Shown here in pieces: positions 1-64,000 of a stretch of 64,000 bases of DNA; within the stretch, counting starts at the first letter, position 1, and every line of letters starts with the position of its first letter. The position numbers were made by a program, and so were the translations under genes. The notes under the pieces were generated by a model. It was given only the letters and a program-made list of their open reading frames with translations, ran no database searches and was not told the origin of the DNA. Source of the DNA: Pantoea sp. CCBC3-3-1 (lineage in GTDB: Bacteria > Pseudomonadota > Gammaproteobacteria > Enterobacterales > Enterobacteriaceae); contig NZ_CP034366.1 of NCBI RefSeq assembly GCF_007981265.1, forward strand, positions 32,305-96,304, given 5' to 3'.

Positions 1-1
1 A

Positions 2-1609
2 ATGCTTAAAACGACCCTCAAAACCCCGAAAACCGACAAGATTACTCTAAGCATTATCGGCGTTTGCAAATCGCCAAAGGAGATCGCAGAGGCGATCGAT
101 GCATTCTGGGGTGAAGGTGCGCCGGGTGCTGATGAAAACTTCATCCTGAAAAAATTCGCCACGCTGCTGCAGCAGGAATCCCCTGGCGAACAGGACATTA
201 ACGCGTTCACCAAGATGACGACGGCACTGATGGGCAAAACGTTGAAGTCAGCCAAGGAAACAATGTTTGCTGGCCATGCGGTCATGTTCATCCAGTTCGC
301 GCGTCCCGCTGCTGACGCACTGGGGATCAGCTCCCTATACCTGTCAGATCCCAAAGTGTGGAAATTCTGCTTTGTCTCCGGGGATGTGTTCCGGCTCCGG
401 GGTGCGCTAAAAAGCTGGAATGAGTCTACTACGGCGGAACAAAAAGATGCTGCAGCCCTGACTCTGCGTAGCATCATCAGCCCGTTACAGGAAAGTGACG
501 GAAGGCTCAAGGGCGGCGCATTCCAGATCCTCTATCATCGGTTTCTTGATCTGCTGGGTGGCCAGATTGGCAATATTTTCGCGATGCTGAACCTCAGCAC
601 TGAAAAACCTTTCCCGACAACCATCCAGCAGGACGAAGCCGATAAATTTTTTCGTGACGTAAAAGCTGCAGGCGCATCCGTACTGACAAGCCTCAGTCAG
701 CCAGCTGACGCAATGATTTCCGCGGCGAAAGACTTGGCGGACAGCATGCTCGATCAGCAAAACAAGGATTCGCTGGAGTGGCTGAATATTCGCACCTTCT
801 TCGGGGCAGAAGCCGACAAAGTGAAGCAGGCACTCATTAACGGCCGGTTAGGGTTTGGCAACCCGGCGCGGAAGGACGGATGTCAGAACTTTATCAACTC
901 AGGGCCGAGTGGTGGCGCCAGCTGGCTAAAAGACTTCATGCAACACCCAATTTCCAAAGTAGAACCCGTCATAGAAGAGCTTCGCGGTAAAATGCTGAAC
1001 GCATCAGCAATCGACGATTCTCAGGCGGATCAGTGGGTAGCCGGTATCAAAGTCAGCAAACCACTGGTGACCGAGTACGATTTGCGAGCCGGCAAAGATG
1101 GCCAGTTCACCCGCGATCTGAAAGATGTTTTCCGCCTGGCTGGTGGTCGGATCCGCACACTGACAACAATTGATCTCAACCGTGGCCGTTCCTTCGCCTC
1201 AATGAGCACAAAATCTATCAGCCTCAACCCACGCGGTGGTAAAGCTGTGCTTTGGCATGAGGTCGGCCATCACTTCGAGTATTCCAACCCCGACTATTTG
1301 AAGCTGGCGTTGGCGTTCCTCACTGAGCGAGCCGGTGGAAATCGTCAGGCGATTGCGCCACTTAACCGTTTTTACACTAACAACTATGCAGATTCAGAAG
1401 TGGCGATCGTTGATAACTTCTCATCTCCATATGTGGGCAAAATCTATGGCCCCAACAGCTCCAAGGATGTGCATAGCTCAGTAGCCACAGAAGTGTTTTC
1501 GTCAGGTTTTGAGTATCTGGCCATTAATAGTCGCGGTGCGACATCGTTGCTAAATGGGGATGAGCTGATTGAGTTTGTCACTGGGATTTTGAAGGGAGTG
1601 CATGAATAG
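2..1609 (+). CDS. Putative phage protein with zinc-metallopeptidase motif
   Basis: The product is up to 535 residues and may extend upstream, since the window begins here. Near residue 420 it has an HExxH motif (WHEVGHHFEY), the zinc-binding and catalytic signature of gluzincin-type peptidases. A run containing ATEVFSSGFEYL about 75 residues later could supply a third zinc ligand (Glu). The N-terminal 400 residues are helical-looking and match nothing I recognise. The next gene overlaps its stop codon, so the two are probably co-translated. It may be a virion protein that processes other virion or injected proteins, but this is inference. The metallopeptidase label rests on the motif alone. 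Confidence 0.6.
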   Translation: MLKTTLKTPKTDKITLSIIGVCKSPKEIAEAIDAFWGEGAPGADENFILKKFATLLQQESPGEQDINAFTKMTTALMGKTLKSAKETMFAGHAVMFIQFARPAADALGISSLYLSDPKVWKFCFVSGDVFRLRGALKSWNESTTAEQKDAAALTLRSIISPLQESDGRLKGGAFQILYHRFLDLLGGQIGNIFAMLNLSTEKPFPTTIQQDEADKFFRDVKAAGASVLTSLSQPADAMISAAKDLADSMLDQQNKDSLEWLNIRTFFGAEADKVKQALINGRLGFGNPARKDGCQNFINSGPSGGASWLKDFMQHPISKVEPVIEELRGKMLNASAIDDSQADQWVAGIKVSKPLVTEYDLRAGKDGQFTRDLKDVFRLAGGRIRTLTTIDLNRGRSFASMSTKSISLNPRGGKAVLWHEVGHHFEYSNPDYLKLALAFLTERAGGNRQAIAPLNRFYTNNYADSEVAIVDNFSSPYVGKIYGPNSSKDVHSSVATEVFSSGFEYLAINSRGATSLLNGDELIEFVTGILKGVHE

Positions 1610-1938
1610 TGATTACCGTTCAACTAAAAACCACTGAAAAATCCGGTAGCGTGATGTTCAGCGGCAACGAAGTCCTGGAACCATGCGAAATCATAGTGAC
1701 GGGTGATTATTCCCTCAAAGATATACAGGCCATGTTTTGGCTGATGACGTTGACAGCAGAGGGAACAGGGCAGGGGATTTACCCACTCATTGATAATGTT
1801 TGCCCGCCATCTGAGTTTATCAGTGTGATGACTCTGTCTGCAGTGGAGGTAGTCGGAATTCCCGATGACTGGCAGAGCGATCTTGATGCTTTGCTGGATG
1901 AGGAGGCGGAGCGCTCTGAGGATGGGCAGCAGTGCTGA
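1609..1938 (+). CDS. Small acidic hypothetical phage protein
   Basis: The 109-residue product starts at a GTG that shares one base with the upstream TAG stop, so it is translationally coupled to the metallopeptidase-like gene. The C-terminus is strongly acidic (LDALLDEEAERSED). I recognise no domain. The spacing suggests it works with, or chaperones, the upstream protein. A strong hairpin follows a few bases after the stop. Confidence 0.65.
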   Translation: MITVQLKTTEKSGSVMFSGNEVLEPCEIIVTGDYSLKDIQAMFWLMTLTAEGTGQGIYPLIDNVCPPSEFISVMTLSAVEVVGIPDDWQSDLDALLDEEAERSEDGQQC

Positions 1939-1940
1939 TG

Positions 1941-1963
1941 ACAGGCGGCATTAGCCGCCTGTT
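1941..1963 (+). terminator. Hairpin terminator after the first operon
   Basis: Inverted arms ACAGGCGGC and GCCGCCTGT flank a four-base loop and are followed by a short T-rich stretch. It lies just after the 109-residue ORF and before a convergent gene, so it may terminate from both sides. Confidence 0.6.
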
Positions 1964-1968
1964 TCATA

Positions 1969-2295
1969 TCAACCAGCGTCGATAAGATTCAGCGCGATCT
2001 GCGCACAGTCAGATTTGGGGTTTTCGTCTGCGAACTGAAAACCTCCATCAATCAGTTGGTCAAACGAAGCCTGAGACCAATTTAAATAGTGGTAATGACT
2101 GTAAATTGCTTTAGCCAATGCTGGCCCGTTAATTCCTTCACGCCCCGCTTTGCATGCCGTCATCATAATTGCCGCGTTCACGCTATTCGATGAGTGCCCC
2201 TCAAGCTGAGGTCCGTTTACGAGCTGGCTGGCTGTCTGTGCGTTTGCTGCAAACGAAATTGCGATGGCCACAATAGCCAATAAAGTTTTTTTCAC
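1969..2295 (-). CDS. Small secreted/periplasmic protein
   Basis: I place the start at GTG 2295, giving 108 residues beginning with a classic signal peptide: basic KKT, a hydrophobic AIVAIAISFAA core, then an ANA-Q cleavage site. A longer reading exists upstream but would bury the signal. The mature part has two cysteines (TACKAG and SDCAQ) that could form a disulfide. The gene is monocistronic, opposite to its neighbours, and AT-richer than the virion genes. This is typical of a lysogenic-conversion (moron) gene. Function unknown. Confidence 0.65.
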   Translation of the reverse strand: MKKTLLAIVAIAISFAANAQTASQLVNGPQLEGHSSNSVNAAIMMTACKAGREGINGPALAKAIYSHYHYLNWSQASFDQLIDGGFQFADENPKSDCAQIALNLIDAG

Positions 2296-2410
2296 TCTTA
2301 ATGCCCTGTTTTGAATCGTAGTTTTTGTGGGGATGACATTAAGCAGTCTGCGCTGGTACTGCAATGCATTTTTGAAGGAAGAGAGAGCAGTTCGGATAAA
2401 ATCCAAAAGA

Positions 2411-2438
2411 TAAAGGACCCCGCAAAGAGTCCTTTTTG
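2411..2438 (+). terminator. Hairpin between secreted-protein gene and endolysin
   Basis: The arms AAAGGAC and GTCCTTT are followed by Ts on the plus strand. It lies upstream of the endolysin and may isolate it from readthrough. Confidence 0.4.
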
Positions 2439-2500
2439 AAACCTAAGAATTGTTACCCACCGCTGATCCTAATGAAAGTTACATCTGAGGTGGAATACAT

Positions 2501-2986
2501 ATGAGTACCAATCTGACTGCATTTATGAAGATGCTGCGTTTTTCTGAAGGAACCCTGAATCACCCATTGACTACGAACGGTGGCTATGACGTCATTGTGA
2601 CGGGTATGGATGGTAAGCCGGAAGTTTTCAACGACTATAGCGATCATCCATTTGCTGGGGGCCGCTTGGGCAAAGTTTTCAATAAGGCTGGGCAGCGTTC
2701 AACTGCTTCCGGTGCTTACCAGCAGCTTTACCGTTATTGGCCAGCGTACAAGAAGCAATTGGCGCTGGTAGATTTTAGTCCGGAGAGCCAGGATAAACTT
2801 TGTATGCAGCTGCTACGTGAGCAAAAAGCGTTGGCAGATATCGACGTCGGTAAGATCACTAGCGCAATTGAGAACTGTAGCAACATTTGGGCCAGTTTAC
2901 CCGGGGCAGGATATGGCCAGCGCGAACATTCAGTAGATCGGCTACTAAAGGCTTATCAGGACTTTGGGGGTAAGCTGACAGGGTAA
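2501..2986 (+). CDS. Lambda R-type endolysin (lytic transglycosylase)
   Basis: The 161-residue product is close to lambda R (158 residues) along its length. Recognisable blocks are MLRFSEGT, GYDVIVTG, FNDYSDHP, ASGAYQQLYRYW, DFSPESQD and CSNIWASLPGAGYGQ. The Glu in the SEGT block corresponds to the catalytic Glu of this family. The enzyme cleaves the MurNAc-GlcNAc bond of peptidoglycan, forming 1,6-anhydro ends, and causes host lysis. It has no signal peptide, so it needs a holin. No holin is adjacent. The start is backed by a GAGGTGG ribosome site. It differs from P1 Lyz, a T4-type secreted lysozyme, so the lysis gene has been exchanged relative to P1. Confidence 0.9.
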   Translation: MSTNLTAFMKMLRFSEGTLNHPLTTNGGYDVIVTGMDGKPEVFNDYSDHPFAGGRLGKVFNKAGQRSTASGAYQQLYRYWPAYKKQLALVDFSPESQDKLCMQLLREQKALADIDVGKITSAIENCSNIWASLPGAGYGQREHSVDRLLKAYQDFGGKLTG

Positions 2987-3047
2987 TCAACTATATGCCG
3001 CTGAAATATGCGGCCTTCCAAAACTCCCACGTTGTTCCAGCTGTAAG

Positions 3048-3296
3048 TTATCCACATATCCCCTGAATAGATCCTAATAATAGATCCTAAGGAGATCACA
3101 AACAGATCCTAACAGATCACCATGCCTTTAATATGCTGATTTTTAACCTAAAATTGCCACTCAGCGTTAGTCTATTCATGGCGTTTGACAGTCTATTCAT
3201 GGTGAATATCATTCTATTCATGGCAAATATTAGTCTATTCATGGTAGATTGTTAGTCTATTCATGGCAGAGTAAAGAATTGCCCACATTATCCACA
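3048..3296 (+). other. Plasmid replication origin (DnaA boxes, GATC-rich repeats, iterons)
   Basis: Two perfect DnaA boxes (TTATCCACA) lie at 3048-3056 and 3288-3296. Between them are several short AGATCCTA/AGATCAC repeats (about 3065-3120) carrying five Dam GATC sites, then five direct iterons. A DnaA box, GATC-rich repeats and iterons immediately upstream of a Rep_3 gene form the standard architecture of theta-replicating enterobacterial plasmids. Confidence 0.85.
3167..3266 (+). repeat. Five direct iterons upstream of repA
   Basis: The 15-bp word TTAGTCTATTCATGG, with minor variants, begins at 3167, 3188, 3209, 3230 and 3252. The period is 21 to 22 bp, about two helical turns. These are the expected Rep binding sites for initiation and for autoregulation of repA. 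Confidence 0.9.
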
Positions 3297-3309
3297 ATGG
3301 AACCGTTAC

Positions 3310-4197
3310 ATGGAAAATGATAGCGAAATCAAAACTATAGTTGATGGTTTGGTTTATAAAGTTGATGAAAATGGCAAAACTTATTCACTCATTCCCAGCG
3401 CTAATAAAACGGTTCAGCCCATAGCTTTGATGAGGCTTGGCGTTTTTGTGCCATCCGCAAAAAATAAGCCAGTTCGCGGCATAGCAACTATTGATGCTTC
3501 AGAAGATTTTAGGGAGCTGGAGCTTGCAGCTGCAGAAGGTTACACAGACATCACTATTAGGGGAAGTCGGCTCGATATGAGCACGGACTTTAAGACTTGG
3601 ATCGGGGCCATCAGGGCATTCAGCAAGTTCGAAAAATATGGGGTCGATAAGAACCGGATAAAGATGCCGTTTACTGAATTTGCGAAGCTGACGGGCATTG
3701 CGGTCGATGATATCAATAAACGCTCCAGAGCTCGCTTTTTCCTTTCACTAACACGCCTTGCCTCCATAGTAATTTCGTTCAAAAACAAGAGTGGCACTAA
3801 GTCTTACGTCACGCACCTGCTAAATAGCGCGCAGTTTGATACTGAAGAAGACACAATAATTCTTGAAGGTGATTCACGCCTATGGGAGCTGTATACCTTT
3901 GACCATAAAGTTCTTTTACAATTAAAAGCTATTCAGGCTCTACCGCGCAAAGAATCAGCGCAGGCCTTGTATGTCTACATTGAGAGTATGCCGAATGGCT
4001 TTATTCAAGTGTCTCTTGACCGGCTACGTGAACGCTTAAACCTCACATCGAGCAAAAGTGCTCAGAACCTTGCCGTGCGTAATGCAATGAAGGAGCTTGA
4101 GCGTATTGGCTACCTGACTTATTCAGAGGTTAAGAAGGATGGTGACGTGTATTTCCTGATCCACTCTCGTCGGCCAGAGCTACTGCCAGGGGAATGA
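3310..4197 (+). CDS. repA: RepA, Rep_3-family plasmid replication initiator
   Basis: The 295-residue protein has the two-winged-helix layout of Rep_3 initiators (RepFIB, P1 RepA, pPS10). An N-terminal half ends near LTGIAVDDINKRSRARFFLSL. A C-terminal DNA-binding half contains ALYVYIESMP, DRLRERLNL and AVRNAMKELERIGYL. It should bind the iterons as a monomer, open the origin with DnaA, and repress itself and limit copy number by coupling iterons on different molecules. Iterons flank it on both sides. The iteron word differs from that of P1, so the incompatibility group is probably not IncY. Confidence 0.9.
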   Translation: MENDSEIKTIVDGLVYKVDENGKTYSLIPSANKTVQPIALMRLGVFVPSAKNKPVRGIATIDASEDFRELELAAAEGYTDITIRGSRLDMSTDFKTWIGAIRAFSKFEKYGVDKNRIKMPFTEFAKLTGIAVDDINKRSRARFFLSLTRLASIVISFKNKSGTKSYVTHLLNSAQFDTEEDTIILEGDSRLWELYTFDHKVLLQLKAIQALPRKESAQALYVYIESMPNGFIQVSLDRLRERLNLTSSKSAQNLAVRNAMKELERIGYLTYSEVKKDGDVYFLIHSRRPELLPGE

Positions 4198-4203
4198 TGT
4201 ATT

Positions 4204-4395
4204 GTTAGGTGATTCATGGAAATGTTAGTCAAAGCATGGTCAGCGTTAGTCTGTTCATGGTAGACGTTCGTCTATACATGGTAAATAGGTTTTTTTTGAT
4301 GGTGATTTGACCGAAAGGTAGCTGTGCCCGAGGTGGGCACCATGAATAGACTAACAAACAGGGCCAGTGCCTTACTTCACCATGAATAGACTAAC
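4204..4395. repeat. Degenerate and inverted iterons downstream of repA (inc-like locus)
   Basis: Four imperfect direct copies end in CATGG (about 4204-4219, 4224-4239, 4245-4260 and 4266-4281). Two perfect copies in opposite orientation, CCATGAATAGACTAAC, lie at 4340-4355 and 4380-4395. Such downstream arrays in RepFIB and P1 (incA) titrate Rep and mediate handcuffing, which limits copy number. Confidence 0.85.
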
Positions 4396-4404
4396 AGCGT
4401 GTAG

Positions 4405-4681
4405 AAAAGAGAATCCGCCGCGAATACGTGTCGGTTACTGGCCGGTGGCGTATGCCAACAAAAATCAGGCGGTGGCGAAACAATGCCTTACGGAGAGTAA
4501 TGCTTACTGGAAATGGCACACATCTTATAATCGGCATTCGGTAGGAGAAACGGTGATTAACTGTATCAAAGAGCTTTACGGAAAGATCTCACGTTACGCA
4601 AGTCGGTAAAGCCATGGCAATGATACGTGCGTTGAGCATAACGGCGTGGGCAAATCTGCCAGAAAGTGTACGAATTTCCTG
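4405..4681 (+). pseudogene. Remnant of IS5-family (IS903-like) transposase, 3' end
   Basis: Translation gives GYWPVAYANKNQAVAKQCL, then YWKWHTSYNRHSVGETV. This resembles the C-terminal part of IS903-type transposases (GYWPGEYADRNRAVANQRL, then WTTDYNRRSIAETA), including the terminal E region of the DDE triad. The frame is lost near 4605 and resumes as AMAMIRALSITAWANLPESVRIS before a stop at about 4681. Only the last quarter of the transposase remains and it is inactive. It sits exactly between the iteron array and the metabolic operon, suggesting that the cargo entered by an IS-mediated event. Confidence 0.75.
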
Positions 4682-4782
4682 AGGAAGTTATTGACAGGAA
4701 GGATTTTTATCTAAATCCAATTTAATCAACAAAGCCGATCCCCCTGGATAGAGTCCAAAAACGAACACAATGGCCCATACAG

Positions 4783-4856
4783 TGTTGTTCCCTCACTGAG
4801 CTAAGCAGTAATGGGAACAACATAATTATTGAAGGTGAAAGAAAAATGCACCTTTT
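4783..4856. terminator. Terminator region after the biosynthetic operon
   Basis: There are two hairpins. The arms GTTGTTCCC and GGGAACAAC lie at about 4783 and 4814. The arms AAGGTG and CACCTT lie at about 4832-4856 (seen as TCACCTT / AAGGTG on the minus strand). They lie just downstream of the last gene of the minus-strand operon. Confidence 0.5.
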
Positions 4857-4858
4857 AA

Positions 4859-6121
4859 TCAGGCGCACGTTACCGGAGTCCAAAACTGCAATTTTTCAAA
4901 ATCACGGCGTAAAATATTGCTATCCTCATTTTTAAAAATAAGAATCCCGGCAGTGTCAATTAGAGAGCGCGAGTTAACTTCTTCACCGACTTTTATATAC
5001 CAGTCAATATGGTAGTGGCTGGATATCTCCGGTTCGTTCAGTGAAATAACTTTACCGTGCCCTACCGGAAGTAGGGCTGAAACCATATTGTTACGTATAT
5101 CCGGATGGATATTATCAACTTCCTGTGAGTCCGCAGCGAGAAGCAGTGTAGCATCTATGAGATTGATGTCACTATTGGCTGTATGGAAAGGAACCCCAAG
5201 ACCGCCCGGAACACGCGCAGCAATTTCAAGGAAAATAATTTCTTGAGTTCTATCGTTTATGAATAACTCATGGTGAGTAGAACCGGAGGAAAAACCCAGA
5301 GCGTTAATAACAGTTTGATTGTAATCGAAAAGTTTATCATATAGACGCTGTTCTGTTACGGGAAAAACAGAGAGTGGTTTTCCTTGTACAAAATCGAAGT
5401 TAGTACATCCGAGTTCGAGAATTCCGGAGAAAAGCACTTTCCCATCACGAATAAATGAATCGCATTGGTACATTGTTCCGCTGATATATTCATCAATCTC
5501 ATATGCAAAAGTATGCTCATCATTTAATATCATATTCTGACATTTTTTCAGGTCATCTGGCGTGTTAATAATCATAACATTAAAGCTGCCAGCACCTGAG
5601 GTAGGTTTAACAAGCATTTTGCTCCCCAGTTTTTTTTCAAGCATCTCGTAATAACTAACTGGATCATCATTGAGCGAATTTAAATCGAGCTTTTCATATT
5701 TTGGAATGGCATGAGGGAGGGTCTCAGCGACACACTTTTTCATGGCTATCTTATCGCGAAATTTAATGACGGTTTCTTGATTGTCGCCGGGTATATTTAA
5801 CATATCACGTAACTTTGCTGCTGTAAGAACATTATCTTCCTGCTGGCAAAAGATACTGATTTCCTGTGAGGAACCTGCTATTTGAATTTCTTCATTGATG
5901 ATTTTTTCTACCTGAGAGAAGTTTAGCTCAGGCCGGAGGCTTTCAGTCAGTTGCCCATCAACACTGTACACTTTATCAATTTTTCCTTTCAACAGAGGAT
6001 GCACATCTTCAGATTTATGAATAATAAGAACCATTCTCGTATTATTATGTAAGTAATTCAGCACACTTTCTGAAGCAAAATGTAGATAAGACTGAGAAAG
6101 TAATATTACAATCTTTTTCAT
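4859..6121 (-). CDS. ATP-grasp ligase (amino acid/peptide ligase type)
   Basis: The 420-residue protein has an ATP-grasp core: the nucleotide-binding lysine and flexible loop (MLVKPTSGAGSFNVMI, near residue 170), an EIDEYISGTMYQCD strand, and the metal-binding EIAARVPGG near residue 300. The N-terminal 110 residues look like a preATP-grasp Rossmann domain (KIVILLSQSYLHFA). Relatives activate a carboxylate as an acyl-phosphate and join it to an amine, forming dipeptides or amides. Substrates cannot be read from sequence. It is the last gene of the operon and its ATG overlaps the preceding stop. In this pathway it probably performs the condensing or final amide-forming step. Confidence 0.85.
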   Translation of the reverse strand: MKKIVILLSQSYLHFASESVLNYLHNNTRMVLIIHKSEDVHPLLKGKIDKVYSVDGQLTESLRPELNFSQVEKIINEEIQIAGSSQEISIFCQQEDNVLTAAKLRDMLNIPGDNQETVIKFRDKIAMKKCVAETLPHAIPKYEKLDLNSLNDDPVSYYEMLEKKLGSKMLVKPTSGAGSFNVMIINTPDDLKKCQNMILNDEHTFAYEIDEYISGTMYQCDSFIRDGKVLFSGILELGCTNFDFVQGKPLSVFPVTEQRLYDKLFDYNQTVINALGFSSGSTHHELFINDRTQEIIFLEIAARVPGGLGVPFHTANSDINLIDATLLLAADSQEVDNIHPDIRNNMVSALLPVGHGKVISLNEPEISSHYHIDWYIKVGEEVNSRSLIDTAGILIFKNEDSNILRRDFEKLQFWTPVTCA

Positions 6122-7008
6122 AAAGCATTCTCCGTTTCATGGTAAGAAATGTTCATTCGATACAAAAGGCGGTAATCATTGGCGTTATTGCTAGGTGTTA
6201 TGCCATATCCACGATGGAGAGTTTGCAGGTTGTCCCATAGAACAAGGTCGCCGGCATAATACTCATGTTGATAAAATTGGGCATGCTCTAGAATGAAATC
6301 TTCAAGTTCATTAAGAAGTATTAGCGAAAGGTCAGGAGGCACCCCTACCAGAGAAAAGGCTGTCCCAGCAATTGCATAAAGCGATGCCTTCCCAGTCAGC
6401 GGATGTTTGTATATAAGCTGATGGGTCACTGGAGTGAGTCCATCTTTCTGTTGGGCTGTTAATTTCTGTCCAGGCTGTTGTGGATCTGCTAGTTGCCGAC
6501 GGTTTCCAAAAACATGATTGACACGAATTTTTTCAAGCGGCAGACCACAGGCTTTTTCAAGCTTGGAACATAAAACCACATTTTTTCTTAGCATGTTCAG
6601 CGCATCACACATGTCGATGAACTGGGTAAACCCACCATGAGAAGGTTCCTTTTTTGAAAGCATAGAGGTAATAAAGCCTACATTTGATTTGTAGGACATG
6701 TCACAGTGCCAGTATGTCCCACCGTCAAGTACTCCTTCATTTCCGCCATCGGCGTTGATTAAATTTGATATTTTAATAACGTCGGGACACCCATCCACAC
6801 TGAAATTCTGGAGAACATGGTAGTGTGGTTTTCCGAGATTATTTAAAAACATTCTGTATCGCAGCAAAGTCATATCTGAGCTTCTGATTACAATCATCTT
6901 ATAACGAAACAGAAGATCGGCAATGACATCTTTATTTAATTCAATTTCAATAGATTCCTGAATTTTTATTTCACAAACAAATTCATCAAGTAAAACCTGA
7001 TGCTTCAT
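6118..7008 (-). CDS. TauD/TfdA-type Fe(II)/2-oxoglutarate dioxygenase
   Basis: The 296-residue length is usual for TauD-like enzymes. The facial triad is visible as WHCDMSY (H101, D103) and a distal LHRG (H265). R280 in DYRLLYR is the probable 2-oxoglutarate anchor. Because the second ligand is Asp rather than Gly or Ala, the enzyme should hydroxylate, desaturate or epoxidise rather than halogenate. It overlaps the upstream gene by an ATGA-type junction and the downstream gene likewise, so it is a committed member of the operon. Its likely substrate is a free or ligated amino acid (inference). Confidence 0.88.
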   Translation of the reverse strand: MKHQVLLDEFVCEIKIQESIEIELNKDVIADLLFRYKMIVIRSSDMTLLRYRMFLNNLGKPHYHVLQNFSVDGCPDVIKISNLINADGGNEGVLDGGTYWHCDMSYKSNVGFITSMLSKKEPSHGGFTQFIDMCDALNMLRKNVVLCSKLEKACGLPLEKIRVNHVFGNRRQLADPQQPGQKLTAQQKDGLTPVTHQLIYKHPLTGKASLYAIAGTAFSLVGVPPDLSLILLNELEDFILEHAQFYQHEYYAGDLVLWDNLQTLHRGYGITPSNNANDYRLLYRMNISYHETENAL

Positions 7009-8072
7009 AATTCATACTCCGTTAATTTCATCGTATTAATTGATTTTGCACCTGCGATCATCCCGGCGACATACAACCCTTTAATGTCTGTTTTTCCGTC
7101 AGTGTTATCCACATATCCTTTACTGTTAATGTTGATTTGAATAAAGCTGTTTTCAGGAATCACCCCTGTAGTCCCGATGGCTGATATGAAAAGTGTATCG
7201 GATTTTTCAAAAGTAACTGACTTAATCCCATCTTTTATTGTTGGACAATTTACATTCTCATAAGATAATAACGCAATATGATCAGTGTTATTTTCCTTAA
7301 GCAAATTAGCAGTAAGGGAGTTATTATCAGCACAAAGTGAAGAATAAACATGAAAGCCAAGTGGAGTGATGTTTTTATCAGTCTGGCTTTTCCATATACG
7401 TTCTATCGTAATTTGACTAGGGGCTCTGAGGGCGAAACGGTCTTGTGTTTCTTGTGGGAACAAGCCAATATAGCTTCTGGCCAAAATTGTGGTTTTGAAA
7501 CCTAATGAGGCGGATGCATCAGCAAGTTGAAAGGCCGTATTACCCCCTCCTAATATCACTATATTACGGTATTTTGTAGTAATCGAGGAGGGGTTCTCCA
7601 TGAACATTTTATATGCGTTGAAGCAATCAATCGGGTCAATTAGCGAAAAAACTGCAGGTGTAGTTTTTGAAGAAATTCCCGTTGCAAGAACCAGATTATC
7701 TGAATAGTAGTATTTAAGGTCATCACCCACCATAACTTGACAGCGAAAACCTGAAAGATCTCTAGTGAAGTAAGATACTCTGCCACAAATTTTTCTTACT
7801 GGTAAGCTTTCAATGACATCTCTAACATAGGTACCGTACTCTAAACCGGTCGGGGTGAGTGCAGGTTCCTTCATGTAATCTTCTAGTTTCTTATCTGAAT
7901 CTTTCAGAACCAGCTCATTGCAATATGACTGCAACCGGCGGTTACCCATTATATCCATGCAGCCACCATATTGTTCACTGATCATAGTGACATCTTTCCC
8001 CATGGCCGATAAGCGTGCAGCTTCTATGGCTGCTGCAGGTCCTCCGCCAATTATGATAAATGTACTCATCAT
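7005..8072 (-). CDS. FAD/NAD(P)-dependent oxidoreductase
   Basis: The 355-residue product has two dinucleotide-binding fingerprints: GGGPAAAIEAARL at the N-terminus for FAD, and ILGGGNTAFQLADASASLG near residue 185 for NAD(P)H. Close to its end is a thioredoxin-reductase-like GLYVAGMIAG block. No CxxC redox centre is evident, so it is more likely a flavin mono-oxygenase or amine/imine oxidoreductase than a disulfide reductase. A GAGG ribosome site precedes the start. Its stop overlaps the dioxygenase start. Within the pathway it could N-oxygenate an amine or recycle reductant for the diiron oxidase (inference). Confidence 0.8.
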   Translation of the reverse strand: MMSTFIIIGGGPAAAIEAARLSAMGKDVTMISEQYGGCMDIMGNRRLQSYCNELVLKDSDKKLEDYMKEPALTPTGLEYGTYVRDVIESLPVRKICGRVSYFTRDLSGFRCQVMVGDDLKYYYSDNLVLATGISSKTTPAVFSLIDPIDCFNAYKMFMENPSSITTKYRNIVILGGGNTAFQLADASASLGFKTTILARSYIGLFPQETQDRFALRAPSQITIERIWKSQTDKNITPLGFHVYSSLCADNNSLTANLLKENNTDHIALLSYENVNCPTIKDGIKSVTFEKSDTLFISAIGTTGVIPENSFIQININSKGYVDNTDGKTDIKGLYVAGMIAGAKSINTMKLTEYEL

Positions 8073-8079
8073 GTCATCC

Positions 8080-9198
8080 TCATAAGTTCAACGATACAAG
8101 ACGATGACAGGCTGTATCCAGCGCTTCATCGGTAACTGCAAAAGAAAATCTCATCCAAGCGCCGTCATACTGTGAAAAAAAATTCTGAAGTGGTAACGGC
8201 GTGACACGGATTTCAGAGGTAAGGAACAGTGATTTTTCAAAGGCCCCTTGGCCTGGAATATTTTCGTGAGATGCCATGATGAAATGCCCGCCATCTGGTT
8301 TGATAACATTAAAGCCTGCTATCCGCATAGCATCTGTCAACTTCAGTGCGCGGGCATGATACTTGCGCCTGTTTTTTTCAACAGGGGCACCATTAAGCAA
8401 CCTGATAATGTTTATAGCCGCGTTCTGCAGAAGCGCTGGCTGACAATTTGACATATGAATATGGGCTTTTTTAGCAAGGGATAAGGCCTTCGTCTCACCT
8501 GTCAACCACCCTATACGTGCCCCTGTTGCAGCAAAACTTTTAGAAACAGAGCCCGCAATCAGTATTCTGCTGTTTTTGAAGATACGGTAGGGAGATGTTA
8601 TAGTTGTAAAATTAAAATCCCGATAAACGTCATCAAGAACAACTGCGCAGGCGGTGGTAGACTGGAGTGATGACAGGCGTTTCCAATCTTCATCGCTGAA
8701 GACATAACCTGTTGGGTTGTGGGGGGTGTTAATCAGTAAAACTGAGTCAGAGGATACTTTACGTCGAACCTCATCCCAGTCTGGCCTAACAAATGAGGAG
8801 GACATATGCATTGCAACGGTGTTGAAAGAAAGCCCGGCCATATGCGCCATGCCAGGATAGTATGAATAAAAAGGTTCAAAGCATATCACGTTTTTATATC
8901 CCATCCATTTAAAAGCATGTAGAGAGCATAATATAGATTCCGTGCAACCTGACGTTATCACAGTTTCATCAAAACATTCTTTATAAATGGAATAATTAAC
9001 AGCATGTCTGAGTTCGTGTATTCCTTCGGTTCGGGTATATTGCAAAGTCTGGTTTAGTGAATCCGTTATCTGTGCTTTCCAGAAATCATCAAAAGTGTTT
9101 TCAGGTATACCCTGCGAAAGGTTCACGGATCCTTTTTCAAGGGCTAGGTTGGTCATTTGTTGGAATACATTCAAGCATGGCGAAACGTCTTCCTTCAT
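8080..9198 (-). CDS. PLP-dependent aminotransferase, class I/II
   Basis: I start at ATG 9198, which follows an AGGTGA ribosome site, rather than the longer upstream reading. Fold-type I landmarks are present: NLSQGIPE near the N-terminus, NTPHNPTGYVF, VVLDDVYRDF, and SVSKSFAATGARIGW with the Schiff-base lysine. It ends with the usual RFSFAV block that carries the carboxylate-binding Arg. The closest recalled subgroup is kynurenine/methionine (YbdL-like) transaminases. It would interconvert an alpha-amino and an alpha-keto acid. It lies 7 bp upstream of the FAD gene in the same operon. Confidence 0.87.
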   Translation of the reverse strand: MKEDVSPCLNVFQQMTNLALEKGSVNLSQGIPENTFDDFWKAQITDSLNQTLQYTRTEGIHELRHAVNYSIYKECFDETVITSGCTESILCSLHAFKWMGYKNVICFEPFYSYYPGMAHMAGLSFNTVAMHMSSSFVRPDWDEVRRKVSSDSVLLINTPHNPTGYVFSDEDWKRLSSLQSTTACAVVLDDVYRDFNFTTITSPYRIFKNSRILIAGSVSKSFAATGARIGWLTGETKALSLAKKAHIHMSNCQPALLQNAAINIIRLLNGAPVEKNRRKYHARALKLTDAMRIAGFNVIKPDGGHFIMASHENIPGQGAFEKSLFLTSEIRVTPLPLQNFFSQYDGAWMRFSFAVTDEALDTACHRLVSLNL

Positions 9199-9252
9199 AT
9201 TATCACCTATTAAAGGCCGGCACATTTCTATGCCGACTTTTTCGAAGTTACA

Positions 9253-9957
9253 TTAGGCTGCTTTTTTTATGGCAAGGTTATTCAAACCCTGCCAGAAATT
9301 ATTCAGAGAAAATAGAACCTGCTTGGCCCCTTCAAGTATTTCTGACTTTGATTTTTCATCAGTAGCAGCGGCAAGCATAGCATCCTGTATCCAGTCGACA
9401 TGGTTACACTCAATGAGAATATGAAGATAAAAATAGTTATAGTCCTCATGCACCCATCCTTTATAAAGCCTAAATCCTTCATAAAGATTAGCAATCATTG
9501 GAAAACCAAACTCCTCAATAACGTAATGCGCACCAAGGGAAAAGGTTGGTGACTCTTGGAGGAAGAGACGCCTCAAATCGGTTACGAGATTCTCAGCCTC
9601 CTGCATATGAGTGATTTTATTATAATCGTCAAGTTTAACACCAATACCCGCGAGTGCTTTCTCGAACATGATAAAATGCGCATCGCCTTTTCCGTCGCCT
9701 AGCTCTGAGACCACAGTTCTGCAAATTTTAAGACGAATAAGTTCATCATCCACCCGGGGTGCGAGGCCCGACAGAATTTGCGGGAATGTTCTGATATAGT
9801 AGTAATATTGCTGGAAGATCTCTTTTACCGTTTCCAGAGGTAGGGCTTCTTTCTGGAAAGTTTTGTAAAAGCTGTTTTCATTTATTCCGGAGTCATCAAT
9901 CATTTTGCGAATGGTAGCGACAAGATTATAACTTTCATTGATATTACTTACTGTCAT
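9253..9957 (-). CDS. Haem-oxygenase-like diiron oxidase (HDO/TenA-like fold)
   Basis: The 234-residue all-alpha protein has the ligand pattern of haem-oxygenase-like diiron oxidases (CADD, UndA, BesC, SznF). E85 and H94 lie in SELGDGKGDAHF and E148/E149 in YVIEEFGF. H179-x3-E183-x2-H186 lies in LHILIECNH. The last block has the same spacing as the H-x3-D-x2-H of CADD, with Glu in place of Asp. Such enzymes use O2 to N-oxygenate amines or fragment amino acids and fatty acids. A clear AAGGAG ribosome site precedes it. Together with the dioxygenase and aminotransferase it suggests oxidative tailoring of an amino acid. Alternatively it could be a plain TenA-family protein, but the metal ligands argue against that. 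Confidence 0.8.
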   Translation of the reverse strand: MTVSNINESYNLVATIRKMIDDSGINENSFYKTFQKEALPLETVKEIFQQYYYYIRTFPQILSGLAPRVDDELIRLKICRTVVSELGDGKGDAHFIMFEKALAGIGVKLDDYNKITHMQEAENLVTDLRRLFLQESPTFSLGAHYVIEEFGFPMIANLYEGFRLYKGWVHEDYNYFYLHILIECNHVDWIQDAMLAAATDEKSKSEILEGAKQVLFSLNNFWQGLNNLAIKKAA

Positions 9958-9977
9958 AGCAACTCCTTATTTAAATT

Positions 9978-10907
9978 TCATTTGACTGATTTATTCATGC
10001 GAAAATTACTTATTATCAAGGTAATGCTGACCACTCCAATCATCACAGGTACCCAAGGGGAATGCCAAGGAGAAACAATATATTCTGCTCCAAGAGCAAT
10101 GGCTGGAACTAGAGGCGTGAGCATTGAAACCCGCATTGCGCCGAGTTCAAGAATCGCATGTTGAAGACAGAATATTGGTATAACAACGAACAGTAATGAG
10201 AGCGATATAAGTTTTATCAGCGATATCCAGTCTGTGGTGACTAAATTCATCAATTGATTCCTAGACAGCCAGGCTGTTACCATCAGAAGGATAATAAAAC
10301 GCGTTGTTAATATATTTACCGTCGTGGCACCTTCCCGATTTTTCAATCGCGCCGAAACATAAACATATATTCCCCCCGTCCCTCCAGCCACTGAAGCTAG
10401 AATAACCCCCTCAATGATACGCATGTCACCGGTGCTAATCGTATTCTCGGCACTGTACAATCTTACAATTACGAGGAGGAAGACAGAAATTGCAATTAGT
10501 ATGGGACCTAAGATCTGTGTGGATGATTTTTTATTAGCTATCACGCCCAGTATCATAACAATCACTGGAATCCATCCCTGATAGATGGCTGACTCAACTG
10601 AGGCTTCTATACGTTGTAACGCCATAAACATAAATAGCCAACTGGTGAGTGTTAGGACATTCAACCAAAAAACAGACAACCGATTTTTTAGTAAAAAAGC
10701 AAGGGGATTTTCATTTCTTATAATGCTCATAGCTAGGAAAACAATTTGAGCGATTAAAAGAGTGAAAAAGGTAAGCATGGCTCCACTTATTTTGGTAAAA
10801 CTCATCGAAACCCAAACTGCAGAAAGTGAAGTAAAAATACAATAAAGTGTTATTGCGACCCACCCTGCTACGCTCCGGCGTGTACTTAACGGTGCTATTA
10901 TCACCAT
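9978..10907 (-). CDS. EamA/DMT-family membrane exporter
   Basis: The product has about ten hydrophobic segments over 310 residues, the 5+5 helix layout of drug/metabolite transporters of the EamA family. I prefer ATG 10907, which follows a GGAAG site, over the longer start at 10928. It is the first gene of the six-gene operon. An exporter at the head of a small biosynthetic operon usually removes the product, giving self-protection or release to competitors. Its substrate cannot be predicted. Confidence 0.85.
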   Translation of the reverse strand: MVIIAPLSTRRSVAGWVAITLYCIFTSLSAVWVSMSFTKISGAMLTFFTLLIAQIVFLAMSIIRNENPLAFLLKNRLSVFWLNVLTLTSWLFMFMALQRIEASVESAIYQGWIPVIVMILGVIANKKSSTQILGPILIAISVFLLVIVRLYSAENTISTGDMRIIEGVILASVAGGTGGIYVYVSARLKNREGATTVNILTTRFIILLMVTAWLSRNQLMNLVTTDWISLIKLISLSLLFVVIPIFCLQHAILELGAMRVSMLTPLVPAIALGAEYIVSPWHSPWVPVMIGVVSITLIISNFRMNKSVK

Positions 10908-10928
10908 AGTGTCTTCCATACATTTCAT

Positions 10929-11754
10929 AAGTTAAATTTACGTTTTAGTAATACCTCAGCTTAAAGAAAGAAGGCAACACGTTTCATAGGCATATTTGTT
11001 ATATGGGTTTTCATGAGAGGGTGAAATAGAATATATGCACCATGATTGATCTATTAATTAACAATTATCCATAATGGTGCAGATCATTGGAGTCTCTTTA
11101 AACTATCTGACTTTTGTATGAGAATTTATTCCTGCATCCAGATAAATCTCGCAACTGATGAACGTCTAGAAAATATAATGATTCAAAGAATCGTTCATTA
11201 CTACAGGTTCCTTAGAAAAACGGTAGGTCCTTTGTATAATCAAAAATAAATTTTTACAAGACTAGATAACTGCCTGTTTAAAAACATGTATTTATAGTTA
11301 TCTTGCGTGTTTTTGCTCTCGTGCTGGTAGTTTCCTGCCGCTATTTTAGGCAATTTTTCGTCAGTGTATGAATTTATAAATATTACATTTCGCCATAGTA
11401 ACTCCCTGATCTAACCTGCCAGGCAGGTATTCAATATTCGTATAAACCTTATGAAATATTGAACCAGTAGGGTGCGTATTTTATTGTGGCCTCGTTTGCA
11501 GATGCCCTATAATGTCGCAAGCCCATGATGCATTGTCCAAGCTACTAGTCCTGACCATTTCCTCTTGATTAAGGATAGCATTGCATCGACCCGTTGAATT
11601 CACAGTACAAAACGGACATCAATATTGAACTCCAGCACTGAGAACAACCATTCGTAGGTAAATCAGTTCTGGGAAGTTGAAGGGTTATGAGTAAATATCA
11701 CTTGCTCAAAGGGATGTTTTTACTCACCACCCCGGATTATTGCATTTATTATGG
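10929..11754. other. AT-rich gene-free region upstream of the biosynthetic operon
   Basis: About 0.8 kb has no convincing ORF. It holds the promoter side of the operon. One visible element is an 8-bp inverted repeat (TGCACCAT at 11036-11043 and ATGGTGCA at 11074-11081, 30 bp apart), a possible regulator site. No complete IS end or att-like repeat was recognised. It probably includes the second boundary of the inserted cargo. Confidence 0.5.
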
Positions 11755-12303
11755 TTAACCCTTCTGTACCTTCATTCCGCGTTGCGGTTTACTGCGGCCC
11801 TTATTGGGTCCCTTTTTACGTGCTCCCGTGAACCATGATGGATAGGCGGACGGAAGCTTGTGCTGCTTGCGGTATTCTACCAGCTGCTGCCATGCGTGCT
11901 TCCGGTCATCCTGGCTGATCACTTCTACCGGTTGGCCATCAATATTACGGCGGTATCGCATCATAAAAAGGCGTGTGCGGTAAACTAGTGAGGCACAGCA
12001 GGCGCGCAGTGACGCCTGGAGCCGCTCCTCTGATACGTCCAGACCCCGGCGTACGATAGACTTCAGCATGTCGTCTTTGATGCCGCTTTTCATCGGCAGC
12101 GGGTAGTTACCAACAAACAGGGCAGGGAACAACTCCTGAACCAGGCGTCGCTGGCTGCGATTCTTTTTGCGTGTGGCAGAGGTACCCTGCGATCTGAATG
12201 AATCTTTGATCTTCTGGTGGGTAGCCTGAGGCGGGCACGAAACAGTGCGTGGCTTAAATTTCTCGTGAGGTTTCCGGTGCTGATCTGCTGCTTGCTGTGT
12301 CAT
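11755..12303 (-). CDS. ProQ/FinO-family RNA chaperone
   Basis: The 182-residue protein has the family core ELFPALFVGNYPLPMKSGIKDDM followed by RRGLDVSEERLQASLRACC. Basic, disordered-looking tails lie on both sides (C-terminal KKGPNKGRSKPQRG). Relatives bind hairpin and terminator ends of small RNAs and pair them with targets; plasmid FinO does so for FinP/traJ. It starts 14 bp after the winged-helix gene, so it shares its operon. In a phage-plasmid it may assist an antisense RNA that controls replication, conjugation-like functions or immunity (inference). Confidence 0.85.
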   Translation of the reverse strand: MTQQAADQHRKPHEKFKPRTVSCPPQATHQKIKDSFRSQGTSATRKKNRSQRRLVQELFPALFVGNYPLPMKSGIKDDMLKSIVRRGLDVSEERLQASLRACCASLVYRTRLFMMRYRRNIDGQPVEVISQDDRKHAWQQLVEYRKQHKLPSAYPSWFTGARKKGPNKGRSKPQRGMKVQKG

Positions 12304-12317
12304 GGAGATTATCCTGT

Positions 12318-13244
12318 TCAGTTTGTTTTTCTGTTTGGGAAGTGGCGCGCCAGAACGTTGGCCGGATTAAATCCGCGCGCCTTGGCTGCAGTGGTGCGTT
12401 CTGCTGCATTTTGAAGAACCTCATCGTGCAGTCGGTTAGCTTCACTGAATCGGTCGCTATTGAAACTGGTACTGGTCGTGCGGCTGGTTGCTGGTTTTCC
12501 GGAAACGAATGCATGGCGTCTGGCGGCCTTTTCGAGCCTCTGGCGTTCTGCCTGCCTCTCCTCACGCTCTCGCATTTGTTTACGTGAATAATCATTCGCC
12601 TGGGTAGTAGCCCGCTCGCTTTTAGCTGTGGTCCAGCTTTTGACCTTCTGAATGACAGAAACCTTTTCAGCGGGAGCTGAATTGTCTTTTGAATTCTTAA
12701 CGTCAAAAGATACTAATATTTCCCGAACAATCTGATCAGGGGCGGCAGGTAAATTTGATCGGGGGGTGGGCTCACCAGAAAAAATATCCCGGATGCTGTG
12801 CAGGGTGCAGGCAAAGGCAGATTTGGCCTTTTCGATAGCTTCACGAACTCGTGAATCCAGGGTTTTGCAAAGACTCATAGCTGCAGAAATGAAGTCTCGC
12901 GTGAACTGGTATTCAGTCGGCATCTGACCGCGTCCCTTGGGGGAGTTATCAAACACAAGGGTACTGGTGAGGATGCCTGCTTCTACGACTTTAACCATAT
13001 TCCGACGAATCGTTGCTTCAGTGGTACCACACAGTTCGGCCATCGTTTTGCGGGACATCGTGATTTTGTATGCGGATGTCGCTGCTGCGACTTTGCAGAC
13101 CTGAGATAGTATTACCCTGGCTGCACGCGACAGGTTGGCATTGCTTATTAACTCAATGGCTTGACGTAAACCGTAGCTGCTCAACTCACCGTTTTTCTTG
13201 AACGAAGAGCCTTTGTGCTGTATATTCATACACGAATTAAACAT
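12318..13244 (-). CDS. Winged-helix DNA-binding protein, replication-protein-like
   Basis: Starting at ATG 13244 (AGGA site six bases upstream), the product is about 308 residues. A GTG at 13292 that overlaps the upstream stop is an alternative. The first half has a helix-turn-helix arrangement (SRAARVILSQVCKVA, then SRKTMAELCGTTEATIRRNMVKVVEAGIL) as in plasmid replication or transcription regulators. The second half is a long charged coiled-coil-like tail rich in RE/ER/QR. A copy of the 14-bp motif in minus orientation lies inside the gene at 12703-12716. It is co-transcribed with the ProQ/FinO gene. Confidence 0.7.
   Translation of the reverse strand: MFNSCMNIQHKGSSFKKNGELSSYGLRQAIELISNANLSRAARVILSQVCKVAAATSAYKITMSRKTMAELCGTTEATIRRNMVKVVEAGILTSTLVFDNSPKGRGQMPTEYQFTRDFISAAMSLCKTLDSRVREAIEKAKSAFACTLHSIRDIFSGEPTPRSNLPAAPDQIVREILVSFDVKNSKDNSAPAEKVSVIQKVKSWTTAKSERATTQANDYSRKQMREREERQAERQRLEKAARRHAFVSGKPATSRTTSTSFNSDRFSEANRLHDEVLQNAAERTTAAKARGFNPANVLARHFPNRKTN
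12703..12716 (-). promoter_or_regulatory. TTAGTATC-family motif (intragenic)
   Basis: On the minus strand it reads TTAGTATCTTTTGA. It matches the first ten positions of the consensus and lies inside the winged-helix gene, so it may be a chance or secondary site. Confidence 0.4.
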
Positions 13245-13288
13245 TGTATTTCCTGTTAGGGCCGCCGCCACAGCGGCCTTTTCTTTTT

Positions 13289-13524
13289 TCACTTTCCGGG
13301 CTTCGCGATAGACCGCGTAACGCTCATAAAACCATTCTCAATATCCGTCGCGCCAATCTGTAGCCAGCGCTCATCTATTTCTAATATCTCTTCGATACTG
13401 ACGTTTTTCAGACGGTAGATGAAATTCGGCACCTGCTGTTCCATGATTTTTTCTTCGTTAATAAGGTCAATTTCGGCTTGGTTCAGTTCACGGTGTTTTT
13501 GATAATTCGGTGTTGATTTTCCAC
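13289..13524 (-). CDS. Acb2/Tad1-like hairpin-domain protein, frame disrupted
   Basis: A GTG at 13524 with an AGGA site starts the typical MENQHRIIK opening. The frame stops after 13 codons. Adding one base in a run of five As restores HRELNQAEIDLINEEK, and the ATG frame at 13443 carries on to RWLQIGATDIENGFMSVTRSIAKP. This is the pattern I associate with the Acb2/Tad1 hairpin-domain family, small phage proteins that sequester cyclic-nucleotide signals of CBASS or Thoeris defence. Either the gene is frameshifted, the sequence has a homopolymer error, or ribosomes shift at the A-run. Its stop overlaps a GTG of the winged-helix ORF. It lies first behind a motif-type promoter or operator. Confidence 0.6.
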
Positions 13525-13544
13525 TGCGATTTTCCTGAGAAGGG

Positions 13545-13566
13545 AAGGCGCCTGAAGACGCCTTGT
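13545..13566 (-). terminator. Leader hairpin upstream of the Acb2-like gene
   Basis: The arms AAGGCG and CGCCTT lie between the operator-like motif and the first gene of the minus-strand operon. It could act as an attenuator. Evidence is limited to the inverted repeat. Confidence 0.35.
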
Positions 13567-13635
13567 AGACAAAGCAGGTATCCAGTATTTACTTATGCGG
13601 GGGGAGTTTATACGCGGATCGCGGAAAGGATCAAT

Positions 13636-13649
13636 ACATAAGATACTAA
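13636..13649 (-). promoter_or_regulatory. Putative repressor operator, consensus TTAGTATCTTATGT
   Basis: A perfect copy of the 14-bp consensus on the minus strand, directly upstream of the minus-strand operon (Acb2-like, winged helix, ProQ/FinO) and directly after the terminator of the protease gene. Confidence 0.65.
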
Positions 13650-13656
13650 AAAGATC

Positions 13657-13680
13657 AGCCTGATTAATTTATCAGGCTGG
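13657..13680 (-). terminator. Intrinsic terminator of the portal-protease operon
   Basis: The minus strand shows CAGCCTGAT and ATCAGGCTG arms followed by ATCTTTTT. It ends the portal-protease transcript and abuts the next operator-like motif. Confidence 0.8.
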
Positions 13681-13690
13681 GTTTGTACAG

Positions 13691-14740
13691 CTAGTACGCA
13701 CCAAAGTTAGGCGTTTCATCACTAAATGAGATGTATGACTTTGCGTCAGGCGCCTGATGTTGCACTGCTGTCTTGTGTACTGATTCAGCCATTACATCCA
13801 TCGGGAGCGTGCTCGTATCAATGCGTGCCAGTGACTCAAACAATGCTGTGACAATCTCTACGTCAGCATCAGTCTGCATGTTGGCCAGCGCCTGGCTGTG
13901 ACTCGAATTTGTGAAAATCGGGAGTTTATCCAGCGCCGCTAATAACTTTTGTTTGCGAGCATCGGCAGCGCTTTCGTACATCACTTTCTCCGCCTTCAGT
14001 GATTCCAGCATGCTGGTGGTCTCTGCCAGTTGAGTTTCTTTGGCCAACAATTCACCAGCGGCTTCAAGGCTGGCAGTTTCCAACTGCTCAACGCGCAAGA
14101 CGCTCTCAATCATGACTTCATGATGACTCAGCTTGTCGTAGTGACTAACAATATTCGCTGCAGAGTCATTATCGAAGCCAGATCCGACGAGCGCCTCAGT
14201 CATGGCGGTAGTGCGGGATTCTGCACTTTCATGCATTGCGGCAGGGTGATCCTTACTGATGAAGTTAGGCATAGTCACATAGTCGAAGCCGTAAAACGCT
14301 TTTGGAATAGAGACCGCAGGGGAGTCACGGCCTGTTGTAACCCATGACCAGCCACCAGCGCGGGATTCCAGCATGCTCGCAACAATACGTCCCGTGGGGG
14401 TGTCAAAAATTTCTTCTGTGTGGGTTACTACACCGTTATCGTCCACGGAAAGTTCGATAGTGCGGTTCGACGGGATGTTATCCAGGACAACGGGTTTCCC
14501 CTCAACCATCACAACAGCTGTTTCCGGTAACTCCATGCTGCCAGCCAGCTGGCGTCGGGAATGGCCGTAGTAGCCATACAGTTCACCCAAACGCAGGCCT
14601 TCCTGAGTCTCCGGGTTGTTGAACATCGCTCGTACAGCTTCCAGCATGTAATTACGGTTGTTCTGTTTGCCTTTACGCACCTTGTCAAACAGGGCGAAAC
14701 GGTCGGTGTGTGTCTTCAGGATCTTACGTTCAATCGTCAT
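13691..14740 (-). CDS. Putative prohead protease / scaffold (P1 Pro-like)
   Basis: The 349-residue protein follows the portal gene by 10 bp. Its N-terminal half has GELYGYYGHSRRQLAGSMELPE and RIVASMLESRAGGWSWVT, reminiscent of phage head-maturation proteases with an N-terminal beta-rich protease domain. The C-terminal half is Glu/Ala-rich and probably coiled coil (LRVEQLETASLEAAGELLAKETQLAETT), as expected for a scaffold region. In P1 the portal (Prt) and head-processing (Pro) genes are likewise adjacent. No major capsid gene follows here, as in P1, where it is encoded elsewhere. The catalytic residues cannot be assigned with confidence. Confidence 0.65.
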   Translation of the reverse strand: MTIERKILKTHTDRFALFDKVRKGKQNNRNYMLEAVRAMFNNPETQEGLRLGELYGYYGHSRRQLAGSMELPETAVVMVEGKPVVLDNIPSNRTIELSVDDNGVVTHTEEIFDTPTGRIVASMLESRAGGWSWVTTGRDSPAVSIPKAFYGFDYVTMPNFISKDHPAAMHESAESRTTAMTEALVGSGFDNDSAANIVSHYDKLSHHEVMIESVLRVEQLETASLEAAGELLAKETQLAETTSMLESLKAEKVMYESAADARKQKLLAALDKLPIFTNSSHSQALANMQTDADVEIVTALFESLARIDTSTLPMDVMAESVHKTAVQHQAPDAKSYISFSDETPNFGAY

Positions 14741-14750
14741 ATAAACCTCA

Positions 14751-16463
14751 TTAACTCAGTGCTTTGGTGAAACTGCTTTTAACGTCTTCCGGGCTCATGG
14801 AGGCGATCAATGCCACCAGCTCGCTATCGGTCAGTTGCTCGTTGTGCTCAACGCCTTCCATCATGTTGTTGCCCTGATTGCTGGCGGCGCTCTTAATCTC
14901 TTTAACCAGTGCATTAAGGCGCTCATCCGGAATCTTCAGGATGTCGCCCATGACCAGCTGCTTAAACGTTTCTGATCCTGCCAGTCCTGCGTTGTTGCTA
15001 ATGGCATCAATGATGGTGACGAACACGCTGGCGTAGTTCACACGGCTGTCCATCGCAGCGTTTTCTTCAAGCTCAATGCTCGATGCCGTAGACGTAAATT
15101 CAACTTCATACGGGCGCTGGCCAGCCGGATAAACCTTTCCGTATTTGGTGGCCAGATGGATATCGCACATGCGGTAAATCATTTCGGTCGCCCCACCACG
15201 CAGCCAGCCGGAAATCATGCCGGCGGCGATCGAAGTGCGCAGGAATCCTCCCTCACCAAGCCCACCAGACATCTGGTCAGCAAAGCCCAGCATCGTGTAA
15301 TCCAGCCCGACGGATGCGGCCAGTTGCTTGATGTGAAACATCACGTCTTCGATCGCAGTGATATCAACCGGGATGGTCTGGGTGTCGATTTGCATCATGC
15401 CTTTGCTGTCGGCCATGATGGGAAGAACAGTGTTTGTAACAGTTGGTGCAGTGTTGTGGCCACGCGCGCGCCTTTCCATCATTTCAGCTGACCGCTTCAG
15501 CTGTTGGGAAATAGTGCGCTGGTATTCAGCTGCCCGCGCCGGATCCAGTGAGCTGGTCTGCAGGCCAATCAGGCGGTCGATTTTGCTGGCGTTGTAGCGC
15601 GTGGCTTTTACTGAACGCAGCGCATTGCGCAGGTTCGTATAAGGCTCAAAAGCCTGTTCAAAAATGCTGGTGCCGTAGTTCTGTGTTTCGACCGGCGTGC
15701 GCGTAGTCGGGTCGGATAGCAGGCTGAATTGTTCGGTACCGGTATACATCGGCATAAGGTTTCGCTTTGGCCGCCAGTTCGGCGTCCTCATTGGCACCAT
15801 TTCCCATGGTTTGGCGAACGCGAACGCCCCCTTTTCGTCCTTCAGGTAGTCGCCTGTGAAGCCCACCAGTTGTCCGCCCACCTCATACTCTTTAACAAAA
15901 TAGGGGAGGGTGTAAAAATTACACTCAAAGCCGGTGATCCCTTTTTTGGGCGTGGTGTAGGGACGGATATAGCAGACCCCAAAGATGGCCATCAGCGTTG
16001 CCCAGCCCGGCAGCTCCTGATTTATAGTCAGCCCAATGTCGTTCATTAGCTCGCTGCAGACGGTTTTTGCCACCTGGTAATCTTTATCCTCACTGTTTTT
16101 TACTGGCTTCAGTTTGAATGTCAGATTGGTTTTCTTATTGATAGCGAACGCATAGGAAATATGAATGTTCAGTGCGGCCGCAAGAGTAGGATAAGACGCC
16201 ATTTCCTCAAGGAACGGATAGCGCTCAAGGCGTGTTTCCGGAAGCGTTACCTCATCCAGAATTTCTCGACCGGCGCTTACCATCGAATCGTTTAAATCTT
16301 TTCCCGGCGCATCATTGCCCAGTAGCCCTGAGCGTGAATAAATCGCGCCATACCCGCCGCTGCCGGTTGGGCCGAGAGCCAGCGGCGTCCCTTTATTGGA
16401 ACGGCTACCAGGCAACACAGCTTCCAGCGCCTTGCGGATGTTATCTATTGGAAATTTAGGCAT
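14751..16463 (-). CDS. Portal protein (P1 Prt-like)
   Basis: From ATG 16463 the product is 570 residues, typical of myophage portals. It forms the dodecameric ring at the capsid vertex through which DNA is packaged and the tail is attached. Features consistent with a portal include PFLEEMASYPTLAAALNIHISYAF near the N-terminus, a long helix around RAAEYQRTISQQLKRSAEMMERRARG, and GGLGEGGFLRTSIAAGMISGWLRGG. The gene is divergent from darB, with about 75 bp between them. An operator-like motif lies in that space. Confidence 0.8.
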   Translation of the reverse strand: MPKFPIDNIRKALEAVLPGSRSNKGTPLALGPTGSGGYGAIYSRSGLLGNDAPGKDLNDSMVSAGREILDEVTLPETRLERYPFLEEMASYPTLAAALNIHISYAFAINKKTNLTFKLKPVKNSEDKDYQVAKTVCSELMNDIGLTINQELPGWATLMAIFGVCYIRPYTTPKKGITGFECNFYTLPYFVKEYEVGGQLVGFTGDYLKDEKGAFAFAKPWEMVPMRTPNWRPKRNLMPMYTGTEQFSLLSDPTTRTPVETQNYGTSIFEQAFEPYTNLRNALRSVKATRYNASKIDRLIGLQTSSLDPARAAEYQRTISQQLKRSAEMMERRARGHNTAPTVTNTVLPIMADSKGMMQIDTQTIPVDITAIEDVMFHIKQLAASVGLDYTMLGFADQMSGGLGEGGFLRTSIAAGMISGWLRGGATEMIYRMCDIHLATKYGKVYPAGQRPYEVEFTSTASSIELEENAAMDSRVNYASVFVTIIDAISNNAGLAGSETFKQLVMGDILKIPDERLNALVKEIKSAASNQGNNMMEGVEHNEQLTDSELVALIASMSPEDVKSSFTKALS

Positions 16464-16492
16464 CGCAAAATGCACCTTTGATAAAATATTAG

Positions 16493-16506
16493 TTAGTATC
16501 CTATGT
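16493..16506 (+). promoter_or_regulatory. Putative operator upstream of darB (TTAGTATCCTATGT)
   Basis: One mismatch to the consensus. It lies between the divergent portal and darB genes and reads towards darB. An ATG within the motif opens the longest darB reading, but the better start lies 36 bp further on. Confidence 0.65.
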
Positions 16507-16538
16507 CAATTTATCAAATGTTCACTTTGGAGGTGATA

Positions 16539-19500
16539 ATGCCTGGAGATAAAGGCAGATATAGCGAAACGATCGAAGCGTGCAATTCGGTTTCCGATAT
16601 TGTCCGGTTTATTCGTTCGCTGGCCATCATCCGTAAGCCGGTCGCTTTCGGGGTTACAAAAGTGGCGGGCGTCTCAATTGAGCGCACGCGTAAAGAAGCT
16701 AATCAAAAGGCGTTAGAACTGCTTAACACGTTGTCGGACGGAGTGCAGCTCACTGATGAGCAACGGCAGACGCTGGCCGGGTATACCGGTGAGGGTGGGA
16801 TCGGCGGATCCACCCACGAATATTACACCCCACAGCATGTTGCTGAAGGCATGTGGGATCTGATGAAGCTGTATGGTGCAGACGTCGGGAACACTCTGGA
16901 GCCTTCTGCCGGCGCTGGTGTTTTCAATGAGACTAAGCCAAAGGGCACGCTGATCACTGCTGCGGAAATCAGTCAAATATCAGGCCGAATTAACCAGCTG
17001 CTACACCCCGAAGATAACGTGAAGGTTGCTCCCTTCGAAATGTTGGCCTCCGGTACGCCTGATAACAGTTTTGACCACTGTATCGGTAACGTGCCGTTCG
17101 GCGATGCGCGTGGAGATACAATCAACCTGGATAAGGCGTACACCAAAGAAAAAGATATTGGCCGTTACTTCATCCTGCGCCTCCTGGACAAAATCAAGCC
17201 GGGCGGAATCGCGTGCATTATCGTCCCTTATGGCATGACCAGTGGCTCGAGAATGAAGAAGCTGCGCGAGCAGGTCTCCCGTAAAGCTGAGTTCCTCGGC
17301 GCGCACCGCCTGCCGTCCGGCACATTCGAAGAAAATGGCACATCGACGGCGGTAGATGTCTGGGTACTGAAAAAGCATCCCGAAGCTCTGGCCGACATGA
17401 TCATGCAGGCTGATGAACCGTTGCTGACCGCGGCGAATGTGCTCTGGCCAGAGTACATCTTGGGAAAATGGTTTGATCAAGACGGGAAACGCTTCGTCTA
17501 CGGCGAGACTGAAAAGGGTTTCCAGGGGCGCCTGATTATCCGCAATGACCAGATAACCTTCGGAGCACTGAAGGAAAAGCTGATCCACAAATTCGATAGC
17601 CGCATTGACTGGAACATGCTGAATATCTCAGAGCCGCAGATCATGAAGGCCGCGGAAGGAGAACAGCGTCTCATTAACGGTCAGTGGTATGTGCTTGACG
17701 GTGGCCAGTGGGTTCTGGATGTATCTGGCCAGCCGGTTAAGGTTGAGCCAGCCCGGTACGGCATTAGCGATATGTCAGAGCTGAAAGTGGTGCTTGATAA
17801 CCCTGAGTCGCTTCTTGCCCGTAAATGGGATCACATAGAGGCGCTGGTTCAGGACTATCCGCACCTTGCGGACGAGTCCGCGCGCAAGGCTTTGGATTTT
17901 GCTGGTGGCCTGCCTGTTGCACAGCGGGAACGCATATTCCGTGGCGCATTACTGGGGAATCAAATTGGGATTCTACAGGATGCTATTGCCAATAAGTACC
18001 CGGCGGACTATATCGACAGTTTGCGCCAGAGCACGGCCCGACTGGTGGAAAGCGAACTGAAAACCTTTGGCAATCCTAACCAGGGGCGGATCAGCAAAGT
18101 TTCCGGCAACAACAGCGGTGGCTGGCTGAAGTTTCGCGCTTCCATCACCAGCGATGGCCAGTTGTCCGATCTGCTGCAGGGTACGCTATCTGTTGAGGGA
18201 GCCACAGCATACGACTCGACGAGCCATGAGCAGGTTGTCCGCCATCTCTTTAACCAGATAGACCTGGTCCCGATCAGCCTGCAGGAGTTCCGCAGTGCAT
18301 CCACAGCGGTATTGCCGGATGATGACAACGCCCTGCTGGATATTCTTGCCAACACCGACGGCATCGCACTGACGCCATCCGGCGACCTGATACCAATGGA
18401 TCGCGCCACCAGCGGCGATATCGGCATTATCAGCGGGGAACTGAACGGTGTGCTTGGGGTGATCGCTGACGGCCCGCAGAAAAATAACTATCTGCGCCAG
18501 CTGGAGCAAATTAAAGCGCGCCGCAAATGGACAGGCGTTGACGATATTACTTTCTCGCTGGACTCCCGCTGGTTTGACAGATCGCTGGTGCTGGAATTCC
18601 TCCATGAAGCCGGGTATGACGATCTAACTTACGTGCAATCCATTGAGGTGGAAAATGGCGCGCTTGTTTCGGAACAGGGGTATCGCGGCGCGAACGGTGT
18701 GTTTGCCGGTTACCGTTACGGGACAGTGCTCAAAAAGGACAAAGAGACAAACAGTATTGCTCCAACCTATGCCCGTAAGAGCACGGCTGATGGTTTTTCG
18801 ATGCAGTTGGAAAAATACCTCAACGGCGGCAAGCCCGCCGGCGTGAACGGCGAAAGTTATATTGCCCGTATTCGTGATCTGGAAACAGAATTCAATAACT
18901 GGATACGCCAGCATGATGAAATCGACTCCCTGGTTGAACAGTACAACAACGCCTTTAACGCCTACATCCCGTTTGAACAGTCTGAGTCAAGCCTGGGTCT
19001 GAAGGGTATCAGCGGGGAGCGTGTCCCGTTCAGCTACCAGAATCAGGAAGTTCGCCGCCTGTCTGAAGATGGCCGGGGTATCCTGGGATTCGGTACTGGC
19101 TTGGGTAAAACCACGACGGCGCTGGCGCTGGAAGCCTATAACTTTGAGAACGGCCGGAGTACCCGCACGGCGATCGTAGTGCCGAAAGCGGTCTATGAAA
19201 ACTGGTATCACGAAGCCAAGGGGTTTTACAGCGCTGATGCGTTCGCAAACATCCTATTTATTGGGCTCGATCTGCAGCGCGATGACGCTGGCAATGCGCG
19301 ACAGGTTCCCGTACTCGATGAGAGTGGCCAGCCGAAACTTGATGCAGGCGGTGCGCCGGTAACCCGTGATGCCCTGACGCTGTCCAGTTCGGCAACCATC
19401 AAAGCACGCATGAACCAGATCCCGCACTCCAATAATCGTCTGGTGGTGATGAGCAAGGAGCAATACGCGGCGATCCCTATGCGACCCGAGACTATCCGAG

Positions 19501-22500
19501 ACCATGCGCATGACGTACTGTTTGCTCAGGCAGACGCCGGACGCGTGAAAATTGGTACTGATTCCTATCGCGAGCAGAAGAAAAAAGACCGTGTTCTGAC
19601 TGAATATTCCGATACCGGCACCGTAAAAGAACATGACTTCCCGTACTTTGAAGACATGCACTTTGATAGCGTGATCGCCGACGAAGGTCATAACTATCGT
19701 AATAGCTACAGCGCTGGCCGTGAGGCTTCCCAGCTCGCCTACTTGCCAGTGCCAAGCGTGTCACAGTCTGCGCGTGATATGGCGGTTAAGAACGCCTACC
19801 TAATGGCAAAAAATAACGGCCGCGGGCCTGTGCTGCTGACGGCGACACCGGTTGTGAACAGTCCGATCGACGCCTTTAACATGCTTTCCCACTGTGTGAG
19901 CATGGAGGACTGGCATCGCATGGGAATCTTCACCCCTGATGATTTCGTGAAAGAATTTGGGCGTACCAAGCTGTGCGAAGTCATGAAGCTGTCCGGTGAG
20001 GTTGAGCTAAAGCAAGGGCTGATAGGCTTTAAAAATCTCGACGGGCTGCGCGGTATCTTCCACCGCTGGACGACCCTGAAGACCGCGGCGGATGTCGCTG
20101 AGCAGGTGAAAATACCTGACCTGGTGGAGTCCACTGCAGAAGCGCCAATGTCACCTGACCAGTTCGTAGTTTACGAGGAGCTGCGCGAGCGGGCGGAGAA
20201 GCTTTCTAAGGGCCAGGATGACGATGAGGATCCAGAAAATAAAGACACTATTTTCGGCATTATCCGTGATATGGACCGTGTATGTACGGATATGGATTTA
20301 TATAACCGGGTTATCACTTTCCGTTTCCCTGCCGCGTTGAGCGATAAGGTCCGCCAGTTGGTGGCCGACCTGCCGGATAGTGTGGGTGCTGATAGTGACA
20401 ACGAAGAGGAATATGGCACTGCTGGTCAGTACACTGTCAGGGAGGAAGGAGAGTTTTGCACGCTGGTTGTTCCAGAAATGTACGAACCGGAAGTGCTAAA
20501 GCGTATGAGCAAGTTTGGCATTGCCGATCAGAACATGACGCACCCACTGACACCGAAATATTCCGCGCTGGTGGAGAACCTCAAAGCCGGACTGAAACGT
20601 GGCAAACAAATCATCTTCACCGATGAAAAAAGCCAGCACGGAAAGCTCAGGCGTATCCTGGTGGCGCAGTTGGGTATTGATGAGTCTCAGATTGGGATCT
20701 TGAATGCAACGACTGTTGCCAATGCTGGCAAAAAGGGGAAGAAGCCGAAGAAGGTCAAGCCGCCGAAAAACCTCCCGGATGAACCCACTGAAGAGCAGGT
20801 GACGGCCTACTACCAGCAAAAATTACTGTATGACGATTATGTTGCTGTTATCAACGAGGTAAGCCTGGGCGGGCTGGAGCAGATCGCTGCAGACTACAAT
20901 GAGGGACGCTCCCGCGTACTGATCTGCAACAAAAAAGCTGAAGTGGGGATCAACCTGCACAAAGGCACAACGGACATCCACCACCTTACCCTTCCATGGA
21001 CTCCGGCGAGTATTGACCAGCGCAATGGCCGCGGTGCGCGTGTGGGGTCATCACAGGACAGCGTAAACGTGTTTTATTACTGCGGTAGCGGCTCTTTTGA
21101 TGAATTCCGCCTGCGTACCCTGAAACGCAAAAAGAATTGGATTAAAGAAATCCTCACATCTGACAAGTCGCAGATGGACAACGCTGACGCCGGAAATATG
21201 GTGGAAATGCAGCTACTACTGGCCGCTAACCCGGAAGAGCGTGAACGCCGTATCGCGGAGCAGGTATCGAAAGCAAAAGCAGCGGCGACTGCGCGAGCAA
21301 AAGTCCGGGCCACTCAGGATCTGGGCAACTACATTAAAGCGCAGCATGCTGGTGCTGCAAACCTGGATACCGAGCGTGGCAAGGCGTTTGATCTCGACCG
21401 TGCTGCAGAAAATGCAGCTGGTGTACTGGACAAAGTCAGGCGCGAGCTTACCGACCTTCAGCAGGGGATGATGGATGCGCAGGAAAAGCAGAAGGAAGAA
21501 CCCGGAGAACGTTCACATGGGTACAGGATTAAGCGCATTGAGTCCGAAATCCGCACAACGCGGGAATTCCTGACTGCTGCCAGTAAGGCTGATATCAACG
21601 CCCGTTCTGCAGCGGTTAAGCAGCAACGCAAAATTGAACGCCTGAGTAAGGCTGAGTCTGAGATAAAACGCCTGCGGCCAGTTATCAAGAAAGCTCTGGA
21701 TGACGGCTTGCTGGATGTGGATCCTGATGTGCTCGACCACGGTAAAGATATCCTGCTGGTGAACGGGAAGACCTATAAGGTTGGCCAGATCTACAACTTT
21801 AACGTGAATTCCCAGGGCAAATATAACGCCATCTCTTACGCCCGCATCAGTGGCCTGGATTTTGATGCCCGTACGGCCGATCTAATCGGACTGTTCACAG
21901 CCGAAGGTCAAAAAGCAGGTTCAACAAAAAATGTACCTGTAGAGCACTTGGGAACGGAAAGTGATGTGACACTTTCTGAGCTTGAGTTACTGAGCAAAAT
22001 GCAAGGTGGCATGTATATCCAGGCCGTCCCGGAGCTATTAAGTAAAGAACAGTTCTATCACTATCTGAAAATGGGTCAGCTAATGCTCAATGACGGGAAT
22101 ACGATTTGTTACGAGCAGGGTAAATATTCGACCGTTGTCCTCAACAGGCGATCTGCAGGTTACGGGCTGGGTGGCGGGGTTTACCGAGATTCGAACTGGT
22201 ACCGGGATAATGGCCAGAAGCTCATTTATCCTGATCGCAGTGACGAGCAGCTGAAGCAGGCAATAGCCATCAAAGAGCGCCAGAAAGCCGATTTCCGCTA
22301 TTCCTGCAAAGGATTTCTGACAGCATTATTTGGCGGTGACTGGGAAACTGTCATGGCAGGTATTGGTGAGATCGCTGGTCCAGACGTCATCAATGCGGCA
22401 GTGGCAAGGCGTATGAGCGGGCCAATGTTTAGCTATGAAAAGGATTTCCATTCATCCGTATCTAAATTTATCGCTACAGGTGAGGTCGAAGTTCCAAAGC

Positions 22501-23306
22501 TGGCAGGGATGCGCTTTCTGAGCGGGGATATTCCGGCGCAGTACACCAATAGCAATGACTTCGAAAGCGCACTGAAGAGCGCGATCCTGAGCGCGAACGA
22601 AGAAGCGCGGGAGATGCTGGTGTCGGGCAAGGCTCAAAGGGCACAGGCAGACTATGAGCAGTTTGGAAGGGAGGTAGAACAGGGCGTCCTGCCCAGCGAA
22701 ACCCAGGTGCTTCGCGTGCTTGATGGCTACGGCACCATTGAACAGGTATTCGATGGGTATTCCAGCTATCAAAGCCTACAGATGTGCGCTGCCGTGGTGA
22801 TTTTGGGGCTGGCTGATGCATCAGCAGTTACCGCTGATCTCTTGACCAATCCAGCCGGGATCAGGAGCTTCGCAGAAACTGCGGACGTCAGGCTGCAGGC
22901 GATGAATGAGCCGCAAGCGAATCAGCTCAAAGAGAGCTACCAAATCAAGCGAGGACTAATCACGCCTGAAGATATTGCCCAGCGCAAGGAACTGGAAGAG
23001 GCCCGCACCAAGAGCACCTTGGTAGTGGAAAAAATGGAAGATAACACAGGTATCGAGGTGCGCATTAATACCAGCAATGTGCGCAATAAGCGTGGCATTA
23101 ATTTCTCCGCTGGCGGCTGCTTTGGGCTCAGGGATCCGAAAGGCAAAGAAGGTGCGCTTTTCCGCGCCAAAGACGAGTTGAAGGATAAATACGGCGCGAA
23201 GTTCCTCAACAGTTGGAAAGACAATTCAGAGTTTCCCGGCAGTTGGTGGTTGATTCCTTCAAAGTATGACCAGGAAGAAGTTCTAAAAGTTGTGGCAAAA
23301 TACTAA
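16539..23306 (+). CDS. darB: DarB-type N6-adenine methylase/helicase defence-evasion protein
   Basis: The chosen start, ATG 16539 after a GGAGG site, gives 2255 residues, the length I recall for P1 DarB (DdrB). The N-terminus carries a methyltransferase: SAM motif LEPSAGAGVF near residue 120 and catalytic NVPFGD near 184 (the NPPF type). The middle carries an SF2 helicase: GTGLGKTT near 852, DEGH near 1047, TATP near 1100, and QRNGRGARVG near 1495. A long coiled and charged C-terminus follows. In P1 this protein is packaged in the capsid, injected, and protects incoming DNA from type I restriction. It is a single gene with an operator-like motif just upstream. Confidence 0.93.
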   Translation: MPGDKGRYSETIEACNSVSDIVRFIRSLAIIRKPVAFGVTKVAGVSIERTRKEANQKALELLNTLSDGVQLTDEQRQTLAGYTGEGGIGGSTHEYYTPQHVAEGMWDLMKLYGADVGNTLEPSAGAGVFNETKPKGTLITAAEISQISGRINQLLHPEDNVKVAPFEMLASGTPDNSFDHCIGNVPFGDARGDTINLDKAYTKEKDIGRYFILRLLDKIKPGGIACIIVPYGMTSGSRMKKLREQVSRKAEFLGAHRLPSGTFEENGTSTAVDVWVLKKHPEALADMIMQADEPLLTAANVLWPEYILGKWFDQDGKRFVYGETEKGFQGRLIIRNDQITFGALKEKLIHKFDSRIDWNMLNISEPQIMKAAEGEQRLINGQWYVLDGGQWVLDVSGQPVKVEPARYGISDMSELKVVLDNPESLLARKWDHIEALVQDYPHLADESARKALDFAGGLPVAQRERIFRGALLGNQIGILQDAIANKYPADYIDSLRQSTARLVESELKTFGNPNQGRISKVSGNNSGGWLKFRASITSDGQLSDLLQGTLSVEGATAYDSTSHEQVVRHLFNQIDLVPISLQEFRSASTAVLPDDDNALLDILANTDGIALTPSGDLIPMDRATSGDIGIISGELNGVLGVIADGPQKNNYLRQLEQIKARRKWTGVDDITFSLDSRWFDRSLVLEFLHEAGYDDLTYVQSIEVENGALVSEQGYRGANGVFAGYRYGTVLKKDKETNSIAPTYARKSTADGFSMQLEKYLNGGKPAGVNGESYIARIRDLETEFNNWIRQHDEIDSLVEQYNNAFNAYIPFEQSESSLGLKGISGERVPFSYQNQEVRRLSEDGRGILGFGTGLGKTTTALALEAYNFENGRSTRTAIVVPKAVYENWYHEAKGFYSADAFANILFIGLDLQRDDAGNARQVPVLDESGQPKLDAGGAPVTRDALTLSSSATIKARMNQIPHSNNRLVVMSKEQYAAIPMRPETIRDHAHDVLFAQADAGRVKIGTDSYREQKKKDRVLTEYSDTGTVKEHDFPYFEDMHFDSVIADEGHNYRNSYSAGREASQLAYLPVPSVSQSARDMAVKNAYLMAKNNGRGPVLLTATPVVNSPIDAFNMLSHCVSMEDWHRMGIFTPDDFVKEFGRTKLCEVMKLSGEVELKQGLIGFKNLDGLRGIFHRWTTLKTAADVAEQVKIPDLVESTAEAPMSPDQFVVYEELRERAEKLSKGQDDDEDPENKDTIFGIIRDMDRVCTDMDLYNRVITFRFPAALSDKVRQLVADLPDSVGADSDNEEEYGTAGQYTVREEGEFCTLVVPEMYEPEVLKRMSKFGIADQNMTHPLTPKYSALVENLKAGLKRGKQIIFTDEKSQHGKLRRILVAQLGIDESQIGILNATTVANAGKKGKKPKKVKPPKNLPDEPTEEQVTAYYQQKLLYDDYVAVINEVSLGGLEQIAADYNEGRSRVLICNKKAEVGINLHKGTTDIHHLTLPWTPASIDQRNGRGARVGSSQDSVNVFYYCGSGSFDEFRLRTLKRKKNWIKEILTSDKSQMDNADAGNMVEMQLLLAANPEERERRIAEQVSKAKAAATARAKVRATQDLGNYIKAQHAGAANLDTERGKAFDLDRAAENAAGVLDKVRRELTDLQQGMMDAQEKQKEEPGERSHGYRIKRIESEIRTTREFLTAASKADINARSAAVKQQRKIERLSKAESEIKRLRPVIKKALDDGLLDVDPDVLDHGKDILLVNGKTYKVGQIYNFNVNSQGKYNAISYARISGLDFDARTADLIGLFTAEGQKAGSTKNVPVEHLGTESDVTLSELELLSKMQGGMYIQAVPELLSKEQFYHYLKMGQLMLNDGNTICYEQGKYSTVVLNRRSAGYGLGGGVYRDSNWYRDNGQKLIYPDRSDEQLKQAIAIKERQKADFRYSCKGFLTALFGGDWETVMAGIGEIAGPDVINAAVARRMSGPMFSYEKDFHSSVSKFIATGEVEVPKLAGMRFLSGDIPAQYTNSNDFESALKSAILSANEEAREMLVSGKAQRAQADYEQFGREVEQGVLPSETQVLRVLDGYGTIEQVFDGYSSYQSLQMCAAVVILGLADASAVTADLLTNPAGIRSFAETADVRLQAMNEPQANQLKESYQIKRGLITPEDIAQRKELEEARTKSTLVVEKMEDNTGIEVRINTSNVRNKRGINFSAGGCFGLRDPKGKEGALFRAKDELKDKYGAKFLNSWKDNSEFPGSWWLIPSKYDQEEVLKVVAKY

Positions 23307-23318
23307 AATATAAGGATA

Positions 23319-23346
23319 TTGCCGGGTAAATCCGGCAATAATAAAA
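23319..23346 (+). terminator. Hairpin terminator after darB
   Basis: The arms ATTGCCGG and CCGGCAAT are separated by six bases and followed by an AT-rich stretch, immediately downstream of the darB stop. Confidence 0.55.
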
Positions 23347-23350
23347 CACG

Positions 23351-23779
23351 ATGACGTTACAAGACACGTTAAAACCTGACGAGAGCTATCTGGAGGCTAT
23401 TTTACCTGCCGCGCTGGGTGATCGGAATGAAGATAAATTCCTGTCAGATTACCTCAGTGGGCTGAGCCATTGCCTGAATGCAGATCCGCGCTATTACCGT
23501 GGCGTTGGCCCGTGGTGGCCATCGTTGAAGGCGCTGCTGGTGGAGTCGGGTGATTTATCAGCGGGCATTCAGATTGATGATGATATTGCCGAAATATACC
23601 AATATGAGAAACCAGCGTTGATCGCAGTGGCCGCATATCTGTATCAGAGTATGCGCATGACCAATGGTCTGTTGTTTTCTTCAAGCCACCAGCTGGCGCA
23701 ACCCGATACAGAGGACGAGCCATATGAGTTCATCTCATATGATCTTGAGCTGGAGAGCAAAGTAGTCCAGATGGATTAA
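23351..23779 (+). CDS. Hypothetical acidic protein
   Basis: The 142-residue acidic protein has no recognised domain. It has aromatic-rich stretches (PRYYRGVGPWWPSLKALL) and an acidic C-terminus. It lies 44 bp after darB, separated by a hairpin, and 10 bp before the next small gene, so these two probably form a unit. Confidence 0.7.
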   Translation: MTLQDTLKPDESYLEAILPAALGDRNEDKFLSDYLSGLSHCLNADPRYYRGVGPWWPSLKALLVESGDLSAGIQIDDDIAEIYQYEKPALIAVAAYLYQSMRMTNGLLFSSSHQLAQPDTEDEPYEFISYDLELESKVVQMD

Positions 23780-23789
23780 AGGGGGAAGT

Positions 23790-24053
23790 ATGTCGGTCAC
23801 AACTAAACAACGATTTATGGACAAGCGGCGCTTGCAGGAAGAGGCGGAAAAGTATGGCTGTGAAATTGAAACGCACCATCATCGAAGAAAGATTTTCACT
23901 CTTAGAATGGGCGAGCGGTGGACATACGTTAAAGACCCGATGACAGGGCAGCCTATCCAGCGGATGCGCGAGGTACCGATTGATATCTGGAAGCAGGCGA
24001 TCATGAACAGCGCCAATTATCTTCGGTCAGATGCATACAGAGAAGAAAATTAA
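23790..24053 (+). CDS. Hypothetical small basic protein
   Basis: The 87-residue product is basic (TKQRFMDKRRLQEEAEKYG, HHHRRKIF). It shows a beta-hairpin-like WTYVKDPMTGQPIQRMREVPI stretch. Function unknown. It is probably co-transcribed with the 142-residue gene upstream. Confidence 0.65.
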   Translation: MSVTTKQRFMDKRRLQEEAEKYGCEIETHHHRRKIFTLRMGERWTYVKDPMTGQPIQRMREVPIDIWKQAIMNSANYLRSDAYREEN

Positions 24054-24057
24054 ATTT

Positions 24058-24071
24058 TTAGTATTGTATGT
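24058..24071 (+). promoter_or_regulatory. Putative operator (TTAGTATTGTATGT)
   Basis: Two mismatches to the consensus. It lies right after the 87-residue ORF and upstream of the small membrane protein and HTH gene. Confidence 0.6.
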
Positions 24072-24234
24072 CAGATAGCTGTGGTGTACCATTCTGTTTC
24101 GTGTTACGGAACGCGAAACAAGGTTGGGCGCTTTGACAGGTTCAGAAAAAAGCAAGGCTCGCCGAAGCGAGCCCCCGTCAATCCGGGAAGAGGTCGCCAA
24201 ACACATTCCCCGGACATAACAAAAGGATAGTACC

Positions 24235-24405
24235 ATGATTGATTATGTTGGTCGAGATATCGCAGCTCCACGCACCCAGACCCGCAACAAAGCAGTGGAT
24301 ACAGGTGCAGCCAAAGTGAAGTTTGTCCTTCTGAATTTTCCTGTTGTATTCACTGTTTTTTTTATTCTTAATCTCATTCTTGAGCATGCCAGCCACCACG
24401 GCTAA
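24235..24405 (+). CDS. Small membrane protein
   Basis: The 56-residue ORF begins at ATG 24235 with an AGGATAG site. The N-terminal half is soluble and basic. The C-terminal half is one transmembrane helix (FVLLNFPVVFTVFFILNLIL). The leader contains the recurring word GAGGTCGCC (24190-24198) and a strong GGCTCGC/GCGAGCC hairpin (about 24154-24172). It may be a regulator or toxin-like peptide (inference). Confidence 0.55.
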   Translation: MIDYVGRDIAAPRTQTRNKAVDTGAAKVKFVLLNFPVVFTVFFILNLILEHASHHG

Positions 24406-24420
24406 CTCACTGCTCTAACT

Positions 24421-24444
24421 AAAGCGCCCGCGTGGCGCTTTTTT
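24421..24444 (+). terminator. Intrinsic terminator
   Basis: The arms AAAGCGCC and GGCGCTTT have a short loop followed by TTTT. It lies between the small membrane protein gene and the HTH gene. Confidence 0.75.
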
Positions 24445-24460
24445 GTTTATAGGTGACATT

Positions 24461-24703
24461 ATGACTGTTCAACATCCCGGTAACATCCTGCGTAAAGCCC
24501 TGGAGGATGAAAAAATGAGCCTTGCTGCAGCGGCAGAAAAAATCGGGGTAACTAAAGCGACACTTTCGCGGCTGATAAACCAAAAGCAATCTCTGACACC
24601 GGAGTTGGCAATAAAAATTAGTATACTATGTCGAAAACATCCGTTAGTTTTGCTCACCTGTCAAAACGAGCATGACCTTGCCCGCCTTGGGTGGGAAGGT
24701 TAA
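24461..24703 (+). CDS. HigA-like helix-turn-helix regulator
   Basis: The 80-residue product starts at ATG 24461. It has the HigA/VapI pattern HPGNILRKALEDEKMSLAAAAEKIGVTKATLSRLINQKQSLTPELA: an N-terminal helix, then an XRE HTH. No HigB toxin is adjacent, so it acts alone or on phage promoters. An operator-like motif (24618-24631) lies inside the gene near its end and may drive the following genes. The C-terminus after LCRKHPL appears divergent from usual HigA. Confidence 0.75.
   Translation: MTVQHPGNILRKALEDEKMSLAAAAEKIGVTKATLSRLINQKQSLTPELAIKISILCRKHPLVLLTCQNEHDLARLGWEG
24618..24631 (+). promoter_or_regulatory. Putative operator (TTAGTATACTATGT), intragenic
   Basis: One mismatch region relative to the consensus (AC for CT). 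It is inside the HTH gene and about 90 bp upstream of the zinc-finger gene. Confidence 0.5.
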
Positions 24704-24722
24704 CAACTTTACGGATTTACAA

Positions 24723-24968
24723 ATGAGTGACGAACTGGACCGCCTGGCTGATATTGAGCACGGCATTCTGGAAAAACAAATTCAGCGAGCCCGCCTGTCA
24801 TCAAACGCTCAGCTAGTGATTAATGGGTTTTGCTATTATTGTGATGAAAGCTGTGGTCAGCAGCCGTTCTGCGATGAGGACTGCTCCAAGGACTGGCATG
24901 ATGAGCAAGCTGCGAAGGTGCGCAGAGTGGGCGTGAGCAAATCAGGATGGCATGGTGATCAGGTTTAG
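24723..24968 (+). CDS. Small zinc-finger protein (DksA/TraR- or DUF2116-like)
   Basis: I start at ATG 24723, giving 81 residues. A four-cysteine cluster CYYCDESCGQQPFCDEDCSKDW near the middle can bind one zinc. A preceding helix, DELDRLADIEHGILEKQIQRAR, resembles TraR/DksA-type coiled N-termini. Such proteins act on RNA polymerase in some phages and plasmids; others of this shape are of unknown role. It overlaps the start of the VRR-NUC gene. Confidence 0.65.
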   Translation: MSDELDRLADIEHGILEKQIQRARLSSNAQLVINGFCYYCDESCGQQPFCDEDCSKDWHDEQAAKVRRVGVSKSGWHGDQV

Positions 24969-25542
24969 TGACGAATGGCTTACTGCTAATAATCGCGATA
25001 AAGACGGCAAATTGCTGAAAGGCAGGCGGGTCAAACGTGGTGATGGTATCCCGGATGCCACTGCTGGCCATAAGCGGGCGGTAGCGAAGCTTCACCGTCT
25101 GGAAATAGAGCTTGCAGTTTCCCCGCATGCTAAGGCGTTGGCGCAGCTGGCTAAAAATCCCGAAGTACAAAAAAAGAAAGGCCCGGAGCACTGGGATCAG
25201 GTGCGGGTATTCGATTTTATGCATCGGAAGCACCCGGATATTTACGATCTTCTGCATGCGACACCTAACGGCGGAGCCCGCAGTGAAGTTGTTGGCTTTG
25301 ACATGAAAGCGGAAGGGCTAAAAAAGGGTTTCCCTGACGTTTCCCTGCATGCTGCCCGTGGCGTGTATCATGGCCTACATGTAGAGCTAAAAGTAGGCTC
25401 AAACTCCCTGCAAGAAGACCAGAAAAAATGGCAGGCTCGCCTCAGGGCTCAAGGTTACGCTTGTGAGCTTACCAAGGGTTGGGAAGCCATGACCGAAATC
25501 ATCCTTCGTTATTGGTTACTCGAAACAGGGCAAACTCTGTAA
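24952..25542 (+). CDS. VRR-NUC domain nuclease
   Basis: The 196-residue protein has the VRR-NUC core from about residue 85: ATPNGGARSEV, then MKAEGLKKGFPDVSLHAARGVYHGLHVELKVG. This gives the PD...ELK metal centre, followed by SLQEDQKKWQARLRAQGY. Members cut structured DNA such as junctions and flaps and are common beside phage recombination or replication genes. The first 80 residues are basic and specific to this protein. It overlaps the zinc-finger gene by 17 bp. Confidence 0.88.
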   Translation: MVIRFSDEWLTANNRDKDGKLLKGRRVKRGDGIPDATAGHKRAVAKLHRLEIELAVSPHAKALAQLAKNPEVQKKKGPEHWDQVRVFDFMHRKHPDIYDLLHATPNGGARSEVVGFDMKAEGLKKGFPDVSLHAARGVYHGLHVELKVGSNSLQEDQKKWQARLRAQGYACELTKGWEAMTEIILRYWLLETGQTL

Positions 25543-25566
25543 GGATTTTTATAACTAAGCTCCTTA

Positions 25567-25580
25567 TTAGTGTCTTATGT
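25567..25580 (+). promoter_or_regulatory. Putative operator (TTAGTGTCTTATGT)
   Basis: One mismatch to the consensus. It is preceded by ACTAAGCTCC, a word also seen before two other copies (32917 and 49893). A leader with a GGCGCAG/CTGCGCC hairpin (about 25629-25653) separates it from the 134-residue ORF. Confidence 0.65.
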
Positions 25581-25679
25581 CAGTTTTTATGATTTAATTT
25601 TCCCATTCAGAGGGGGCAACCCTCTACAACGGCGCAGTAACACCCTGCGCCGCCTCATTCATACCGTAAAGAGAATCCT

Positions 25680-26084
25680 ATGTGCGATAAACATTGCCTT
25701 CAAGGCGATCAGTGCTCTCCTAACCAATCATTCCGTAAACCTGAAGTTACCGAGCTGCGTCTGTCTGAAGGCGAAACCCTGGTTGTGAAATCCGGTCCTA
25801 CTGAGGTCACTATCTGCAATGGTGAAGTGTCTATCTTCAGTAAAGAAAATGTCTGCTTTGGCATCAAAAATAGCATGACCATGCAAGTAAATGATTATTC
25901 GCCTGCCATGGACATGATGAGCGAGATTATTCGCCAGAATGAATCTCATCAGGAAGCCACCAGTGAACTCTCCGATAACGTGTGGCACGCTCCTGTCAGC
26001 GGCTTTGGCCGTGGTAGTGATTTAACCGCCTGTGAGCCAGAGACCAATTCAGCTACCGGCGAGAAAGATATCCCGTCTTCTTGA
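25680..26084 (+). CDS. Hypothetical protein
   Basis: The 134-residue product has a Cys-rich start (MCDKHCLQGDQC) and a beta-rich middle (VTELRLSEGETLVVKSGPTEVTICNGEVSIF) suggestive of a small jelly-roll or OB-like fold. The tail is hydrophilic. No family recognised. It is expressed behind an operator-like motif and a leader hairpin, and it precedes the polysaccharide cassette. Confidence 0.65.
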   Translation: MCDKHCLQGDQCSPNQSFRKPEVTELRLSEGETLVVKSGPTEVTICNGEVSIFSKENVCFGIKNSMTMQVNDYSPAMDMMSEIIRQNESHQEATSELSDNVWHAPVSGFGRGSDLTACEPETNSATGEKDIPSS

Positions 26085-26130
26085 TTTAGCTGCCCGGTGC
26101 CGCGGTGCCGGGTAATTACGTGTGGTTTAA

Positions 26131-26679
26131 ATGCAATTTGAATCTGTATTTTGCGTGGCATCGGGGCCGTCACTGACAAAAGCAGACTGTGAACGAGTTG
26201 AAGCGACGGGATTACCTGTTGTGGCAGTGAATAACGCATATGGCATGTTTCGACAGCCATACGCCCTGTTCGCTGGTGATCTGGCTTGGTGGGAGGCTTA
26301 CGGTGCTGCAGTTCCTGCAAATATCCGCCGTTGTACCGCCTCCAGAGCCGCAACATTTCGCTATGACGTTGAGTACCAGCGTTTTGGCGGACCTGATGTG
26401 AGATTTAACTCCGGCTCAATGGCCATTCAGTTTGCTGAAAGTCTTGGCGCGAAAACTATCTACCTGCTGGGTTACGACTGTTCTGTTAAGGAAGGTGTTC
26501 ACTTTCACGGCAGGCACGGCGGCAGGCTAAGAAACCCTACCGATGTAAGCGTAGCCAAGTGGCAAAAAGAATTCGCCGATGTGCATGCACAGCTAGCGCA
26601 CGTTGAGATTTTTAACTGTTCCCGGAGAACTGAACTGACATGCTTCCCATTAAAAAGCCTGGAGAAGGTGATCGTGTGA
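26131..26679 (+). CDS. DUF115-like / LPS-core-type sugar-phosphate protein
   Basis: The 182-residue product begins with FCVASGPSLTKADCERV. This GPS nucleotide-binding-like loop is typical of DUF115/MptE-like domains found in phage and bacterial glycan loci. Later blocks are FNSGSMAIQFAESLGAKTIYLLGYDCS and HFHGRHGG. It overlaps the next gene, which has the same domain architecture. With the following glycosyltransferase and kdsB, it suggests a role in host surface polysaccharide modification. The exact reaction is unknown. Confidence 0.7.
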   Translation: MQFESVFCVASGPSLTKADCERVEATGLPVVAVNNAYGMFRQPYALFAGDLAWWEAYGAAVPANIRRCTASRAATFRYDVEYQRFGGPDVRFNSGSMAIQFAESLGAKTIYLLGYDCSVKEGVHFHGRHGGRLRNPTDVSVAKWQKEFADVHAQLAHVEIFNCSRRTELTCFPLKSLEKVIV

Positions 26680-27242
26680 TCATCGTGGCTTCCGGCCCTT
26701 CCGCTGAAGGCTTTTTGCCGCCGCGTGGGGTACCGGTTATCGCTGTAAATGGTGCCATTGACTGCCTGAGCCGTGCCTCTTATTTTTTCACGTTAGACCC
26801 CTCGCCGATTAATCTGCGCCGCCTGCGCATCCGGCGGCGCAACGTGAAATATTGCGCTGCAGGCGTTACGGTGCCTGGGGTGTACGAATTTGAGCGCCTT
26901 TCCCTGCGAGGCAAAGAGCCAGCAAGCAAACACTCTCCTGAGTGGTGGCTGTGGCGCTGGTCAGCACGTCCTGTGTTGTCTGAAGACCCCAATGTAATCC
27001 ACAACGGTAACTCTGCCTGGGGAGCACTGGGACTCGCTCACCATCTGGGGTTTAAGAATGTGGCGCTGGTGGGCGTTGATGCCACCCAGGAGCCACGGGT
27101 ACATAGCGGCGGTACGCCAAATAACCTTTCGCATCTGCCACTACTGTTCAAATCTGCACTGCCTCAAATCAACGTAGTTTCCTGCGGGAAACTCAACTCA
27201 ATCCCTCAAATGAGTATGAAAGAATGGCTGAAAAACTCCTGA
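26640..27242 (+). CDS. Second DUF115-like protein
   Basis: The 200-residue product is a paralogue in layout of the preceding one: VIIVASGPSAEGFLPPRGVPVIAVNGAIDCL at the start, then NVIHNGNSAWGALGLAHHLGFKNVALVGVDAT. It overlaps its upstream neighbour by 40 bp and its downstream neighbour by 19 bp, a tight translational chain. It probably handles a nucleotide- or phosphate-linked sugar (inference). Confidence 0.7.
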   Translation: MLPIKKPGEGDRVIIVASGPSAEGFLPPRGVPVIAVNGAIDCLSRASYFFTLDPSPINLRRLRIRRRNVKYCAAGVTVPGVYEFERLSLRGKEPASKHSPEWWLWRWSARPVLSEDPNVIHNGNSAWGALGLAHHLGFKNVALVGVDATQEPRVHSGGTPNNLSHLPLLFKSALPQINVVSCGKLNSIPQMSMKEWLKNS

Positions 27243-27937
27243 AAATTGCCTTGGTCTACCGCTCTGGCGGTGATTACGCACCTGACGATGTAAAAACACT
27301 GGTTGCCCAATTGCCAGCCACTGCAGAGATCATCTGCCTGACTGATGCGCCATTCGTTATGGAGCGTGTTACCTGCATCCCGCTGACCTGTCCTTATCGT
27401 GGTATGCGGGGCTGGTGGGCCAAAATTGATTTATTCCGACCAGATATCACTGACGACCTGCTGTATTTCGATCTGGACACGGTAATCACAGGCGACATTA
27501 AAAAGTTGATCACCACCCGCAGGGATCAAATGGTCATGCTGACGGACTTTTATCACCCTCAGTACCTGATGAGTTCAGTGATGTACATTCCGAACAGCTA
27601 TAAAGCACGCATTTGGAATACATTCTGGGCTGACCCGCAACGGCATGTTGATGAATGCACCCTCACCTCAAAATGGGGCGACCAAGGCTTCATTCGGGGT
27701 GTAATTGGTGACTGTCTGCGCTGGCAGGATGTCTGCCCGAATTGGTTCGTCAGTTACAAGGCAGACGTGGTGAAAGTGGGAGAGAGCCCGTTTGCTACCA
27801 AACGTTACTCCAAGGGGGACGGCAGCCTGCCTAAAGGTGCCCGCGTTGTCATCTTCCACGGCAATCCCCGTCCATATGAAAGCGGGGAGCCGTGGCTTCC
27901 TGAGTACCTGTATGCGGCTGAAAGCGAGACAAGCTAA
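27224..27937 (+). CDS. Putative glycosyltransferase with DxD motif
   Basis: The 237-residue product has the hallmarks of a GT-A glycosyltransferase. MRGWWAKIDLFRPDI precedes LLYFDLDTVITGDI, the metal-binding DxD-type block at about residue 85, followed by DFYHPQYLMSSVMY and KWGDQGFI. This resembles GT8-like transferases. It would transfer a sugar from a nucleotide donor, probably to LPS or another surface glycan. It ends the three-gene overlapping cassette. Confidence 0.75.
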   Translation: MAEKLLKIALVYRSGGDYAPDDVKTLVAQLPATAEIICLTDAPFVMERVTCIPLTCPYRGMRGWWAKIDLFRPDITDDLLYFDLDTVITGDIKKLITTRRDQMVMLTDFYHPQYLMSSVMYIPNSYKARIWNTFWADPQRHVDECTLTSKWGDQGFIRGVIGDCLRWQDVCPNWFVSYKADVVKVGESPFATKRYSKGDGSLPKGARVVIFHGNPRPYESGEPWLPEYLYAAESETS

Positions 27938-27984
27938 CGGGGGCCATCTTCATAATTTAGTCAGGTAAATAAGTATTTAACTTT

Positions 27985-27998
27985 ACAAAAGATACTAA
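27985..27998 (-). promoter_or_regulatory. Putative operator, minus orientation
   Basis: It reads TTAGTATCTTTTGT on the minus strand. It forms the left half of a perfect 16-bp inverted repeat with the copy at 28027-28040. Confidence 0.6.
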
Positions 27999-28036
27999 AA
28001 TATGGATATTAATGCCGCATCATATTTTAGTATCTT
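27989..28036. repeat. Perfect 16-bp inverted repeat of two operator copies
   Basis: AAGATACTAAAATATG (27989-28004) and CATATTTTAGTATCTT (28021-28036) are exact reverse complements with a 16-bp spacer. It can be a paired operator or a cruciform/hairpin leader ahead of the 28050 gene. Confidence 0.8.
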
Positions 28037-28040
28037 ATGT
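28027..28040 (+). promoter_or_regulatory. Putative operator, perfect consensus TTAGTATCTTATGT
   Basis: Perfect match, plus orientation. A GGAGG ribosome site follows two bases later. Confidence 0.7.
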
Positions 28041-28049
28041 TGGAGGCTT

Positions 28050-28277
28050 GTGAGCATTTTCCGTAAGATATTTTCACCCCGTCGCCATTTTTGGACGGTG
28101 TGTTTTATGACTGAAAACGGGCCGCGTTCCATCATTGCGCAATATCCCGATAAACACATGACCCCGCTGAGGATTGGGATGCTTGCCAGGCAGGAAGACT
28201 ACCCGGACAACGTACCGGTGCTGTCAGTCTCCTATCTTGGCCGGATGAGCATGTACACCGCCAGCACCAAAACTTAA
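28050..28277 (+). CDS. Small hypothetical protein
   Basis: I choose GTG 28050 behind GGAGG (spacing is short, three bases), giving 75 residues. The alternative ATG at 28107 has no clear ribosome site. The sequence FWTVCFMTENGPRSIIAQYPDKHMTPLRIGML suggests a compact beta-rich domain. Function unknown. It precedes the coiled-coil gene by 10 bp. Confidence 0.55.
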   Translation: MSIFRKIFSPRRHFWTVCFMTENGPRSIIAQYPDKHMTPLRIGMLARQEDYPDNVPVLSVSYLGRMSMYTASTKT

Positions 28278-28287
28278 AGGTAACTAT

Positions 28288-29577
28288 ATGTCCGCACAGC
28301 CAGCAGCAGTAGCCGAGGATTCAGTAGCAATCCTTGAAGCCATTAACGAAGGTTTTAACACACAGATTGGCCAGCTCAACTACGCCATTAAGCGCGTGGC
28401 GGGGGATGATATGTCTGTGCGTCACATTGAAAACTGTATAAATGGGCTCCAGACACTGGCAATGGAATTGGCGGGCATAGCATCGAACGATATTGATGAT
28501 CACGATCACCTGATCGGTTTACTGGGTGATCGCGATACGTCTGTCAGGCTCCTCACTGTTTCAGTTGAAAACCTCAATGAGCAGCTGGCTATCCTGCGCG
28601 GTCGTGCGGAGACACAAAGTCAAGATATGGACGAGGCCATTGAGCGTGCCACGCATGAAGCCCAGCTGCATATGGCTGAGCTACGCGCAATGGTGGACAA
28701 CCTCACCAACACGCTGGATGAGAAAAAAGCCCTCATCGAAACCTATATGGCTCGCGACAAGAACCAGCGCGTGGAGATCCGTGAGCTGAATATCCTGGAG
28801 CCGCATAAGCTCAAAAAGAAGAACCAGGAACTGAAGACTGAAGCCCGTGATAATCGCGCGAAAATTACCATGCTGAGCCAGACCATTTTTCAGAGAGATA
28901 AAGAGCTGACCAAGGCGAAATCTGATTCCGCACATCTGATGGCCGGTCTGGAAGCTGAGCGGGGTGAGGTTGCCCGCCTGGCTGATCACATCAAGCGTGC
29001 CAACACCATTTCGGCTGGCTACAAGTACGAAACCGTTATGACTAACGGTCAGCCGCTGCACTTTGTGATCAACCGTACCTTCCGCGGCACGTTCACCCTT
29101 CAGGCTGATGGCATCTACCCACGCTACGTCAACAACCTGGACTTCACCTTCATCATCTGGGCGTCAATCGGTGTCGGCGCGGCCGTGTCGCTTAACGAAT
29201 GGCTGCGACCGAACTACCGCCGCGATCCGCTGATCACCGAATACTGGCCACAGGATTTGTATGACGCATTGCAGGACATGTATCGCGAAGAGATACAAAA
29301 CACGCATCCGCATTTACTGAAGCGCGTGGCATGGGCGGAGTCAGTGGCCCTGGAATCTATTGGAGGCCTTACTGCAGCTCAGAAGAAAGCCCTGAGCGCT
29401 GAAGGTCACGACACGCTGTGCTCAATCGTGATGTTCGACGCCAGCGAACTGGCTATGACCAAAGGCATCAGCGCTAAGTCTGCGGAGCAAATCCTTACCG
29501 CCTGTTATGTGCTGGTGGACGCCTGGGATCGCGAGAACGGCGCGCCCGTGATCGCTTACGAGAAAGAACCGAAATAG
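28288..29577 (+). CDS. Coiled-coil protein with C-terminal helix-hairpin-helix-like region
   Basis: The 429-residue product has a long, nearly continuous coiled coil from about residue 90 to 240 (heptads in VENLNEQLAILRGRAETQ and MAELRAMVDNLTNTL). A short hydrophobic stretch, DFTFIIWASIGVGAAVSL, follows near 280. The C-terminal region ALESIGGLTAAQKKALSAEGHDT reads like a helix-hairpin-helix DNA-binding element. It may tether DNA or a virion component. No family recognised. Confidence 0.7.
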   Translation: MSAQPAAVAEDSVAILEAINEGFNTQIGQLNYAIKRVAGDDMSVRHIENCINGLQTLAMELAGIASNDIDDHDHLIGLLGDRDTSVRLLTVSVENLNEQLAILRGRAETQSQDMDEAIERATHEAQLHMAELRAMVDNLTNTLDEKKALIETYMARDKNQRVEIRELNILEPHKLKKKNQELKTEARDNRAKITMLSQTIFQRDKELTKAKSDSAHLMAGLEAERGEVARLADHIKRANTISAGYKYETVMTNGQPLHFVINRTFRGTFTLQADGIYPRYVNNLDFTFIIWASIGVGAAVSLNEWLRPNYRRDPLITEYWPQDLYDALQDMYREEIQNTHPHLLKRVAWAESVALESIGGLTAAQKKALSAEGHDTLCSIVMFDASELAMTKGISAKSAEQILTACYVLVDAWDRENGAPVIAYEKEPK

Positions 29578-29658
29578 CCACTTTGCCGGGCGTTCGTCTG
29601 GCTTTTACTGATACCAAATCAATCCACCAGCTTTAGTAACATCTACTGAGGAATCACC

Positions 29659-29973
29659 ATGAGTAAACTGTCTTTCGAAGCCAAGCTTTTCTGGATTTTT
29701 AACGAAACTGTCGCACTTAACCTGGCCACGGCTGCTGACGGTCAGGCCCAGCTGACTATCACCGACGAGCAGAACGAAACCAACACATATACTGGGACGC
29801 TGCCGGAGGTGCTGAACGCGGCCTATCTTGAGATTTCACCGGATGCCGAAGCTGACGTGAAAGAAAACAAAGCCCGCGATCTGTTCTCCAAGCTCACGTT
29901 CGGTCTGGTAGATAGCTCCCTGGAACACCAGGCAGAAAAAGCGCTGTATGAAACAGAACAGGCCAGCTCCTGA
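29659..29973 (+). CDS. Hypothetical acidic protein
   Basis: The 104-residue product is acidic and regular in composition and starts at ATG 29659 after a GAGGAATCACC leader. No recognised domain. Coupled (2 bp) to the next gene. Confidence 0.65.
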   Translation: MSKLSFEAKLFWIFNETVALNLATAADGQAQLTITDEQNETNTYTGTLPEVLNAAYLEISPDAEADVKENKARDLFSKLTFGLVDSSLEHQAEKALYETEQASS

Positions 29974-29975
29974 TT

Positions 29976-30245
29976 ATGGCCGCGGAAAAGACCTATAAGG
30001 GCTACACCCTCGACCAAGTAATGTGGTGGGTTAAGCGCCTTGGCCAGAATGTGGCGCTTCGTGTGGAAGCAGGCGAATACCGCCTGATCTTCTCTCACAA
30101 AACCTGCGGCACCCAGGAGCTTTACGGTAGTTTCTGGACGTGTGCGCAGAATGCCGTTGAGGCACTGGCCACTGCCATCCGTCGGGCTGATAACGCCGAT
30201 ATTGAGGCTTACGCTGCCGAGTATCCGGAAAGCGTTTCAGGTTAA
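29976..30245 (+). CDS. Hypothetical protein
   Basis: The 89-residue product (KTYKGYTLDQVMWWVKRLGQNVALRVEAGEYRLIF) looks like a small alpha/beta fold. It starts 2 bp after the upstream stop. Unknown function. A hairpin-like GGCTGCCAGCAGGTGGCC follows before kdsB. Confidence 0.65.
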   Translation: MAAEKTYKGYTLDQVMWWVKRLGQNVALRVEAGEYRLIFSHKTCGTQELYGSFWTCAQNAVEALATAIRRADNADIEAYAAEYPESVSG

Positions 30246-30292
30246 GCAGTCAGGGCTGCCAGCAGGTGGCCTTTTTTATACCCGGAGTAAAT

Positions 30293-31057
30293 ATGTCGTA
30301 CACCCTAAACCCACCGTTTACCGTTGTCATTCCTGCGCGGTATGGCTCAACACGCCTCCCCGCAAAAGCCCTGATCAATATCAACGGCCGCCCAATGATC
30401 ACTCATACCATCCAGCGCGCCAAAGAGTCAGGGGCGAACGCGGTGATTGTGGCCACAGATCATAAAGATATTTTGGATTTGGCTGTTCGGCAGGGTGTCG
30501 GAGCAGTCATGACGTCCGACAGCTGCGCCAGCGGCACTGACCGGATCGCAGAGGCTGTCAGCTTGCTGAGCATCGACCCGGATACCATCATTATCAATTT
30601 GCAGGGCGATGAACCGATGTTTCCGGGCGTGCATCTCAGTGAGCTGGCTGACACTTTCGCCTACAGCGGATCAGAGATGGCCACAATAGGTGTTGAGGGG
30701 TTAACCGCAGCGCAACTGGCCGATCCGAACGTGGTTAAAGTCGTGACTGACAATTTTGATAGCGCGCTCTATTTCTCGCGTGCCGGCGTGCCATTTTCCC
30801 GTGACGGCCAGCTGGTGGATGACTCAAGCATGCGCCGTTACTTCATGCGTCATGTAGGGGTTTATGCCTACCGCGCCGGGTTCGTGCAGGATTTTGTGAA
30901 CTGGGGGGTGTCACTGCTGGAATTCGCAGAGAAGCTGGAGCAGCTACGCGTGTTGGCTAATGGCTGCCGTATCCAGATGCTCCGCCTTAAAGACCTGGCC
31001 GCCCATGGCGTGGATACGCCGAAAGATCTTGCCCTGGTTCGCAGTCTGCTTATGTAG
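30293..31057 (+). CDS. kdsB: CMP-Kdo synthetase (3-deoxy-manno-octulosonate cytidylyltransferase)
   Basis: From ATG 30293 (GGAG site) the product is 254 residues, close to E. coli KdsB (248). It begins VVIPARYGSTRLPAKALININGRPMITH with the nucleotide-binding loop. It continues with VIVATDH, SGTDRIAEAV, IIINLQGDEPM (metal-binding) and MRRYFMRHVGVYAYR. It activates Kdo as CMP-Kdo for addition to lipid A or capsule linkers. Hosts already have a chromosomal copy, so a phage copy suggests altered inner-core or capsule assembly after infection or during lysogeny. It lies 2.3 kb downstream of the DUF115/glycosyltransferase cassette. Confidence 0.93.
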   Translation: MSYTLNPPFTVVIPARYGSTRLPAKALININGRPMITHTIQRAKESGANAVIVATDHKDILDLAVRQGVGAVMTSDSCASGTDRIAEAVSLLSIDPDTIIINLQGDEPMFPGVHLSELADTFAYSGSEMATIGVEGLTAAQLADPNVVKVVTDNFDSALYFSRAGVPFSRDGQLVDDSSMRRYFMRHVGVYAYRAGFVQDFVNWGVSLLEFAEKLEQLRVLANGCRIQMLRLKDLAAHGVDTPKDLALVRSLLM

Positions 31058-31148
31058 CGGTTTTTGGGCTGGTTAGCATACTTTTATGTTAAGTGTGGAG
31101 GTATTAACAGCGCAATAGCTGAGTTAACTTATTAAAATAAAGTCCGCG

Positions 31149-31162
31149 TTAGTATTGTATGT
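31149..31162 (+). promoter_or_regulatory. Putative operator (TTAGTATTGTATGT)
   Basis: Two mismatches to the consensus, identical to the copy at 24058. It precedes the 282-residue gene. Confidence 0.6.
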
Positions 31163-31221
31163 CAATTTTTGTTGAGCTAAATTCCTGTCTCGCTTTTAGC
31201 GACTTCAATTAAGGGTATCCA

Positions 31222-32070
31222 ATGACTGCATTACACGCCGAACAGCCTCAGTTAGAGGCAAATACCATCAACGCGATGACTCGCGTTGTTAATACTTTTG
31301 CCGCTCTTACGGACAAAACGCTGACCGTGGAAGAGGGCTACCAATTTTTATCTCTTTGGGGGATGGTCAATAAGACTGCTGCGGCCGTTACGGTCATGAT
31401 GCAGGCTCCGGAACAAGTAGCCGTCGAGGCCTCCGCGCCGGTCGTTCCCCCAGTCCCAGCAATATCTCCAGCCGCCCCGGAAGTTAATGTCGTTTCGACA
31501 TCCGCTTCTGCATTGTTAAAGGAGGTCACCTCAGCACCTGCAGCTGAGAAAATGCCACAGGTGGAGGAAATTTCTGTAGAGGGGATGGCCAATCCGATGC
31601 GCCGGATCGTCAGCTCGTTCCGTACCCCTGAAAAGAACTGGAGGCCAGGCTTTAACTGGCGTATCGACGTTATTCCGTTTGATGTCGACAGTCACGACGA
31701 GGCCTATTTTGTCCACTTCCGCGAGCGTCCAACTCAGGCAGAATTTGACGAGCATTACGCGCGATTTACTGACAAAGAGAACCGTTGCAAGGTGCATGTG
31801 ATGGAATCCAACGGGTTCTCATCAACGCGCATTACCGATGAGTTCTGTAGCTTCACCGAGCGCAGCGGCATTAACTACGGCACGCCGGAAATTATGAAGC
31901 CGCGGACTGAGTGGCAGGAAGGGGAGCGTTTTCGAATAAAGTTTTGGGATCAGCGCATTAATTCCATGAATTATCAGTATTTCCCGAATAAGCCCGCGCG
32001 CCATCTCGTAACCGAATTGAGCACGATCAAGCGCGTCGCGATCGTCGAGCCGCGCCCTAAAAACCTCTGA
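31222..32070 (+). CDS. Hypothetical protein with Pro/Ala-rich linker
   Basis: The 282-residue product has an N-terminal helical part, a Pro/Ala/Val-rich linker (residues about 70-120), and a folded C-terminal domain beginning PMRRIVSSFRTPEKNWRPGFNWRID, with many aromatics and basic residues. The architecture suggests a two-domain, flexibly linked protein. No family recognised. Nine bases separate it from the next gene. Confidence 0.65.
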   Translation: MTALHAEQPQLEANTINAMTRVVNTFAALTDKTLTVEEGYQFLSLWGMVNKTAAAVTVMMQAPEQVAVEASAPVVPPVPAISPAAPEVNVVSTSASALLKEVTSAPAAEKMPQVEEISVEGMANPMRRIVSSFRTPEKNWRPGFNWRIDVIPFDVDSHDEAYFVHFRERPTQAEFDEHYARFTDKENRCKVHVMESNGFSSTRITDEFCSFTERSGINYGTPEIMKPRTEWQEGERFRIKFWDQRINSMNYQYFPNKPARHLVTELSTIKRVAIVEPRPKNL

Positions 32071-32079
32071 CGGGCACTC

Positions 32080-32454
32080 ATGCAAGATATCAATAACGCC
32101 GTACAGGCGGTAAGCGATCACCTGAATATGCTTACCGCCAACGTGAAACACCTTACAGCTGAAAGCGCGGGGTTACTCCGCGTCTTTGAGGTGGCGATGC
32201 AGCTGGTGGCCAGTAATGAAGAATGGACGCCAGCACAGCGCGAACAGTTGGCTTTGGCAGTGAAGGCCTGTAATCAGGTGACGAACACCGCCAAAGCTAT
32301 CAGAGGATTTGAGGCCGCTGGTATGGATTTGCTTCGGAATGAAATCGAAAAGATGGTAGGTGAGGGCGTCAGTGAACGCTTCATGCCAGGCATAAACCTC
32401 TGCCTTGGCTCTGTGAGCTCACTGGCGCTACATCACCGTACAAAAAGGGAATAG
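32080..32454 (+). CDS. Hypothetical helical protein
   Basis: The 124-residue, mostly alpha-helical product (INNAVQAVSDHLNMLTANVKHLTAESAGLLRVFEVAMQLV) follows closely on the 282-residue gene. Function unknown. Confidence 0.65.
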   Translation: MQDINNAVQAVSDHLNMLTANVKHLTAESAGLLRVFEVAMQLVASNEEWTPAQREQLALAVKACNQVTNTAKAIRGFEAAGMDLLRNEIEKMVGEGVSERFMPGINLCLGSVSSLALHHRTKRE

Positions 32455-32765
32455 CTTAACCGCCCAATAAAGAGCACCAACCGCTGTATATATTTGTACG
32501 GCTGCGGTGGAAACAGCCATAGACGGCCGCCAAGATGATGCAAACGGTAAAGGGCGTTAAAACTCGTTAGGTGCTGGCGTGGCACACGCGACAACCGTGA
32601 TAGAGCGGTGACGTTTCGGAGAGACGAAAACACAACGTTAAGAGCACTACACCGGATATATGGACCGCAGCTGTGTTTGCCACCGCTGGCGGTAAGGTAG
32701 TTAGACCGCAGAGCCTGCGTAACGGCCACGCGTCGTAAGGTTGTCAAAGGCAGTGCCCTTAACGT
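32455..32765 (+). ncRNA. Structured non-coding stretch upstream of a tRNA-like gene
   Basis: About 310 bases have no sensible ORF but contain a run of short perfect hairpins: GGCTG...CAGCC (32500-32518), GCGTG-gca-CACGC (32577-32589), TTTCG...CGAAA (32614-32629), ACCGCTGGCGGT (32682-32693) and CGCAG-agc-CTGCG (32707-32719). The plus orientation is continuous with the tRNA-like element and a terminator at 32889. It could be a non-coding RNA, a long tRNA precursor leader, or an array of decayed tRNAs. Confidence 0.4.
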
Positions 32766-32864
32766 TGTGATGTAGCTCAGTCTGGAAGTAGCGCCCCGTT
32801 CATATAGCCTTAAGGCGGTGTGGGGACGGCGGGGAGGTCGCCGGTTCAAATCCGGCCATCGCAA
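32766..32864 (+). tRNA. tRNA(CAU)-like gene with a ~24-nt insertion in the anticodon loop
   Basis: The acceptor TGTGATG pairs with CATCGCA (32857-32863; one G-U), discriminator A. The D-arm GCT/AGC has GG in the loop. The anticodon stem is CCCCG (32794-32798) with CGGGG (32830-32834). The loop starts TTCATA, so U33, anticodon CAU and A37 are in place. A five-base variable loop and a perfect T-arm GCCGG-TTCAAAT-CCGGC follow. Between position 37 and the 3' anticodon stem there are 25 bases instead of one. No CCA is encoded. Everything else is canonical, so this is a real tRNA gene or a recent ruin of one with an insertion at the classic tRNA-intron position. Confidence 0.6.
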
Positions 32865-32888
32865 TCTGTATTGCTGTGTGTAGTCTTT

Positions 32889-32914
32889 GCCCATTCCTGT
32901 AATGGGCATTTTTT
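32889..32914 (+). terminator. Intrinsic terminator after the tRNA-like gene
   Basis: The arms TGCCCATT and AATGGGCA have a five-base loop and are followed by TTTTTT. It would end a transcript covering the structured stretch and the tRNA-like element. Confidence 0.85.
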
Positions 32915-32927
32915 ACTAAGCACCATA

Positions 32928-32941
32928 TTAGTATTTTATGT
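32928..32941 (+). promoter_or_regulatory. Putative operator (TTAGTATTTTATGT)
   Basis: One mismatch to the consensus. It is preceded by ACTAAGCACC and follows the terminator directly, starting the next operon. Confidence 0.65.
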
Positions 32942-32962
32942 TTAAGCATGAGGACAAAGAGA

Positions 32963-33385
32963 ATGACCGCTTCCCAGCCATGCACGGCCACTACACCAGA
33001 CCAGGAACTTTACTATCTACAGGACAGCCGGAACTACTCCGGCAATGACATCCTCTGGTGGGGGCTTGAAGGTAGGGGATATGTGACTGATCTGAAGAGG
33101 GCACAAACTTACACGCGTGAAGAAGCTCAGTTAAAGCATAACTGCCGGGATACCGATATCCCGTGGCCAAAGGCGTATATTGATGCCCGCTGGCGACCTG
33201 CTGTGGATATGCAAGACTGCAATCGCAGCGAAGCTCTGCAAGGTACCGGGATCGTTCTCGCTAAGCCCAAGAAACGGCGTAAGCCTGTTTTCAACTGCTG
33301 TTACTGCGGGAAGTTTCTCAGTGAACACGATTACTACTCCGGACCTTACGGCGGCCACCCGTGCAGGCACTGCGAGAAAGACTAA
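32963..33385 (+). CDS. Small zinc-ribbon-tailed hypothetical protein
   Basis: I start at ATG 32963 after an AGGACAAAGAG site (140 residues). The N-terminal region LYYLQDSRNYSGNDILWWGLEGRGYVTDLKRAQTYT resembles small phage proteins with a predicted beta fold. The C-terminus has CCYCGKF...HPCRHCEKD, two CxxC pairs for one zinc. Its stop overlaps the next start (TAATG). Confidence 0.65.
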   Translation: MTASQPCTATTPDQELYYLQDSRNYSGNDILWWGLEGRGYVTDLKRAQTYTREEAQLKHNCRDTDIPWPKAYIDARWRPAVDMQDCNRSEALQGTGIVLAKPKKRRKPVFNCCYCGKFLSEHDYYSGPYGGHPCRHCEKD

Positions 33386-33540
33386 TGATCCAAGACCGCA
33401 TTACCCTTGCAGAGCTTGGTTGCGTGTTGCAAGCCTACGACAAAACCCATTTATTTCACCGCATGGCAAAAGAACTGGTGATGCTTCGGTTGCAGGTGCA
33501 AGCGTGGCAGGAACGCCCACCGGCGGGCCCGTTCAGCTAA
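33385..33540 (+). CDS. Very small hypothetical protein
   Basis: The 51-residue ORF is coupled to the zinc-ribbon gene by a TAATG overlap. It is helical (RITLAELGCVLQAYDKTHLFHRMAKELVMLRLQVQAW). Function unknown, but the coupling and normal codon use support translation. Confidence 0.5.
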   Translation: MIQDRITLAELGCVLQAYDKTHLFHRMAKELVMLRLQVQAWQERPPAGPFS

Positions 33541-33896
33541 TTTTGTGACTAGCAGCCTGACGCATCACCTATGTACGTAAAGTCTGCTGTGTGCCAGAAG
33601 CTAACAACAGTTCACCATGGCGTCTCACGGGGCTGCGGCGACGCCGTTTTCCTTACTGCCAGTAAGAAAATTTTGTGGTTGCATATTAGGATACTATTGC
33701 GTAGATTTGTGAAAGGCTTGGCGGTTGTCGTCAACCGTTTTAGTAGGCTCCCATCAGCGGCGGCCACCTAAACTATACTATGAAGCCTCATGATATGAAG
33801 CTAGCGGCCGATAATCGAATCGACTGCATTGAAGCCCTAATATAAGTGGGCAATCGTCGAATACCTCGCTAAGTGGGACTCGACTAAGGTGGAAAC
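33541..33896. other. Gene-poor stretch
   Basis: About 350 bases. A 66-codon ORF (33571-33771) has unconvincing composition. A weak relative of the operator motif (TTAGGATACTATTG, about 33678) and short inverted repeats are present. No gene called. Confidence 0.4.
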
Positions 33897-34295
33897 ATGC
33901 GCAATTCTCTGAACATCAAAGATGCTAAACGCTCGATTCAGACAATTCGTGATTGCACGAGTGTCATCGCTACTCACTTCTTCGCCAAAACGAAGTTGCA
34001 AGTGCGTATGCTCAACAATGAGGCTTTAGCCCCTAAAGATTTTAAATTCATCGTTACCTTTGCAGATGACGTTGAGACTGCTCGCGCCCAAGTTAAACCG
34101 CTTACTGAAGCAGTTTTCCTTAATGGCCGCGTCCGTTTTACGGTGAATCCCTCCAAGCAATACCCAGAACTCGAACGTCATATACCTATGTTCTCAGAGG
34201 CCATTGAAAGTTCCATTCGTGAATTTTTGAGCAAGCATGATAGTATCGTTAGCACCAATACTGTTAATGATACTGCTAAATGGCACCTACACTAA
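33897..34295 (+). CDS. Hypothetical protein, first gene of a two-gene unit
   Basis: The 132-residue product overlaps the next gene by 16 bp. The sequence FKFIVTFADDVETARAQVKPLTEAVFLNGRVRFTVNPS suggests a small beta-alpha fold, and an N-terminal helix carries basic residues. The gene is AT-richer than the phage backbone. No family recognised. With its partner it forms an isolated cassette ending in a terminator. Confidence 0.65.
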   Translation: MRNSLNIKDAKRSIQTIRDCTSVIATHFFAKTKLQVRMLNNEALAPKDFKFIVTFADDVETARAQVKPLTEAVFLNGRVRFTVNPSKQYPELERHIPMFSEAIESSIREFLSKHDSIVSTNTVNDTAKWHLH

Positions 34296-35050
34296 TAGCG
34301 TCATCGTTATTCCATAAAAACATAGGCAAGTTCGCTCACGAAGGCGACACTTGCCTTGTTCGGTTTGGCTATCTGTTTACCGATCAAGCTCTCTACAAGC
34401 TATCGCAGCTTGAACTCATCGAGCCGGAAGACGAGATACACACCTATATAACGATTGAGCAAGTAGGCGCGTCTGATGGCAATGCTGGCCGCATCAGTGA
34501 CACAATCATTGATATGACTTTCGATGATGCTTCTGACGAAGAGATCATCAAGCGTCTGCTGAATTCCGGTTTTATCGACGAGTCAAATAACATTGATGCC
34601 GGTCGAATCGCTCTCCGATCTTATTCCTTTACTGACGACAATGGTGATGAGGTCGCAGCGCCACAAGTCGCAGGCGTCAAAGTTGAGCGAGCGTTTCAGC
34701 AGCAGGGACTTAGTAGCCGTGCGTACATGTTCCTTCTGAATTGGTATGAGCATCTGGTTTGTGATGATGATCAGACCGTTCAGGGTGCTAAAATTTGGGC
34801 TGCGCGCCTTTATGACATTTGCGACGTGCAGATTTACAATGCCAAAGGTCAGATTTTCGAAGGTCGATTAGGTGAGAGAGGCGAAGGAGGCAAAGGTCCA
34901 GAAAGGAAAGGCTTCTTGCCCTGGAACAAAAGCACTCTGGTAGATCTCAGCCACTGGGCACCAAACGAAGTCCAGAAGACGGTACAAAAATTCATCGTAC
35001 TGATGATATCTCGAGATACCAGCCCACCTGTCGGCTACTGCCCCCAATAG
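34280..35050 (+). CDS. Hypothetical protein, second gene of the unit
   Basis: The 256-residue acidic product includes YTYITIEQVGASDGNAGRISDT-like beta strands in its first half. It also has GLSSRAYMFLLNWYEHLVCDDDQTVQGAKIWAARLYDI, which recalls acetyltransferase-type folds without a clear coenzyme-A loop. Start and length are set by the overlap with the upstream gene. It could be half of a two-component defence or toxin unit, but nothing proves it. Confidence 0.6.
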   Translation: MAPTLIASSLFHKNIGKFAHEGDTCLVRFGYLFTDQALYKLSQLELIEPEDEIHTYITIEQVGASDGNAGRISDTIIDMTFDDASDEEIIKRLLNSGFIDESNNIDAGRIALRSYSFTDDNGDEVAAPQVAGVKVERAFQQQGLSSRAYMFLLNWYEHLVCDDDQTVQGAKIWAARLYDICDVQIYNAKGQIFEGRLGERGEGGKGPERKGFLPWNKSTLVDLSHWAPNEVQKTVQKFIVLMISRDTSPPVGYCPQ

Positions 35051-35059
35051 TTCAAATGA

Positions 35060-35080
35060 CCCGCTACGGCGGGTTTTTTT
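35060..35080 (+). terminator. Intrinsic terminator
   Basis: CCCGC and GCGGG arms are followed by TTTTTTT, directly after the 256-residue gene. Confidence 0.85.
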
Positions 35081-35269
35081 ATACCTAATTTTTAGATCAT
35101 GGGGTTTGAGGACCAACCGCGCGCAAAACCGGTTTCAAATATCGTATTTTGGTCATTTAGAAACTGGATCGTATCAATATAGATTTCTGATACCGCTTAG
35201 CGTTGTTTTTTACATCATTGGCCCTCGAACCCCAATATTTGCTCGTTGCTATCGGAAGTTTTGGGGAGT

Positions 35270-35605
35270 ATGACGTCAAATCGCCAGCTAAAGCGACTAT
35301 GCGTTTTAAAAGACGTCATTCGCCACATCCTCGATGAGTATGGTCAGCCGATCACAAAGTTGCACGGCCTGCGCATGCTGAACCAGCAAATTTTCACGAA
35401 GTTGCCGCTCTCATCTGCGGATAGCACTAATGTAGCGCGCAATATCGGCTTAGACAGCAACTGGAAGGGCACATATCAGCCTCATTCGAAAGAAACCCGT
35501 ACAAGCGTGCTGGTGGAGCGTATTGAAGCCTATAATAGCCTTGGCTCATTGCGTTATGACGAGAAGCTCGATCACTTTAGCATCCAGCTTGGGCTTGAGG
35601 TCTAA
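35270..35605 (+). CDS. Hypothetical protein
   Basis: From ATG 35270, behind GGGGAG, the product is 111 residues. It is basic at the N-terminus (SNRQLKRLCVLKDVIRHILDEYG) with a possible winged-helix shape (ITKLHGLRMLNQQIF). It is convergent with the next minus-strand genes. Function unknown. Confidence 0.65.
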   Translation: MTSNRQLKRLCVLKDVIRHILDEYGQPITKLHGLRMLNQQIFTKLPLSSADSTNVARNIGLDSNWKGTYQPHSKETRTSVLVERIEAYNSLGSLRYDEKLDHFSIQLGLEV

Positions 35606-35620
35606 GCTGCTAACGAAGCG

Positions 35621-35848
35621 CTATTTTTTCGGAGTCAGCTCGTAATCCGGATGCGTGCCTGCCAGTAGAAGAAGTAGCTCGTACTCTCCGGGCGACAATT
35701 TTCGCCCCTTGCCGTCCGCCTGCTCCTTAAAGCGCCATCCCCGGCCAGTAATGCCAAATCTTTCCCCGGCCTGTTCAAGCGTTAAACCGGCAGCTATCCG
35801 CGCTGCCTTTACCTGTTCTGGTGTTGGTTTACCTTGGCTGATGCTCAT
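35621..35848 (-). CDS. Small XRE-like helix-turn-helix protein
   Basis: The 75-residue product has TPEQVKAARIAAGLTLEQAGERFGITGRGWRFKEQADG, an XRE-type HTH in which the recognition helix is followed by a phage-type ISRGWRRKE-like block. Its start overlaps the stop of the upstream 261-residue gene. It is probably a transcriptional regulator or antitoxin-like partner. Confidence 0.7.
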   Translation of the reverse strand: MSISQGKPTPEQVKAARIAAGLTLEQAGERFGITGRGWRFKEQADGKGRKLSPGEYELLLLLAGTHPDYELTPKK

Positions 35849-36630
35849 GCTGCATACCTGTTATTACGGAAGATAATGTCGAGGGATTCCCCTCGCGTTA
35901 CTCTCAGCGCCTCTTTGGCTTGGCTGATCCGTGTAGCATTCATGAAATCCTTAAAATATGCACGTACACGCGCTTCAAATTCTTCAGTCCACTTTTCTGA
36001 TTTTGCCAAGCCCGCCAACTGGTGATCTATCTGGCGCTTTGCAACAACCATCGCGTGCGTTTTCAGCCAATCTAAACCTGCCGTTGCAACGCTGCCAATG
36101 AGAGTGGCCGTTCTGTTGTCCATGCGTGGAGCTGGTACCTGCAGTATTTCCTTGCCCTTCGTGACGGCATTGTCAGCCGGTTTCACGCGGATAAAGAAGT
36201 CCACCAGTGCCAGCACCGACACAGTTTGCTGAGCTGTGTCCGCTGCGTAATCTGCTTCCCAACGCTTGAACCAGACCACTACATCACCCTCAACCAGAAG
36301 GCCATTTTTGGTGATTGAGCTTGAGCGCACCGGCTGGGCATTTTCCACGAGCATGAATGCATTGCTGTGCTCTGGGATCGTCATGCCGCGAGTTGTTTCG
36401 GCCAGCGCGGTCAGCATAGCCTCAGCTTTCTTAATGCGGTTGTTGGACGACATCAGATACTCAGCGAAAGCAGCACGGACGTCTTCTTTCTCTTCTGCCG
36501 AATAGGCTGCGCTCTGTTGCAGGCTAGATTTCTTAGCGACGTACTGCTTTGACTCTTTCAGGGACTTCTTTAAGCGTAACTGCGCGTCGTATGCGATGCG
36601 AATAATCAAGGCTGCTGTAGTGGTCATCAT
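35845..36630 (-). CDS. Hypothetical protein, operon partner of an XRE regulator
   Basis: I start at ATG 36630, behind GGAGAG, giving 261 residues instead of the longer upstream reading. The N-terminal half is helical (AYDAQLRLKKSLKESKQYVAKKSS). The middle, VEGDVVVWFKRWEADYAADTAQQTVSVLALVDFF, looks folded. Operator-like motifs lie upstream in the correct orientation. Role unknown. Confidence 0.65.
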   Translation of the reverse strand: MMTTTAALIIRIAYDAQLRLKKSLKESKQYVAKKSSLQQSAAYSAEEKEDVRAAFAEYLMSSNNRIKKAEAMLTALAETTRGMTIPEHSNAFMLVENAQPVRSSSITKNGLLVEGDVVVWFKRWEADYAADTAQQTVSVLALVDFFIRVKPADNAVTKGKEILQVPAPRMDNRTATLIGSVATAGLDWLKTHAMVVAKRQIDHQLAGLAKSEKWTEEFEARVRAYFKDFMNATRISQAKEALRVTRGESLDIIFRNNRYAA

Positions 36631-36726
36631 AATTTTCTCTCCATCAATTTCGGGCCTGTGTCGCGTTGAAATCATAATAGGAACATTTGTTCCTATCTGC
36701 AATAGGGGTATGTACAAAAATCATCA

Positions 36727-36740
36727 TTTGAAGATACTAA
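36727..36740 (-). promoter_or_regulatory. Putative operator upstream of the 36630 gene
   Basis: It reads TTAGTATCTTCAAA on the minus strand, with the core TTTTAGTATCTT intact. It faces the minus-strand operon. Confidence 0.6.
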
Positions 36741-36801
36741 AAGATCAAGTTATTAATAAAAAATGTCTGATTTTATGAGTTTTATGTTTATAGTTTGCAT
36801 T

Positions 36802-36815
36802 ACAAAGGATACTAA
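36802..36815 (-). promoter_or_regulatory. Second putative operator in the same divergent region
   Basis: It reads TTAGTATCCTTTGT on the minus strand. It lies 75 bp from the previous copy, between divergent genes at 36630 and 36892. Confidence 0.6.
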
Positions 36816-36891
36816 AAATACTTGGCTTAATGTTTAGGAGTAGTTATATTGATTTCACGCCAAACACAGAAGTAATTGAGAAGGAAAATTC

Positions 36892-37962
36892 ATGCCAAGA
36901 GCATTCGAAGTACCTAAGAATGATTCAGAAGATACGAATCGTGGTCGCATCATGATGTGCATAGAGGGGCCGCGTGACCTGGTAGATTTTGCAGATTTTC
37001 GCCTGAGAGAAAATTTCACCAGCGGACTGGTTGAGGAAGAGGGTAGCCGTGAGGGTGAGATCGCTCTGTTCTTTGTTATCGGCCGTGATGAGAAGCCTTA
37101 CTTTATGGATAAGTGGAAAGAGGCAAAAGCCGCATTCCCAAAGTCCCGTCCGCCAAAGGCTAGGCAAGTTGCTGAAGCTGCCGCAAAGCTGTGCGAAGCA
37201 GAACAAACATTGCAGCGCGCCATTGATATTACCAAAAGCCCAGCCCGCCTGGAGCGCAGTGCAAAGTACCTACGCAAACGTGTAAGTTCCCTACGTGGTG
37301 GGGTTCGCCGGGCGCACCGCGCGCTTTGCATTACTGAGAAAGAATCTCAGGAGCTGCTGGCCGTATTTGAAGATGTATCCTGCACACGTCCACGCCAGCT
37401 GGTGGCTGTGCCGGTGACTTACACCGATCACAAAGGCAGTACTGTATCCCGAGAGAAATGCCTTACCTCAGCTGTTCAGCACTGGGCAACGATCGTTAAA
37501 GCGCATCGGTTGGCGATCACTATCGGTGACGCGACGCCGGATTATGCTCGCGGCATGCTGAATAAATTCGGCAGCCTGGACATTTATTTGTCATTCAAAG
37601 GGGTAGGTCAGACAAGCGCTATACGCCTGCCGGTGGTTGAACACGCACTGCAGCTGGTGAAAGAGTTACCCGCTCAGCCCGGCGGCGCTCAGCTGGAAAT
37701 AACTCAAGCCCTGGTCCGCCATTCAGTTTCCGAGCTTGTCAGTTGGATGGAAATGACGAACGCCATGTTTCATTACGACATCATCCAGATTGTCGACCAG
37801 ATCACTGCCGCTGGCCGTGCTTATGCAGAACAACGTGAAGCCGCCTTAAAAAGTCTTACAACTATTCGGGATCGACTGACTCCACAAGAGCCAATCCAGA
37901 TAAAGGCGCGCGCAAGCTCACCGCTTGTTATTTCAACCTGTTCGCCAGAGGAAGCAGCGTAA
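36892..37962 (+). CDS. Hypothetical protein with coiled-coil segment
   Basis: The 356-residue product has an N-terminal region (RIMMCIEGPRDLVDFADFRLRENFTSG), a helical middle with AAAKLCEAEQTLQRAID, and a C-terminal helical part. Heptad-like repeats suggest oligomerisation. It ends in a one-base overlap with the following 69-residue gene and starts a run of small plus-strand genes. Function unknown. Confidence 0.7.
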   Translation: MPRAFEVPKNDSEDTNRGRIMMCIEGPRDLVDFADFRLRENFTSGLVEEEGSREGEIALFFVIGRDEKPYFMDKWKEAKAAFPKSRPPKARQVAEAAAKLCEAEQTLQRAIDITKSPARLERSAKYLRKRVSSLRGGVRRAHRALCITEKESQELLAVFEDVSCTRPRQLVAVPVTYTDHKGSTVSREKCLTSAVQHWATIVKAHRLAITIGDATPDYARGMLNKFGSLDIYLSFKGVGQTSAIRLPVVEHALQLVKELPAQPGGAQLEITQALVRHSVSELVSWMEMTNAMFHYDIIQIVDQITAAGRAYAEQREAALKSLTTIRDRLTPQEPIQIKARASSPLVISTCSPEEAA

Positions 37963-38171
37963 TGGCTACTGAAATTACAACCAGCAGCGCCAAGTTCACA
38001 GCGGCCGCGCGCGATGCGCTCGACTGGGGAACCAGCAAAATGACAGAAGCGGGCTATCTCGCCTTTAAAGCGGAAATGGAGAAGGCCGCCGCTGCAGTTA
38101 TACGTGACTACGGCATGGACGATGTACTCGCATCGTTCGACGTTTCCATGCTGTTTGATTTCAAGCGTTAG
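37962..38171 (+). CDS. Small hypothetical protein
   Basis: The 69-residue helical product is coupled to the upstream 356-residue gene (TAATG). No domain recognised. Confidence 0.6.
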   Translation: MATEITTSSAKFTAAARDALDWGTSKMTEAGYLAFKAEMEKAAAAVIRDYGMDDVLASFDVSMLFDFKR

Positions 38172-38185
38172 CCTAAGGAAAGGCG

Positions 38186-38410
38186 GTGAACAGAGAGCAA
38201 TTTATATCGTATGTGAGCCGGTGGCCAAACCTGCAGCTCACCGAAGTAATCATGACAGACAAAAATCATGGGTTCGATTTGTACGTTCGTGAAGGCAACA
38301 AAAATAGTGGTGCGAACTTGTTTCTCTCGCATCACAGCACCAGGAACGATGCCGCTCAGCAGTTAGCTAAATACCAAGGCTGGTTGAAAAAAATCAACAA
38401 AGGGCTGTGA
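38186..38410 (+). CDS. Small hypothetical protein
   Basis: The 74-residue product from a GTG start after AAAGGCG shows an alternating pattern LTEVIMTDKNHGFDLYVREG. It is one of a chain of short accessory genes. Function unknown. Confidence 0.55.
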   Translation: MNREQFISYVSRWPNLQLTEVIMTDKNHGFDLYVREGNKNSGANLFLSHHSTRNDAAQQLAKYQGWLKKINKGL

Positions 38411-38445
38411 AGCAGCCACCACAAATATAGAAGAGGTCGCCACCT

Positions 38446-38724
38446 ATGAAAAACCCTGCAATTATTGCATTCATTAACGCTTATGCTTCCGAAATCGGCG
38501 AGGCGCCTACCGCTGACCAGTCTCTCCTGCTGTCTCTTTTTCGTGCCGCTGGCGACGATCTGCCGATCGACGGCGACAAAGGCTGGTTTTACACCGCCTG
38601 GCGTAAAGTCGATATTATCGCTGGGCCTGAAGGCGGGTCTAAAGACATGCAGGCATGGCGGCTGGTTAACTCCGAAGATGCTGCGCTTGATACTGTCGTC
38701 TTATGCTTGATTGAGGGGAATTGA
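38446..38724 (+). CDS. Small hypothetical acidic protein
   Basis: The 92-residue product is acidic. Its ribosome site is part of the recurring word GAGGTCGCC (38433-38441), five bases before the ATG. Two bases separate it from the next ORF. Function unknown. Confidence 0.6.
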   Translation: MKNPAIIAFINAYASEIGEAPTADQSLLLSLFRAAGDDLPIDGDKGWFYTAWRKVDIIAGPEGGSKDMQAWRLVNSEDAALDTVVLCLIEGN

Positions 38725-38726
38725 TC

Positions 38727-38900
38727 ATGCGCCGCAAAGGAAACAAGGCCGAGCTGTTTCATCACCCTGACCCGGTGACGGAAATGAGTATAATAACGCT
38801 AGGCTATGCGGAGCCGCGCACCGGCCGTCTGTATCTGGGCAACCAGCTGGACGATGCCATACCGGTTTACGTGTTTTCACCAGGGAAAGGAGCGCAATAA
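38727..38900 (+). CDS. Very small hypothetical protein
   Basis: The 57-residue ORF starts at ATG 38727 after a GAGGGG site, and its stop overlaps the next start (TAATG). The sequence SIITLGYAEPRTGRLYLGNQLDD suggests a beta-hairpin. The tight coupling supports it as a gene. Confidence 0.55.
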   Translation: MRRKGNKAELFHHPDPVTEMSIITLGYAEPRTGRLYLGNQLDDAIPVYVFSPGKGAQ

Positions 38901-39070
38901 TGAGCGGCATGATGTTAGGCCAGGTAGTTTTGATGGCAATTCTGATCACCTGGCTGCTGTTCGTGCTGAGGTTCGAAGGCTGGAGGCGTGGTAAGTCGAA
39001 GATAATCACCATGGCCGTGCTGGCAGTACTTCTTCAGCTGGCGATTGCCAGAACCATCTACATGCACTGA
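38900..39070 (+). CDS. Small two-helix membrane protein
   Basis: The 56-residue product has two transmembrane segments (GQVVLMAILITWLLFVL and ITMAVLAVLLQLAIA) separated by a basic turn (RFEGWRRGKSK). Its start overlaps the previous stop. The shape fits a small holin or membrane-located superinfection protein. There is no direct evidence for either. Confidence 0.55.
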   Translation: MSGMMLGQVVLMAILITWLLFVLRFEGWRRGKSKIITMAVLAVLLQLAIARTIYMH

Positions 39071-39221
39071 GCCGTAAGGAAAAATAATGCTTTGATAGGG
39101 ATAGACCAGTCCTATTTACCAGGTCTCATTAGCGGAGTTGAGGCCATTCTGATTAATTAATAGGTGCTTTGGTTACTCACTTAAGTGGATTTAGGAAGCC
39201 CAAGGCATCGTTAGAGGCATC

Positions 39222-39992
39222 ATGGCAAAACACGATATAACGACGTTCTATTTCGATAATCTAGATCTCATGATTATCCTTGAGCCTCATACGTTTTATG
39301 TTGCTGAAGCCCGTCGACGCTTACTTTCGCAGTTTAATGATATAAGCAGGGAAGCGGACAAAAAGGAACAGCAAGTTTATGAGGCGCTAGGACGAAGTTT
39401 TAACCCTGACTATGACGATGAATTTGATTCTGCTGAGCGTGCTTATCAGGAGGGGATATCTCACTACTTAAACTTACATGAGATGCAAAATATAGTCACC
39501 TTGGCGCTGACTGCGGGAATGTACCATCAATTTGATAAAGCTCTGCGTGATAAGTTGTCCAGAGAAGTTAGTCATTGGCAGGATAGGGATATCTGGGAGC
39601 CGATGATTTGGAATCTGGATTTACCTCAGGTGATCGAACTGATGGACTGGATAGGTCTGGGTGTTACAGGTAAACCTTTCTACCCAAAAATTAATGCCTG
39701 CCGTCTGGTGGTGAATGTTTACAAGCATGGCTATGGCCAATCTCATAAAACGCTGATTGAAACCTTCCCGGAGTATTACCCGCAAACCTTTGCTCACAGC
39801 ATGCCAAGATATTCAGACCCCAGGCCGGAACAGCTTAAGGTAAGTGAAGCTCAATTCGTAGAGTTTTCGGATGCTATCGAAGCATTCTGGAGAAGCTTTC
39901 CCATGTACACTTATGCTTCGCAGATGGGGGCACAGCCTAAGTGGCTGGCTGGTAAGGTTGCTAAAACCGAAAAATGGGTTAAGAAGCCGTAG
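39222..39992 (+). CDS. Hypothetical helical protein, possible HEPN-like fold
   Basis: The 256-residue helical product has acidic and aromatic helices and a block ACRLVVNVYKHGYGQSHKTL near residue 165. This NxYKHG pattern resembles the catalytic end of some HEPN/abortive-infection proteins, though the canonical RxxxxH spacing is not met. It stands alone between a run of tiny genes and umuDC. It could be a moron with a defence role (low confidence). Confidence 0.6.
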   Translation: MAKHDITTFYFDNLDLMIILEPHTFYVAEARRRLLSQFNDISREADKKEQQVYEALGRSFNPDYDDEFDSAERAYQEGISHYLNLHEMQNIVTLALTAGMYHQFDKALRDKLSREVSHWQDRDIWEPMIWNLDLPQVIELMDWIGLGVTGKPFYPKINACRLVVNVYKHGYGQSHKTLIETFPEYYPQTFAHSMPRYSDPRPEQLKVSEAQFVEFSDAIEAFWRSFPMYTYASQMGAQPKWLAGKVAKTEKWVKKP

Positions 39993-40418
39993 TTCCAGCT
40001 GGTGGAATTCACCACCAGCTACGAAGCCAGCGGGCCATTAAATCTCCTGACCGCTATATCAACTGCAACGTATGCGCTCCCCAAATATGCTTATCATCAA
40101 ACTCAACGACCGAATCACTCACTTTAATTACAACATGCTTATTATCTGAGCACTACAAAGCGAGGATCAGCGTCGCCAGATAGAGCATTATTTGAAACTC
40201 GCCATCCAGTTCTCGTACGGTTGGCCCCCAACCCTCCACAGGAATGATAGGGGTCAGCTTGGGAAACGGAAGTTATTGTACGTTAAAAGCTTTTTTGTCC
40301 GTTTCTGGCAGATGACTGATTAATTTTTCTTGGTCACTATCGCTTATTTCCGGATGTTTCCCGCAATTTTAGCCCCGGCGTTCTCAAAAAGAGAAGTGAC
40401 AATTTCCTCTCTCGAATA
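39993..40418. other. Gene-free stretch before umuDC
   Basis: About 0.4 kb shows no plausible ORF or obvious RNA. It is low-complexity in places and looks like decayed sequence. Confidence 0.4.
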
Positions 40419-40420
40419 TA

Positions 40421-40436
40421 CTGTTTATATATACAG
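40421..40436 (+). promoter_or_regulatory. LexA (SOS) box
   Basis: CTGTTTATATATACAG fits CTG-N10-CAG with an alternating AT centre and lies 24 bp upstream of umuD. It predicts SOS induction of umuDC. Confidence 0.9.
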
Positions 40437-40459
40437 TTATTTTAAAAGGAGAAAATACA

Positions 40460-40888
40460 ATGTCGTCTTTAGCCATACACAGCCCCGTTTCCGAACCCGA
40501 AATCATTCTGCTACCCTTTTTCGCCGACGGGTGTGCGGCAGGATTCCCCAGCCCGGCTCAGGACTATATTGATGCAGAACTCGATCTGAATGAACTATGT
40601 ATTCGCCACCGCAGCGCCACCTATTTTGTCCGGGCTGTCGGCCACAGCATGACTGAGGCAGGCATCAAGGACGGCGATCTGCTGGTTGTTGATAAATCAG
40701 AGAAGGCTCTGCACGGCGATATAGTGGTGGCTGCCATCGACGGTGAATTTACCGTTAAAGTCTTGCAGACTCATCCGCGCCTCGCTCTCCGCCCGATGAA
40801 TCCCGCTTTCCCCACCCTTTACCCTGACCCGGATTCACTAGAAATATTCGGCGTGGTGATGTGGTTTATTCACGCAACACGTGGGTGA
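40460..40888 (+). CDS. umuD: UmuD-type SOS mutagenesis protein
   Basis: The 142-residue product matches E. coli UmuD (139) along its length. RecA-stimulated self-cleavage should occur between A27 and G28 in CAAGFPSP, where E. coli has Cys-Gly. The serine/lysine dyad is S63 (GHSM) and K100 (FTVKV). The cleaved form joins UmuC to make polymerase V. It is a good full-length gene, with umuC starting immediately after its stop. P1 carries only a UmuD homologue (HumD), so this operon is more complete. Confidence 0.95.
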   Translation: MSSLAIHSPVSEPEIILLPFFADGCAAGFPSPAQDYIDAELDLNELCIRHRSATYFVRAVGHSMTEAGIKDGDLLVVDKSEKALHGDIVVAAIDGEFTVKVLQTHPRLALRPMNPAFPTLYPDPDSLEIFGVVMWFIHATRG

Positions 40889-42166
40889 ATGATGTTTGCC
40901 CTTGCCGATGTGAACAGTTTCTATGCCAGCTGCGAGAAGGTATTCCGGCCCGATCTGAAACATGCGCCGGTCATTGTGTTGTCGAACAATGATGGGTGTG
41001 TGATTGCGCGCAGTGCCGAAGCTAAGCGGCTGGGTATCAAAATGGGCGTGCCGTGGTTTCAGCTGAAGACGCAATCTTTCGCCCGCCATGTCGTAGCCTT
41101 CTCCAGCAATTATTCGCTCTACCATGACATGAGCCAGCGGGTAATGCGCGTGCTTGAAGAGCTGTCGCCGGCTGTGGAGCAATACAGTATTGACGAGATG
41201 TTTCTCGGCATCGCCGGCGTCGATCGCGCTATGCCATTTGAAGACTTTGGTCGGCAGGTTCGTGAGCGGGTAAAAGCGGTGACCGGTCTGACAGTCGGTG
41301 TAGGCATGGCACCGACAAAAACATTAGCAAAATCAGCGCAGTGGGCAAGTAAAGAGTGGCCCCAGTTCGGTGGCGTCCTTGCTCTAACATATAATAATCC
41401 AGTGCGTACAGAAAAGTTGCTTTCGCGGCAGCCTGTTGAGGAGGTATGGGGCGTTGGCCGTCGCATCAGCAAAAAACTGAATGCAATGGGCGTCATCACT
41501 GCCCTCGATCTGGCACGCAGCAACACTGCCTTCATCCGGAAAAACTTTAGCGTGGTACTTGAACGAACGGTCAGGGAGCTGGCTGGCGAATCCTGCATTG
41601 CGCTGGAAGAGGCGCCGCCTACAAAACAGCAAATTGTCTGTAGCAGGAGCTTTGGCCAGCGCGTCACATTACTGGACGATATGCAGCAGGCACTTTGCAA
41701 ACATGCTGAACGGGCTGCGGAAAAATTACGTCAGGAAGGCCAGTACTGTCGGCACATCTCGGCATTTATCAAGACCTCACCTTTCAGTCCGGGTGAGGTG
41801 TATTACGGCAACGTGGCGGGCGAAAAGTTACGCGTGGCCACACAGGACACGCGGGATATTATTGCGGTCGCAATGCGCAGCCTGAAGCACATCTGGCGGG
41901 ATGGCCACCGGTACGCCAAAGCGGGCATTATGCTTGGAGATTTCTGCCCGGAAGCGCTCGCACAGCTCAGCCTGTTTGATGAGTATCAGCCTCGGGCTAA
42001 CAGTGAAAAGCTGATGGCGGTGCTGGATAAGGTGAACCATTCAGGGTTGGGTAAAATCTGGTTTGCTGGCCAGGGTATCGACCCTGAGTGGCAGATGAAA
42101 CGGGATATGCTTTCTCCCGCATGGACAACGAGGTGGAAAGACATTCCAACTGCCAGACTGACTTAA
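40889..42166 (+). CDS. umuC: UmuC-type Y-family DNA polymerase
   Basis: The 425-residue product is full length. Palm motifs are visible: FALADVNSFYASCEKVF (first metal Asp) and YSIDEMFLGI (second). The thumb and little-finger regions end near PEALAQLSLFDEYQ, the beta-clamp binding peptide. It carries out error-prone translesion synthesis with UmuD'2. It is immediately downstream of umuD under the same LexA box. It may aid phage or plasmid survival and raise host mutation after DNA damage. Confidence 0.95.
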   Translation: MMFALADVNSFYASCEKVFRPDLKHAPVIVLSNNDGCVIARSAEAKRLGIKMGVPWFQLKTQSFARHVVAFSSNYSLYHDMSQRVMRVLEELSPAVEQYSIDEMFLGIAGVDRAMPFEDFGRQVRERVKAVTGLTVGVGMAPTKTLAKSAQWASKEWPQFGGVLALTYNNPVRTEKLLSRQPVEEVWGVGRRISKKLNAMGVITALDLARSNTAFIRKNFSVVLERTVRELAGESCIALEEAPPTKQQIVCSRSFGQRVTLLDDMQQALCKHAERAAEKLRQEGQYCRHISAFIKTSPFSPGEVYYGNVAGEKLRVATQDTRDIIAVAMRSLKHIWRDGHRYAKAGIMLGDFCPEALAQLSLFDEYQPRANSEKLMAVLDKVNHSGLGKIWFAGQGIDPEWQMKRDMLSPAWTTRWKDIPTARLT

Positions 42167-42297
42167 TCCGGTATGTGGTATGTACTATTTTCGACGCCCA
42201 TGCGCTCGCGCGCCAAGTAACTGAGAATTAGCGGGCTAGCATCAAATGGCAATGGCCAGTATCTGGCGTCCCCGTCGTGATTGCTGTTGGCGTTAAA

Positions 42298-42346
42298 TAT
42301 CACTATGTATGCTTTAGTATCACTAAATCACTTTACAATATCACTA
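42298..42346 (+). promoter_or_regulatory. Three TATCACTA repeats upstream of the toxin-antitoxin operon
   Basis: TATCACTA occurs at 42298-42305, 42318-42325 and 42339-42346, spaced 20 to 21 bp on the same helical face. This is a likely autoregulatory operator for the RelE/HTH pair. Confidence 0.6.
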
Positions 42347-42394
42347 TAAATAGATATATTAAGTTCATCCCGCAAGGGTGCGCTCTTTAAAAAA

Positions 42395-42667
42395 TTGAGG
42401 GATGTTATGGCCAAAGTAAAATGGTCGGCCAAAGCAGCTAAGCAGCTGCTGCGGATTGACTCACGATACGTGAAGCCAATTACAAAGAAGGTGGGCGAGT
42501 TATCAGCCTTTCCGGACGTGATACTTGACCTGAAAAAGCTTACTGGTAAAGGGGCTGAGTACAGGCTGAGAGTTGGCGACTACAGGGTAATGTTTGAAGT
42601 AATTGACGGTGCGCCGGTGGTGATAGAAATCACGCAGGTAAGCCGCCGTCAGAGCAAAACCTACTAA
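42395..42667 (+). CDS. RelE/ParE-superfamily toxin
   Basis: The 90-residue product has the RelE fold pattern KVKWSAKAAKQLLRI, then DVILDLKKLTGKGAEYRLRVGDYRVMFEVIDG and VVIEITQVSRRQSKTY. It would cleave ribosome-bound mRNA (RelE/HigB-like) or poison gyrase (ParE-like). The basic RLRVGDYRV segment favours the RelE type. The gene order, toxin first then HTH antitoxin, is that of higBA systems. Confidence 0.85.
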   Translation: MRDVMAKVKWSAKAAKQLLRIDSRYVKPITKKVGELSAFPDVILDLKKLTGKGAEYRLRVGDYRVMFEVIDGAPVVIEITQVSRRQSKTY

Positions 42668-42834
42668 CTCAGGAGCGGGGATAAAACCCCGCCCTTACCC
42701 TCAATTTCTGGCTTAAAAGTAGTTCTAAATTTTAAATGTCTATTGTTGTAATAAAATCAAATTTCTAATTCAGAAAACAGGAAACTAACTGTAGAACGAA
42801 TCAGCTAAAGTCTAAAACTTCGAGGTATGTAGGC

Positions 42835-43209
42835 ATGAGTTCAGTACAATACGTCTATAACGATAGTGGAGAGCGTACAGCTGCCATTGTTCCTATAGCG
42901 CTGTATGAACGGATGGTAGAGGAGACGGAGCTGGATGAGTTTTTTGAGCCCATCCCTTACGTTGCAGGCCCAAACGATGATGAGACTATCCCTCATGAGG
43001 TGATTGAGATCATGATCGACGGATCTATCTCTCTCCAGGCGGCTTGGCGTGTCCACCGTAAGATGTCCCAGCTGGATGTGGCAAAGGCATTAGGTGTGAA
43101 CCAAAGCGCTATCTCTAACATGGAGAAGCGCACCAAACCACAGGCAGGAACGCTAGAAAAGCTGGCCAAGCTGTACGATTGCAGAGTTACACAGCTCACG
43201 CTCGACTGA
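42835..43209 (+). CDS. XRE-type antitoxin (HigA-like)
   Basis: The 124-residue product has an N-terminal part resembling toxin-binding antitoxins (IVPIALYERMVEE). A C-terminal XRE helix-turn-helix follows (MSQLDVAKALGVNQSAISNMEKRTKPQAGTLEKLAKLY). It should neutralise the RelE-type toxin and repress the operon through the upstream repeats. A gap of 167 bp separates it from the toxin gene, long for such pairs, so it may have its own promoter. Confidence 0.8.
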   Translation: MSSVQYVYNDSGERTAAIVPIALYERMVEETELDEFFEPIPYVAGPNDDETIPHEVIEIMIDGSISLQAAWRVHRKMSQLDVAKALGVNQSAISNMEKRTKPQAGTLEKLAKLYDCRVTQLTLD

Positions 43210-43210
43210 T

Positions 43211-43852
43211 ATGGCCAAAACAAGAAGCCCGGTTAACGCCGGGCTTTTTTATTGCGTGCCTGGGCAGCATGGCGAGGATATCCGGGTTGAAAATGCTTAT
43301 TACGAGTGCGGCTCATGTATTGGCGATAACCATGACGAAGTCCAATCAGAGTACGTGTATTTGAACACCCAATTGACCCGCCGCGCTGCCTTCCTAACAA
43401 TGTTTGGCCTTTTTGAGCACCGTATGACCGAGTGTCAGAAGCTCATGGAGACGCTGTCTGGTGATGTATGGGATAAAGATAAATACAGGACGTTTGAATC
43501 AGCAGATAAGAAGCTGAGGAAAACCATTGGAGGGAAAAGTACTAACAAGCTTGACCACCTCGCAGCTGTCCGAAATGTTATGGCCCATAATGATGGTATC
43601 GCATTTCGTTACAAACAAGATATCAATCAGCCGGGTAGCGACGCAGCGTTGAGAAGGCTGCGGGCAATACGCAAGGCGGTAGAGAAAAAGATGGGAGTAT
43701 CAGTCAATGGCTTCAATGGTGTTCTCCTTGATAAAAGGTTTTTGATGTGCGCAGTCGACGAATTTAAACAGTACATTGATGGTATGGAGGCAGCGATCAA
43801 TGCATATCTGAAAGCAACGAGCAAAGAAGGAATGCTGGTGGCTTATGATTGA
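43211..43852 (+). CDS. HEPN-domain protein (putative RNase)
   Basis: The 213-residue product contains AAVRNVMAHNDG, which is the RxxxxH motif of HEPN ribonucleases, inside a helical region (LTRRAAFLTMFGLFEHRMTECQKLM upstream). The given start is one base after the antitoxin stop, but a terminator hairpin covers its first codons. HEPN proteins act as toxins or abortive-infection effectors. The association with a RelE/HTH pair may be functional or accidental. Confidence 0.7.
   Translation: MAKTRSPVNAGLFYCVPGQHGEDIRVENAYYECGSCIGDNHDEVQSEYVYLNTQLTRRAAFLTMFGLFEHRMTECQKLMETLSGDVWDKDKYRTFESADKKLRKTIGGKSTNKLDHLAAVRNVMAHNDGIAFRYKQDINQPGSDAALRRLRAIRKAVEKKMGVSVNGFNGVLLDKRFLMCAVDEFKQYIDGMEAAINAYLKATSKEGMLVAYD
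43226..43250 (+). terminator. Terminator inside the 5' end of the HEPN ORF
   Basis: AGCCCGG and CCGGGCT arms are followed by TTTTT. It lies just after the antitoxin stop and within the first codons of the HEPN reading frame, so read-through would be needed to express that gene, or its true start lies downstream. Confidence 0.75.
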
Positions 43853-43856
43853 TGTT

Positions 43857-43870
43857 TTAGTATCTTATGT
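43857..43870 (+). promoter_or_regulatory. Putative operator, perfect consensus
   Basis: TTAGTATCTTATGT, a few bases after the HEPN stop, about 235 bp before a second perfect copy. Confidence 0.65.
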
Positions 43871-44005
43871 AATAAAATAGCGACACGTTGAGTTTCCTAA
43901 CTTGGCGAGGAAAGGCTTTTTGCTGTGTGCTTATTTTGCGATCCCTTCATGAGCGCATTTCAAACAGCTTTGCCCGAAAAAAGAAAAAGCTTATTGATAT
44001 ATTTT

Positions 44006-44025
44006 AAGGCGCTTAACAGCGCCTT
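44006..44025 (+). terminator. Hairpin between two operator copies
   Basis: The arms AAGGCGCT and AGCGCCTT have a four-base loop. They lie between two perfect motif copies, suggesting a short untranslated transcript or isolation of the operators. Confidence 0.5.
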
Positions 44026-44091
44026 ACTCTTATCTGTATCAGCTATAGGTTGATTCTCACACAGACCAATAGTTAAAATAAATTCAATATT

Positions 44092-44105
44092 TTAGTATCT
44101 TATGT
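44092..44105 (+). promoter_or_regulatory. Putative operator, perfect consensus
   Basis: TTAGTATCTTATGT, 12 bp upstream of the 129-residue gene, whose AGGGG ribosome site follows at once. Confidence 0.7.
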
Positions 44106-44117
44106 AAGGGGTGGCCT

Positions 44118-44507
44118 TTGGCAGCCGAGCACAAGAGATTAACGTCATGGGAGATTTCGCAGTTCCTCATAGCACACGGCAAACCAGCCAGCGCGAAAGA
44201 GGTAGCGGACGCACTGAGGAAGTGCTATCCCCAATACAGTTCAACGGTTAGCGAAGTTTATTTGCGCATGCGCTCAATTGCTAACTCTCATAACTCAGAC
44301 TGTATTGTGGATGAGACCGTTAGACCGCGAACCTTCTATCTGACACACCTTGATGACGCTTTCTTCAAGCGGTGCCGCAATCCAGAGCGTATTGATCTGA
44401 AGCGGCGCGAGACAATGATGATGACTGAAGAAGAGAAGGAAAGGGCTGAGAGCGCGAGGCTCCGCTACGCCCTTTCCTTAATGAGACGGCCGCAATTAGC
44501 CGGGTGA
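44118..44507 (+). CDS. Hypothetical regulator-like protein
   Basis: The 129-residue product starts at a TTG after AGGGGTGG. A winged-helix-like pattern is visible (TSWEISQFLIAHGKPASAKEVADALRKCY). The tail is charged. It is convergent with parR, overlapping its end by 12 bp. The position directly behind a perfect operator copy suggests repression in the lysogen. Confidence 0.6.
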   Translation: MAAEHKRLTSWEISQFLIAHGKPASAKEVADALRKCYPQYSSTVSEVYLRMRSIANSHNSDCIVDETVRPRTFYLTHLDDAFFKRCRNPERIDLKRRETMMMTEEEKERAESARLRYALSLMRRPQLAG

Positions 44508-44993
44508 CAGTTTTGATGCAAAGCGGTTAATGCGCGGGTTGCTGGTGGTCTCATCATCAACCTGCTTGTCAGCTGGCGCCTGAGAGGATTCATCTTCCGC
44601 TGGCGGACTCACTGCTAAGAGTTCTTCGGTTGGTTCACTCTCGCTGGTGGCCACAGGCTGCTTCTGTACGGCTTGTGGCAGCGTCACCGCTGAAAGCTGG
44701 GGGCTAACCCCCAAAAACTCTTGCATACGCGCCAGGAGCAGCTGCTGGCGTTGAGTCACATCTAATTTATAGAATGCTTCGGTATCCAGATAAGCCATCA
44801 CCCGTAACAGCCCGCATTCTTCCATCATCTGCCCAGCCTGCAGCGCGGCTGTAACTTTCGCGCGCTTCACAGCGTGTTCAGCTGATGCGCGGTACTCGTC
44901 TATAAAGCGACAAGTAGCCTCAGATTTACGCATTTCACTGGTGACATAAAACGAAAGCGTGTCCCGTTTACGTGAATCGTTTTCTTTGGCCAT
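44496..44993 (-). CDS. parR: ParR-type partition adaptor (StbB-like)
   Basis: I start at ATG 44993, next to the parM stop (165 residues). The N-terminal half, KRDTLSFYVTSEMRKSEATCRFIDEYRASAEHAVKRAKVTAALQAGQMM, fits a ribbon-helix-helix adaptor. The C-terminus is Pro/Ser/Glu-rich and disordered, which is the ParM-contacting part in such proteins. It should bind the centromere and cap ParM filaments. Assignment relies mainly on position after parM and overall shape. Confidence 0.75.
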   Translation of the reverse strand: MAKENDSRKRDTLSFYVTSEMRKSEATCRFIDEYRASAEHAVKRAKVTAALQAGQMMEECGLLRVMAYLDTEAFYKLDVTQRQQLLLARMQEFLGVSPQLSAVTLPQAVQKQPVATSESEPTEELLAVSPPAEDESSQAPADKQVDDETTSNPRINRFASKLSPG

Positions 44994-44994
44994 C

Positions 44995-46089
44995 TCAGGC
45001 CTCCGCTTCAAGTTCTTTCTGAATGCTTTCCTTGTCACTCATCATCAACATATGCACGCCACGTACCACAGAGAATTGCGGTTCATCCGGGATATAGGTG
45101 AAGTCATGCCATTCTTTAGAGAAGTCCGGCAGATAGCCCAGCTTGCCGCCCAGCCAGTTGGCACCACCGCCCACAAACAGCAGCATATCCAGCTCCAACA
45201 GGTTGCGGTGTAGCTGACGTACGTCATTGCGGATTTGATCGGCCAGCTCACGCGCAGCCTGTTCTACCAGCGGGCGAATATCACGGCGCAGGTGCTCACG
45301 GGCTTTCGCCTGGGAACCCACATAACCACGCTCAATAAAGCCATCCAGCGCGCTAAGGCTGATTTCTTTCGCTTCAGACAGGTTCAACTCTTCCTGATGC
45401 TCTTGCAAGAGATGGTGCAGGCGTTTGATCATCGTATGAATGCCGTGCTCAGTGGTCACGCGGTTCAGAATGTCCAGCTCCCCGGACACGATTGCGATGT
45501 CGCATGTGAAGCGGCCAAGGTCAACGATGATGCAACGGTTAACGCCTTCGAATACCGGGTTGTCGCTGCCGTCCGGCAAAACACTGGCGCTAACAAAAGC
45601 GGTCACGGCTTCAGGGTAGATAATGGCGTTCAATACATTTGGTGGCTCCACGTCACCGGAATAGCTGCTCACTGGCTGTAGGAGGCTGGCTTTCTTTGCA
45701 TCAATACGGGTTTTGTTAATGCCATTATCGCCATAGAACTGGTCGGCTGGCAGCGTGTCCGCGATCACGACGTCGCGACCGCCTAATCCAGCCTTAACTA
45801 GCGCATCCATCACTAGCACGCGGTTAGCGGCAGCAATCTGATAATTCGGATCGCAAGTGTTTTCCAGCTCGATGCTAGTGCCGTCATTGGTAACGGAGTA
45901 AACCTCACCGTCGGCAGTGCGCCACGTTGAGGAGGATTCTTTGGTTCCCTGTTGAAGCAGACCACGGCGCACCAGTGAAGGGCTGATGCTGGTTACAGGC
46001 TTACCGTTTTCATCGTTATAGCGGATCGCTACGTTACCAGAGCCGCCGTCCACTGCGACGAAAACAGGTGCCTGAGTACTTTTAGCCAT
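44995..46089 (-). CDS. parM: ParM/StbA-type actin-like plasmid segregation ATPase
   Basis: The 364-residue product has actin-fold phosphate loops: FVAVDGGSGNVAIRY at the N-terminus, IIVDLGRFTCDIAIVSG near residue 195, and LLFVGGGANWLGG near 305. It polymerises into filaments that push plasmid copies apart. It is followed by parR and preceded by an intergenic centromere candidate. P1 itself uses ParABS, so this is a replacement of the partition module. Confidence 0.9.
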   Translation of the reverse strand: MAKSTQAPVFVAVDGGSGNVAIRYNDENGKPVTSISPSLVRRGLLQQGTKESSSTWRTADGEVYSVTNDGTSIELENTCDPNYQIAAANRVLVMDALVKAGLGGRDVVIADTLPADQFYGDNGINKTRIDAKKASLLQPVSSYSGDVEPPNVLNAIIYPEAVTAFVSASVLPDGSDNPVFEGVNRCIIVDLGRFTCDIAIVSGELDILNRVTTEHGIHTMIKRLHHLLQEHQEELNLSEAKEISLSALDGFIERGYVGSQAKAREHLRRDIRPLVEQAARELADQIRNDVRQLHRNLLELDMLLFVGGGANWLGGKLGYLPDFSKEWHDFTYIPDEPQFSVVRGVHMLMMSDKESIQKELEAEA

Positions 46090-46216
46090 GATTATTTCCC
46101 TTAGCTTTTAATGAATAAATGTCTGTGATTGATTGATTGTTGCGGAGTTAATCATACAAAAAAGCCAGCAAAAGGCAAGTAAACTACAGTCAATTGACAA
46201 TCATTTGATTGATAGG
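46090..46216. other. Candidate parC centromere / divergent promoter region
   Basis: The AT-rich space between parM and the pac region has short repeats (TGATTGATTGATTG at about 46125-46139, TCAATTGA, and ATCATTTGATTGAT at about 46199-46212). ParMRC systems carry their centromere upstream of parM. The repeats here are the only candidate, though irregular. Confidence 0.45.
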
Positions 46217-46534
46217 CGATCAGGGCGACCAGTCAGAGAGGTGATCGCGGGAGATGTAACGATCAATAGAATGGTGATCAACGTTGAGGAAATGGGTGAT
46301 CACCAAAGTGAAAGTCGACTGGGTAAAACACAGGCAGCAGTTCTCCCAGATGCGGGAAAAGCAAGAGTTCAGCATCAAGGATTATGCTGAATTACATGGA
46401 CTTAACCCTAACACTGCCCGTCGTCACCTTGGTACTGGCCAGAGCCAGGTAAGCGCAAAGGCCAGCACTTCGCGATCAAAAGTACCGCCGCGATCAATTG
46501 ATCGCAAACCCCAAAAGGATCACGGCAGCGATCA
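46217..46534 (+). other. pac: P1-type pac site: two clusters of Dam hexamers
   Basis: Five GATC hexamers of the form (T/C)GATC(A/G) lie at 46217, 46242, 46260, 46275 and 46297. After 170 bp without any, five more lie at 46473, 46491, 46499, 46517 (GGATCA) and 46529. This matches the P1 pac design, hexamer clusters at both ends of about 160 bp at the start of pacA, where Dam methylation gates cutting by PacA/PacB. Confidence 0.85.
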
Positions 46535-47483
46535 ATCCGTCAGCAATGGCAACGAAAGCACCGCCAGCAAAATCAAAGAGTTAAATAAGCAGGTAAACGA
46601 GAGTGTGAAGCGCACGCCATCCCCAGGCGCCGCAACACCTGCCGCTGTGCTGGCAGGCGAGCTGATGGAGGTAGTTTCCGCGAAGACAAAATCCGGCCGC
46701 GCCGGCGATCAGAGCAAGAACGGCGGACGCGTGCTTCAGGGTGCGTTGATGCCGGATGATGAGGACATTGAACAGGCTCGCCTGCTAATGGATGCCGCCG
46801 GGGTAGATGCCATTGAGGCGCGGGTTATCCAGAGCGCCCTTTGCAGCCTGTTTACCCTGGAGCGTGTCACAGCAGAGATGATGAAGCAGCTTCAGGATCA
46901 CGTACCTGGGGAGGATGAACCCCCTACCATCAATAAAATGCTGTCGGTAGCAGCCGCAGCAGCCGCCGCTATCAACGACACTGCTCGCACAATGGCCGCA
47001 GTCCGTCAGTCCTATGCCAAAGACCAACGCGAGATGGAGCTGCATATGCGTAAGCTCTCAGAGCCTGAGCGCGTGATGGAAGCCTACAGGATGCGCAAGG
47101 ATAAAGGCTGGACGGCAATGGAAACGGCTATCTACATCGAAACCCATGGCTACAAGGTGCCGTCGCTGCTGCTGGAGATGGCGCGCGCCGAAATGAAGGC
47201 GGGCGAACAGGATGACATTAACACGAAGCCGGTTGACCTGAAGCAGCTGGATGACCAGGCGCGATCAGCACGCGCCGAGCGCATGGCTGCATTGGATATG
47301 GAGCTTGCCGCTAAGCGTGAAGCTGTTAACAAGATTGTCGATCGTGGCGGCTTCGGTGATGTGGCTGCAGATGGCTCACTGAATGACATCAACCTGACGG
47401 CTGACTTTGAAGAAGGTGAAGAGCCGGACGAAGACATCAACAACATGCTTTACGGGAAAGGCGATGACCACCAGCAAGAATAA
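46296..47483 (+). CDS. pacA: PacA-type terminase small subunit / pac recognition protein
   Basis: I choose GTG 46296 behind GAGG (395 residues); a TTG at 46284 and a GTG at 46308 are alternatives. It matches P1 PacA at both ends. The N-terminus has [12 protein letters not shown]...[20 protein letters not shown] (an HTH), followed later by [35 protein letters not shown]. The end shows [12 protein letters not shown] and an acidic LYGKGDD tail. It binds the hexamers and recruits PacB for headful packaging. The pac site overlaps its first 80 codons, as in P1. Confidence 0.92.
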
Positions 47484-48960
47484 GCGTTCGGTGGTCGATG
47501 ACCCCCGCTGGCAGGAGCTGGTATTATTGTACCGATACGACTGGATCAGCGCAGCAGAAGTCATGTTCGGGAAAATCCCAACGTGGCAGCAGGAAGAAAT
47601 TATCAATGCTGTGCAGAACGTTGGCAGTAAAACAACGGTCTCCTCTGGACACGGTACCGGTAAGTCGGACATGACCTCAATCATGATCCTCTGTTATATC
47701 CTGTTCTACCCAGAGGCCCGCGTTGTGCTGGTGGCCAACAAACTGCAGCAGGTTAAAACGGGTATCTTCAAATACCTCAAAACGAACTGGAAAACCTGCG
47801 TTAAGCGCCTGCCCTGGTTGAAACAGTACTTTACCCTCACAGATATGCAGTTTTTCGAGACCTCTTCTAAAGGTAGTTGGGAAGTGGTGCCGAAAGGCTT
47901 CCGTCTGGGTAACGAAGAAGCGCTGGCCGGTGAACACGCAGAGCACCTCCTTTACATCATTGATGAAGCGTCCGGAGTGTCAGATAAGGCATTTCAGATA
48001 ATGAAGGGCGCTCTTACGCAGGAGGATAACCGCCTGCTATTGATCTCCCAGCCGACCCGTACCAGCGGCGAGTTTTACGACTCACATCACCGCCTGGCCA
48101 TCACGCCTGAGAATCCTGACGGCATCTATACCGCGATCAAACTTAACAGTGAAGAGTCACCGCTCGTTACGCTGCAGTTTATCCGTGAAAAGCTGGTGGA
48201 CTATGGCGGCCGGGAAAGCCCTGAATACCTCATCAAGGTACGCGGTGAATTCCCGTCATCTATTTCCGGCTACCTGCTGGGGCGTGATGAATGCGAGCGC
48301 GCTGTTCGCCGCCAAGTGCTACTGGCGAAGGGATGGGGCTGGGTGGCATGCTGTGACGTCGGTAACGGCCGCGACAAGTCGGTAATGTCGATTTTCAGGA
48401 TAAGCGGCTACGGCAAGTACCGCCGGGTTGTGCCTCACTTGGTCCGGGAAATGGAATCTACCGTGACCCCGTCACGTTTCGCCGATTTCATTTTCAGCGA
48501 ATGCAACGAGGATGATTACCCTAATATTACGATCTGTATTGATGGCGACGGTGTAGGTTCAACGACTGCCGACGTGTTGGAAGAGAAACACGGCGTTATC
48601 GCGCAGCGCATCCGCTGGGGTGCACCGATGCACAACAAAGAACTTAAGAAGCGGTTTATCAATCAGCGCGCGTATGCCAACGTGATGGCGGCTAATGCCA
48701 TCCGTCAGGGCCGTATGAAGATGGATAAGGGCGGGAAGACTGCAGATCAGGCCAGCAAAATACCGGCATTCCTGAATGAGGCTGGCCAGTGGGTAATGAT
48801 GTCTAAACCACTGATGCGCACAAAGCTCAATCTGAAATCGCCCGACCACTGGGATACATACTGCTTCACCCAGCTGGCGGACTATGTGCCGGCGAATGAA
48901 GTACTAAGTCGGGCAGACGAGACAAGGCGTAATGAAGCGCTGGACTGGCTGCAGGCGTAG
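47464..48960 (+). CDS. pacB: PacB-type terminase large subunit
   Basis: From ATG 47464 (overlapping pacA by 20 bp) the product is 498 residues. The ATPase has Walker [11 protein letters not shown] near residue 60 and Walker [11 protein letters not shown] near 163. The C-terminal nuclease begins [16 protein letters not shown] near 296, with further acidic residues in [17 protein letters not shown]. It cuts at pac and drives DNA into the prohead through the portal. Same operon as pacA. Confidence 0.95.
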
Positions 48961-48978
48961 GCCACCAGCAGCTGGTGG

Positions 48979-49851
48979 CTATTCCTGTGTTTTGCCAGCT
49001 GGATCCAGTTCACCGACAGATTTGGCCGCACGTTTTTTTGTGGCCTCTTCAGTCGCATTATGGCCGCGGCGCTTAGAGTTCGCCCGTGCCCACTGGTCAC
49101 GTTTTATCTGTTCCGCATTGGCTTCACGGTAGGCCTTCATCTCGGCGCGGGCCTTCTCAACCTCATCGAACAAATAAACGTCCATATTCTTGTATATCGT
49201 CAGAGGCAGCGGTTGCACCTCATCATAAACAGAACGTCGCTCAGCAGTCGCCTTAGGCCCGAACTGGAAGCCATAACGAAGCACGCGATCGTCAAAGAAC
49301 AGGCCGCTGGCCGTAGCGCGGACCATGATTTTCTTTTCCTCTACCGTGTTGTAGCTGCAGCTCAGATCAGAATAGCCGGTCCGCCTGGTGCGCAGTTTTG
49401 TTTTCGGTGGCAAAGCGGTCATCATGGCCAGCTCACCCTCTAACTTTTTAACAAATCCGTTAGTATCCTCAATACCACTAACACGTTCGATCATCGCTTT
49501 AATATCCGCGATTACCTTTTCCCGTGTGGACGTAGAAGTATTAGTAGCTGGCAGCTCATAGCAGCGGATGCGGTTAGCTCCACTGATATATTTAGGTTCT
49601 GGCTCATAAAGGGATAAGGGAATGCCAAGCTCAGGATATTTCCTCAGCTCTTCAGCGTATGCATTCCATTGTTTTATCTGGTTTTTCCAGTATTCAGCTT
49701 TGCGCTCTGGGACGACAACGATTGGACGGAATTTCTCACCATTGCTGTTTGTGCTGTGTGCGCTCGCTTCCTTCATGGCACTACTTAGGAACTTGTCACG
49801 GAATTCAATGAATTCCTGATAGATCCTTTCGCCTTTTGTGAAGTCTGTCAT
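48979..49851 (-). CDS. Hypothetical protein
   Basis: Starting at ATG 49851 behind GGAGAG, the product is 290 residues. It has a helical, charged N-terminus, a beta-rich middle (RTRRTGYSDLSCSYNTVEEKKIMVRATASGLFFDD), and a basic C-terminus (NSKRRGHNATEEATKKRAAK). It is convergent with pacB. No family recognised. A shortened motif copy (TTAGTATCC) occurs inside it at about 49463. Confidence 0.65.
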   Translation of the reverse strand: MTDFTKGERIYQEFIEFRDKFLSSAMKEASAHSTNSNGEKFRPIVVVPERKAEYWKNQIKQWNAYAEELRKYPELGIPLSLYEPEPKYISGANRIRCYELPATNTSTSTREKVIADIKAMIERVSGIEDTNGFVKKLEGELAMMTALPPKTKLRTRRTGYSDLSCSYNTVEEKKIMVRATASGLFFDDRVLRYGFQFGPKATAERRSVYDEVQPLPLTIYKNMDVYLFDEVEKARAEMKAYREANAEQIKRDQWARANSKRRGHNATEEATKKRAAKSVGELDPAGKTQE

Positions 49852-49906
49852 AGTGCTTACTCTCCAATTGGGTGAGCAACGCGCCCACCCATAACTAAGC
49901 ACTAAA

Positions 49907-49920
49907 TTAGTATATTTCGT
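49907..49920 (+). promoter_or_regulatory. Putative operator (TTAGTATATTTCGT)
   Basis: The left eight positions match and the right part is diverged. It is preceded by ACTAAGCACTAAA as at 25556 and 32917. It lies upstream of the 49851 minus-strand gene but points to the plus strand. Confidence 0.45.
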
Positions 49921-49962
49921 GAGTAAAATCGATAAAGGGTATGGTAAAGCGAGGGTAAATTT

Positions 49963-50316
49963 TCAGTGAATAACGCTTTTTGCGACTTTTCTTACAGAAC
50001 TATTGAACTTTCGGCGATCAGTACTGGACATTAGTACAGCCCCGCAGACAATCGCGAAGTGCTTAACAAGGATTTCGAGGGAACCAGGACGGGTAGTGTC
50101 CAGGTGCAGCTTTTGGATTGCATGGGTTACATCGTCTGCCAGAGGTAATGTCGCATTACTAATCATCGTGCCTGCCTGAAAGAAAGAATTAAATGGTGCC
50201 GCGCTTAATTTTCGGAATGGCCTTATATACCATTCACTTTTGAGACGTGCTAGCGAGATGCCCCGATTAGTACCATTCCAGACTAAACAGTTTTGCGTTG
50301 ATTGTTTTTTGACCAT
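49963..50316 (-). CDS. Hypothetical small protein
   Basis: The 117-residue product has a basic N-terminus and a helical C-terminal half (LPLADDVTHAIQKLHLDTTRPGSLEILVKHFAIVCGAVLM). No domain recognised. It lies between the pacB region and the lox-like site. Confidence 0.5.
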   Translation of the reverse strand: MVKKQSTQNCLVWNGTNRGISLARLKSEWYIRPFRKLSAAPFNSFFQAGTMISNATLPLADDVTHAIQKLHLDTTRPGSLEILVKHFAIVCGAVLMSSTDRRKFNSSVRKVAKSVIH

Positions 50317-50392
50317 GAAAATGTAAGGGAGGCGTAAGATTAGAGATCTAATAGTGCCGCAAAGGAACCGTTACCATAGTTAGCTTAGATCA

Positions 50393-50426
50393 CCAAGGCA
50401 ATATAACATCCAATATATGGCCTTGG
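50393..50426 (+). other. lox: lox-like recombination site (13-8-13 bp)
   Basis: The arm CCAAGGCAATATA (50393-50405), the asymmetric spacer ACATCCAA (50406-50413) and the arm TATATGGCCTTGG (50414-50426) form inverted repeats with a single mismatch. One further base pair extends the match on both sides. The dimensions and inner ATA/TAT ends match loxP, with different outer sequence. A cre gene lies 1.9 kb downstream. It would resolve dimers of the plasmid prophage and circularise incoming terminally redundant DNA. Confidence 0.75.
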
Positions 50427-50605
50427 TATAAGCCCGCAATTTCACACAGTTAGCACAATTTATCTGCTAAGGGTGTTAGATTTTCCAAATTTTTTGTGTT
50501 AAAGACAATTCACGCCATTTCGTACACAATCAGAAAGAAAATTTTCACAATTAGTACCGCCTATTACCGGCTGGTGGTTATGAATAGGCATTAAAGCAAA
50601 AAGTT

Positions 50606-50664
50606 GCGCTACGTAAATTCTGTGAGAGTTTGTGGGGCTCAGGTCGTCAGAATTCACGTAGCGA
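50606..50664. repeat. Imperfect 17-bp inverted repeat with 25-bp spacer
   Basis: GCGCTACGTAAATTCTG (50606-50622) and CAGAATTCACGTAGCGA (50648-50664) match at 15 of 17 positions when inverted. It is 180 bp from the lox-like site and upstream of the decayed secreted-protein genes. It may be a regulator site, hairpin, or remnant of a mobile element end. Confidence 0.6.
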
Positions 50665-50765
50665 CGCTTGCGGGTTTGGCTATGCTTACAGCCTCATTTA
50701 ATGGGAGTGCAGCCCTGCCCGTTAACATGTAGATTAGAATGACTTTCTGGAAACGGATCTTAGCA

Positions 50766-51350
50766 ATGAAAAAAATTTTCCTCATTGGTGCGCTGCTCGC
50801 TTCCGCCATTACGTACGCTGATGAACTGACGCCGCTAATGCCCGCTGACCCGATCGCATACAATAAGCTCAGGGACTTCTTAATTAATGATGATAAGAAG
50901 GTTTTTTTAGATCAGGGCAAATCTATTATCATAGGATCAAATATGGTCGGCCCAGTTACGCCAGCAGAGCTTTATAAGGATTATGAACGCAATGAACTCG
51001 CAGCAAATAAAATCTATAAAGGTAAAACAGTGCGTTTGATTGGAACTGCAGAGGAAATAGGCGAGGATGCCTTAGGTAAGCCATATATATAAGCAACATC
51101 AGGAAAACCTGATGCAATGAGTACATTAAGAGCAGCAAGGCTATATTTTAATGGGTCTTCGGATAAGCTTCTGACATTGTCAAAAGGCGATGAAATAGAT
51201 GTAATGTGTTTGGGGGGCGGGTATATCGTCCACAGCCCGCTACTGAGAAAATGCTATTTCAAATCGGAGTTGAACATAGACAGTCTATTGAATTCTCAGA
51301 TGTTAAAGGTTGAGCAATTATCTATTAACTACCAACGACAGACGTCCTGA
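50766..51350 (+). pseudogene. Secreted OB-fold (tRNA_anti-like) protein gene with in-frame stop
   Basis: A signal peptide (MKKIFLIGALLASAITYA) and a domain with ELYKDYERNELAANKIYKGKTVRLIGTAEEI run to a TAA at 51090. The same frame continues without shift as ATSGKPDAMSTLRAARLYF through GDEIDVMCLGGG to 51350. The two halves together resemble small periplasmic OB-fold proteins. One nonsense codon separates them, so the gene is broken unless read through. Confidence 0.7.
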
Positions 51351-51352
51351 GA

Positions 51353-51543
51353 ATGAATGTGTTGATGATAATCGCGGCCACTTCTTCCGCTGATAAAATC
51401 AATTCAATGTGCCCGGATAAGCCAAAAACATGTGAAAATATATTAGATCGAAAGATTTTTTCAATTCTTTGGAAGATTTTCTTAAAGCTCATTCTGATGA
51501 ATATAAAATCTTTATAGCTAAGATAATGGAGAAAAGAAAGTAA
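51353..51543 (+). pseudogene. Small secreted protein gene with frameshift
   Basis: It opens MNVLMIIAATSSADKINSMCPDKPKTCENILDR, then the sensible frame switches by one base to KDFFNSLEDFLKAHSDEYKIFIAKIMEKRK and ends at 51543. Codon use and sense on both sides of the shift support a single former gene. It follows the broken OB-fold gene directly. Confidence 0.55.
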
Positions 51544-51636
51544 TCGAGTAGGCAGAGGTCACTATATTTATTCTGCAATTCGGTTATCAGCGTCAATCAT
51601 GTTGATGCTGATATTCTAATCATCACTGATGATGAT

Positions 51637-51894
51637 TTAATCACCCTTAAGCTGGTGATACATTTCCAGTACAGCGGCCGCGAATCCATCATCCAGGACA
51701 AACAGATAGCATTCAGGCACGTCCAGCACTTTGGCCATACGACATGCAGTATCAAAATCAGGTCTGTAGGTGCCGCTCTCATACTGAGATATCCGTGATC
51801 TCGCGGTCGATTCATCAATTCCCACCAGCTGGCCAAGCTTCTCCTGAGTAAATCCTTTCTCTAATCGTGCCGCTTTTAGTCTTTTGGGTACCAT
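51637..51894 (-). CDS. XRE-family repressor-like protein
   Basis: The 85-residue product has LKAARLEKGFTQEKLGQLVGIDESTARSRISQYESGTYRPDFDTACRMAKVLDVPECYLF, a complete XRE helix-turn-helix domain typical of small phage or plasmid repressors. An inverted repeat, CATGCG and CGCATG (about 51900-51925), lies in front of its start and is a likely operator. Its targets are unknown. Confidence 0.85.
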   Translation of the reverse strand: MVPKRLKAARLEKGFTQEKLGQLVGIDESTARSRISQYESGTYRPDFDTACRMAKVLDVPECYLFVLDDGFAAAVLEMYHQLKGD

Positions 51895-52085
51895 AATCCA
51901 TGCGCCTGAAGAGTTTGACGCATGTTTAGCATTACATTACTGTTTTTTTGTTTAGAATAACTGAACCTACTATCCTTTAATGGTGGCGTTAGAAGGCGAT
52001 ACGTTGTGTTAAGGGGCAAGAAAGCCCAGTAAAAAAGGCGTGACAGCGGCAGATCTCTTCAAGTATCATCAAAAAATGATGATAA

Positions 52086-52331
52086 ATGAGGTGTGCAATG
52101 CCTAAGACAATAGACGAAGTGGCCGATGAGTTTTTTAACGGTAACCTGGCTGAGATGGCCAGAGCCAACAGCGTTACGCCTCAGCTGCTTTCCAAATGGA
52201 AGAAGAAAGGATACATGGTGATGGACGGCATCCTGATGAGTCCACGCCGTGAGATAGTGGACGAAAGCGGTAAGCGCATTCGTGATCCGGCAGATAAAGC
52301 GAACGGTTCGCCATCTAACGATAAAAACTGA
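52086..52331 (+). CDS. Small regulator-like protein upstream of cre (Cra-like position)
   Basis: The start is taken at the first ATG of the frame (near 52086-52099), giving about 80 residues. The sequence TIDEVADEFFNGNLAEMARANSVTPQLLSKWKKKGYM reads as a YdaS/Cro-type HTH. A TATCATCA/TGATGATA inverted repeat lies just upstream (about 52064-52084). It ends 8 bp before cre. P1 has a small ORF, cra, in the same place. Confidence 0.7.
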   Translation: MRCAMPKTIDEVADEFFNGNLAEMARANSVTPQLLSKWKKKGYMVMDGILMSPRREIVDESGKRIRDPADKANGSPSNDKN

Positions 52332-52339
52332 GGTCAGGC

Positions 52340-53380
52340 ATGGTTGCACGGATGACAAAGAAACAGGAAAGCACAGCGCTCGCGCTTCCCGATAATATCG
52401 ATGACCGGGTAGCTGAAAATTTGCGCAGGCTTTTTGAGGATCAGGCTGCATTCTCACATAATACCTGGCAACAGATGCTATCAGTAATCCGCGCTTGGGC
52501 TCGCTGGTGCGAGGCTAATGGGCGTTCTTGGTTCCCTGCGGCGCCGGCAGACGTGCGCGAGTATTTGTTTCACATGAAAGAAAATCTTGGCCGGGCCGTA
52601 AATACAGTAAGCCAGCACCAGGCGATGATTAACAAGATCCACAAACATGCTGGCCTACCGCGTCCTTCTGATGACATAGCCGTTGAACTGGGAATGAAGC
52701 GCATACGCCGTACAGCAGTGCTCCAGGGTGAGCGTGTCAGCCAGGCGCTGCCGCTGAAAGTGGATGACTTGTTTAAGTTGGCCAACATCTGGGAAGAAAG
52801 CGAATCCCTGAAACACCGCCGTAACCTCGCGTTTATCGGTGTTTCCTACAATTCCCTGCTGCGTCTGGCTGAAGTTGCCCGACTGCGGGTGCGGGATTTC
52901 CGATTTATGCCGGACGGTTCAGCGACGTTTGATGTTGGATACACCAAGACCATCACGGATCAAAATGGTGTTGTTAAAAAGCTGTCAGCGGACGTGACCA
53001 GCTGGCTCAGAGCCTGGCTAAGGTTATCCGGTCTGGAGTCGGTACCAGAGGCTTACGTTTTCTGCAAAGTCGACAGGTATAACCATGCTATCCGCTCTAA
53101 AGGGCCGATGGATGCAAAGCATATTGAAACGCTTTTCCGTGACGCATGGATCTCGTTGTACGGAAAACCAGATACCACGGCCACCCGTTACCGGACTTGG
53201 ACGGCACACAGCGCCCGTGTCGGGGCCGCTCAGGACATGGCTGAACGTGGCAAATCGCTACCCCAGATCATGCATGAGGGAACCTGGAAGCGGCCGGAGC
53301 AGGTAATCAACTATATCCGTAATATTGAAGCCGAAAAGTCCATCATGCTGGACATAATCAAAGGGGGGAAAAAGGAGTGA
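52340..53380 (+). CDS. cre: Cre-type tyrosine recombinase
   Basis: The 346-residue product aligns by eye with P1 Cre (343). Shared blocks are QAFSHNTWQQMLSVIRAWARWCEANGRSWFPA, SGLPRPSD-like AGLPRPSDD, NLAFIGVSYNSLLRLAEVARLRVRDF, WTAHSARVGAAQDMAERGKSLPQIMHEG and the tail VINYIRNIEAEKSIML. Catalytic residues appear as R (LLRLAE), H-x-x-R (HSAR), W (GTWKR) and Y (NYIRN). It should act on the lox-like site at 50393 to resolve multimers. Confidence 0.95.
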   Translation: MVARMTKKQESTALALPDNIDDRVAENLRRLFEDQAAFSHNTWQQMLSVIRAWARWCEANGRSWFPAAPADVREYLFHMKENLGRAVNTVSQHQAMINKIHKHAGLPRPSDDIAVELGMKRIRRTAVLQGERVSQALPLKVDDLFKLANIWEESESLKHRRNLAFIGVSYNSLLRLAEVARLRVRDFRFMPDGSATFDVGYTKTITDQNGVVKKLSADVTSWLRAWLRLSGLESVPEAYVFCKVDRYNHAIRSKGPMDAKHIETLFRDAWISLYGKPDTTATRYRTWTAHSARVGAAQDMAERGKSLPQIMHEGTWKRPEQVINYIRNIEAEKSIMLDIIKGGKKE

Positions 53381-53428
53381 TGTAGCATTACATTTTTAAA
53401 CAGAGGTCGCCAAAACAGGAGTATTTTC

Positions 53429-53755
53429 ATGCCATTGTCTAAGTTACAGAAGTTGTCACTGTCGTGTATGGGAAGGCGCTACAACGCTCATCGCAGTAGG
53501 GATAAAATATCGCTGGCCGCACTGACCAGCTACGTGAAGGATCACTACGACCGTGAGCTAATACACGGAAACTTTCGCATTTCGCTTACCAGGATGGTTG
53601 ATCGTGGCTTGCTGCTTCAGCACCCATCAGGCGGAAAGAGTAAGGCGAAAACGCCCTCTTACCAGCTGACAGAGCTTGGCCTTGAGGAAGCAATGCGTGT
53701 AATTGCAGATGAGAGTCAGATCTCTCCGCCAGGCCCAGATGTATTTTTTTTATAG
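53429..53755 (+). CDS. Small winged-helix-like hypothetical protein
   Basis: The 108-residue basic product is similar in layout to histone H1-like or winged-helix domains (ISLAALTSYVKDHYDRELIHGNFRISLTRMVDRGLLLQHP, then a basic GGKSKAKTPSYQL). Its leader contains GAGGTCGCC (53403-53411) followed by AGGAG. Lying after cre, it could bind DNA near lox or regulate neighbouring genes. Confidence 0.65.
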   Translation: MPLSKLQKLSLSCMGRRYNAHRSRDKISLAALTSYVKDHYDRELIHGNFRISLTRMVDRGLLLQHPSGGKSKAKTPSYQLTELGLEEAMRVIADESQISPPGPDVFFL

Positions 53756-53762
53756 ATACTAA
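53749..53762 (-). promoter_or_regulatory. Putative operator, minus orientation
   Basis: It reads TTAGTATCTATAAA on the minus strand with the extended TTTTAGTATCTAT. It lies between two plus-strand genes. Confidence 0.5.
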
Positions 53763-53782
53763 AACGGCGCTTATTTAATTTA

Positions 53783-54157
53783 ATGAACTATTCATACCAA
53801 CCACTAAGGAAAGTCATCAGGTCTGAGGATTGGACTTTGCACCTTCAGACCGGCTTGCGCAATGGTTGTCCGGTTGTTGCATGCGCTTTAAACTATGGCG
53901 GCAGCAGCCCTGTTCATTTTATCCAGATCGACCGCCGCATGAGCAGCCTAAGTGAGGCGCACGATTTCGTTAATGCTGCTAACCAGTTCACAGGGCAACA
54001 AATTAGAAACGAGATTATCGCCTCTCATGGCCCGATTGTTGATGCCATCAGTAAAGTGTTTGGGGCATCAACCCAGGAAGCTGCAGCACGTTACCGCCAG
54101 CTGCTGGCAAACGAACTGTTAGATCGCAATGACAGATATACAGGGAAAAATAAATGA
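53783..54157 (+). CDS. Hypothetical protein
   Basis: The 124-residue product (TLHLQTGLRNGCPVVACALNYGGSSPVHFIQIDRRM) overlaps the next gene by an ATGA junction. The beta-alpha-like sequence gives no clear family. Cytoplasmic. Confidence 0.65.
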   Translation: MNYSYQPLRKVIRSEDWTLHLQTGLRNGCPVVACALNYGGSSPVHFIQIDRRMSSLSEAHDFVNAANQFTGQQIRNEIIASHGPIVDAISKVFGASTQEAAARYRQLLANELLDRNDRYTGKNK

Positions 54158-54522
54158 AGAAAAATAGATGGGCCTTGCTTTTTATTGGGGCTATATCCAC
54201 ACATGCACTGGCAGATGATTTGTCTCCTGCTGATGACGCGGCCGCTGAAGTCGGCCAGTTCCTTGCCATGCCAGGAGTGGCTGTTGAATTAGGTGCAGTA
54301 CCTGGTCATGAAGGCGCTATTGCCCCCGTTATACTACTTGGAGCTAGAAAATTTAACGAGCAGGCAAAATCCCGTGGCATGGATTGCCAGCGTTCGGGCG
54401 AAATGTTTCAGGTCAATTTAGAAAAATCCATGAGTGAATATCCTACTCCACATGGAAAGATTTTCTCGCGGTTGCTTTCAGCTTACCAGATCGCTGACTG
54501 TAAAGAGCAATCTCAGCAGTAA
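54154..54522 (+). CDS. Secreted/periplasmic small protein
   Basis: The 122-residue product starts with a signal peptide (MKKNRWALLFIGAISTHALA-DD). Two cysteines in the mature part (GMDCQRSG and IADCKEQ) may form a disulfide. The ATGA overlap couples it to the upstream gene. A lysogenic-conversion role is possible. No family recognised. Confidence 0.7.
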   Translation: MKKNRWALLFIGAISTHALADDLSPADDAAAEVGQFLAMPGVAVELGAVPGHEGAIAPVILLGARKFNEQAKSRGMDCQRSGEMFQVNLEKSMSEYPTPHGKIFSRLLSAYQIADCKEQSQQ

Positions 54523-54550
54523 ATGCTGATTTGCCCTGAGGAATAATACC

Positions 54551-54997
54551 ATGAAGGTATCACGCAAACAGATGACCATACTCACTGCCCTAGCGCGCGC
54601 GCACCATGTAGACGATCCAACGCCGTATACCCATTTCAGTTACGTTGACTCAGCGGGCCATTACTCCGGAACGGACGTTACAGGAAATATTGCCACACTT
54701 GAGCGGCTGGCCACGGCGGGGATCATCCGCCTACATGGCGATGAGGAGGATTTCACGGTTGAGCTGGTGGAGCGAGCTGACTTCCTGTCTGGCTGGTTTG
54801 ACGGCGCACGGGCTGCGCAACGCGGCGAGGGAACCGATTACAGCTCTTACTGCAGCATGCCTATGGCGTTCGTAGCTGGCCACCAGCATTGGCATGAACA
54901 ACAAAAGCCCAGCGCTATACAGTACAAGGATGAGTTTCAGCGGCGGTGTCACGGCTTTCCGTGCGTGGATACAGGCGAGATATGGAAACAGGAATAA
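54551..54997 (+). CDS. Hypothetical protein
   Basis: The 148-residue product begins with a helix (SRKQMTILTALARAHHVDD), has a central FTVELVERADFLSGWFDGARAAQRG, and ends Cys-containing (FQRRCHGFPCVDTG). It follows the secreted gene by 28 bp. Function unknown. Confidence 0.65.
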   Translation: MKVSRKQMTILTALARAHHVDDPTPYTHFSYVDSAGHYSGTDVTGNIATLERLATAGIIRLHGDEEDFTVELVERADFLSGWFDGARAAQRGEGTDYSSYCSMPMAFVAGHQHWHEQQKPSAIQYKDEFQRRCHGFPCVDTGEIWKQE

Positions 54998-54999
54998 AA

Positions 55000-55018
55000 A
55001 CAGCCCGCGAGGGGCTGT
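55000..55018 (+). terminator. Hairpin terminator
   Basis: CAGCCC and GGGCTG arms lie straight after the 148-residue gene, preceded by AAAAA. It may act on both strands. Confidence 0.55.
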
Positions 55019-55228
55019 AGTGCTTCAAACACAATCAATCACAATCCGTTAAAAGCATCAGAATGTTAATCCACTATGTGGAAACGATCAAATTAAAACG
55101 CCCCCTGGCAGACCAGTAACTAAGCTCGCCAGGGTATAAATTTGTTAAGCCAATGCCCCAGAAGCGCGGTAATTAAGAGCTGGTTAGGGTGGTCCAGCCG
55201 TTATGTCAGTCAGAATTCGTTATGGCTC

Positions 55229-55639
55229 TTATTTAGAAATGTTAAATACATCACTCAGAACACCATCGAGCTCTCCCTGCATATCGCCAATAAAGCAAAT
55301 GCAAGAATTAGCAGGGGCTTTTTTCAGCGCGGATTTCACTTTGGTTTTAAGCGGTGTTTCACTGATACTAATCTGCTGGATTGTGAGCGTGTCACTGATA
55401 GTTGAAATACTGCATAGAGCTTCATATGCAGCTCTTCCTGTTAGGGTGAAGCGCGCTTCTCCATCAACAACTGCGCCGCCTGATAAGCAGACGTATAATT
55501 TTTTACGGTCATAATCTACTTCAAGCACCATCAATTGGATGTTTGTTCCTGCAGGTGCATTTATTTGCTTAAGGAGCTCAGCTTTGGTCTCTTCAGATGG
55601 CTGCGCATTAGGCATTAACTTTGATTTAATTGTAGGCAT
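55229..55639 (-). CDS. Hypothetical protein
   Basis: The 136-residue product (EETKAELLKQINAPAGTNIQLMVLEVDYDRKKLYVCLSGGAVVDGEARFTL) suggests a beta-rich domain. Single gene on the minus strand between terminators, a typical accessory layout. A partial motif copy (TTAGTATCAG) lies inside it. Function unknown. Confidence 0.65.
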   Translation of the reverse strand: MPTIKSKLMPNAQPSEETKAELLKQINAPAGTNIQLMVLEVDYDRKKLYVCLSGGAVVDGEARFTLTGRAAYEALCSISTISDTLTIQQISISETPLKTKVKSALKKAPANSCICFIGDMQGELDGVLSDVFNISK

Positions 55640-55935
55640 GGTTAATCCGTATTTGAATTTGCTGTTAATGTTTGATGAAATGTATCGTTAATTATTCGAC
55701 TGGGTTATGCGTTTACCAGTTTACCAGGCAGCTGGTTGATCAGCCAGCTGAATTGTACAGAACCAATTGTAGACTCTTGGATCTCCCTACTCTGCTTTTT
55801 CCTGGGGTTGATGCATAGCCCAAATCCGCTTACTTGACTAATACTACATCCGGCCAGATGGGCTCTGCCCTGCTTGGCCGCAGTGGCTGCGCTAAAAAGC
55901 ATGGTTAAACACGCAAATGGGGATGGTTTCTTTCT
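55640..55935. other. Gene-poor region upstream of a plus-strand operon
   Basis: About 300 bases. A 65-codon minus ORF is not convincing. A CAGCTGG/CCAGCTG inverted repeat is present at about 55729-55751. Its right edge meets an operator-like motif. Confidence 0.4.
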
Positions 55936-55949
55936 ACAAAGGATACTAA
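55936..55949 (-). promoter_or_regulatory. Putative operator, minus orientation
   Basis: It reads TTAGTATCCTTTGT on the minus strand, identical to the copy at 36802. It lies 35 bp upstream of the small membrane-protein gene that opens the plus-strand operon. Confidence 0.6.
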
Positions 55950-55984
55950 AATGGCCCTTATATTAAATATGACTGGGGTCAGCT

Positions 55985-56089
55985 ATGCTCAAATTCCGCT
56001 TATTGCTGTCTTACCTCGCCACCAGCGCAGCTGCGCTAGTGGTCGGGGTAATCATCAACCATCACCTGCCTGCTATTGCCTCACTATGA
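55985..56089 (+). CDS. Tiny membrane protein
   Basis: The 34-residue ORF is almost entirely one transmembrane helix (FRLLLSYLATSAAALVVGVIIN). Its stop overlaps the ATG of the next gene (ATGA), a strong sign of coupled translation. It resembles small phage regulators or spanin/antiholin-like peptides only in shape. Confidence 0.5.
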   Translation: MLKFRLLLSYLATSAAALVVGVIINHHLPAIASL

Positions 56090-56589
56090 GCCGTATCAAG
56101 GTGACAGACTACCAGCTGATGACCTGCATCTTTGCCGAAACCCTGGCACAGCTTCCGAACCGTAACATTCAGCGCTATGTAGGCGGCCGGATATCCATGA
56201 CCAGCGACCGCTACGCCCTACAAAGCACCCGCCTGCTTTCCGTCGTCCGAACACGTCTTAACTGTGACCTTAGCGATTCTCATTTGCTGAAGCGTCTGCG
56301 CCAGCTGGTGGACTTGCGACTGATTGCCTCTGATGAGCAACCCCACATGGCCGAATCCGCCCGAACTTTCTACTACTGGTTGCCTGAATCCATAACCAGC
56401 CCGGTGCTGGCTCGTTGTAGGCAGGTTCTGGCCGAGTGCGGTGTCCCTGACGAAAAAAATCCTGCCACGCTGGGTGGTGCTGTTGCGCTGGCCAGCTCCG
56501 TAGCTGAGCAGCTCCTGCAAGAGTTCACTTTGGTTAAGCTGCGTGGTGTGTATTGCGCTATTCGCACAGCAGAGAATGCTGCCGCTTGA
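56086..56589 (+). CDS. Hypothetical DNA-binding-like protein
   Basis: From ATG 56086 the product is 167 residues; longer readings upstream run through the tiny membrane gene in another frame. The middle has LKRLRQLVDLRLIASDEQPHMAESARTFYYWLPE, suggestive of a winged helix. The start region is MSRIKVTDYQLMTCIFAETLAQLPNRNIQRYVGGR. Function unknown. The next gene begins at its stop. Confidence 0.65.
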   Translation: MSRIKVTDYQLMTCIFAETLAQLPNRNIQRYVGGRISMTSDRYALQSTRLLSVVRTRLNCDLSDSHLLKRLRQLVDLRLIASDEQPHMAESARTFYYWLPESITSPVLARCRQVLAECGVPDEKNPATLGGAVALASSVAEQLLQEFTLVKLRGVYCAIRTAENAAA

Positions 56590-56591
56590 AC

Positions 56592-56792
56592 GTGCTGCTT
56601 TTCACACTACAGGAAAGCAGACTGATACCTGATCTGCTGTTGAGTTGGGCTTTTCACTTCTGGCTCAACGTACTGAAAATTATTATTACGCTGCTATTAG
56701 TGCGTTCCACTTTTGAAATGGCAGTGAGTGGCTTTAAAGGCCTGTCCCATCGCCGCGGCTCACGTCGCAGGCCTGCAAAACGTAAGAGATAA
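56592..56792 (+). CDS. Small membrane protein with basic tail
   Basis: A GTG at 56592 (or an overlapping TTG) gives about 66 residues. It has one transmembrane helix (FWLNVLKIIITLLLV) followed by an Arg-rich tail HRRGSRRRPAKRKR. It is tightly coupled to the preceding gene. The shape is compatible with a phage lysis or membrane regulator. No direct evidence. Confidence 0.5.
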   Translation: MLLFTLQESRLIPDLLLSWAFHFWLNVLKIIITLLLVRSTFEMAVSGFKGLSHRRGSRRRPAKRKR

Positions 56793-56820
56793 CGCCCCAT
56801 GGGCATATTTGGAGAGTCGC

Positions 56821-57237
56821 ATGACTAAAAGTACTACCACATCCCTACAGCTGTTCAACGATCGTTCCCTGAAGGTTTCCGCAGAGCTTGAAAGGCGTCC
56901 GTACCTGACTATTCATGACGTGATTAATGTACTGGGCAAGGGCATCTCTGTTGCCAGGCAGCTGGTCAGAGATATGGAAGCATGCGGCCAGCTGGTGATT
57001 ATCTATCAGGGTTCCATTCGTCTCTATTTCCGTGAGGAGCCGACGCCAGATCAAATCCCCACACGCATCCCACGCACGCGTAACCGGGATGAGCCGCCAA
57101 GCATGGTATTCCTGCGCACTTCCCAAGACCGTCGGGGCAATACGCGCTGTGATGAATGTCGCCAATCAGATCAGCTGCATCATATTTTCTCCCGTCTCGT
57201 AAGCCTGCGCCATCAGACCACCAGCCACACGAACTAA
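56821..57237 (+). CDS. Hypothetical helix-turn-helix-like protein
   Basis: From ATG 56821 (GGAGA site) the product is 138 residues. The N-terminal half, SAELERRPYLTIHDVINVLGKGISVARQLVRDMEACGQLVII, looks like an HTH. The C-terminal half has RCDECRQSDQLHHIF. Probably regulatory. Confidence 0.65.
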   Translation: MTKSTTTSLQLFNDRSLKVSAELERRPYLTIHDVINVLGKGISVARQLVRDMEACGQLVIIYQGSIRLYFREEPTPDQIPTRIPRTRNRDEPPSMVFLRTSQDRRGNTRCDECRQSDQLHHIFSRLVSLRHQTTSHTN

Positions 57238-57247
57238 GCGATTCGAC

Positions 57248-57358
57248 ATGAATAACAACGTCGGGACTATCGGTGCCGTACTGAATAACCGTAATACCAT
57301 TGCAGGCTACCTGGCCATGCGTGAATTGAAAGCACTCACTACTAACGAAAAATGCTGA
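57248..57358 (+). CDS. Very small hypothetical protein
   Basis: The 36-residue ORF (MNNNVGTIGAVLNNRNTIAG...) lies between two coupled genes and has normal codon use. No function suggested. Confidence 0.4.
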   Translation: MNNNVGTIGAVLNNRNTIAGYLAMRELKALTTNEKC

Positions 57359-57372
57359 AAGGATACAAATAA

Positions 57373-57690
57373 ATGACCTACCACAAAAAACGCTTTGCCT
57401 TCAAAACTCCGCTGGGCCTCGCTATCCAGAGCATTCTTTCTAACCAGATCGCCGCTGGAATGATGTTGGCTGGTGGCCCGTCTCAGGAGCTGCCTGGCGA
57501 GTATGTGTGTGCCGCCCAGCGTATGAGTCGCTTTCACAGCCAAATGATAGTGGCTAATGCCCTGCGAGGCGTGGATGTCAGTGATTCCACCACGATGATC
57601 CAGCGCATGCAGTGGCTGGGTTCGATGAGCTCGATTGGCTGTAGTGCCGCTACTTCGCCTGTTTTCCCTAATGACACCCTGTCTGTTTAA
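57373..57690 (+). CDS. Hypothetical protein
   Basis: The 105-residue product (LGLAIQSILSNQIAAGMMLAGGPSQELPGEYVCAAQRMSRFHSQMIVANALRG) is alpha-helical and Met/Ala-rich. It precedes ref. Function unknown. Confidence 0.6.
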   Translation: MTYHKKRFAFKTPLGLAIQSILSNQIAAGMMLAGGPSQELPGEYVCAAQRMSRFHSQMIVANALRGVDVSDSTTMIQRMQWLGSMSSIGCSAATSPVFPNDTLSV

Positions 57691-57720
57691 ACGCCATTCC
57701 GCTTTTTGAGGTCGCCAGCC

Positions 57721-58365
57721 ATGAAACAATACACAGAAGAGCAGATCGCGCGTCAGCGCCAGAAAAAACGAGAAGCCGCCCAGCGCGCCCAGGATAAGCA
57801 GCGCACTAAGCTGGCCAGCCCTGAATACCGTGAGCAAATTCGCGAGAAATCGGCTTGCGCAGCGCAGCGCCAGCGCGATCGAATTAACAGCCCGGAATAC
57901 CGCGCTGAGCAAGCTGAGAAGGCCCGCCTTAAGCGTAAAGCATTGTCAGCCCGCCCGGTGGCAGTAAATCCAAGATTAAACCCGATCCGCTCGCGTGGCA
58001 GCAAAGGCCGTACGCCTACCGCGGCTGAGCGTACAGTGATGGATGCCTTGGGAAAGTTGCCATGCATTGCCTGCCTGATGCATGGAAAGCACACCTATGA
58101 GATTTCACTGCATCACATTGACGGCCGGACAAAACCCGGTGCCCATCTGCTGGTACTTCCCCTTTGCGTCTGGCATCACCAGTACGCTGCACCGGCGGAA
58201 GTGCGGGCAGAGTTCCCTTGGCTCATTCCGGTACACGCTGCGGGCAATGTGGGTGGGCAGCGGGCATTTGAGGCATTGAACGCTACCGAGAACGAATTAC
58301 TCTCAGCAGCCTATGCAATGGCGAGAATTGATCAAACAAATAGTACTAACATGGAGTTTATTTAA
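57721..58365 (+). CDS. ref: Ref-type RecA-dependent HNH nuclease
   Basis: From ATG 57721 (214 residues) the N-terminal third is very basic (RQRQKKREAAQRAQDKQRTK) and likely disordered. The C-terminal HNH-like domain matches P1 Ref: LPCIACLMHGKHTYEISLHHIDGRTKPGAHLLVLPLCVWHHQYAAPAEVR, then GQRAFEALNATENELLSAAY. P1 Ref is a RecA-dependent endonuclease that targets D-loops and enhances recombination. The ribosome site is within GAGGTCGCC (57708-57716). Confidence 0.9.
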   Translation: MKQYTEEQIARQRQKKREAAQRAQDKQRTKLASPEYREQIREKSACAAQRQRDRINSPEYRAEQAEKARLKRKALSARPVAVNPRLNPIRSRGSKGRTPTAAERTVMDALGKLPCIACLMHGKHTYEISLHHIDGRTKPGAHLLVLPLCVWHHQYAAPAEVRAEFPWLIPVHAAGNVGGQRAFEALNATENELLSAAYAMARIDQTNSTNMEFI

Positions 58366-58741
58366 TTTGCGTAAAATATCCCCGGCTAATTGTCGCCGCA
58401 AAGGTTTTTGGTACCAGCAGGCCAAGGTTGTTGATCAGAAGACTGATAAAAGATAACTATCATCATTCTGGCATCGTGCAAACAAAGCAGCGACATCTGG
58501 TGTTCTGTCAGCCGTAGTTCAGGCGAAACGGCGAAGGGGTTAGAATGGGTCCGACAGGAAGCGAAGCTGAAGAGCCTCCAGTTTGGGCGCAAGCACACCA
58601 TTACATTAACCGGGTCATCATGCTTGCGCTTCACCAAAAGAGTATTGATGCTACTGTGGTAACGCTGGCAGCGTTACCTTTTCATCTCACGCATATGACG
58701 TTATTATCGGTACTAAGGATGCTTAAATAACAGGAAAATTA
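58366..58741. other. Gene-poor stretch after ref
   Basis: About 375 bases hold only short ORFs with poor composition (58386-58637 minus, 58545-58730 plus). Nothing else recognised. Confidence 0.4.
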
Positions 58742-59200
58742 ATGGATACAGTAGAGGAACTAAACGGAACATATTTTTATGCTGGTCGTTCAAACCTTAC
58801 TGCAAGCGAACTATTGTTTATGGTAATTGTTATGAACACTGCGGATCACTTTGGAATCAAAGATATAGCTGCTGTGGTAGCCCTTTATAGTGGAGTAAAT
58901 AATCAAGCCACCAGAGCAAAGCCTCACACTGCAATCCCCGGCACCTCAAGAATTTCCAAAGTAGTAAGAGGGATGATCAAAAATACTATGTTTCCCTTTG
59001 GCATAAGACTTCCCACCTGGATTGGTGGCTACACTCCCTGGACCGTAAAACGAAAAATGGTCCGTAAAGTAAGTACATTCGTAGGTCGAACAATCCCCCT
59101 AATAGGTGAAGTAATACTTTTGACAGATGTATCGCAGATAATTTATTTCTCAGTCTGCGATTACAATGCCATTGCGCGGGGTAACGATAAAATATGGTAG
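58742..59200 (+). CDS. STM2901-family protein
   Basis: The 152-residue product (ELNGTYFYAGRSNLTASELLFMVIVMNTADHFGIKDIAAVVALYSG, then TPWTVKRKMVRKVSTFVGRTIPLIGEVILLTDVSQI) resembles the STM2901 family, with hydrophobic helices that may insert in the membrane. It overlaps the DUF1493-like gene by 7 bp. The two families occur as neighbours in Salmonella and relatives (recalled), suggesting a functional pair of unknown role. AT-richer than flanking phage genes. Confidence 0.75.
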   Translation: MDTVEELNGTYFYAGRSNLTASELLFMVIVMNTADHFGIKDIAAVVALYSGVNNQATRAKPHTAIPGTSRISKVVRGMIKNTMFPFGIRLPTWIGGYTPWTVKRKMVRKVSTFVGRTIPLIGEVILLTDVSQIIYFSVCDYNAIARGNDKIW

Positions 59201-59520
59201 ATAACATCGAACAGCGTGTAATCGACCTCGTTACTCGCCATAGTGGTGCATACGTGTTCAGAAAAAAGAAATACGACACCTATACCGCTGAATCCAACAT
59301 TCATTTTGATGTACGCCTTGATATTGATGATACAGAAGAATTGATGGATGAATTCTTTACTGAATTCAATGTAGAACGTGGGGATTTTAATCTTAAAAAA
59401 TATTACCCTGACGTGCCTTTCTCATGGAACCCATTCAAAAAACATTTAGTTGATGTTCCTAACTTCACTATCCGCATGTTGATTGAATCAGCAAAGGCCG
59501 GACGTTGGTTATACGATTAA
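59194..59520 (+). CDS. DUF1493-family protein
   Basis: The 108-residue acidic product has the DUF1493 pattern: an N-terminal helix, then SNIHFDVRLDIDDTEELMDEFFTEFNVERGDFNLKKYYPDVPFSWNP. Partner of the upstream STM2901-like gene through an overlap. Function unknown; its size and shape recall acyl-carrier-like proteins, but no carrier serine is evident. Confidence 0.75.
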   Translation: MVDNIEQRVIDLVTRHSGAYVFRKKKYDTYTAESNIHFDVRLDIDDTEELMDEFFTEFNVERGDFNLKKYYPDVPFSWNPFKKHLVDVPNFTIRMLIESAKAGRWLYD

Positions 59521-59859
59521 ATACGAGCAAAATAACTGCAATGGCTATGCCTTTTCAGTTATTTTTGATTAATGATGGCGGTTCCGTTTTTTGGGGTTGT
59601 CCGTGGCGCAGGAAGGTATAACCGCCAATTTTCTCGCGCATGATGCATAAAATGAGCGCCTTACAGCTTAGATAAATCATCCCCCTTATCGTTGCATTAG
59701 ATACTAAATACAAATACTCTCCCCCACCGGTTGAGCAGTCAGCAACTCTCCAAAATTCACAACATTAAGGCTACTGACACTGGTGGCCTTCTCTTGCAAC
59801 ATTCTATCCATGGCTTTGAAATGTTCGGCAGAGCGTTTGCTTTCATAGTCAATTTGCTG
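59521..59859. other. Intergenic region with two operator-like motifs
   Basis: It contains the motif copies at 59694 and (at its right edge) 59860. A minus-strand reading frame with plausible composition (KRSAEHFKAMDRMLQEKATSVSSLNVVNFGELL, ending 59704) lies downstream of the second motif. It has no clear start codon, so it is not called as a gene. Confidence 0.4.
59694..59707 (-). promoter_or_regulatory. Putative operator, minus orientation
   Basis: It reads TTAGTATCTAATGC on the minus strand, upstream of the DUF1493/STM2901 end and downstream of a possible short minus gene. Confidence 0.55.
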
Positions 59860-59873
59860 ACAGAAGATACTAA
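59860..59873 (-). promoter_or_regulatory. Putative operator, minus orientation
   Basis: It reads TTAGTATCTTCTGT on the minus strand (one mismatch). It lies 56 bp upstream of the start of the plus-strand virion operon and faces away from it. Confidence 0.6.
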
Positions 59874-59928
59874 TTTTATAATCCCGTGAAAGCCAACCCT
59901 TCTGGTGGGCCGCATCTGGAGCCATAGC

Positions 59929-60573
59929 GTGATTAACAAAAAAATCTGTGCTGTCTGTCTGACCACTTCCCCACCAATGCTGGCCACTGCTGCCTGGAAG
60001 GACGGCGAACTGTTCATTGCCAAAAGCGAAAAGCTCCCCACACACCGTAACGAGATTGAGCAACGGCTAATTCCACGGATCATTGAGCTTGAAGGGAAAG
60101 GGTTTGAAGTGCTGGTGGCAGAAACCAGTGATTTTATTACCTCTCGCGCTGGCCATCGTGTCCGCTTGAATGACCCAGCTGCATCCGGCAAGCCAGTCCT
60201 GGTGGAAGCGCTGGATACGCTACGAGAGCTGGATCGCCAAAAAGCTATCACCTTCCCGGCCAACACAGGCACGCGCTTCACAATTCCCGAAACCATTCTG
60301 GATATGGACAGGGATGCCAAGGGCAATACTATCTATCGCATCGACTGGGCGCAGCTCAAGAGCGAGCATGTGCTGTCGATCCTCTGCTGCTACGCCACCG
60401 CCTTTAACAACGTATCCAGTGTTGGCTACCTCAAGGCCATGTTTGGCTCCGGCAATAACACACCTGCCTCAGAGCCCTCTGCCCCCTTGTGCAATATCGT
60501 TAAGGCCACGGAGCGGAGCGCCTGGTTGAATGGCCCAAGCAGTCCACTAACCGGCAAAGGGAACTACTTATGA
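59929..60573 (+). CDS. Hypothetical protein at the head of the baseplate operon
   Basis: GTG 59929, behind GGAG, gives 214 residues. A TxRAGHRVRL block and RFTIPETILDMDRDAKGNTIYRIDWAQLKSEHVLSILCCYATAFNNV suggest a compact alpha/beta protein. The gene overlaps the baseplate gene that follows by 4 bp, so it belongs to the late operon. Its role is unknown. Confidence 0.65.
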   Translation: MINKKICAVCLTTSPPMLATAAWKDGELFIAKSEKLPTHRNEIEQRLIPRIIELEGKGFEVLVAETSDFITSRAGHRVRLNDPAASGKPVLVEALDTLRELDRQKAITFPANTGTRFTIPETILDMDRDAKGNTIYRIDWAQLKSEHVLSILCCYATAFNNVSSVGYLKAMFGSGNNTPASEPSAPLCNIVKATERSAWLNGPSSPLTGKGNYL

Positions 60574-60926
60574 CCACCAGCGCCAGTGATATTAGCCGGC
60601 TGGATGACCGGAACATTGAAGACCCGATTATCCGGGCCTACATGCGTCAGAGCATCATGAACAAATCGCAAAGCTATGACTCCGACCTGCTGGTTTATGA
60701 CATTCAGCCAGACGAAATTTACCGCCCCGAGCTGATTGCCTACCGCATCTGGGGTACAGGAGAACTGCGTTGGGTGATAACTCTGGTGTGCGGGCTGGAA
60801 GATGAGAGCGAGCCAATGAGCGAGGGCGAGGAACTGACGGTGCCATCATTGTCATGGATCCGCGAGCAGATAAACGCCTTCTCCGGCTCAGCGCCGGAAC
60901 TGAACGGTACCCTCTATGCCGATTAG
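60570..60926 (+). CDS. Baseplate protein (gp53-like; P1 gp26 position)
   Basis: The 118-residue product contains YRPELIAYRIWGTGELRWVITLVCGLEDESEPMSEGEEL then VPSLSWIREQI. This fits the small baseplate-wedge family typified by T4 gp53 (Y-x-R-I-x-G-x2-x-L-R-W followed by a G-x-x-L-x-x-P). It probably joins the baseplate to the tail tube. It overlaps both neighbours. The P1 gene 26 label is inferred from order and size. Confidence 0.7.
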   Translation: MTTSASDISRLDDRNIEDPIIRAYMRQSIMNKSQSYDSDLLVYDIQPDEIYRPELIAYRIWGTGELRWVITLVCGLEDESEPMSEGEELTVPSLSWIREQINAFSGSAPELNGTLYAD

Positions 60927-62130
60927 TGAATTTGAGAGAAAGGAAAACGGCCGTTATGCCACGGCGGGCCTGTCCTCAATTGATTTTCTGGACGTGTTCA
61001 AACGTATCCGTAACAGCCAGCGCAAGAAGCGTCAGCGGGCTAACCGTACACTTACTCCGGCAATGCTGCGCAATAAGGACCTGGATGCGTTCCTCAAATT
61101 GGGGAAGAAGAAAGAGGGCACGCTGTTTACGCCGGAGGACATGAAGAAGTTCATCGGCAACCGGCTTGAGCATCGGGAAAAGCACAGTAGCGATATTGCA
61201 GGGATTACCTACGCCCAGCTGGTGGACTCATCGGCCCAAATTGACGTCAAGCGCGCCAATAATAAGGTTGACGACGGATCCGGTATTAAACAGGCCATGT
61301 TCATTCGCCTGCAGAACAACACCGCATTTGTGAAAGTCACCGCCTCTGATAAATCAGATGATGATAACCACCTGGTACGCGTGCGCTTTGAAGAGTGGGA
61401 CAGGTACGTTGAAGGCGTCGGAGATGAGAAGGTTAGTCTGGCCACCCTCGCCCGCCACCTGGCCGCCAGCCGCGTTTCGTTCGACTGTGACTGTGGGCGC
61501 CATCAGTACTGGTACCGCTACATGGCCACCGCGGGCAATTACGCCCTGAAGCCACCAGCTGAATATGCTTTTCCTAAAGTCCGAAATCCTGACCTGACCG
61601 GGATCGCCTGTAAGCACGTTATCCACACAATCACCCGTTTCCAGTCATCCACCTGGCAGCGTCAGCTTGGCGCCCAGATGAAAAAATCCGCCGAGCGCGT
61701 CTCTTTTGGTGATGACCGTAAGCGCACAACAAAGACATTCAGCGAAGCAGAACAGAAAGCACTCGCGCGCAACCGCTCGCACCAAACAGACCAGAAGAAG
61801 ATAGCAGCCGAATTCGCGCGCTATCAGGCCTCACAGCGCGCCATGACTAAGAAGCAAGCGGATGAGAAGGAAAAAATTGAAGCCCTCCGTAAACAGGCCA
61901 TGCGCGCGCGTACAGCATCTAAAAAGAAAGCAGCTGAGCTGAAGCTTGTCCGCGAGGAAAACAATCAGCTAAAGCTTGAGCGTGATATGGCCCGGCAGTT
62001 GCTGACCGACCAGCTGAAGTTACGCAAGGAAGGGTTCAAAGATGCCCTCAAGCTAAGCGGCATGAGTGATAAGCAGGCTGAAGAAGCCTTCACCCAATGG
62101 CTACAGAAACAAATGGGGAATAACAAATAA
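60916..62130 (+). CDS. Virion protein with zinc-ligand cluster (P1 gp25 position)
   Basis: The 404-residue product has a basic N-terminus. Its central domain carries FDCDCGRHQYWYRYMAT and GIACKHVIHTI, a CxC...CxH set like a SWIM-type zinc site, near residues 195-235. A long Lys/Glu/Ala coiled coil follows (ADEKEKIEALRKQAMRARTASKKKAAELKLV). It may be a tail-tube or tail-assembly protein. It sits in the order expected of P1 gene 25 and shares one base with the next gene. Confidence 0.7.
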   Translation: MPISEFERKENGRYATAGLSSIDFLDVFKRIRNSQRKKRQRANRTLTPAMLRNKDLDAFLKLGKKKEGTLFTPEDMKKFIGNRLEHREKHSSDIAGITYAQLVDSSAQIDVKRANNKVDDGSGIKQAMFIRLQNNTAFVKVTASDKSDDDNHLVRVRFEEWDRYVEGVGDEKVSLATLARHLAASRVSFDCDCGRHQYWYRYMATAGNYALKPPAEYAFPKVRNPDLTGIACKHVIHTITRFQSSTWQRQLGAQMKKSAERVSFGDDRKRTTKTFSEAEQKALARNRSHQTDQKKIAAEFARYQASQRAMTKKQADEKEKIEALRKQAMRARTASKKKAAELKLVREENNQLKLERDMARQLLTDQLKLRKEGFKDALKLSGMSDKQAEEAFTQWLQKQMGNNK

Positions 62131-62900
62131 TGGGGTTCTACGATGACTTACTCGACGCTCCGGCCAGTACAGATACTGGCAGTACTTTGGCTGATGACAG
62201 CAGCACACCAGCTGAGCCATCAGAAACCACCGGCAAAGCCCCCGTCAGTGAATCTGACTCCCCCGGCGATGAAGCTGAACCAGTAACCGAAGCCACCAGC
62301 GAGAGTGATTCTAATGAAGGCGAGTCTGATGAAAATACGGGCAGCACTGATAACGCTGGCACTGTGCCGGACGCTATTACCAGCCGACCGGCCAGCGCCG
62401 ATCTCCGTACCCGCTTTACTGGTAATAAGGCGTTCAATGACATGGTGCGGGAAGACTGGATCAAGGCAATCCAGCTAAACGCAGATGCCTTTGATGCACT
62501 GCTTTTTCGCGCACAAAGCCCCTCTGAAGTGGTTATCAATGATGACGGTTTTGAAGCGACGGAAGCCGAGAGAATCGACCCGAACCAGGAGACCCTGACC
62601 TATGCGGATCCGGAGCTGGTGGTTGTGGTGGATTGTCCCGATGAAATGGCCGAGTTCTACGCTATGAACGATAGCGACGAAAACACCGGTGCGGGCGAGA
62701 GTGCGTTAATCCTGCGCATCGCGGCACACAACATCACGATCGGCTCAATTCTGGAATGGAATGAGGATCTGGCCAGCGGAGAGAGCATCCGCCGCTGGTG
62801 GTATGTTCACCGCAAGTTCAACTACGGTACCGCCTCCGTGGGCACGTTGTATTACTGCGTACCGAGCCGCAGCTATGAAGGGATTTTAAATGGCGACTGA
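62130..62900 (+). CDS. Virion structural protein with acidic N-terminus (P1 gp7 position)
   Basis: The 256-residue product has about 90 residues of low-complexity Asp/Glu/Ser/Thr, then a folded C-terminal domain with ADPELVVVVDCPDEMAEFYAMNDSDENTG and RRWWYVHRKFNYGTASVGTLYYCVPSRSYEG. Its overlaps of 1 and 11 bp with neighbours bind it into the late operon. Function in the baseplate is inferred. Confidence 0.65.
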   Translation: MGFYDDLLDAPASTDTGSTLADDSSTPAEPSETTGKAPVSESDSPGDEAEPVTEATSESDSNEGESDENTGSTDNAGTVPDAITSRPASADLRTRFTGNKAFNDMVREDWIKAIQLNADAFDALLFRAQSPSEVVINDDGFEATEAERIDPNQETLTYADPELVVVVDCPDEMAEFYAMNDSDENTGAGESALILRIAAHNITIGSILEWNEDLASGESIRRWWYVHRKFNYGTASVGTLYYCVPSRSYEGILNGD

Positions 62901-63732
62901 TAATTTGCAGATGCGCTTCACACGCGAGATGTTCACTCCCAACGGACTACGCGAGATATCCTCCACCAGCGATGTTGACGCAGCGCTGGGCAACCTGCTG
63001 CTGAGCGTGTTCGATGGGCTACAAGTGAGTGACCCACGCACCAGCGCAAAAGGATTCAAGCAATTCCTGACCCGTTCAGGTCGCGACAAGCTGAAACTGG
63101 GCGCGTTCGATGATGTGGAAACCCTGCTGCAGGCAGTGCGCTCTGCTGATGGCGGCCGACGCGATGACCAGAGCACTTCTTACAGCAATGTTAACCGCGA
63201 TGCGCTCCCGATCATCAACCTTGGCCGCTTCCCAGGATTCCAGCTTCACGATAACTCTTTAGCGGTCGACATCTATGATGCCGGGTATCTGGCCAACGCC
63301 AGCGGTGAGAAGATAGCGTTGTTAAGCCTGGTGCCGGTAGAGATCAGCTATTCGATCATGGTGCTTTCTAGCGAAAAAGAAGCGCTCAGTACAATGATTG
63401 GCGTTATCTCTACCTGGCTGCGCCAGTTCGCCCTTCAAGGAGGAAATAACTTCACTGCACAGACCCAGTTGGTAGGCAGCAATCTAATGCTTCAATGCAT
63501 GTTTCGCGATGCAAAAGCGGTATTGGTCAACGACCTTACGCCATCTCTGACTACCGATCGTATTTTTGCCGCTTCCATTCCGGTGACGGTAATCGCGCCG
63601 CTGTATACCGCCTGGTTGGGTACACCTTCCACGGGCAAGATTGAGGTATACCGCGAGGGAGTGAACTATTCGGCAGCTGCACCGCGAGTGCCGCTGACTG
63701 ATAAGCAGCAGATCTTCGGCGAGGTAGTTTGA
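62890..63732 (+). CDS. Baseplate/tail structural protein (P1 gp24 position)
   Basis: The 280-residue product has FPGFQLHDNSLAVDIYDAGYLANASGEKIALLSLVPVEISYSIMVLSSEKEALSTMIGVISTWLRQF, beta-rich as in tail-tube and baseplate proteins, and QTQLVGSNLMLQCMFRD. No family was recognised beyond this context. It overlaps both neighbours. Confidence 0.65.
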   Translation: MATDNLQMRFTREMFTPNGLREISSTSDVDAALGNLLLSVFDGLQVSDPRTSAKGFKQFLTRSGRDKLKLGAFDDVETLLQAVRSADGGRRDDQSTSYSNVNRDALPIINLGRFPGFQLHDNSLAVDIYDAGYLANASGEKIALLSLVPVEISYSIMVLSSEKEALSTMIGVISTWLRQFALQGGNNFTAQTQLVGSNLMLQCMFRDAKAVLVNDLTPSLTTDRIFAASIPVTVIAPLYTAWLGTPSTGKIEVYREGVNYSAAAPRVPLTDKQQIFGEVV

Positions 63733-64000
63733 TGGCCACCAGCAAAACCACAGGCAGTACAGAGAACAAAAGCAGCCAGTTGTTCCTGCAGTCAGTCAAG
63801 GTGGGCACGACCGAAATCCCCCGCTCGATGATAGCCCGTTGCGTCTATATCGAAACTGCAGACCTCAGCGCCCCGCAGCTGGAGCTGGAAGTGCGCGACG
63901 GCACCAGCTACCTGTCCGACACGCTGGGCGTCACCAAAGGAACAATTCTCACCTGCTCTATGGGCAACCCTCGCGGGACGGGTAACGCCTCTTGGGTGGA
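63732..64000 (+). CDS. Virion protein, truncated by window end (P1 gp6 position)
   Basis: The start ATG at 63732 overlaps the upstream stop (TGATG). The first 89 residues (SSQLFLQSVKVGTTEIPRSMIARCVYIETADLSAPQLELEVRDGTSYLSDTLGVTKGT) read as a beta-rich baseplate or tail protein, similar in style to phage baseplate hub proteins. It continues beyond the window. Confidence 0.6.
   Translation, partial: MATSKTTGSTENKSSQLFLQSVKVGTTEIPRSMIARCVYIETADLSAPQLELEVRDGTSYLSDTLGVTKGTILTCSMGNPRGTGNASWV

Follow-up and report, generated by a model that had tools for sequence, protein, structure and literature searches.

A six-gene operon in the cargo slot of a P1-type phage-plasmid, with a predicted role in making and exporting a small oxidised amino acid or dipeptide

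Operons that combine a haem-oxygenase-like diiron oxidase (HDO) with an ATP-grasp ligase were predicted in 2010 (PMC2922099), and at least 25 types of HDO/ATP-grasp cluster were reported in 2026 (PMC13185094). The mangotoxin cluster of Pseudomonas syringae, mboABCDEF, contains both enzymes and makes an antibacterial peptide (PMC13185094). Here we describe an operon of Pantoea sp. CCBC3-3-1 found in a window of 64,000 nucleotides (contig NZ_CP034366.1, positions 32,305 to 96,304), to which all coordinates refer. Its six minus-strand open reading frames cover 4859-10928 and contain 0 internal stops:

9978-10928, minus strand: operon gene 1, EamA-family membrane transporter, predicted exporter (Pfam EamA, 3.1e-10)
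9253-9957, minus strand: HDO (Pfam Haem_oxygenas_2, 7.6e-17)
8080-9225, minus strand: class-I PLP aminotransferase-like protein, methionine/glutamine-aminotransferase type (Pfam Aminotran_1_2, 1.9e-40)
7005-8072, minus strand: two-dinucleotide FAD/NAD(P)H flavoprotein without CxxC (Pfam Pyr_redox_2, 1.7e-13)
6118-7008, minus strand: TauD-family Fe(II)/2-oxoglutarate (Fe/2OG) oxygenase (Pfam TauD, 6.3e-26)
4859-6121, minus strand: ATP-grasp amino-acid ligase (Pfam ATP-grasp_4, PF13535, 2.9e-9)
4846-4868, minus strand: terminator-like hairpin and T-run spanning the 3' end of the ligase gene (weak)

The initial annotation proposed a single compact minus-strand operon, and the spacing agrees with it: the ligase and TauD genes overlap by 4 nt, as do the TauD and flavoprotein genes, and the remaining gaps are 7 nt (flavoprotein/aminotransferase), 27 nt (aminotransferase/HDO) and 20 nt (HDO/EamA). 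It had set the limits at 4859-10907. The start stands, whereas 10907 is an in-frame ATG downstream within the EamA frame, which runs to 10928. Its predicted exporter-family, PLP, FAD, TauD and ATP-grasp assignments are each matched by Pfam. Terminator-like sites in the region number 9, against a chance expectation of 5.8 +/- 2.3, a weak signal.

Like mbo, the operon is a small, NRPS-free cluster that joins an HDO to an ATP-grasp amino-acid ligase and a flavoprotein (PMC13185094). However, mbo has two ligases, the arginine deiminase MboE and the flavin/Fe2S2 reductase MboB (PMC13185094). The operon has one ligase, and its aminotransferase, TauD enzyme and EamA transporter are additional. Pfam finds a single ligase among the six genes and neither a deiminase nor an Fe2S2 domain, and we rejected an assignment to the mbo cluster. 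The Bes terminal-alkyne amino-acid cluster of Streptomyces cattleya contains BesC plus an Fe/2OG enzyme, a PLP enzyme and a ligase, with a halogenase and another PLP type where the operon has its TauD-type enzyme and class-I aminotransferase; relative to bes, the operon additionally has the flavoprotein. In the hormaomycin and belactosin pathways, the HDO (HrmI or BelK) is paired with the Fe/2OG enzyme HrmJ and acts on lysine, and the operon likewise pairs an HDO with an Fe/2OG enzyme. Dapdiamide synthase DdaF and the BacD-type ligases of bacilysin are ATP-grasp enzymes linking an unusual amino acid with a second one, while the remaining steps of both pathways differ from the operon's gene set. 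The operon's ligase was rejected as DdaF (23.5 bits for a model cut-off of 840).

Searching of the literature, mainly at the level of abstracts, found no recognised report of the six-gene set and no product for this combination. The earlier statement that no cluster with this gene set has been characterised thus holds in that no product paper was found, but the kind of cluster, HDO plus ATP-grasp, is known. The six-gene cluster may itself be among the at least 25 types of PMC13185094.

The HDO has the haem-oxygenase fold (structure model pLDDT 94.1) and appears to carry the 3-His/3-carboxylate metal ligand set that defines its superfamily (PMC13108848). The full ligand set read from the single sequence was confirmed in an alignment of 26 sequences, where E85, H94, E148, H179, E183 and H186 are invariant and E149 is nearly so. 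The suggested comparison with known diiron proteins, made by solved-structure searches, put BesC, CADD and HrmI nearest; HrmI acts on lysine (PMC13108848). BesC came first both by profile (E 1.4e-27) and by Foldseek (22% identity, TM 0.79-0.82). Equivalence to BesC, a 4-chloro-allylglycine synthase, was rejected at 73.3 bits for an NCBIfam cut-off of 500. No MboA structure appeared among the listed fold and sequence matches to the HDO, an absence that excludes nothing.

The TauD enzyme and the aminotransferase are also intact at their active sites. The HxD...H motif reported for the TauD protein is indeed complete, its iron triad H101, D103 and H265 being invariant in 11 sequences. In the aminotransferase, the Schiff-base lysine K229, the PLP aspartate D198 and N170 are invariant in 12 sequences, and the enzyme may catalyse transamination, or a cyclisation as in GntC. 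Loss of catalytic residues on alignment, which would count against the proposed pathway, was thus absent from the HDO, TauD enzyme and aminotransferase. The flavoprotein (model pLDDT 93.6) lies nearest to YpdA, small flavin monooxygenases, thioredoxin reductases and N-hydroxylases. It was rejected as a disulfide oxidoreductase of the thioredoxin-reductase type, having no CxxC (cysteines at 38, 51, 96, 111, 150, 247 and 276), and it may be a reductase partner or a monooxygenase. The ligase, the only one in the operon, matches the solved L-amino acid ligase 4wd3 (7.4e-11) and could also join partners other than amino acids. Transporters of the EamA family may work in either direction, import or export, and the EamA homologues of other clusters are 42-69% identical to this one.

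Homologues scattered over unrelated contexts would also count against a shared pathway, but they co-occur. All six families are found together in 10 of the 15 other loci compared (L001 and L007-L015), an arrangement beyond chance. The loci compared come from distantly related bacteria and include a Burkholderia glumae plasmid, Prodigiosinella, pseudomonads and Catenulispora. Judging by their names, the relatives include plant-associated and marine bacteria. L005 retains five genes and a ligase interrupted by the contig end, and the aminotransferase frame is broken in L005 and L015. L006, L017 and L018 each contain the flavoprotein, HDO and aminotransferase; the 13.2-kb contig of L006 lacks the ligase and EamA. 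Divergent actinobacterial loci keep this trio together even when they lack other genes or have them replaced, and for this reason we consider it the core of the pathway. Three gene orders were seen: EamA-HDO-aminotransferase-flavoprotein-TauD-ligase, HDO-aminotransferase-flavoprotein-TauD-ligase-EamA and flavoprotein-EamA-HDO-aminotransferase-TauD-ligase. In four of six pseudomonad-type loci (L008, L011, L012 and L015), the cluster is followed by an M20 peptidase homologue and an MFS transporter homologue, the families having been assigned by Pfam on the L011 copies only. Comparison of these sequences supports co-inheritance of the operon as a unit.

The proteins are not equally conserved. Twelve loci have an HDO 57-82% identical to that of the window, with flavoproteins at 26-58% and aminotransferases at 33-46%, and the database search returned 112 HDO relatives against 19 for the flavoprotein. 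Given these low identities and unequal numbers, different lineages may make different products. The ligase has 59 relatives at E <= 1e-40 (35-78% identity); for 16 of these the longest contig equals in size that of one of the 112 HDO relatives, and was taken as the same contig. The cluster is rare, the source genome being the sole match among sampled genomes of the order (394), the class (369) and the genus (37). The initial annotation regarded such cargo as unusual in P1-like phages, and no HDO relative was found among the phage records or viral contigs searched, or among plasmids other than that of B. glumae. However, PMC13221032 reports, in general terms, biosynthesis genes carried by elements that resemble phage-plasmids. 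Since the cluster also occurs in bacterial chromosomes and on the B. glumae plasmid, which is mobilizable, it is not peculiar to this phage.

The carrier was initially annotated as a P1-type phage-plasmid, an assignment upheld by sequence comparison; such elements are relatives of bacterial viruses that persist in the cell as plasmids. By PHROG matches it encodes P1-like replication, partition and packaging functions, portal and tail proteins and DarB. The gene order is conserved and collinear with the backbones of pEuc3 (Pantoea) and pRHBSTW-00697_3 (Citrobacter), and an open frame of 166 codons spanning the contig ends fits a circular molecule. The order lysozyme, repA, cargo, proQ, pro, portal, darB is common to the carrier and the Citrobacter plasmid, with the operon in the cargo position. 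The surroundings are as follows:

3163-4396, no strand: repA replicon, with 21-nt-spaced iterons on both sides of repA (3310-4197, plus strand); left boundary of the slot
11096-11605, no strand: stretch upstream of the operon that is likely decayed mobile-element DNA
11755-12303, minus strand: ProQ/FinO-family gene, right boundary of the slot
12318-13292, minus strand: HTH-protein gene adjoining the ProQ/FinO-family gene

RepA is 80% identical to the pEuc3 initiator and 49% to its Citrobacter counterpart. ProQ is 63% identical to a protein encoded at the same location in pRHBSTW-00697_3, where the HTH gene has no match. Instead of the operon, the slot of that plasmid contains IS66, KilA-N and Icd-like genes along with unnamed ones. 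In pEuc3, repA lies elsewhere, one hypothetical gene separates lysozyme from pro, and a Vat acetyltransferase gene sits on the opposite side of the lysozyme gene. Within 11096-11605, about 440 bp are 65-69% similar to plasmid DNA; two records annotate it as IS110 family or IS4321, and most listed records with matching plasmid DNA carry no annotation there. A further 45 bp recur at 91% in the host chromosome and in Klebsiella phages. The operon is foreign in composition: its GC content is 0.404, against 0.501 for the rest of the window and 0.515 for the contig outside it, in line with the AT-richness first noted by eye. The low-GC stretch (3001-12000) exceeds the operon and takes in repA.

We predict, with a probability of about 0.55, that the operon makes and exports a small oxidised compound, an amino acid or dipeptide that likely acts as an antimetabolite. 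By analogy with MboA, PolF and BesC, the HDO would abstract hydrogen from a C-H bond of an amino-acid side chain, with desaturation, ring closure or C-C scission as the outcome. The flavoprotein would supply electrons from NAD(P)H or perform a separate oxygenation, the aminotransferase would set the keto or amino state and the TauD-type enzyme would oxidise further. With ATP, the ligase would then mask the unusual amino acid by joining it to a second one, and EamA would export the product. Once taken up by target cells, as a peptide or an amino acid, the product would inhibit them. The benefit to the phage-plasmid would be twofold: its lysogens would outcompete their neighbours, and infection would hand on the trait. 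The precedent of mangotoxin, an antibacterial peptide made by an HDO and ATP-grasp cluster, supports an antimetabolite (PMC13185094). No recognisable resistance or target gene was found among the operon's six genes.

Valdiazen- and leudiazen-type signals derive from HDO pathways as well. The exported molecule could accordingly be a signal, metallophore, osmolyte or plant-active compound and not a weapon, a reading that also suits the plant-associated and marine bacteria among the relatives. We regard it as unlikely, though to be taken seriously, since two oxygenases with an L-amino acid ligase (and, in pseudomonads, the M20 peptidase and MFS transporter) resemble masked-antimetabolite clusters, and neither a receptor nor a TonB uptake gene is among the annotated conserved neighbours (HTH regulator, M20 peptidase, MFS). 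It is improbable that the oxygenases and aminotransferase degrade or detoxify an amine or amino acid imported by EamA. Catabolic pathways often use TauD, class-I aminotransferase and FAD enzymes, and EamA could be an importer, but an ATP-spending ligase is a poor fit to such a role, and BesC, HrmI and CADD, the closest characterised relatives of the HDO, are biosynthetic. Even less probable is a silent, decaying island captured by transposition. IS-like remnants adjoin the operon, its GC content is not adapted to the carrier, and a promoter scan of the region gave 20 sites for 21.1 expected, no excess over chance. Against this, all six frames are intact, and 11 gene pairs compared with two relatives give much higher divergence at synonymous sites (pS 0.77-0.89) than at nonsynonymous sites (pN 0.12-0.40), indicating selective constraint on the operon. 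Anti-phage defence, suggested by the cargo slot and by reports of defence systems on phage-plasmids (PMC11652158, PMC13221032), is the least credible reading, as the six proteins gave 0 matches to 5027 PADLOC models at E <= 0.001, and adding the two adjoining ones gave 0 families for 8 proteins.

Returning to an antimetabolite, we tentatively extend the prediction to chemical lysogenic conversion, which we consider possible but doubtful: infection would install all six genes needed to make a new antimetabolite, an oxidised and masked dipeptide, and the HDO-flavoprotein-aminotransferase core would be a new route to a reactive amino-acid warhead, common to Gram-negatives and actinomycetes. In that case, a virus would be spreading an antibiotic factory instead of a toxin or a resistance gene.

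In summary, the HDO, flavoprotein, aminotransferase, TauD and ligase set represents an undeciphered conserved oxidative amino-acid pathway, and six genes with no NRPS are compact enough for in vitro rebuilding, as done for mangotoxin. If our prediction is true, infection would make the host cell a producer. Were the product an antimetabolite, a single infection by a temperate phage would carry an entire antibiotic pathway from one bacterium to another, and the ecology of phage-plasmids would be joined to chemical competition.

The operon consists of six consecutive open reading frames, all on the minus strand from 10928 to 4859:

Within 10928-4859, minus strand, EamA transporter, 316 aa
Within 10928-4859, minus strand, haem-oxygenase-like diiron oxidase (HDO), 234 aa
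Within 10928-4859, minus strand, class-I PLP aminotransferase, 381 aa
Within 10928-4859, minus strand, FAD/NAD(P)H flavoprotein, 355 aa
Within 10928-4859, minus strand, TauD-type Fe/2OG oxygenase, 296 aa
Within 10928-4859, minus strand, ATP-grasp ligase, 420 aa

These families, proposed in the initial annotation, were recovered with Pfam. Two gene junctions overlap by 4 nt and the remaining three are spaced by 7, 27 and 20 nt. GC content is 0.404 in the operon, against 0.501 in the remaining window and 0.515 in the contig outside it. The low-GC region (about 3001-12000) exceeds the operon in extent and includes repA.

HDO, flavoprotein and aminotransferase are taken as the core of the pathway, since they stay together where other genes are missing or replaced. 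This core would generate an unusual amino acid, which the TauD-type enzyme may oxidise further and the ligase would then join to another amino acid; the EamA transporter, by its predicted direction, would export the product. Precedent comes from mangotoxin, which is antibacterial towards E. coli: its HDO requires a partner flavin reductase and works on a peptide assembled by ATP-grasp ligases (PMC13185094). That a free amino acid can be desaturated and cyclised by an HDO alone is shown by PolF (PMC12614342). In four of the six pseudomonad-type loci compared, M20 peptidase and MFS transporter homologues come after the cluster (L009 left out; Pfam identification limited to the copies in L011), an arrangement that would suit a dipeptide being unmasked.

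Fifteen loci were compared, 14 from a scan for HDO relatives (one genome per species) and one, a Burkholderia glumae plasmid typed as mobilizable (MOBP), from a DNA search. The six genes occur together in ten of them (L001, L007-L015). L005, from Mixta, holds five of the genes and a ligase truncated at the contig end. On the 13.2-kb Streptomyces contig of L006, HDO, aminotransferase, TauD and a distant flavoprotein are present and ligase and EamA absent. L017 (Microbispora) and L018 (Streptomyces) retain flavoprotein, HDO and aminotransferase, with ligase matches weak at best, and L016 has HDO, about 1.2 kb from the contig end, without the remaining five genes. HDO adjoins an Amidohydro_2 protein in all three of L016 (9887-11894), L017 (7263-19286) and L018 (7013-16285), a divergent family, possibly another pathway on the same core; L017 and L018 additionally encode flavoprotein and aminotransferase, along with thymidylate-kinase-like proteins and large ORFs that match no Pfam family.

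Three gene orders were found among the compared loci, so that simple hitch-hiking is unlikely. Searches of a large protein database, which scored part of the possible candidates, returned at least 112 HDO and 59 ligase relatives; 16 of the 59 have a longest contig equal in size to that of an HDO relative, and in each case the two are taken to share a contig. In the HDO tree (26 rows) the window copy groups with those of Mixta, Providencia, Prodigiosinella and Vibrio ruber; this group neighbours the actinomycetes and is separate from pseudomonads, with moderate support (SH-aLRT 80-93 at the relevant forks). Across 11 gene pairs between the window and the Mixta or Prodigiosinella copies, pS is 0.77-0.89 (synonymous sites saturated) versus pN of 0.12-0.40. 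Over one common set of 12 loci, identity to the window is 57-82% for HDO, 26-58% for the flavoprotein and 33-46% for the aminotransferase; as the latter two are much less conserved, products may differ between loci. The aminotransferase frame is broken in L005 (3301-4460, Mixta sp. Marseille-Q2659) and L015 (7959-9080, Pseudomonas amygdali ICMP 3918), either by true decay or by sequencing error. The weaker conservation of these two enzymes, the broken frames and promoter signals no higher than chance all weigh against the proposed pathway.

The source contig is 96,304 bases long, and the window takes up its positions 32305-96304. An open frame of 166 codons spans the contig ends, as expected of a circle. 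PHROG matches among 20 submitted ORFs include replication protein, portal, terminase, tail, baseplate, PmgS, Ref and partition proteins. ORFs of the Pantoea plasmid pEuc3 (94,967 bases) are collinear with the source contig over most of its length. Citrobacter pRHBSTW-00697_3 has the order lysozyme, repA, cargo, proQ, pro, portal, darB, these named genes showing 49-74% protein identity to their window counterparts, whereas the HTH gene at 12318-13292 has no match there. The operon fills the interval corresponding to the Citrobacter cargo slot and adjoins repA (region 3163-4396), which has iterons at 21-nt spacing on either side. In the window and the Citrobacter plasmid repA lies beside the lysozyme gene, whereas the 80% identical pEuc3 repA adjoins ref, so the replicon itself has changed place among these phage-plasmids. 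On the upstream side of the operon, a stretch of about 440 bases is similar to plasmid DNA to which two records give the annotation IS110 family or IS4321, and a further 45 bases recur in the host chromosome; both are probable scars of the operon's arrival.

The phage-plasmid also encodes, on the plus strand, a CTP_transf_3 cytidylyltransferase (30266-31057, 1.9e-53) and a phrog_2111 protein that weakly matches a sialyltransferase (26640-27242, 6.3e-6), for which surface-sugar modification is possible, and a UmuDC-like pair (40460-42166). pEuc3 holds two such pairs, the window UmuC being 57% identical to one copy and 52% to the other. The Vat-type acetyltransferase and lipid II-degrading bacteriocin genes annotated in pEuc3 are further cargo of this group, accessory and competition-related. 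Contig 3 of the source genome is a further plasmid with VirB-type transfer genes, E. coli plasmids covering 95% of the 20 kb searched at 84% identity.

The operon is rare. Among genomes sampled from the order, 1 in 394 has an HDO relative (E <= 1e-20); for the class the figure is 1 in 369, and ligase relatives (E <= 1e-60) occur in 1 of 37 sampled from the genus, each time the source genome itself; further species of the order known to carry the cluster lie outside these samples or gave no match in them. In collections that may omit records very near the source, HDO relatives were absent from 50,697 phage records, a search of 72,556 plasmid records found one, in B. glumae, no near-identical DNA to the operon region was found in 20,395 E. 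coli records, and no HDO or ligase relative was confirmed in viral contigs. Nine phage records match operon-region DNA, all within 11096-11605 and none in the genes. PHROG families gave no match for four of the six proteins and broad families only for two.

Operons that pair an HDO with an ATP-grasp enzyme were already predicted in 2010 (PMC2922099). They now form a recognised kind, 1447 HDO neighbourhoods having yielded at least 25 types (PMC13185094). That phage-plasmid-like elements carry genes of biosynthesis pathways is reported in general terms (PMC13221032). In the literature searched we found no report of this six-gene set with an assigned product, nor of a complete HDO and ATP-grasp-type cluster on a P1-type element. 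We thus regard the operon, a conserved and mobile unit, as a new form of a known kind of cluster.
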